Shown one piece after another: positions 1 to 21,186 of a DNA stretch of 21,186 nt. The stretch is from IMG/VR virus record IMGVR_UViG_3300021424_000272, positions 1 to 21,186 of that record; one strand, 5' to 3'. Both the position numbers and the translations under genes were made by a program. This stretch comes from a virus. The notes beneath the pieces were generated by a model. It saw only the letters and a program-made list of their open reading frames with translations. It did not search any database and was not told the DNA's origin. Each line of letters starts with the position of its first letter. Position 1 is the stretch's first letter.

Positions 1-902
1 TAGTCTCTATGGCTAGCTCTATTGGCAGTTCTGTTGGAAATATACCTACACCCCCACCAACACCAAGAAATGATAATGGAAGTAATAACAATGGTAATAA
101 CAACAACTCATCATCCGAAGGAGGTGGGGGAGAAGGTGGTGGTGAAATAACAACACAAGGAGAACAAAACCAACAAACCGCAAGTGGTGGTGAAAGTGAA
201 AGTAGTGGTGATGATGGTGGAGGCGGTAGTGGAGGTGGAGGTGGAAAAAGTAAATCATCTGCTAAAGCATCAACTGGTGCTTTAATCGCTACGGGGGATA
301 TTGTAATAATCAGAAACGATTCAAATATTACAAAGAGTGGGAATGATAATTTTAGATTTAATACATCCTTAACCCATGTCAATACCTCACAAACTTTTAT
401 TAAAGGTATAAACATAAATTACCAAACAGGGCAAAACATACTAAACCTATCAGGCTATGGTTCTTTGAAGTATAAAGGGTATATGGGTATATTTTCCACA
501 TCGTATATGAGTAACTTTAAAGATAATTGGTTTTTAACAGCTTCCTTGCTCAATGCACAAAAAATAGATAAGATAACACTTATGGGTGGAACAACCTTTA
601 CATTGGGTGAAATTAGTAAAAATACTTTTAAAAATTGGTCTTTAATCGGTGGTGGATTTACAAACTTTAAAGGTGGTAAATCTATTGGTGTTAATTTTCT
701 TGGATTAGCTGTGTATTCTCCCTATATTTATTTCTATGCGGGGCAGTGGTATAAAAGCGGATTTTTATTTATACCAATGGTAAACACCGATTTGAAAGTA
801 ACTGATAAGTTTAAATGGACTTTGAGTTTTTCAGGTGTTTATCAACTGAACCAAACATTTTTGAATTGGCAATTATTGACAGGAACTAAAATAATGTTAT
901 GA
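1..902 (+). CDS. Beta-strand-rich outer-membrane-like protein, probably 5' truncated
   Basis: The first visible ATG is at 9, but the frame stays open to the window edge and no ribosome binding site precedes that ATG, so the true start may lie upstream. From the ATG there are 297 residues. Residues about 18-95 are low complexity, rich in Asn, Gly, Ser, Glu and Gln. Residues about 110-297 are short alternating hydrophobic/aromatic strands with polar turns, ending LLTGTKIML, which resembles a transmembrane beta-barrel or a fibre-like beta domain. The stop overlaps the next start (ATGA), so the two are probably co-translated. Barrel versus virion fibre cannot be decided from sequence. No family is recognised with confidence. 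Confidence 0.6.
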   Translation, partial: VSMASSIGSSVGNIPTPPPTPRNDNGSNNNGNNNNSSSEGGGGEGGGEITTQGEQNQQTASGGESESSGDDGGGGSGGGGGKSKSSAKASTGALIATGDIVIIRNDSNITKSGNDNFRFNTSLTHVNTSQTFIKGININYQTGQNILNLSGYGSLKYKGYMGIFSTSYMSNFKDNWFLTASLLNAQKIDKITLMGGTTFTLGEISKNTFKNWSLIGGGFTNFKGGKSIGVNFLGLAVYSPYIYFYAGQWYKSGFLFIPMVNTDLKVTDKFKWTLSFSGVYQLNQTFLNWQLLTGTKIML

Positions 903-2614
903 TGAAAAAGTTAATATTACTATTACTACTACCACTTTCGGTATTTGGGCAGATGACTTATACCCAATCCTCAACAACTTATTCTTATGAGTCATCCACA
1001 GGAACTGCTCTAACATTGGGGGATGACCAAACCATAACCAATTTACCTATTGGTTTTACTTTTAATTATTGGGGAACTGATTTTACAACAGTCAATATTT
1101 GCTCAAATGGATGGATATCATTTACCAATACGGGTGGTAATATTGTGGGGGGTTCTCCAAACAATGTAGTAGCTAATGGTATTCATGCAAATGCTATGGA
1201 TTTGTTTCCAATAACAGGTTATTTTGTAAGATACCAAACTATTGGTTCATCACCAAACCGAAAATTTGTTGTAAGTTATCATATAGGGTATTATAGTTGT
1301 AATTCCAATACAACCCTTTTTACTGATTTTCAAATCGTATTATCTGAAACCACAAATTTAATTCAAATAAATATTAGTTCGCATCCCGGCTGTTCTTCGG
1401 GAGCATCGCTTCAAGGAGTTTCAAATAACAACAATTCACTAATAGTAACAACAACTGGTAGAAATGGGGTTAATTGGAGTCCGACAACAAATTCATCAAT
1501 TATATTTACACAATACACACCCTTCACACATTCAGGTATTATACTAACTGAAAATGATGTGTCCGTTCCAAATATACTTACAAAAATTTTTAAAAGAAGT
1601 TCTACATTAGGATTATCAAACACAATGAATGTTAAAATATTTTCAACACATGGTGGTAATGGAAATACTTCTCAATACATTGCTCACCCAACAGTTACTG
1701 CTGATTTTGATAAACTATTTAATACATCATTTTCTAACACTCAACTCAGATGGAATTCAACATTACCCACAACCGCTTGTTTGAATTTTACAACATTTAC
1801 AACTCTTACTGGTGCAGGTGCTACTGTACCCAATAATGGTGATTTCTATTCAGTTGAAGTTACGGGAACATTTATACCCGCAGTAACTGGGACTTATTCT
1901 TTTGGAGTAAATTCAGATGATGGAAGTGATTTATTTATTGGTGGAACTTTTGTTGTTAGTTACTATGGTGGACATGGGATGAGTGGGCCGATATATGGTA
2001 ATATAAATTTGGTAGCGGGAACACAATATACCTTCAGAGCAAGGATGCAAGAATTTGGTGGGGGCGATGGATTAGCAGTTGTATGGAAAAGACCAGGACA
2101 ATCCACCTACTCTTTACAAACATCAGAATTGGGGGTATTAACACCTACATTTACTCCTTGGACACAACAAACCACATCCACAACAAATGCACAAGGACAG
2201 TATTCTTTTTCACAACCTATAGCAAATGGAGATGAGTGGTATATTGAAGTTGTAATTCCAACAACAACCTCAAACTTATCTTCTGCTGATTTTATAGGAG
2301 TTGATGATATCGTATTACAAAAAACACCAATCAAGTCTTATCACTACCACAAATACGAATTGAATGGTGATAATAATATTACGATTGGTGATATAAACAC
2401 ATTAATTAAAAGAGTAAACGGAACACCCTATACTAAAAGAACCTTACTATTCACAAACTCACAATGGACAACTTTAACCACCGGCACAACTGATTTAAGA
2501 AGTTCAATACCCGGCGTTCAATCTACCTATACTTTTACTCCTTTGAATGGAGGAACAACTAATCTATATTTATTATCACCAGGATTTACAAATCAATCAA
2601 CTTTAACTTATTAA
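899..2614 (+). CDS. Secreted protein with PA14-like domain and dockerin-like repeat
   Basis: 571 residues with a clear signal peptide (MMKKLILLLLLPLSVFGQ) of the Bacteroidota type, probably cut after VFG. Residues about 47-75 (GFTFNYWGTDF...NGWISFT) resemble the beta-sandwich start of many secreted Bacteroidota proteins. Residues about 314-400 match a PA14-like carbohydrate-binding domain: G-T-Y-S-F, then SDDGSDLFIGG, then the AGTQYTFRARMQE strand. Residues about 485-506 (ELNGDNNITIGDINTLIKRV) look like one dockerin-type calcium-loop repeat. No catalytic motif is seen. ATGATG offers two starts (899 or 902). A role in glycan binding outside the cytoplasm is inferred; whether it is a virion adhesin or a secreted factor is unknown. 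Confidence 0.75.
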   Translation: MMKKLILLLLLPLSVFGQMTYTQSSTTYSYESSTGTALTLGDDQTITNLPIGFTFNYWGTDFTTVNICSNGWISFTNTGGNIVGGSPNNVVANGIHANAMDLFPITGYFVRYQTIGSSPNRKFVVSYHIGYYSCNSNTTLFTDFQIVLSETTNLIQINISSHPGCSSGASLQGVSNNNNSLIVTTTGRNGVNWSPTTNSSIIFTQYTPFTHSGIILTENDVSVPNILTKIFKRSSTLGLSNTMNVKIFSTHGGNGNTSQYIAHPTVTADFDKLFNTSFSNTQLRWNSTLPTTACLNFTTFTTLTGAGATVPNNGDFYSVEVTGTFIPAVTGTYSFGVNSDDGSDLFIGGTFVVSYYGGHGMSGPIYGNINLVAGTQYTFRARMQEFGGGDGLAVVWKRPGQSTYSLQTSELGVLTPTFTPWTQQTTSTTNAQGQYSFSQPIANGDEWYIEVVIPTTTSNLSSADFIGVDDIVLQKTPIKSYHYHKYELNGDNNITIGDINTLIKRVNGTPYTKRTLLFTNSQWTTLTTGTTDLRSSIPGVQSTYTFTPLNGGTTNLYLLSPGFTNQSTLTY

Positions 2615-2626
2615 AAGGAGAAAACA

Positions 2627-3028
2627 ATGAACACAATAGTATGTTATTTTATTTCAAGCGTTATCACACTTGCTCATATGAATGGGGTGCCCGATACAAA
2701 ACTAACTTATGGTGCAAAACAAATCGTTACTGAATTGGTAAACGATAAGTACGCACTTTGCGATGATGGTAGGCCAATAACTGTAGAAATCTTATCAATT
2801 GAAGCACCAACAAAAGGTATTAGAGTAGGCCCATTTGAATTCAAACAAAAGAAAACTATTGTAAAAACAAAAATAACAATGGATGGTAAGGAGTATTTTG
2901 GGGAAGGTTCAAACAAAACATCAGTATCTTCTACAATTTTACAATTACAGGATGAAAATCTACCATTTGAAAGAACCGAATTTAGTTCTGCTTTAAGAAA
3001 ATCATTAGAATCATCATTTAAAAAATAA
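2627..3028 (+). CDS. Small exported hypothetical protein
   Basis: 133 residues behind a strong Shine-Dalgarno sequence (aaaaggag) 12 nt after the PA14 gene. The N-terminus (MNTIVCYFISSVITLAHM) is hydrophobic and could be a signal peptide or membrane anchor. The rest mixes predicted strands (ITVEILSIEAP, TIVKTKITMDG) with a C-terminal helix (SSALRKSLESSF). Two cysteines are present (C6, and C45 in ALCDDG). No family is recognised. Its place between a secreted protein and a membrane protein suggests an envelope or virion role, but that is only context. Confidence 0.7.
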   Translation: MNTIVCYFISSVITLAHMNGVPDTKLTYGAKQIVTELVNDKYALCDDGRPITVEILSIEAPTKGIRVGPFEFKQKKTIVKTKITMDGKEYFGEGSNKTSVSSTILQLQDENLPFERTEFSSALRKSLESSFKK

Positions 3029-3042
3029 AAAAAGGAGTAAAT

Positions 3043-3444
3043 ATGGAATTATTAGTTATATTAGTTGCTGGTTTTTTGTTTATGTTCTTCAATGAACTTG
3101 AAGATGAGTGTATTTCAAATAATTGGAAAGGTAAGTATGAAAAGTGGAATACAAAAAACTCTTGGAAGGGCAAGTGGAAATTAGATAAAGATGGCAACCC
3201 AATGCCATATGAAAAAAAATGGTATCATTTTGGAGTTCCAATGCCTAAAGCAGAAAGATATCCTTATGGTTCAACCCTATTTGTAGGGTTTAGTGATGCA
3301 GAACACTTTTTTCAAATGATGAAAGTTCTTTCTGTGTGTTTTGGGTTTGCTGTTTATGGGTTTTGGCCGGCAGCCTGTTTTTTTGTAGGACATATTTTAT
3401 TAGGTGTAGCAAAAGAAACTGTTTTTAAATCTTTTTTAAGATAA
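3043..3444 (+). CDS. Small membrane protein
   Basis: 133 residues, preceded by aaaaaaggag. A hydrophobic N-terminal segment (MELLVILVAGFLFMFFNEL) is followed by a Trp/Lys-rich soluble middle (NWKGKYEKW, SWKGKWKLDK) and a second hydrophobic stretch near residues 90-122 (VLSVCFGFAVYGFWPAACFF...). It sits just upstream of the lysis genes. Two membrane spans with a basic, aromatic loop could fit a holin-like or envelope protein, but no family is recognised. Confidence 0.7.
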   Translation: MELLVILVAGFLFMFFNELEDECISNNWKGKYEKWNTKNSWKGKWKLDKDGNPMPYEKKWYHFGVPMPKAERYPYGSTLFVGFSDAEHFFQMMKVLSVCFGFAVYGFWPAACFFVGHILLGVAKETVFKSFLR

Positions 3445-3483
3445 AAACGATATTTATATAAGTAACAAAACGAAAGGGTATTT

Positions 3484-4083
3484 ATGGACATTAACAAATT
3501 AAAAGGGCATATTCCTGATGGGGTGCTAGCACAAATTCCATCTGTTATGACCACATTCAAAATTGACACACCACTTAGATTATCACACTTTTTAGCCCAA
3601 TGTGGACACGAAAGTGCTGGTTTCAAAGCCGTTCAAGAAAATCTAAACTATGGAGCTAAAGGTTTATTGGGTATTTTTAAAAAATATTTCCCAACCGAAG
3701 CTAAAGCTTTACAATACGAAAGAAAGCCTGAAAAAATTGCTAACTTAGTATATGGTGGTAGAATGGGAAATGGTGATGAAGCATCAGGTGACGGATATAA
3801 GTTTAGAGGTAGAGGTTACATCCAACTAACAGGAAAAAGTAATTATACTGCTTTTGGTAAAGCAATTAACGAAGATATAGCTGCTAACCCAGATTTAGTA
3901 GCAACAAAGTATCCATTATTATCAGCTGCTTGGTTTTGGTCAAGCAATGGATTAAACACTATCGCTGATAAAGGTGCGGATGATGCAAGTGTAACATCTG
4001 CTACAAAGAGGGTGAATGGTGGAACAATTGGTCTTGCTGATAGAATTAAACACTTTAAAGAGTATTACGCATTACTTAAATAA
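3484..4083 (+). CDS. GH19 chitinase-like endolysin
   Basis: 199 residues of the glycoside hydrolase 19 fold used by many phage endolysins to cleave peptidoglycan. The catalytic-region motif FLAQCGHESAGF carries E43, and E52 (QENLNYGAKGL) is the likely second acidic residue. The conserved signature YKFRGRGYIQLTGKSNY lies at residues 105-121, and the C-terminal part (SAAWFWSSNGL...TKRVNGG) also matches the family. There is no signal peptide, so release through a holin is expected; a holin-like gene lies 0.6 kb downstream. The length is normal for a single-domain GH19 lysozyme and no cell-wall-binding domain is seen. A weak Shine-Dalgarno (gaaaggg) precedes the start. Confidence 0.93.
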   Translation: MDINKLKGHIPDGVLAQIPSVMTTFKIDTPLRLSHFLAQCGHESAGFKAVQENLNYGAKGLLGIFKKYFPTEAKALQYERKPEKIANLVYGGRMGNGDEASGDGYKFRGRGYIQLTGKSNYTAFGKAINEDIAANPDLVATKYPLLSAAWFWSSNGLNTIADKGADDASVTSATKRVNGGTIGLADRIKHFKEYYALLK

Positions 4084-4086
4084 AAA

Positions 4087-4299
4087 ATGAAATTTCCAAT
4101 ATCATTTGAAGATTTTATAAAAGACCCCATCAAAGCCATTATGTTTTTGGTTTTGGTGGGGATCGTTTTTCTTTATATTGATAATAGAATGGTTTATAAA
4201 GAACAAATAGAAACTCAGAAAGTTAGAATTAATAAATTAGAGCAGGATGTTGAAAAATTACAACAAACTGTGGTTAAATTAGTAGAAGAATGCGATTAG
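4087..4299 (+). CDS. Membrane-anchored coiled-coil protein, possible inner-membrane spanin
   Basis: 70 residues, starting 3 nt after the endolysin stop. One transmembrane segment (AIMFLVLVGIVFLYID, about residues 18-33) is followed by a heptad-like coiled coil (KVRINKLEQDVEKLQQTVVKL). That layout and the position beside an endolysin suggest an i-spanin-like protein, which would join the inner and outer membranes during lysis of a Gram-negative host. No partner outer-membrane lipoprotein is adjacent, so the call is contextual. Confidence 0.65.
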   Translation: MKFPISFEDFIKDPIKAIMFLVLVGIVFLYIDNRMVYKEQIETQKVRINKLEQDVEKLQQTVVKLVEECD

Positions 4300-4676
4300 A
4301 AAAGATTTACATATTATTAATTGCCTTTGTTGGCGGGGTGGCTGGATATAATTTAGGATATAGAGTTGCTGAAAGTGATTTTGTAGCTACAGAATCCGCT
4401 TTGCTAGATAAAATATCTTCGTTGGAATGGGAGGTTGAAAATATCTATGAAGAAAAAGAAAAAATAATTGAGGAAGAATTTATCAGACAGAGTGATTCAG
4501 TACACACCCCCACAAAAAAAATAAAATACAAAAAAGCTCAAAAAGCAAAAACAAAAGTTGATTCTTTAGAATTTGTTGTTGAAAAAAAGATTGAAATGAT
4601 ACGTTTGAAAAAATGGAATGACAGTATAGAAGAACATTTATTAAGAACGGAAATACAAAGATTAAAGAAAGACTAA
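4290..4676 (+). CDS. Membrane-anchored charged coiled-coil protein, Rz-like candidate
   Basis: 128 residues overlapping the previous gene by 10 nt, so translational coupling is likely. The N-terminal hydrophobic segment (IYILLIAFVGGVAGYNLGY) is followed by a long, highly charged helix (EWEVENIYEEKEKIIEEEF) and a Lys-rich C-terminus. Rz-type i-spanins have this layout. Either this gene or the one before it may be the spanin component. No sequence motif settles this. Confidence 0.65.
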   Translation: MRLEKIYILLIAFVGGVAGYNLGYRVAESDFVATESALLDKISSLEWEVENIYEEKEKIIEEEFIRQSDSVHTPTKKIKYKKAQKAKTKVDSLEFVVEKKIEMIRLKKWNDSIEEHLLRTEIQRLKKD

Positions 4677-4677
4677 T

Positions 4678-5121
4678 ATGACAAGTAAATTACAAATACT
4701 TACTAATCCGTTGATATTAACAATAACATCCATATCCGGCTTATGTGCTTTTATATGTAGTTATTTTCTTAATCTATATATGAACAATCAAGACCAATAT
4801 ACCGCAGTAATTGGTGTAATGTTTTTAGATGGTATATTTGGAATAATAGCCGGTTCAAAAAAAGAGGGATTTAAAACACGCAAAGCCCTAGGTGTACTAA
4901 GAAATACTTTTGTTTGGATAATGATACTATCCGCAATACTAATGGTGGAAAAGGGTTTTAGTGGCACGGGTTGGTTGAGTGAAGTAATTGTTGTTCCATT
5001 TATGGTGTTTCAGTTAGTAAGTGCACTTAAAAACGCATCAATGGCAGGGTATATAAAGATGAGTTTGTTAAATGAGATACTTGATAAAATAGATAATCAC
5101 AAAGGAATTAGAAAGGTATAA
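4678..5121 (+). CDS. Phage holin (Phage_holin_4-like)
   Basis: 147 residues with about four hydrophobic segments (near residues 12-33, 43-60, 72-90 and 100-118). The pattern LDGIFGIIAGSKKEGF followed by KALGVLRNTFVWIMIL resembles the toxin-secretion/phage-lysis holin family, in which a conserved D-x-x-x-G is followed by a Lys-rich loop. It begins 1 nt after the previous stop and completes the lysis cassette with the GH19 endolysin. It would form the inner-membrane pores that release the endolysin. Family assignment is by motif recall. Confidence 0.75.
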   Translation: MTSKLQILTNPLILTITSISGLCAFICSYFLNLYMNNQDQYTAVIGVMFLDGIFGIIAGSKKEGFKTRKALGVLRNTFVWIMILSAILMVEKGFSGTGWLSEVIVVPFMVFQLVSALKNASMAGYIKMSLLNEILDKIDNHKGIRKV

Positions 5122-5122
5122 T

Positions 5123-5503
5123 ATGGGATGTGGGTGCGAACAAAATAAAAAACCTTTAAAAGAGGCTTTGGTAGTAACAAAGGATAATTTAAGAGACCAA
5201 GCCTATAATGCTATCTACAATACACCGATATCGTTTACATATCAAAACAAAGATACAGGTGGTAGAAGTAATGCATCATATCAAAAGGCGTTGAATAGAA
5301 AAGAAAAAATCGGCAAACCCGTATCTGATACTGATAAAGATAAGATGGTAAAAGAATTAATACCATTCCTTGCTTATTTATACAAAAAGCATTTGAAAGC
5401 AATAGTGAAAGAGGGTAATAATAAACCAACCATATCTAAATTTATAAAAGAAAATATTAGGATTAAAAAAAATGGCGACGTGTTCCTCAAAACTAAAGGG
5501 TGA
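5123..5503 (+). CDS. Hypothetical protein with CGC N-terminus
   Basis: 126 residues beginning MGCGCEQNKK. The body is polar and basic (KALNRKEKIGKPVSDTDKDK) with a helical hydrophobic patch (ELIPFLAYLYKKHLKAIV). No transmembrane segment or signal peptide is present, so the early Cys pair is not a lipobox and may bind metal. It starts 1 nt after the holin stop and overlaps the next gene by 32 nt. Function unknown. Confidence 0.65.
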   Translation: MGCGCEQNKKPLKEALVVTKDNLRDQAYNAIYNTPISFTYQNKDTGGRSNASYQKALNRKEKIGKPVSDTDKDKMVKELIPFLAYLYKKHLKAIVKEGNNKPTISKFIKENIRIKKNGDVFLKTKG

Positions 5504-6107
5504 AACTGAGCAAGAATTTAGAAAAAGATGTGGTGGATACACCTATGCTTTTCCAATAAATATCTTTCAGAAAAAAGAAGAAGAACCCCCTGCCGAAGAA
5601 CCACCACCGGCAGCTGAACCCACACCACCACCACCTGCACCTGAAGGTGGTATAGAAGAAGCAAAACATACCAAAGGTGGTATATACAAAGGTAAATTAA
5701 AGATTGGTGGAGTGCCTGTACCTGTTGAGGTAGAAATGGTTGGTGTTGATAATAGAACCCGTAGTTATTTGGTAAGAGTAATCCATATTGATAAACAATA
5801 TTGGAGTAAGTTACCAAAAGATGGTATAATCCCTATTCCATCTCGTATTTTTGATATACCAGGCGGTGGTTGGGCTAAACTAAAAACACCATCGGTATTT
5901 GAGAACCAGAAGTATTACGATAAGTTGAAAACGATTGAAACTATGGTAATTGAACTTTTGAAAAAAAGAATAAAAGAAGATTGGACGAATAAATACAAAA
6001 AATCCATAGATTGTAATAATCCAAAAGGATTTTCCCAAAAAGCACATTGTGCGGGGAGAAAAGCCAGACAGAGGGGTGAGGATACCAAATCAAGTCCAGT
6101 AAAATAA
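5472..6107 (+). CDS. Pro/Glu-rich linker protein with conserved basic Cys C-terminus
   Basis: 211 residues in three parts: a short N-terminus with two Cys (MATCSSKLKGETEQEFRKRC), a Pro/Glu/Ala linker (about residues 36-62), and a beta-rich region (GGIYKGKLKIGGVPVPVEVE). The C-terminal motif NNPKGFSQKAHCAGRKAR is recalled as similar to tails on uncharacterised proteins of large tailed phages. The N-terminal CSSKLKGETEQEFRKRCGGY also resembles short processed motifs of phage proteins. The start overlaps the previous gene by 32 nt. Function unknown; a structural or internal-head role is possible but unsupported. Confidence 0.65.
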   Translation: MATCSSKLKGETEQEFRKRCGGYTYAFPINIFQKKEEEPPAEEPPPAAEPTPPPPAPEGGIEEAKHTKGGIYKGKLKIGGVPVPVEVEMVGVDNRTRSYLVRVIHIDKQYWSKLPKDGIIPIPSRIFDIPGGGWAKLKTPSVFENQKYYDKLKTIETMVIELLKKRIKEDWTNKYKKSIDCNNPKGFSQKAHCAGRKARQRGEDTKSSPVK

Positions 6108-6108
6108 A

Positions 6109-6140
6109 TTTGGATAATTAAACTTTCTTTCGTATATTTA
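6109..6140 (+). promoter_or_regulatory. Bacteroidota-type promoter upstream of HAD gene
   Basis: TTG at 6110-6112 and TATATTTA at 6133-6140 are separated by exactly 20 nt, as at six other sites in the window. The box ends 5 nt before the ATG at 6146, so transcription probably starts at or next to the start codon. Confidence 0.7.
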
Positions 6141-6145
6141 TAGGT

Positions 6146-6724
6146 ATGAGAAAAGTTTTAAGAGTATTTGATTTGGATGATACCCTCGTAAAGACATCAT
6201 CAAAAATTAAGGTAATCCATTCAGATGGCAAGGAATCCATGCTTACACCAGGTGAGTATGCTGTTTATAAAGAAAAACCTGGCGATAAGTTCGATTTTGG
6301 GGAATTCAACAAACTCCTACAAGAACCAAAACTAATTAAAAAGAATGTAGATTTACTGAAAAAGATGCTTTCAGACCCATCCAAAAAAGTAACTATATTG
6401 ACTGCCAGGACTTTAGGATTTCCAATTAAGCACTTTTTTAAAACACAATTAGGTTTGGATGTGTATCCTGTTACATTGGGTAGTAATAATCCACAAGATA
6501 AAGCAGATTGGATTGAAAAGCATATAGAAAAAGGATATACTGATATTGCTTTTATGGATGATTCACCATCAAACATTCAGGCGGTAAATAAACTTAAATC
6601 AAAATACCCAAATGTAAATCTTAAAACAAAATTGGTTGTAGACCATTTTGCTCCTGAGAAAAAAGTTCGTATATTTGAATCATTGGTTCAATCAAAATTT
6701 AACGATTTATTAAAAGTTTTTTAA
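6146..6724 (+). CDS. HAD-superfamily hydrolase
   Basis: 192 residues with all HAD motifs visible: FDLDDTLV (D9 nucleophile, D11), ILTAR (T86), the QDKADW region with K119, and FMDDSPSN (D138, D139). It probably acts as a phosphatase in nucleotide or nucleic-acid end metabolism, as is common for phage HAD proteins, but no substrate motif identifies it. It has its own promoter immediately upstream and no Shine-Dalgarno sequence. A second, shorter HAD gene lies at 10005-10355. Confidence 0.85.
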   Translation: MRKVLRVFDLDDTLVKTSSKIKVIHSDGKESMLTPGEYAVYKEKPGDKFDFGEFNKLLQEPKLIKKNVDLLKKMLSDPSKKVTILTARTLGFPIKHFFKTQLGLDVYPVTLGSNNPQDKADWIEKHIEKGYTDIAFMDDSPSNIQAVNKLKSKYPNVNLKTKLVVDHFAPEKKVRIFESLVQSKFNDLLKVF

Positions 6725-6734
6725 TATATATAGT

Positions 6735-6950
6735 ATGGTAAACGAATACGAAAAAAAGGCAATGGATGATACTTTGGAGATAGTCCTAAGTAGGAAGCGT
6801 GGAATTGCGGATTATAAAAAACTTGTAATCCCACATTTAGTTGATTTTTATCTAAAGCACGAAGAATACGAAAAACTCCAACAGTTGAAAAACTTTACCG
6901 ACAGGATGGAGAAACTAAATGAAAATAAAAGTAAAAAAGCTAAAGTATGA
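6735..6950 (+). CDS. Small helical hypothetical protein
   Basis: 71 charged, helix-prone residues (MVNEYEKKAMDDTLEIVLSR..., C-terminus NENKSKKAKV). It starts 10 nt after the HAD stop with no Shine-Dalgarno and overlaps the next gene by 32 nt, which suggests one operon. No family is recognised. Confidence 0.6.
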   Translation: MVNEYEKKAMDDTLEIVLSRKRGIADYKKLVIPHLVDFYLKHEEYEKLQQLKNFTDRMEKLNENKSKKAKV

Positions 6951-7113
6951 GGTAGATTCCGGCGGAACTGGCCAAACCCATATTATTTATGTATTGGACA
7001 GGTCTAATCGTCCAATATTAGCGGAGTTATGTAACGAAAACGAAATACCAATTTACCTAAACAAATATCAGAAAAAATTTGATATACCCAATGGCAAAAT
7101 TATATATTCATAA
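6919..7113 (+). CDS. Small hypothetical protein
   Basis: 64 residues, basic N-terminus (MKIKVKKLKYEV), Gly-rich turn (DSGGTGQTH) and a beta-rich centre (IIYVLDRSNRPILAEL). It overlaps the genes on both sides. No family is recognised. The coding case rests on the continuous overlap chain between the HAD and ClpS-like genes. Confidence 0.55.
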   Translation: MKIKVKKLKYEVDSGGTGQTHIIYVLDRSNRPILAELCNENEIPIYLNKYQKKFDIPNGKIIYS

Positions 7114-7336
7114 TGATGATATCCATTCGTTCAATGATGTCATTCTAATACTATCAAATATGTTTGATTACCCACTAAATCAATGCGCAAGTATTGCTCA
7201 CATAATTCATACAACCGGTGATTGTTGTATAAAGGAGGGTAATTATGATGAATTGTTTAACTATCAAAATAAACTAAACTATTTAAGGTTTGAAACGGAG
7301 ATAAAAAATGAGCGTAGAAAAAGAGCAAAAAAGTAA
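7091..7336 (+). CDS. clpS: ClpS-like protease adaptor
   Basis: From the ATG at 7091 the protein has 81 residues and begins MAKLYIHNDDIHSF; an ATG at 7079 would add four residues. ClpS binds N-degron substrates and hands them to ClpA/ClpC-ClpP. The N-D-D signature (N8, D9, D10) and the IIHTTGDC segment with H40 correspond to the substrate-pocket Asn-Asp-Asp and His of ClpS. The helix between them and the C-terminal strand (FETEIKNE) match the fold. The resemblance is to Bacteroidota ClpS (NDD.N.F..V...). It overlaps its neighbours. Phage copies may redirect or block host Clp proteolysis, which is inference. Confidence 0.72.
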   Translation: MAKLYIHNDDIHSFNDVILILSNMFDYPLNQCASIAHIIHTTGDCCIKEGNYDELFNYQNKLNYLRFETEIKNERRKRAKK

Positions 7337-7481
7337 GGGTTTGGGAGATACCATTGCAAAGGTAACATCAGCAACCAAATTAGATAAGTTGGCTGAAAAA
7401 ATAGCCCATATTGCAGGACACGAAGATTGTGGGTGTTCTAAAAGACAAGAAACCCTAAATAAGTTGTTTCCATACAAATAA
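7308..7481 (+). CDS. 57-residue Cys-containing small phage protein
   Basis: A short gene (57 residues) from ATG 7308 to TAA 7479-7481, overlapping the ClpS-like gene. The N-terminal helix (KGLGDTIAKVTSATKLDKLA) is followed by HEDCGCSKRQETLNKLFPYK. I recall the pattern CGCxxRxxxLNKLFPY in other small phage proteins. The C-x-C could bind metal. It is followed within 8 nt by a strong terminator hairpin, consistent with the last gene of an operon. Function unknown. Confidence 0.65.
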   Translation: MSVEKEQKSKGLGDTIAKVTSATKLDKLAEKIAHIAGHEDCGCSKRQETLNKLFPYK

Positions 7482-7488
7482 CCCAACT

Positions 7489-7510
7489 GTCCAATAAATT
7501 GGACACTTTT
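7489..7510 (+). terminator. Rho-independent terminator, copy 1
   Basis: Inverted repeat GTCCAAT-AA-ATTGGAC (7489-7504) followed by ACTTTT. The stem is 6-7 bp. It ends the HAD/ClpS-like operon. The same hairpin occurs at 15975-15996. Confidence 0.75.
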
Positions 7511-7519
7511 AGGTAAAAA

Positions 7520-7528
7520 TGTGGATAA
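7520..7528 (-). promoter_or_regulatory. Perfect DnaA box (TTATCCACA on - strand)
   Basis: TGTGGATAA on the + strand is the exact complement of the classical 9-mer DnaA box. It lies between the terminator and the promoter of the cassette. The conserved position in both cassette copies argues against pure chance, but function is not shown. Confidence 0.45.
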
Positions 7529-7544
7529 CTTTTTGAAAAAAGGC

Positions 7545-7575
7545 TTGGAAATATAGGTTTTCTGTTGTATATTTA
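7545..7575 (+). promoter_or_regulatory. Bacteroidota-type promoter, cassette A
   Basis: TTG 7545-7547, 20 nt, TATATTTA 7568-7575. The coding ATG at 7583 is 7 nt past the box. An ATG at 7578 is followed at once by TAA, so the region also holds a start-stop pair. Confidence 0.75.
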
Positions 7576-7582
7576 CTATGTA

Positions 7583-7855
7583 ATGATTGATAAACTAACC
7601 CCCCAAATTGTGAAAAAGGCCACTTTTAAGGTTATTTTCCCCACGAACTATGAGTTCGCTAATCCCAATAGTAAGGTTGAAACCTCCTATGAGATTGAGT
7701 ATTCCACCCCTTTAGAGTTAAAGAAACTCTATCAGGAAGCCCGCCAGGTGTGGTCTGAATACTTTGTAGAGGCTTATACGGATACTTTTGTGATGTCGGA
7801 TTCCCACACCTATCAGGAAGAAATCCAAAAACAACTGATGGCCGCTGAATGGTAA
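7583..7855 (+). CDS. Small hypothetical protein (MIDKLTP start)
   Basis: 90 residues from ATG 7583. A TTG at 7565 would add six residues but lies inside the promoter, so it is rejected. The protein is acidic with a beta-rich front (ATFKVIFPTNYEF) and a helical, aromatic end (KKLYQEARQVWSEYFVEAY). Its first residues, MID, match those of two other cassette-driven genes (7927 and 16082). No Shine-Dalgarno is present and the message is probably nearly leaderless. Function unknown. Confidence 0.7.
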   Translation: MIDKLTPQIVKKATFKVIFPTNYEFANPNSKVETSYEIEYSTPLELKKLYQEARQVWSEYFVEAYTDTFVMSDSHTYQEEIQKQLMAAEW

Positions 7856-7859
7856 TTTA

Positions 7860-7936
7860 AGATTTAACCTAAATTTAATATTGAAAGTTTGTAAATATAG
7901 GTTTTCTGTTGTATATTTACTATATAATGATTGATA
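7860..7936 (+). repeat. Promoter/start cassette, copy C
   Basis: Short copy without the terminator and DnaA box: TTTAACCTAAATTTAATAT (shared with copy B), then GTAAATATAGG-TTTTCTGTTG-TATATTTACTAT (shared with copy A), then ATGATTGATA. Copy B looks like a mosaic of A and C. Confidence 0.8.
7888..7919 (+). promoter_or_regulatory. Bacteroidota-type promoter, cassette C
   Basis: TTG 7889-7891, 20 nt, TATATTTA 7912-7919, with the ATG at 7927. It would drive the small acidic gene, the lipoprotein gene and possibly the tRNA-like region. Confidence 0.75.
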
Positions 7937-8154
7937 AGTATTCCCCAATTACTATGAAAAACGAAAATGTTCGCCGATTTGTTCACCTCCAAGAGAAGGC
8001 TAATCTTATGATTGAGACCTATGGTAGGTGTTCTGATGATATTGCTAACGAATTAGAAGAATTGGGAGATAAACTCTCCCCCGAAGAAATTAAGGAAACT
8101 TTACGAATTTGGCAGGAAATGCATACCCTGCCTTATGGTGATGATGATTTTTAA
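7927..8154 (+). CDS. Small helical hypothetical protein (MIDKYSP start)
   Basis: 75 residues from ATG 7927; an upstream TTG at 7909 falls at the promoter box and is rejected. The protein is mainly helical and acidic (NVRRFVHLQEKANLMIE, SDDIANELEELGDKLSPEE) and ends GDDDF. No family is recognised. It is the second of the MID-start genes behind a repeated promoter cassette. Confidence 0.7.
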   Translation: MIDKYSPITMKNENVRRFVHLQEKANLMIETYGRCSDDIANELEELGDKLSPEEIKETLRIWQEMHTLPYGDDDF

Positions 8155-8175
8155 ATAAAAAACAAAAAAAACAAT

Positions 8176-8340
8176 ATGAAAAAACTAATCGCAATTTTGA
8201 TGCTTGCTGTAACAGTTATGGCTTGCTCAAACAACCAAACCACCACAACCGAAACTACAGGTGAGCCGGTAGATTCAACTCTTTTCCAAAATACTGTGGA
8301 ATTGGGTGGTGGTGTTGATACTACTGCTGTAGCACAGTAA
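8176..8340 (+). CDS. Small phage lipoprotein
   Basis: 54 residues, too short for many gene callers. The N-terminus MKKLIAILMLAVTVMACSNN is a textbook lipoprotein signal with lipobox VMAC and lipidated C17. Serine at +2 permits outer-membrane sorting in enterobacteria, although Bacteroidota rules differ. The mature part is about 38 residues rich in Thr, Gly and Val. Possible roles are superinfection exclusion at the cell surface or the outer-membrane half of a spanin pair; the latter is less likely because the gene is 3.5 kb from the lysis genes. It is followed directly by the tRNA-like region. Confidence 0.75.
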   Translation: MKKLIAILMLAVTVMACSNNQTTTTETTGEPVDSTLFQNTVELGGGVDTTAVAQ

Positions 8341-8347
8341 TCAACTA

Positions 8348-8418
8348 AGTCAGGTGGCGGTATTGGTTATGGCCCGCTCAGAAATGAGAAAGCACAGGTT
8401 CGAATCCTGTCCTGACTA
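8348..8418 (+). ncRNA. tRNA-like element lacking a proper anticodon arm
   Basis: Acceptor AGTCAGG (8348-8354) pairs with CCTGACT (8411-8417), and the T arm is ACAGG-TTCGAAT-CCTGT. The 5' side reads TGGCGG as in leucine-type tRNAs. In place of a five-pair anticodon stem and seven-base loop there is only CTCA-GAAA-TGAG (8378-8389), a four-pair hairpin with a GAAA tetraloop. At 71 nt it is shorter than a normal tRNA and cannot present an anticodon in the usual way. It may be a decayed copy, a processing or recombination remnant, or a tRNA mimic. Confidence 0.55.
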
Positions 8419-8627
8419 CACGTTCCGAAACAAGACAACGGATAGTGTGCTCTACACGATGAGAAACGGAGTGATGTCCGTATGAGACTGCTGATAGGAC
8501 AAGGTTCTATTTAGATTGACTATCTACTGAAAGAGGGAATAAATAGTAACCCAAATAGTCTATTCCTAACTCAAGAAATTGAGGACAGCCACAACACCTG
8601 TAAGTTGGATAAATTAGGGTGTTACTT
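8418..8627 (+). ncRNA. Hairpin-rich spacer RNA between tRNA-like elements
   Basis: Hairpins read by eye are: 8418-8448 (ACAC/GTGT and TCCG/CGGA with an internal loop), 8466-8481 (ACGGA/TCCGT), 8512-8526 (TAGAT/ATCTA), 8536-8566 (GGAATA/TATTCC), 8570-8583 (CTCAA-GAAA-TTGAG, a GNRA tetraloop) and 8593-8623 (AACACC/GGTGTT). The density of stems and the GNRA loop suggest a folded RNA. I cannot match it to a named class. GACTA (8518-8522) and TAGTC (8556-8560) could pair as in the P7 helix of a group I ribozyme, but the other core elements were not found. Confidence 0.4.
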
Positions 8628-8741
8628 AGTCAGGTGGCGGAATTGGTAGACGCACACAAGATGGGGAAGGCATAATAATTGCGAAAAGTCAGTACCCTAC
8701 AACTTGTTATAGAATTACAGGTTCGAATCCTGTCCTGACTA
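8628..8741 (+). tRNA. tRNA-Leu-like gene with enlarged anticodon region
   Basis: Acceptor AGTCAGG/CCTGACT with A8741 as discriminator, a leucine-type D arm (TGGCGGAATTGGTAGACGC) and T arm ACAGG-TTCGAAT-CCTGT. The element is 114 nt, about 29 nt longer than a standard tRNA-Leu. ACAAG (8656-8660) can pair with CTTGT (8703-8707), but 42 nt lie between them where a seven-base anticodon loop is expected, so no anticodon is called. The excess contains TGGGG/CCCTA (8662-8666/8695-8699) as a possible inner stem. It may carry a short intron-like insertion, be inactive, or be part of a larger RNA. Confidence 0.5.
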
Positions 8742-8756
8742 CTAAAGATTAATGAT

Positions 8757-8948
8757 ATGAGTTTAGATTGGAAACAAGTTTATATTGAAATGGGTTCTCG
8801 TGATAAAAAAACAAAGAAACTCAAATATTACAATGTTACATCTTTTAATCACAAACGATTTACCTGCAATTGTCCTGCGTATGAGTTTGGTAGGGGTTCG
8901 GAGTGTAAACATATTAAAAATTTAAAAAGAAAATTATCTATTGTGTAG
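8757..8948 (+). CDS. Stand-alone SWIM zinc-finger protein
   Basis: 63 residues holding essentially only a SWIM finger, C-x-C-x(10)-C-x-H: C37, C39, C50 and H52 in FTCNCPAYEFGRGSECKHIK. SWIM domains bind DNA or protein and usually sit in larger ATPases or recombination factors, so a free-standing minimal one is notable. The N-terminus (YYNVTSFNHKRFTCNC) fits the strand before the finger. The gene follows the tRNA-like region by 15 nt with no clear Shine-Dalgarno. Confidence 0.75.
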   Translation: MSLDWKQVYIEMGSRDKKTKKLKYYNVTSFNHKRFTCNCPAYEFGRGSECKHIKNLKRKLSIV

Positions 8949-8989
8949 TGTTAGTTGTTGTTTAAAAATAAAAAGAAAGGAAAATTATT

Positions 8990-9403
8990 ATGGAAATTAT
9001 TTATTTCGCGTTAGGGTTGGTTATAGCTTTGGTGGTTGCTGAGGTTTTGGCCTGGTTTAGCGTAATTAAAGTGTTTAATCGTTATTCTAAAAATATAACC
9101 GATATTCAGATAAAAAATGAAGAACTTATTCGCTCTTCAAAAGAAGAATTACAACTCCTAAATCTTAGGGTTGATAATTTAGAAAATCAAATCTATAGAG
9201 ATATAGATGAGGTTCACACTAGAATAGGTTCAGAAGCCGAAAGGATTGAGAGAGGAATTGATTTTCGTATAGATAAAACCTCTAAAGATATAGATGAGGT
9301 TCACACTAGGATAAGTTCGGAAATTGAAAGGATTGAGAGAGGAATTGATTCTCGTATGGATAAATTTGATTTAAAATTAAAAAAAGATTTACTTAAAGGA
9401 TAA
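8990..9403 (+). CDS. Membrane-anchored coiled-coil protein with tandem repeat
   Basis: 137 residues with one N-terminal transmembrane helix (IIYFALGLVIALVVAEVLAW) followed by a long charged coiled coil. Two copies of a 29-residue unit beginning DIDEVHTRI and containing ERIERGID follow in tandem; their DNA copies begin at 9201 and 9288 and remain very similar, so the duplication is recent. A Shine-Dalgarno-like aaagaaagga precedes the start. It may act as a membrane scaffold or spanin-like rod; function unknown. Confidence 0.7.
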   Translation: MEIIYFALGLVIALVVAEVLAWFSVIKVFNRYSKNITDIQIKNEELIRSSKEELQLLNLRVDNLENQIYRDIDEVHTRIGSEAERIERGIDFRIDKTSKDIDEVHTRISSEIERIERGIDSRMDKFDLKLKKDLLKG

Positions 9404-9445
9404 AATTAACTAACAACAACTACACCGCACAATAGATATTTTTAT

Positions 9446-10012
9446 ATGGCAAATACAGTATTTAATTACATCACTATCAACAACGCTGATGGGAATGTAG
9501 TAGAAAAAATTAAAGAAATTTTCAAATCCACTAATGAAGACCCATTTGAAACAACATTCACAGTTGAATTGGTAAATGCTCTTTTTGATAATATATGGCC
9601 TAATGGTAATGATGATTATGATAGAAGTTGGGTAGAAAACAAATGTGGAGCAAAGTGGTTTAATGGGTATGTGAGTGATTATGGTGATGATGGAACTATT
9701 ACGATAAATATAGATTCCGCATGGGACCCCATTTTTGGTTGGGTTGAAAAATTAGCAGAGGTATTATCTAATATCAAATCCGATGTTTGGATTCAAAACA
9801 AATTTGAAGATGAAGGTTACAACTTTGCCGGAGTTCATTTAATAGCAAAAGATTATTCTTCAGATGAATATATTGAAATGGAAGATTGGGATGTAGATAA
9901 ATTTTTTGAGGGTGGTGAAGAATATAATTTATATTGTGATAAACTGTCAAATATGATGGATGAAGAAGTTGATGCATATTTTGAATATTTAAAAAGTATA
10001 GAAAATGAGTAA
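9446..10012 (+). CDS. Api92/YubB-like (DUF1281-type) protein
   Basis: 188 residues. The pattern matches phage and plasmid proteins of the Api92/YubB ferredoxin-like family: N-terminal FNYITINNADGNVVEKIKEI, the W-x-E-N-K-C-G-A-K-W motif, strands TITINIDSAWDP, a helix (WVEKLAEVLSNI) and FEDEGYNFAGVHLI. The C-terminus is very acidic. Function in this family is not known to me, although it is common in phage early or accessory regions. It overlaps the next gene by 8 nt. Confidence 0.65.
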   Translation: MANTVFNYITINNADGNVVEKIKEIFKSTNEDPFETTFTVELVNALFDNIWPNGNDDYDRSWVENKCGAKWFNGYVSDYGDDGTITINIDSAWDPIFGWVEKLAEVLSNIKSDVWIQNKFEDEGYNFAGVHLIAKDYSSDEYIEMEDWDVDKFFEGGEEYNLYCDKLSNMMDEEVDAYFEYLKSIENE

Positions 10013-10355
10013 GACAATTTTTTGTGATATTGATGGAACGCTTGTATATCAGGTTCCATTTGAAGAAATCAACCTGACAACAAGTATGGCTTTGCCGGGA
10101 GTTGTAAAAAAAATGAATGAGTGGTATAATTCCGGTTATTATATTGTATTGACAACCGCTAGACCCGAAGAATACGAACTTATTACTAAACAAGAAATGA
10201 TTAAGTTGGGTATTCCATACCACCAATTGGTAATGGGTATTGGTAGGAGTGAGAGGGTATTAATTAATAATAAAAGTGTAAAAAACCCAACCGAAAAAAG
10301 GGCAACTGCTATTGAGGTTGAAAAAAATGGTGGGTTTAATGATATTGATATTTAA
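10005..10355 (+). CDS. Short HAD-like protein with altered motif IV
   Basis: 116 residues. Motif I is intact (FCDIDGTL, D8 and D10) and motif II is LTTARP (T50/T51). In the short phage HAD family I recall, the C-terminal motif reads like R-V-L-I-N-D-x-K; here it is RVLINNK, so the usual metal-binding Asp at position 89 is Asn. Activity may be reduced or changed. It overlaps the preceding gene by 8 nt and is separated by 5 nt from the next. Confidence 0.75.
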   Translation: MSKTIFCDIDGTLVYQVPFEEINLTTSMALPGVVKKMNEWYNSGYYIVLTTARPEEYELITKQEMIKLGIPYHQLVMGIGRSERVLINNKSVKNPTEKRATAIEVEKNGGFNDIDI

Positions 10356-10360
10356 TTTAT

Positions 10361-10798
10361 ATGGAACTACCCAATGTAAAAAATGTAAATAAGGGAAAAA
10401 AGCGTTTAAAGAAACACCATTTCAAACCAAAGGATATGGTGGCATATAAATGGTATGCTGAAAAAGAGGTTGGGTATATTATGGAGTGTTATCACTCATC
10501 CGATGGGTGGGCCTGTTATAAAATCAAATCAGCGAGCAAACCTGGATGTATTTATTCCGATATGCAGTTGGATGACCCAGAAGACCCATATTGTTACATA
10601 TCATCCGTTTTGACGAAATCAATGACGGGTGGTGAAAAGGAGTTAGTAAAAAAAAGAATTGAATGGAGTGAATCCAAAAATTTACCTAATAATAAACCGA
10701 TTGTTGAGAAAAAAGCAGAAAAGGTTGTTGTTGATAAGAATGAACTAAAAAGGGCTATTGAAAAACAAAAAGATTTTATTAACGGAAAATTTTGGTAA
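10361..10798 (+). CDS. Basic hypothetical protein
   Basis: 145 residues, Lys-rich at both ends. The middle has paired aromatic and Cys residues (YIMECYHSSDGWACYKIK, DPEDPYCYISSVL) that could form a small beta domain. The C-terminal helix (NELKRAIEKQKDFINGKFW) ends the protein. No family is recognised. Its last codons overlap the -33 element of the groES promoter. Confidence 0.6.
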   Translation: MELPNVKNVNKGKKRLKKHHFKPKDMVAYKWYAEKEVGYIMECYHSSDGWACYKIKSASKPGCIYSDMQLDDPEDPYCYISSVLTKSMTGGEKELVKKRIEWSESKNLPNNKPIVEKKAEKVVVDKNELKRAIEKQKDFINGKFW

Positions 10799-10822
10799 TT
10801 TAAAAATTATTTTGTATATTTA
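10791..10822 (+). promoter_or_regulatory. Bacteroidota-type promoter upstream of groES
   Basis: TTG 10792-10794, 20 nt, TATATTTA 10815-10822. Unlike most other promoters here it leaves a leader of about 15-20 nt that holds a strong Shine-Dalgarno (aaaaggag). Confidence 0.75.
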
Positions 10823-10842
10823 TCAAAAAAACAAAAGGAGTT

Positions 10843-11136
10843 ATGATGAACTATAAACCAATGAATGATTATGTGCTTGTCTTAGTAAACAAACACGATG
10901 AAAAAACGCAGGGTGGATTGTATAAACCTGAAACTGCAAGAGAAACAATGAGTGGAAAGGTTGTTGCAGTTGGCGATGGATTATTTACTCAACAGGGGGT
11001 AAAGATACGTATGAAACTAAAAGTAGATGATGAAGTTCTTTTAGATGGAACAGGCACTCAAATCAAAATTGATGGAGTAAAATACAATCTATATCGTGAA
11101 AGTGAAATTTTGATGGTAAAACTATCAGATAATTAA
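10843..11136 (+). CDS. groES: GroES co-chaperonin
   Basis: 97 residues, normal GroES length. The N-terminus (YKPMNDYVLVLV) and the GKVVAVGDG strand match the family. The mobile loop (EKTQGGLYKPETARE) carries GGL in place of the usual GGI/V tripeptide that docks on GroEL. The C-terminal strand (VDDEVLLDG...YNLYRESEILMV) is also typical. It is the first gene behind its own promoter and Shine-Dalgarno, in the same order as host groES-groEL but with an HNH gene between them. It should cap the phage GroEL ring. Confidence 0.9.
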   Translation: MMNYKPMNDYVLVLVNKHDEKTQGGLYKPETARETMSGKVVAVGDGLFTQQGVKIRMKLKVDDEVLLDGTGTQIKIDGVKYNLYRESEILMVKLSDN

Positions 11137-11150
11137 TATTATTGTTTCAT

Positions 11151-13392
<2,242 letters not shown>

Positions 13393-13414
13393 TTTAAAGT
13401 GTAAATATATCCAA

Positions 13415-13993
13415 ATGGAGTTAGAGGATATGCAATCAGATTTTGATTCTTATCTAAACAATTTTAACTCTTTTTTTGGGCAGTTTATGCGCGAAGATAA
13501 AAAAAATGAATCTGGGGGAGATTCAAAAGATGGTGTTACGGAGTGTTGGGTGAATGAGGAAACGGGGGAAGTTAGACCTGATGAACCCAACACATCCGAA
13601 CCATCAAAACCAAAACCCCAAATTGAAAAAAAGGTTGATAGTAAGTATAAAAAGTTATTCAAAACTATATCTATAAAAGCCCATCCTGATAGAGGTGGAA
13701 GTGGTGATGATTTTTTACGATTGAAAAAGGCATACGATGGTGATAATCTTATAGAAATGGTTGAATTGGCTGTTAAATATGATATAGAGTATGAATTGGA
13801 TTCCGATGATGAAATACTTATTGAAAAAAACATCAAAGGGTATGAGAGTGAAATTGATAATATAAAAAAATCTTTGGCATGGATATGGTGTACATCAACA
13901 AATCCACAAGATAAAATTAACATAATCAAAAGTGTTGAAAGACAAATAGGAAAAGAAATACCATTAGAAAAAATTAATTTGGAGAGTATATGA
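13415..13993 (+). CDS. J-domain (DnaJ-like) protein
   Basis: 192 residues from ATG 13415; an in-frame ATG at 13343 would overlap groEL by 50 nt and is less likely. Residues about 74-110 hold a J-domain core: YKKLFKTISIKAHPDRGG with the H-P-D motif at 90-92, followed by DDFLRLKKAYDGDNLIEMVE. The N-terminus is acidic and low complexity. J-domains stimulate Hsp70 ATPase, so the protein likely recruits host DnaK. It lies directly downstream of groEL, making a three-part chaperone set. It overlaps the next gene by 4 nt (ATGA). Confidence 0.75.
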   Translation: MELEDMQSDFDSYLNNFNSFFGQFMREDKKNESGGDSKDGVTECWVNEETGEVRPDEPNTSEPSKPKPQIEKKVDSKYKKLFKTISIKAHPDRGGSGDDFLRLKKAYDGDNLIEMVELAVKYDIEYELDSDDEILIEKNIKGYESEIDNIKKSLAWIWCTSTNPQDKINIIKSVERQIGKEIPLEKINLESI

Positions 13994-14181
13994 GTTTTGT
14001 GATTGTAAAATACATTAAGAAGAATGTTCCGGTAATTTTATTGGATGGGCATGGTGAAGTTTGGGAGTTTGAAAATGAAGAGTCGGCAGAGTATTACGCA
14101 GCTGTATTTGAAACTAATTCCGATTCGGGTTACAAATATGAAGTAAAAGCAGTTGGAAAAATTCACGAAGAACAAAATTAA
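13990..14181 (+). CDS. Small hypothetical protein
   Basis: 63 residues, ATGA-coupled to the J-domain gene. Beta-rich front (FVIVKYIKKNVPVILLDG) and an acidic helix (FENEESAEYYAAVFE). No family is recognised; coupling suggests expression with the chaperone genes. Confidence 0.65.
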   Translation: MSFVIVKYIKKNVPVILLDGHGEVWEFENEESAEYYAAVFETNSDSGYKYEVKAVGKIHEEQN

Positions 14182-14194
14182 ACTATTTATTCAT

Positions 14195-14830
14195 ATGGAC
14201 AAAATAATATCAACTATTAAAATTAAGGGTAATGATGATTTACAAGCTACATTATCATCTCTTTTTTCAAATCCTAAATCAAACGATTCCGATTGGTTGT
14301 TAAGCCAATTTTACGAATCAATTTCAGATGTAGACACTAATTGTGTTGGCAGTTGTTCTGCTGAATTGAATAGTGTATTCATTGGTGATGAATCAATGTT
14401 GGTTCTATCATCCAACAGCGAATTTCCCCATAATTTAGTAGATAGGATGTGTGAAATATTCAAAGAAATTGATGAGGATTTTGAAATAAGAGGAACATAC
14501 GAACATATGGAATATATTTGCGCGGGTGCTTACTACGCAACATCTATTGGTTCAGTTTCTACTGAAAAGCAATTGAGTTCTTTGATGAGTAAAGAAGATT
14601 ATGAGTCTGTTGATACGATTGAATCAAAAATCTTCTCCATTAAAGATACATTGCTAGAAGTATGTATTGAAGAATTGGATTCTCAATCCATTATGAGATA
14701 TGATGGTGATTACAATTGGGATGATAATTGGAACGATGAGGTTTATGAAATAAATTCAGATGATGATGATATACCTGATTGGTTGATTGATGAGGATGAC
14801 GATGAAAATAGAAAACATTATGAGGATTAA
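14195..14830 (+). CDS. Acidic hypothetical protein, possibly Api92-like
   Basis: 211 residues from ATG 14195; the in-frame ATG at 14153 overlaps the preceding gene and is less likely. The middle (CSAELNSVFIGDESMLVLSS, then an LVDRMCEIFKEI helix and YEHMEYICAGAYYAT) follows the same strand-strand-helix-strand order as the Api92-like protein at 9446, so it may be a divergent relative; this is weak. The C-terminus is extremely Asp-rich. Function unknown. Confidence 0.65.
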   Translation: MDKIISTIKIKGNDDLQATLSSLFSNPKSNDSDWLLSQFYESISDVDTNCVGSCSAELNSVFIGDESMLVLSSNSEFPHNLVDRMCEIFKEIDEDFEIRGTYEHMEYICAGAYYATSIGSVSTEKQLSSLMSKEDYESVDTIESKIFSIKDTLLEVCIEELDSQSIMRYDGDYNWDDNWNDEVYEINSDDDDIPDWLIDEDDDENRKHYED

Positions 14831-14834
14831 TACT

Positions 14835-15425
14835 ATGAAAAAACTAATATTATTATTATTACTACCATTATACTCTTTTGGACAAGGGAGAGATAGTGTG
14901 TATATCAAAAACCAAATCTTTGAAATGGTTTATTCGGAAGTTTTGGAGCAACCAAAATGGATTAAGTACAGGGTTCAATGTGCTGAAAATTCAGTATCTC
15001 GCAAAGGATTGGATTTCTATAAAGAAAAATCATACCATACATCCGATAATGGGGATTATGTGGCGAATGAATGGGATAAAGGGCATATGGCTCCGGCGGC
15101 AGCGTTTGGGTGTGATATAAACTTACTCAAACAAACATTCACTTACTTAAATTCGGCTCTTCAACATCAATCCTTAAATAGAGGTCCGTGGAAAGAGTTG
15201 GAAGAATCTGAAAGGGTGATGAGGCAGAAGGCAGATGATATTAATATCTATATCAGAGTAGATTTTGAACCACCACTTAAAAAAGTATCAGGTGGTGCTA
15301 CTATTCCATCTGGATTTTATAAGAAGATTCATTCAACAAAGTTGGGTGTATGCGATTGTTATTATTTCAACAATACCGCACCGGCAACATCAGATGTAAG
15401 TAAATTTAAAGTTAAGTGTGAATAA
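14835..15425 (+). CDS. Secreted DNA/RNA non-specific endonuclease
   Basis: 196 residues from ATG 14835, chosen because it begins a clear signal peptide (MKKLILLLLLPLYSFGQ) nearly identical to that of the gene at 899. The nuclease core matches the NucA/Serratia family: DKGHM at 81-85 with catalytic H84 (usual form DRGH), then LNSALQHQSLNRGPW with N115 and E123 at the spacing of the Mg-binding Asn and the Glu of Serratia nuclease. It is predicted to leave the cytoplasm, so it would degrade nucleic acid in the periplasm or outside rather than the host chromosome before lysis. C-terminal Cys pairs may form disulfides. Confidence 0.85.
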   Translation: MKKLILLLLLPLYSFGQGRDSVYIKNQIFEMVYSEVLEQPKWIKYRVQCAENSVSRKGLDFYKEKSYHTSDNGDYVANEWDKGHMAPAAAFGCDINLLKQTFTYLNSALQHQSLNRGPWKELEESERVMRQKADDINIYIRVDFEPPLKKVSGGATIPSGFYKKIHSTKLGVCDCYYFNNTAPATSDVSKFKVKCE

Positions 15426-15483
15426 TTACTTTATACAATCATTGTTTTGGAATACTAAAATAGATGCAATCGTTGGTGTAACG

Positions 15484-15558
15484 ATGAAAGTGGCTTTTAC
15501 AATGAAACAAATGGGTGCTCCATTTATATATAAGCAATTTGGTATATTTGAAGAATAA
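15484..15558 (+). CDS. Possible very small peptide gene
   Basis: ATG 15484 to TAA 15556 gives 24 residues (MKVAFTMKQMGAPFIYKQFG... FEE). The frame is open upstream to a TTG at 15442, which would give 38 residues. There is no Shine-Dalgarno or promoter, so this may be a chance frame or the end of a lost gene. The 15426-15561 interval holds nothing else that I can see. Confidence 0.2.
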   Translation: MKVAFTMKQMGAPFIYKQFGIFEE

Positions 15559-15561
15559 GGA

Positions 15562-15969
15562 ATGGTTAAAGTAGTTTGCGGATTACTTAGAAACGAAGAT
15601 AAGGTTTTAATAGGAAAAAGATTAGATACCAACCCAAATTGGGGTGGATATTGGGAGTTTCCTGGTGGTAAGGTAGAGGATGATGGTGAAACGGAGTATG
15701 AAGCCTTAATTAGAGAGTTCAGAGAGGAATTTGGGATAGAAATACAACCATTCCACCAATTTAAATCTGCTGTGGGGGATGGTATAGAGTTAATACCCTT
15801 TATATGTGATTTTGTATCAGGAAAAGCCTCTCTTGGAGCGCATACGGAGATTAAATTCGTAGAGATACCCAACCTAAAGCAGTACACCTTTACACCTCTT
15901 ACAAAGGATATTTTAACCTCTGTGGTGGGTTCTTATGGGGGGTTCTTTAGGAAAAAGAGGGTTAAATAA
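15562..15969 (+). CDS. Nudix hydrolase (MutT-like)
   Basis: 135 residues with a MutT-like start (VVCGLLRNEDKVLIGKR) and substrate-pocket WEFPGGKVE. The Nudix box reads GKVEDDGE followed by TEYEALI and REFREEFGI; the G-to-E spacing has six residues instead of the usual five, a one-residue insertion in the loop. The R-E-x-x-E-E metal ligands (residues 51-56) are intact. Likely hydrolyses an oxidised or excess nucleoside triphosphate. An aagga sequence lies 1-5 nt before the ATG, too close for ideal initiation. A terminator follows 6 nt after the stop. Confidence 0.88.
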   Translation: MVKVVCGLLRNEDKVLIGKRLDTNPNWGGYWEFPGGKVEDDGETEYEALIREFREEFGIEIQPFHQFKSAVGDGIELIPFICDFVSGKASLGAHTEIKFVEIPNLKQYTFTPLTKDILTSVVGSYGGFFRKKRVK

Positions 15970-15974
15970 GAACT

Positions 15975-15996
15975 GTCCAATAAATTGGACACTTTT
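15975..15996 (+). terminator. Rho-independent terminator, copy 2
   Basis: Same hairpin as copy 1, GTCCAAT-AA-ATTGGAC (15975-15990) then ACTTTT. It closes the operon ending with the Nudix gene. Confidence 0.75.
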
Positions 15997-16005
15997 GGGT
16001 AAAAA

Positions 16006-16014
16006 TGTGGATAA
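16006..16014 (-). promoter_or_regulatory. Perfect DnaA box (TTATCCACA on - strand)
   Basis: TGTGGATAA on the + strand, at the same offset from the terminator as in copy A (7520-7528). Confidence 0.45.
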
Positions 16015-16041
16015 ATTTAACCTAAATTTAATATAAAAGGC

Positions 16042-16072
16042 TTGGAAATATGGGTTTTCTGTAGTATATTTA
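16042..16072 (+). promoter_or_regulatory. Bacteroidota-type promoter, cassette B
   Basis: TTG 16042-16044, 20 nt, TATATTTA 16065-16072. A start-stop ATGTAA follows at 16075, and the coding ATG is at 16082. Confidence 0.75.
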
Positions 16073-16081
16073 CTATGTAAG

Positions 16082-16243
16082 ATGATTGATATGGAAACGA
16101 ACCTAATGAGTTTTGAGAAGCCCCTTCGGGTATTTGTTCAATTGGTGGTAATTGGTGTGCTGGGTTATTTGACTGTGTTGTCTTATCAGTTGATATCGGT
16201 TTTTTATCTAATTACCCAATTAATCGATTATATTATTAAATAA
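16082..16243 (+). CDS. Small single-span membrane protein (MID start)
   Basis: 53 residues from ATG 16082 to TAA 16241. A soluble front (MIDMETNLMSFEKPLRVF) precedes a long hydrophobic segment (VQLVVIGVLGYLTVLSYQL...) with a possible second half-span. It is the third gene driven by the repeated cassette and shares the MID start. The promoter position makes it credible despite the size. No family is recognised. Confidence 0.7.
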   Translation: MIDMETNLMSFEKPLRVFVQLVVIGVLGYLTVLSYQLISVFYLITQLIDYIIK

Positions 16244-16250
16244 TTTTAAA

Positions 16251-16478
16251 ATGGTAGAACTATTGAATGACTTTGGTTTTTCAACCAAAGAAGAGTATTA
16301 TGAGTATATTTTGGAGAGTATCCATAATGGACAGCATAAGCAGGCCAAAAACCTTTTCAACCAATTACCCAATGATGGTATGACGGGGGAGAGGGCTCAA
16401 TTTTTTTGGTGGATTGAGGATAAATTTGAGTCCGGACTTGAAAAAGTTACTCATTTGAAGGAGTACTTTAATGGTTAA
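16251..16478 (+). CDS. Small helical hypothetical protein
   Basis: 75 residues beginning 7 nt after the membrane protein, so probably co-transcribed. Helical and aromatic (FSTKEEYYEYILESIHNGQ, AQFFWWIEDKFESGL). It resembles short helical phage proteins in composition only; function unknown. Confidence 0.65.
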   Translation: MVELLNDFGFSTKEEYYEYILESIHNGQHKQAKNLFNQLPNDGMTGERAQFFWWIEDKFESGLEKVTHLKEYFNG

Positions 16479-16519
16479 TTTTTCAGTCAAAAAACTTAAC
16501 GATAATTTAATATACAAAA

Positions 16520-16551
16520 TTTGGAAATGTAATACTTCTGTATTATATTTA
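16520..16551 (+). promoter_or_regulatory. Bacteroidota-type promoter upstream of HEXXH gene
   Basis: TTG 16521-16523, 20 nt, TATATTTA 16544-16551. The preceding AATTTAATATACAAAATTTGG resembles the cassette copies B and C. The gene starts 21 nt after the box. Confidence 0.75.
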
Positions 16552-16572
16552 CACTATATTTATTGCTGATAT

Positions 16573-16983
16573 ATGAAAAAACTAAAATACAAAAAACGGA
16601 CATCTATATCTAATTGGACTGGGGCTCAAAAAAGAGTTTTATCCGAGCGTATTTTTCGGTGGTGTAAAAACAATATGGGTATTAATGGTAGGTATAAAAC
16701 GCCAATATCCCTATCTGTTATTCGAAATCAATATGAACCCCAAACTTATGGAGCATTTGACCCCGATGAAAATCAGGTTATCATTTATCACAATAGGATT
16801 CGTAGTTTAGAACGCTTGATAACCACTATCATACACGAATATCAACACTCTCTTCAGCCTGTGAAAACCTACTATGGTATATATTCGGTTGTATATGGGT
16901 ATTGGAAAAATCCGTTGGAGAAAGATGCTAGGCGGGCAGAAAAGAAATATTATAAAAAAGTTTTTGATTACCTAAATAAATAA
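16573..16983 (+). CDS. Putative zinc metallopeptidase (HEXXH)
   Basis: 136 residues with H88-E89-Y90-Q91-H92 in TTIIHEYQHSLQP, preceded by a hydrophobic helix as in zincins. The downstream N-P-L-E-K-D-A segment (E116) is the likely third ligand, as in small phage gluzincin-like proteins. The N-terminus is basic (MKKLKYKKRT) and there is no signal peptide, so it is probably cytoplasmic. Substrate unknown. Confidence 0.7.
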   Translation: MKKLKYKKRTSISNWTGAQKRVLSERIFRWCKNNMGINGRYKTPISLSVIRNQYEPQTYGAFDPDENQVIIYHNRIRSLERLITTIIHEYQHSLQPVKTYYGIYSVVYGYWKNPLEKDARRAEKKYYKKVFDYLNK

Positions 16984-16996
16984 TAAAAAATACTAT

Positions 16997-17125
16997 ATGA
17001 ATAAATTAAACACATTTTTCTATCTAATTATAGAATTATTTTTTGCTGCATCCTCCGTATTTATGGCAGGTTTGTTCGGTTATCTGATTTATATCATAAT
17101 GAAACCACTACTATCATTGATGTAA
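16997..17125 (+). CDS. Small single-span membrane protein
   Basis: 42 residues from ATG 16997, almost all hydrophobic (FFYLIIELFFAASSVFMAG, then YLIYIIMKPLLSLM). The next gene starts 2 nt after its stop, which supports a real, coupled gene. Function unknown. Confidence 0.6.
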   Translation: MNKLNTFFYLIIELFFAASSVFMAGLFGYLIYIIMKPLLSLM

Positions 17126-17127
17126 AA

Positions 17128-17808
17128 ATGACGCAAATCAATCCCGAATATTACGATTCAGACCCGTTTAATATGAAAAAAAGTAAATTTAGGCCTTTTA
17201 AGGACACTCGCTCATTTAGTGTAAAAGCTAAAGACTTTGGACAATCTCTTCTGTTTTGGAAAGGTAGAAAGAAAGGTACGATTTATACTCGTGATTTGGA
17301 GTGGGATGATATTCGTTATATTTTCTTTCCAAGAAGATTTTCTGAAAAGTATGGTTATTTAGGTTCTGTGCCTGATTACAACAACTATGATAAAGTTATG
17401 GTCCCATTGGTTTTGGCTATGGACTATGAAGCAAAACCTTGGTGGTGTCCTCGTTGGTTTCTTAGATTCCTCCAAGTATTTGGTAATGATAGTTCTATTG
17501 TAAGGGTTCGTAACCGAAAGTTACATAATTTACATAATAGATTAACTAAAGGAATTACATTCTACGATTATAAGACAAAATGGGAGTGGTATGATTTAAG
17601 AATTTCAGTTGTGGGGCCAGAATACATTCAAGATTTGGCGGATGCTATTGAAGATCATTATTACAAAATTGGTGTAAGAGACCATACTATTAAACAAATT
17701 AAGACATTTGAGCCTGATTTTGATAAAACCTATATGACTACAAAGGATCTTGATGATTATTTAGAAACCTTATACGCTAAAGAAGAAAATAATGAACAAA
17801 GAGACTAA
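17128..17808 (+). CDS. Hypothetical protein of overlapping operon
   Basis: 226 residues, rich in Trp, Tyr and Arg (WWCPRWFLRFLQVFG). The C-terminal half is helical and acidic. I recall similar Trp-rich unknown proteins in other phages, but no function. It overlaps the next gene by 17 nt and begins a run of five overlapping genes. Confidence 0.65.
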   Translation: MTQINPEYYDSDPFNMKKSKFRPFKDTRSFSVKAKDFGQSLLFWKGRKKGTIYTRDLEWDDIRYIFFPRRFSEKYGYLGSVPDYNNYDKVMVPLVLAMDYEAKPWWCPRWFLRFLQVFGNDSSIVRVRNRKLHNLHNRLTKGITFYDYKTKWEWYDLRISVVGPEYIQDLADAIEDHYYKIGVRDHTIKQIKTFEPDFDKTYMTTKDLDDYLETLYAKEENNEQRD

Positions 17809-18037
17809 AACAATAGCACAACAAATCAACTGGGATTTTAAGGCCAACGGTGGCTTGGAAATCAGAGATAAGAAAAATAATATAATCTATTGGGAAACCT
17901 CAAAGGGATATTGGTGGAATTCTCAAGATAGAATAATCTATGGATTGGATGATTCTGTTAAAGAAAAACAACCCAATTCTTACGATAACAAAGTAGTAGA
18001 AATTGATGGTGTAAAATATAAACTAACCAAAATATGA
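17792..18037 (+). CDS. Small hypothetical protein
   Basis: 81 residues, polar (GGLEIRDKKNNIIYWETSKG...), ending EIDGVKYKLTKI. It overlaps by 17 nt upstream and by 4 nt (ATGA) downstream. No family is recognised. Confidence 0.65.
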   Translation: MNKETKTIAQQINWDFKANGGLEIRDKKNNIIYWETSKGYWWNSQDRIIYGLDDSVKEKQPNSYDNKVVEIDGVKYKLTKI

Positions 18038-18339
18038 ACAAAGTAATTAGAGATGGTAAAGTAGCAGTTCTTATTTCATATGGATGGGGAGCTGGATTTT
18101 ATACTTGGGGTGCTCCTCTTGAAGCAATATTTGACCCAAATTTAGTAGTGTTGATTGAATTAGAAAATTTTGATGGTGCAGAAGAGTATGTTAAAAATAC
18201 TTATCCAGGTATCAATACCGGAGGAGTTGAAGATTTATATATAGAGTGGGTAGATGAAGGTGAAGAATTTACTATCAATGAGTATGATGGAAGTGAAAGT
18301 ATTCAATTTAAAAACAAAATACAATGGATTACAGCATAA
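18034..18339 (+). CDS. Hypothetical phage protein (ISYGWGAGFYTWG type)
   Basis: 101 residues. The N-terminus VIRDGKVAVLISYGWGAGFY followed by FDPNLVVLIE follows a pattern I recall in small conserved phage proteins (ylY.PGfGaGwysWn...lFdP.iv). The family has no known function to me. It is coupled to both neighbours. Confidence 0.7.
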   Translation: MNKVIRDGKVAVLISYGWGAGFYTWGAPLEAIFDPNLVVLIELENFDGAEEYVKNTYPGINTGGVEDLYIEWVDEGEEFTINEYDGSESIQFKNKIQWITA

Positions 18340-18722
18340 GACCGGAAGTATTTGAAAGAATTATTATTGAACTTAAAGAACAACAAGAAAGATTAGATAA
18401 AGCATATGAAGCAGGTATTGACCATATAAACTTTACAGGCTCATATGAAAGCGTTATCGCTATGTTGATTGGTTCAATTTATGGTATGGAGGGTAGAGAT
18501 ACATTTGATTGGTGGTGTTATGAAAAGAATTTTGGGAAACGAACCGATTTGACAATGACAGATAAAGATGATAATGAACTATGTAGAACCATAGAAGAAT
18601 TACATCAGTATTTGGAAGAAAATAAAGTAAATGATTACTACCTCTCAAAATATCAAATTATGACAGATGAGGAACGAAAGGATTTATTAGATAAATTAAT
18701 ATCAGATTATGAAAAACCTTAA
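18324..18722 (+). CDS. Hypothetical phage protein
   Basis: 132 residues, helical. VIAMLIGSIYGMEGRDTFDW followed by WCYEKNF resembles conserved small phage proteins that carry a YG.EG...DWW.YE pattern. It overlaps by 16 nt upstream and 14 nt downstream. Function unknown. Confidence 0.65.
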   Translation: MDYSIRPEVFERIIIELKEQQERLDKAYEAGIDHINFTGSYESVIAMLIGSIYGMEGRDTFDWWCYEKNFGKRTDLTMTDKDDNELCRTIEELHQYLEENKVNDYYLSKYQIMTDEERKDLLDKLISDYEKP

Positions 18723-19215
18723 ATACTATTACATCGAATTTATCTATCAGTCAAAATGTCTAATAAACTTTTTCAAAAATATTTGGAGATTTAGAAAACC
18801 ACTATATCAATTTAGGTGGTGGGATTACTACACTCTATTACAATTTATGCAGATATCCATTGAGCATATGGGGGATAGAACCAAATCCAAAGGTACTGGA
18901 GTTGATTCTACTCGCATCCCCAAAATTGCTAAAATGGAAAGAGCAAGTCAGATTCTAAAAAACCAAATGAATGATTATGTTTATATGGATATGGCTGAAG
19001 AAAAGTATGGTAAGTTAATTGATAATGATGGTGATTTTATTCCATTGGATAGTAATCGTGATTTATTTACTTATGAAGATAAATTAACCGATGAAGAGAG
19101 GGAACATAACAGCAAGGTATTTTTATATTCTGCTGAATTGGATGAAAAGGAATGGGGAGAATTTTGTAATATCATAAAAGATAAGAAAACAGGATTAAAG
19201 ACTTGGTGGGATTAG
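18709..19215 (+). CDS. Hypothetical phage protein (FRWWDYYTLLQFM type)
   Basis: 168 residues. The aromatic stretch FRKPLYQFRWWDYYTLLQFM followed by helices (ERASQILKNQMNDYVYMDMA) resembles a phage protein type I recall with a D-Y-Y-x-L-L core, again without known function. It closes the overlapping run. Confidence 0.65.
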   Translation: MKNLKYYYIEFIYQSKCLINFFKNIWRFRKPLYQFRWWDYYTLLQFMQISIEHMGDRTKSKGTGVDSTRIPKIAKMERASQILKNQMNDYVYMDMAEEKYGKLIDNDGDFIPLDSNRDLFTYEDKLTDEEREHNSKVFLYSAELDEKEWGEFCNIIKDKKTGLKTWWD

Positions 19216-19240
19216 ATTTGGGAATATAAAAATTATCATT

Positions 19241-19495
19241 ATGGATACTACTTTAATTATAGGATACATTGGTGGATTCCTTTTGGGAGTATCTTCTATT
19301 CCTGAAATGTGGAGAACCATTAAAGATGGTCGATGCCATATTGGTTGGGGTATGTTGTTAGTGTGGTTTTTTGGTGAAGTATTTATGGAAATATACGCAA
19401 TCATATTAAATGATTGGGCACTTATTTTTAACTATACCACCAATTTTATAGTTCTTATTGTATTATTGTGGTATAAAATTCGATTACCATATTAG
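19241..19495 (+). CDS. SemiSWEET-like PQ-loop membrane protein
   Basis: 84 residues with three hydrophobic segments (about 5-20, 37-55, 61-79), the size and layout of bacterial SemiSWEET sugar transporters, which work as dimers. The first span reads IIGYIGGFLLGVSSIPEMWRTI; the family has F-L-P-Q-V-x-K-T-I at this place, so the PQ pair is P21-E22 here. The remaining spans (GWGMLLVWFFGEVFMEIYAI and FNYTTNFIVLIVLLWYKI) also fit. The transported substrate is unknown. A fossil-like TTTGGGAATATAAAAATTAT lies just upstream, but no -7 box. Confidence 0.65.
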   Translation: MDTTLIIGYIGGFLLGVSSIPEMWRTIKDGRCHIGWGMLLVWFFGEVFMEIYAIILNDWALIFNYTTNFIVLIVLLWYKIRLPY

Positions 19496-19506
19496 ATGTA
19501 TTTGTG

Positions 19507-19546
19507 TAAGTAAAATTTGGAAATATAAAAATTATCATTATTGTTT
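19507..19546 (+). promoter_or_regulatory. Weak promoter-like copy upstream of ABC gene
   Basis: TAAGTAAAATTTGGAAATAT and the following AAAAATTAT are the same as at 20410-20438, but the -7 position reads TATTGTTT (19539-19546) rather than TATATTTA, and its spacing is one base short. Confidence 0.4.
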
Positions 19547-19553
19547 TAAATAG

Positions 19554-20378
19554 ATGAATAAAATATATCAAATATTCAAAGAGTATAAGTGTAAATTACT
19601 ATTAATTTATTTTTTTATGTTGGTAACGGAGTTATCAATGATATCACAGCCATTTTTACTTGGGAAAAGTATTGATGGATTAATTAATGGTGGTTGGTTT
19701 TGGATTATCTTATTATTTTTATCCTACTCCATTTCTAGTCTCGTCAATTACAAAAGAATGGTTTATGACACCAAAGTTTATACACAAATTTACAATGATA
19801 TTGTTTTACGATTCTTAAAAACTAATAACAAATCTGATTCTGTAAAAATTGCCAGAGCTGATATGGCACACGATGTTGTTGGTGTATTAGAGGGATATGT
19901 TCATTATTATATTGCAACAATCATCACTATTTTTGGTTCAATAGGGTTCATATACTTATCAAATTGGAGAGTAGGGTTATTAGTTACTTTAGCTTTAATT
20001 GTTATAATACTTGCAGTTCTAATTTATTATAAAAAAATAAGACAATCTATTGATGTTAAAAACAATAATTACGAGAATAAAGTAACCGCTATACAAAATG
20101 GGTATGACACTTCCGTTTCTTTTTTTAATCGTAAGCGAAAATTGGAAATATTTGAATCAACATTGCAAGGTAAAAATTGGTTTTTGGTTGGCATGATAAA
20201 ATCAATATTTTTGGTTTTATCCATAATACTTCTAATAACAACTTCAAATAATATGACTGCTGGTAATGTGGTTACAATATATTCTTATGTTAATAATTTT
20301 TTGATATCACTAATGTCAATTCCAGTTGCGTTTGAGATGTTTTCGAGATTGAACAATATTATTAAAAGAATTAATTGA
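19554..20378 (+). CDS. ABC-exporter transmembrane domain without ATPase
   Basis: 274 residues with about six hydrophobic helices, ordered as in the membrane domain of ABC exporters (ABC_membrane/ABC_membrane_3 type): LLLIYFFMLVTELSMISQPF, WIILLFLSYSISSLV, the coupling-helix region (VKIARADMAHDVVGVLEGYV), IATIITIFGSIGFIYLSNW, and a final pair of spans. The protein ends without any Walker A, signature or Walker B sequence, so there is no nucleotide-binding domain. The frame ends with a normal stop and no ATPase follows in the next 800 nt. It may work with a host ATPase or act alone. Confidence 0.75.
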   Translation: MNKIYQIFKEYKCKLLLIYFFMLVTELSMISQPFLLGKSIDGLINGGWFWIILLFLSYSISSLVNYKRMVYDTKVYTQIYNDIVLRFLKTNNKSDSVKIARADMAHDVVGVLEGYVHYYIATIITIFGSIGFIYLSNWRVGLLVTLALIVIILAVLIYYKKIRQSIDVKNNNYENKVTAIQNGYDTSVSFFNRKRKLEIFESTLQGKNWFLVGMIKSIFLVLSIILLITTSNNMTAGNVVTIYSYVNNFLISLMSIPVAFEMFSRLNNIIKRIN

Positions 20379-20399
20379 ACCTAACTCACTTATTTCTCC

Positions 20400-20418
20400 A
20401 GTTTTACTTTAAGTAAAA
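20400..20418 (+). terminator. Possible terminator or AT palindrome
   Basis: TTTTACTTTAAGTAAAA (20402-20418) is nearly a perfect palindrome and could form a 6 bp stem. The sequence after it is the next promoter rather than a T run, so it may serve as an operator instead of a terminator. Confidence 0.3.
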
Positions 20419-20450
20419 TTTGGAAATATAAAAATTATTTTGTATATTTA
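20419..20450 (+). promoter_or_regulatory. Bacteroidota-type promoter next to start codon
   Basis: TTG 20420-20422, 20 nt, TATATTTA 20443-20450. The ATG at 20454 is only 3 nt past the box, the closest in the window, so a leaderless transcript is likely. Confidence 0.75.
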
Positions 20451-20453
20451 AGT

Positions 20454-20663
20454 ATGAAAACTACTATGCTGAAACAAAGAAATTTTAAATTAAGTAAAAC
20501 TATAAATCTTCATTTTGGTGAAGAAGCAATGTGGTATATTACACCAACATTTGGTTTCCAAAGAATTAATTGGGAAGGTATAATTGGTAAAAAAGAAATC
20601 ACACATCTATTTGTAATAAAATGGTTAAAATCTAGTGTTGGTATTACTAAAAGATATATTTAA
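20454..20663 (+). CDS. Small hypothetical protein
   Basis: 69 residues, basic (MKTTMLKQRNFKLSKTINL...) with an aromatic centre (MWYITPTFGFQRINWEGI). It starts directly behind a promoter and ends 2 nt before the phosphoesterase start. No family is recognised. Confidence 0.65.
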   Translation: MKTTMLKQRNFKLSKTINLHFGEEAMWYITPTFGFQRINWEGIIGKKEITHLFVIKWLKSSVGITKRYI

Positions 20664-20665
20664 GT

Positions 20666-21186
20666 ATGAAAACAATATTCATTGGAGATATCCATGGCCG
20701 TCCAATTTGGAAGGACATTGTAGCAAAAGAAAACGCTGATAGGGTTATCTTTATTGGAGATTACTTTGATAGTTTTGATATACCTGGCATAGACCAAATT
20801 CATAATTTCAAAGAAATAATTGAATATAAAAAAACAAGCGGTAAAGAGGTTATCCTATTAGTAGGTAATCACGATTTTCATTATATGAATGTTGGTCAAA
20901 CTTATTCAGGTTTTCAACCCGCTCTTAAATTTGATATAGAAATGGTACTGAAAGAAAATATGGAACATCTTCAAATGGCATATTCCTTTGATAAGTTCCT
21001 ATGTACACACGCCGGTGTATCTTCAGTATTTATGGATAGGTGGTTTAGAAATATGTGGGATTGTGATAATTTGGTTGAGAAATTAAATGAAACATTTATA
21101 TACAGCCCATCTATTTTTAAATTTACAGGATGGGACCCCTATGGTGATGATGTAAACCAATCACCAATTTGGATTCGTCCACGATC
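20666..21186 (+). CDS. Metallophosphoesterase (calcineurin-like), 3' end outside window
   Basis: 173 residues are visible and the frame is open at the window end. All metal-binding motifs of the family are seen: GDIHG (7-11), GDYFDS (31-36), GNHD (67-70) and THAG (114-117). These fit a PPP-like or ApaH-like phosphoesterase, as in some phage protein phosphatases; the substrate is not clear. The sequence TATATTTAAGTATGAAAAC at its start repeats that of the previous gene, but here the box overlaps the preceding stop and no -33 TTG lies at the right distance. Confidence 0.88.
   Translation, partial: MKTIFIGDIHGRPIWKDIVAKENADRVIFIGDYFDSFDIPGIDQIHNFKEIIEYKKTSGKEVILLVGNHDFHYMNVGQTYSGFQPALKFDIEMVLKENMEHLQMAYSFDKFLCTHAGVSSVFMDRWFRNMWDCDNLVEKLNETFIYSPSIFKFTGWDPYGDDVNQSPIWIRPR

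Follow-up and report, generated by a model that had tools for sequence, protein, structure and literature searches.

The window analysed here, a 21,186-nt stretch of viral DNA (IMG/VR record IMGVR_UViG_3300021424_000272), contains two tRNA-like elements (TLEs), named E1 and E2, on either side of a structured spacer RNA (SR). This E1–SR–E2 module sits in an apparent phage operon, between two small open reading frames (ORFs). Its features, all on the plus strand, are as follows:

8176..8340 (+): upstream 54-aa lipoprotein-like ORF, with its stop codon 7 nt before E1; a homologous flank is kept in loci L217 and L218
8348..8418 (+): E1, the short TLE, 71 nt, from sequence reading, the Rfam tRNA model and shuffle folding
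8348-8354 (+): AGTCAGG of E1, followed by the D region
8377-8388 (+): GAAA-capped 4-bp hairpin of E1, at the position of the anticodon arm
8394-8410 (+): T arm of E1, followed by CCTGACT (8411-8417) and discriminator A (8418)
8420..8623 (+): SR, structured RNA of 204 nt, starting one nt past the E1 discriminator; from a 26-sequence alignment
8424-8427 with 8439-8442 (+): SR helix H1, 98.1% paired, three of four pairs changed on both sides
8445-8448 with 8454-8457 (+): SR helix H2, 98.1% paired, two of four pairs changed on both sides
8450-8452 (CTC, H2 loop) with 8484-8486 (GAG) (+): SR pseudoknot PK1, 96.2% paired, all three pairs changed on both sides
8466-8469 with 8478-8481 (+): SR helix H3, all four pairs changed on both sides
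8512-8526 (+): SR hairpin H5, whose loop GACTA (8518-8522) pairs with TAGTC (8556-8560) to form pseudoknot PK2
8594-8598 (ACACC) with 8618-8622 (GGTGT) (+): SR 3′ hairpin H8, paired at 100%, with a two-sided change at one pair (in L073)
8628..8741 (+): E2, the long TLE, 114 nt, from sequence reading, the Rfam tRNA model and an exact 28-mer in relatives
about 8654-8716 (+): E2 core, in place of the anticodon arm, between the D and T arms
8656-8660 (ACAAG) and 8703-8707 (CTTGT) (+): E2 segments enclosing exactly 42 nt
8717-8740 (+): T arm and 3′ acceptor strand of E2, the same as those of E1
8757..8948 (+): downstream 63-aa ORF, starting 15 nt past E2; it lies beside a different TLE in L217 and L218

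Elsewhere, the window encodes a GroEL-like chaperonin (11788-13392) and an ABC-transporter membrane-domain protein (19554-20378; PF13748).

Direct reading of the sequence agrees with the initial annotation that E1 and E2 have the same 7-bp acceptor stem (AGTCAGG/CCTGACT) and the same T arm; the discriminator A is also identical and the D regions are nearly so. Both elements exceed the gathering score of 29 for the Rfam tRNA model (E1, 34.1 bits, E = 8e-4; E2, 40.4 bits, E = 1.5e-5), with the acceptor, D arm and T arm of a tRNA present in each. This generic model was the only one matched by E1 and E2 in an Rfam search of the window, and the SR matched no family. An anticodon arm, defined as a 5-bp stem and a 7-nt loop with U33, is absent from both elements, as had been observed at the outset, and the GAAA mini-hairpin lies in E1 as described. 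ARAGORN called neither element a tRNA and detected no tRNA or tmRNA in the window. The 5′ acceptor strand precedes the 3′ strand in both elements and a permuted or split tRNA was rejected on this basis.

Folding of E1 was better than that of 196 of 200 shuffles, and the minimum free energy (MFE) of E2 was no better than that of most shuffles. The loop of E2 that was originally described does span exactly 42 nt, but it is probably not open: candidate helices (GGG 8663-8665 with CCC 8695-8697; ATAATAA 8672-8678 with TTGTTAT 8704-8710) would allow nested or pseudoknotted structures. In the MFE structure of the 416 nt, the arms of E1 pair with those of E2; the proposed alternative pairing between the elements is thus thermodynamically possible, as far as energy prediction goes.

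The two elements belong to a large and apparently undescribed RNA family of uncultured phages. In IMG/VR, 41 viral stretches contain a 28-mer of E2 without mismatch, and a pattern scan for both constant ends around a 60–90-nt middle returned at least 119. We counted 281 distinct TLEs in the fetched loci, about 70–190 nt in length (a few longer matches are possibly joined neighbours), with a hypervariable core of 20–140 nt between the constant ends. None of the 281 lies within a long ORF, compared to 481 of 1500 random positions. A locus may hold up to 12 TLEs, and ordinary tRNAs, GOLLD and freshwater-1 RNAs are frequent neighbours. The constancy of the acceptor sequence is in part a result of having searched for it; when the acceptor was left unconstrained, complementarity at no fewer than 6 of 7 positions persisted in 10 of 12 distinct acceptor types by our own tally. 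A control search with a class-I D arm retrieved 61 stretches, indicating that long-core tRNAs also occur with shells other than the leucine type. Any claim that TLEs are unique is limited by this result, and the exchange described below is unaffected.

Outside viral metagenomes, matches were sparse. GTDB contigs contained one exact-end match, in a Chitinophagaceae MAG, and the general TLE pattern was found in 2 of 395 genomes of the phylum of this MAG and 0 of 296 of its family. The annotated phage records contained a single match to most of the constant ends, itself metagenomic, and blastn of L192 and L196 gave no host assignment. Since TLEs are rare in cellular genomes and the match is to one MAG, its phylum is a putative host phylum.

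TLEs are not tRNAs, in that anticodon arms occur in them only at the level of chance. Anticodon-like arms were detected in 16 of 262 TLE cores, compared to 12.3 ± 3.1 in shuffled cores, whereas the same test recovered them in 13 of 51 long class-I tRNAs of other phages, taken as a control, against 3.2 expected. These class-I tRNAs keep their anticodon arms and were separated from the TLE set. The chance-level result also led us to reject hidden tRNA introns in the cores. Separately, cultured jumbo phages carry long tRNA genes of 120–127 nt (L287 859-980, Pectobacterium CBB; L288 858-984, Cronobacter GAP32; L289 856-980, Serratia BF) with which a similar gene groups (L247 905-1026); the same position is annotated as tRNA-Phe, tRNA-Lys or pseudo. 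These genes keep the anticodon arm, and the 5′ strand of its stem is interrupted by a structured insert of ~50 nt; the stem covaries (ACA/TGT versus AGC/GCT) and the annotated anticodons disagree. The insert is either intron-like or stable.

The TLE cores are structured and their helices are maintained by compensatory change. In 49 of 227 cores, compared to ~11 expected, an H-type pseudoknot scored better than every one of 20 shuffles; this excess is modest (mean z of 0.8), some cores have no pseudoknot, and the second helix typically stops two nt ahead of the T stem. Across 38 families with some divergence, fully paired stems of at least 4 bp yielded 40 compensatory pairs, compared to a mean of 9.5 and a maximum of 17 in 50 column-shuffled controls. 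Clustering of 277 elements gave 202 groups, with 123 elements in 48 families of at least two members and the others singletons; given that ~150 of the 277 are singletons, core diversity is far from fully sampled. Some cores recur in otherwise unrelated phages. The E1 and E2 cores have no relatives in this sample, and the window's own cores are therefore without covariation support.

Recombination between cores and flanking genes has its breakpoints precisely at the ends of the TLEs. In a set of 295 non-redundant TLEs, 108 pairs have a common abutting flank and unrelated cores and 155 pairs have a common core and no common flank, compared to only 17 pairs with a common core plus at least one flank. 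For example, the 250 nt downstream of the TLE are 97% identical between L083 and L115, the cores of which are unrelated, and L094 and L172 match in both flanks around different cores. The window's own locus shows this most clearly. Its relatives L217 and L218 each contain a gene whose protein has 83% identity to that of window positions 9446-10009, and their DNA is 85–90% identical to the window on both sides of the module. Between the same two genes, they contain a TLE, an ORF of about 70 aa and a second TLE, with cores unrelated to those of the window. The alignment ends at 8345, the outer edge of E1, and restarts at 8716, in the T arm of E2. E1 and E2 are direct repeats around a cargo that is the SR in the window and an ORF in L217, and the second core of L217 resembles a family found in the otherwise unrelated loci L082, L083 and L115. 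Recombination between short identical ends would most simply account for this exchange. On these grounds, we propose that TLEs form a class characterized by a constant tRNA shell, a variable core without an anticodon and exchange at the ends.

The SR is a second, separate structured RNA family with strong covariation. The ~210-nt spacer (exactly 209 nt from E1 to E2) had initially been predicted to contain stems, and alignment of relatives confirmed them: across 26 distinct sequences, including the window, the 24 proposed pairs are 97.9% standard and 16 of the 24 changed on both sides. No shuffle equalled the covariation score, and sliding the partners reduced pairing to 26–49%. The SR of the window is of a second subtype, in which the hairpins are analogous. 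In an 11-sequence alignment of the main subtype, which does not include the window, H4, H5, H6 and PK2 are 97.7% paired, with PK2 at 100% and H5 at 93% with three pairs changed on both sides. We propose the SR as a family with conserved helices H1–H8 and two pseudoknots. The 19-nt loop of H8 is nearly invariant in the 26-sequence alignment; together with the two pseudoknots, this suggests that the SR is compact and that its partner, or a tertiary contact that it makes, is fixed. The 3′ hairpin motif was found in 40 viral stretches, and SRs were found neither in cultured phages by blastn nor in GTDB genomes by the 3′ motif.

The double pseudoknot of the SR is conserved, and the SR is fused flush to tRNA-like 3′ ends. 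Under strict criteria, the start of 13 of the 27 distinct SRs lies 22 nt from the GTTC of a T arm, one nt past the discriminator of a tRNA or TLE; three further flush junctions were recognized by eye (L055, L057, L013), and SRs outside the flush set stand alone. The flush start also follows ordinary tRNAs (L054, L058), and the TLE–SR–TLE arrangement recurs in L060, L063 and L064. Two further loci show irregular junctions. In L020 (13000-13300, minus strand), an SR without its H7–H8 3′ part runs straight into another TLE. In L049 (about 4700-4957, strand coordinates), the sequence passes from an ordinary tRNA to the 3′ end of a TLE and then to an SR, an apparent chimera that looks as if joined by recombination.

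A group I or II intron, ribozyme or riboswitch identity for the SR was rejected on the lack of an Rfam match. As for an intron, the pseudoknot has the order P(5′)-loop-P(3′)-hairpin-loop′ and no P4–P6 equivalent. Intron and ribozyme models gave no match in the window at E values up to 5 and, at the SR of ten other loci at E values up to 1, only weak sub-gathering matches in L043; sub-gathering matches to Plastid-ycf2, snoRNA, L20-leader and PrrB were read as chance. These results, with the normal 5′-to-3′ order of the tRNA ends, argue against the ribozyme or intron arrangement around a tRNA that the initial annotation had listed. Separately, one phage contig with an SR also has a Twister-P1-like match (L059 5061-5119; 52 bits, below the gathering score of 67).

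Comparison with known systems places TLEs near, and outside, several of them. Like leucine-type class II tRNAs (RF00005), they have a 7-bp acceptor, a TGGCGGAATTGGTAGACGC D arm, a GTTCGAATC T arm and the discriminator A; unlike tRNAs, they have no anticodon arm above chance and a 20–140-nt core that is often pseudoknotted. Phage tRNAs are documented to replace cleaved host tRNAs (PMC11555353), but such tRNAs need a working anticodon. The tmRNAs (RF00023) likewise combine tRNA-like ends with pseudoknots in the place of the anticodon arm; in contrast, they are 350–400 nt long, and TLEs of 70–190 nt have neither a match to the model, which was absent from the window, nor a tag frame. True tmRNA genes occur elsewhere in L026 and L112; that of L026, called by ARAGORN at 1051-1403, ends 5 nt before a TLE at 1409.

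Other phage RNAs have the setting in common with TLEs and SR. GOLLD (RF02032) and ROOL are ornate RNAs, with functions yet to be established, that lie close to tRNA islands (PMC12286853), and GOLLD is present in the TLE/SR loci L063 and L112; however, the SR is about 200 nt and fits neither model, and neither matched the window or the SRs. Freshwater-1 (RF02979), a structured RNA that precedes a TLE in L020 and is present in further TLE loci, is 62 nt and has its own sequence and structure. The 3′ tRNA-like structures of plant viruses also mimic tRNA using pseudoknots; they terminate RNA genomes, whereas TLEs are internal, discrete and multi-copy in DNA phages. The nearest functional analogue is the tRNA scaffold engineered for expression in E. 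coli, in which an RNA is inserted at the anticodon-arm position (PMC3753655); this scaffold is man-made, whereas TLEs are natural and phage-borne, with exchangeable inserts. A literature search that covered few subscription papers returned no RNA family in which swappable cores are held in a constant tRNA shell.

We interpret the module, with a probability of about 0.6, as a noncoding RNA processed by the tRNA pathway and built as TLE, structured RNA and TLE, the TLEs being cassettes that carry exchangeable payloads. In this model, a shell of acceptor stem, leucine-type D arm and T arm would hold an interchangeable folded core. The TLEs would most likely be cut from the transcript by RNase P and RNase Z of the host, along with its CCA-adding enzyme, giving them defined, protected ends and fixing the 5′ end of the SR; E1, SR and E2 would be released as separate RNAs and the neighbouring mRNAs trimmed. 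The tRNA fold would protect the RNA and the core would be the payload, which differs between phages because the cassettes recombine via their identical ends. The constant shell, the chance-level anticodon arms, the structured and compensating cores, the end-exact exchange, and the double pseudoknot and flush junctions of the SR are observed; that the module is transcribed, processed and given CCA tails, that the cores function as payloads and that they act against defences are inferred. Of the options first listed, a new structured RNA with tRNA-shaped ends is supported, as a large family with a covarying spacer, and the host processing attached to it is a prediction. Turnover of the cores suggests selection by a factor that varies between hosts, most simply host defences. 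That TLEs are natural tRNA-scaffold cassettes, with a constant, host-processed protective shell whose payloads are recombined to meet different host defences, is a tentative extension to which we give below-even odds.

We weighed this cassette model against four others. Mitochondrial tRNAs punctuate polycistronic RNA, and TLEs might similarly serve solely as cleavage signals that split a transcript and free the SR, with the core as a stable plug. Their intergenic positions and the spacing of E1 and E2 from the adjoining stop and start codons fit this idea. Proximity to start codons is moderately enriched: 59 of 211 TLEs have the ATG of an ORF (60 aa or longer) within 40 nt, near the value for canonical tRNAs (56/300) and compared to 69 of 677 random positions. 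Punctuation would explain neither the recurrence of cores with compensatory changes in unrelated phages nor the loss of the anticodon, since a plain tRNA would suffice, and we consider it unlikely. It is less probable still that the shell is the active part, a decoy or sponge for proteins that bind tRNA ends, such as CCA/acceptor nucleases, tRNA-modifying toxins or synthetases. The constant acceptor, D and T arms and discriminator A are in keeping with such a role, as are documented cases of tRNA-targeting immunity and phage tRNA counter-strategies (PMC11555353, PMC10264068, PMC12409363, PMC12851939), but the elaborate, changing core would be left unexplained. The decoy for tRNA-cleaving defence enzymes first envisaged, if meant for anticodon nucleases in particular, conflicts with the absence of anticodon arms above chance, given that anticodon-targeting systems require that loop; a decoy or anti-defence role through the tRNA ends or the core is possible.

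The TLE ends could instead act mainly as DNA, as docks for cassette exchange by homologous recombination or integrase, with the RNA incidental. The breakpoints at TLE ends and the direct repeats around the cargo are what such docks would produce. However, acceptor stems stay paired while their sequence changes and core helices are kept by compensatory change, which indicates that selection acts on the RNA and makes this reading very improbable. Finally, the initial annotation had considered a functionless, decayed tRNA cluster, and viewed singly the elements do appear degenerate, with no tRNA called by ARAGORN in the window. Decay is hardly credible for a shell and length range kept in 281 distinct relatives, none within long ORFs, with cores that recur in unrelated phages and covariation in both the cores and the SR.

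If the cassette model is correct, phages are a rich store of compact, structured RNAs in tRNA form that are passed on as modules, and the cores would be candidate agents of RNA-based counter-defence or host takeover, a category with few known members. In that case, many of the tRNA calls in phages that look odd or are labelled pseudo would be something else. The constant shell makes TLEs easy to detect and express, and the strongly covarying SR is suited to structure determination.

Further small features accompany some TLEs. A D-loop insert occurs in L060 (from 551), L009 (1186) and L185 (5130; strand coordinates for these two) and L046 (near 6688), and those of the first three loci contain the common motif ACAAAGAGTAATrGTATGTGC; judging from these sequences, insertions seem to have a second site in the D loop. 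Recurring leader hairpins were also observed upstream of many TLEs, for example of the form CAGAGGACTTCTCATCCTC in L060, L018, L065, L128, L163 and L217 and of the form GCTCGGAAAGACGAGC in L035, L046 and L106. They stop a few nt before the TLE 5′ end, loose patterns for the two forms fit 11 and 21 of 281 leaders, respectively, and they are possibly further small RNA modules.
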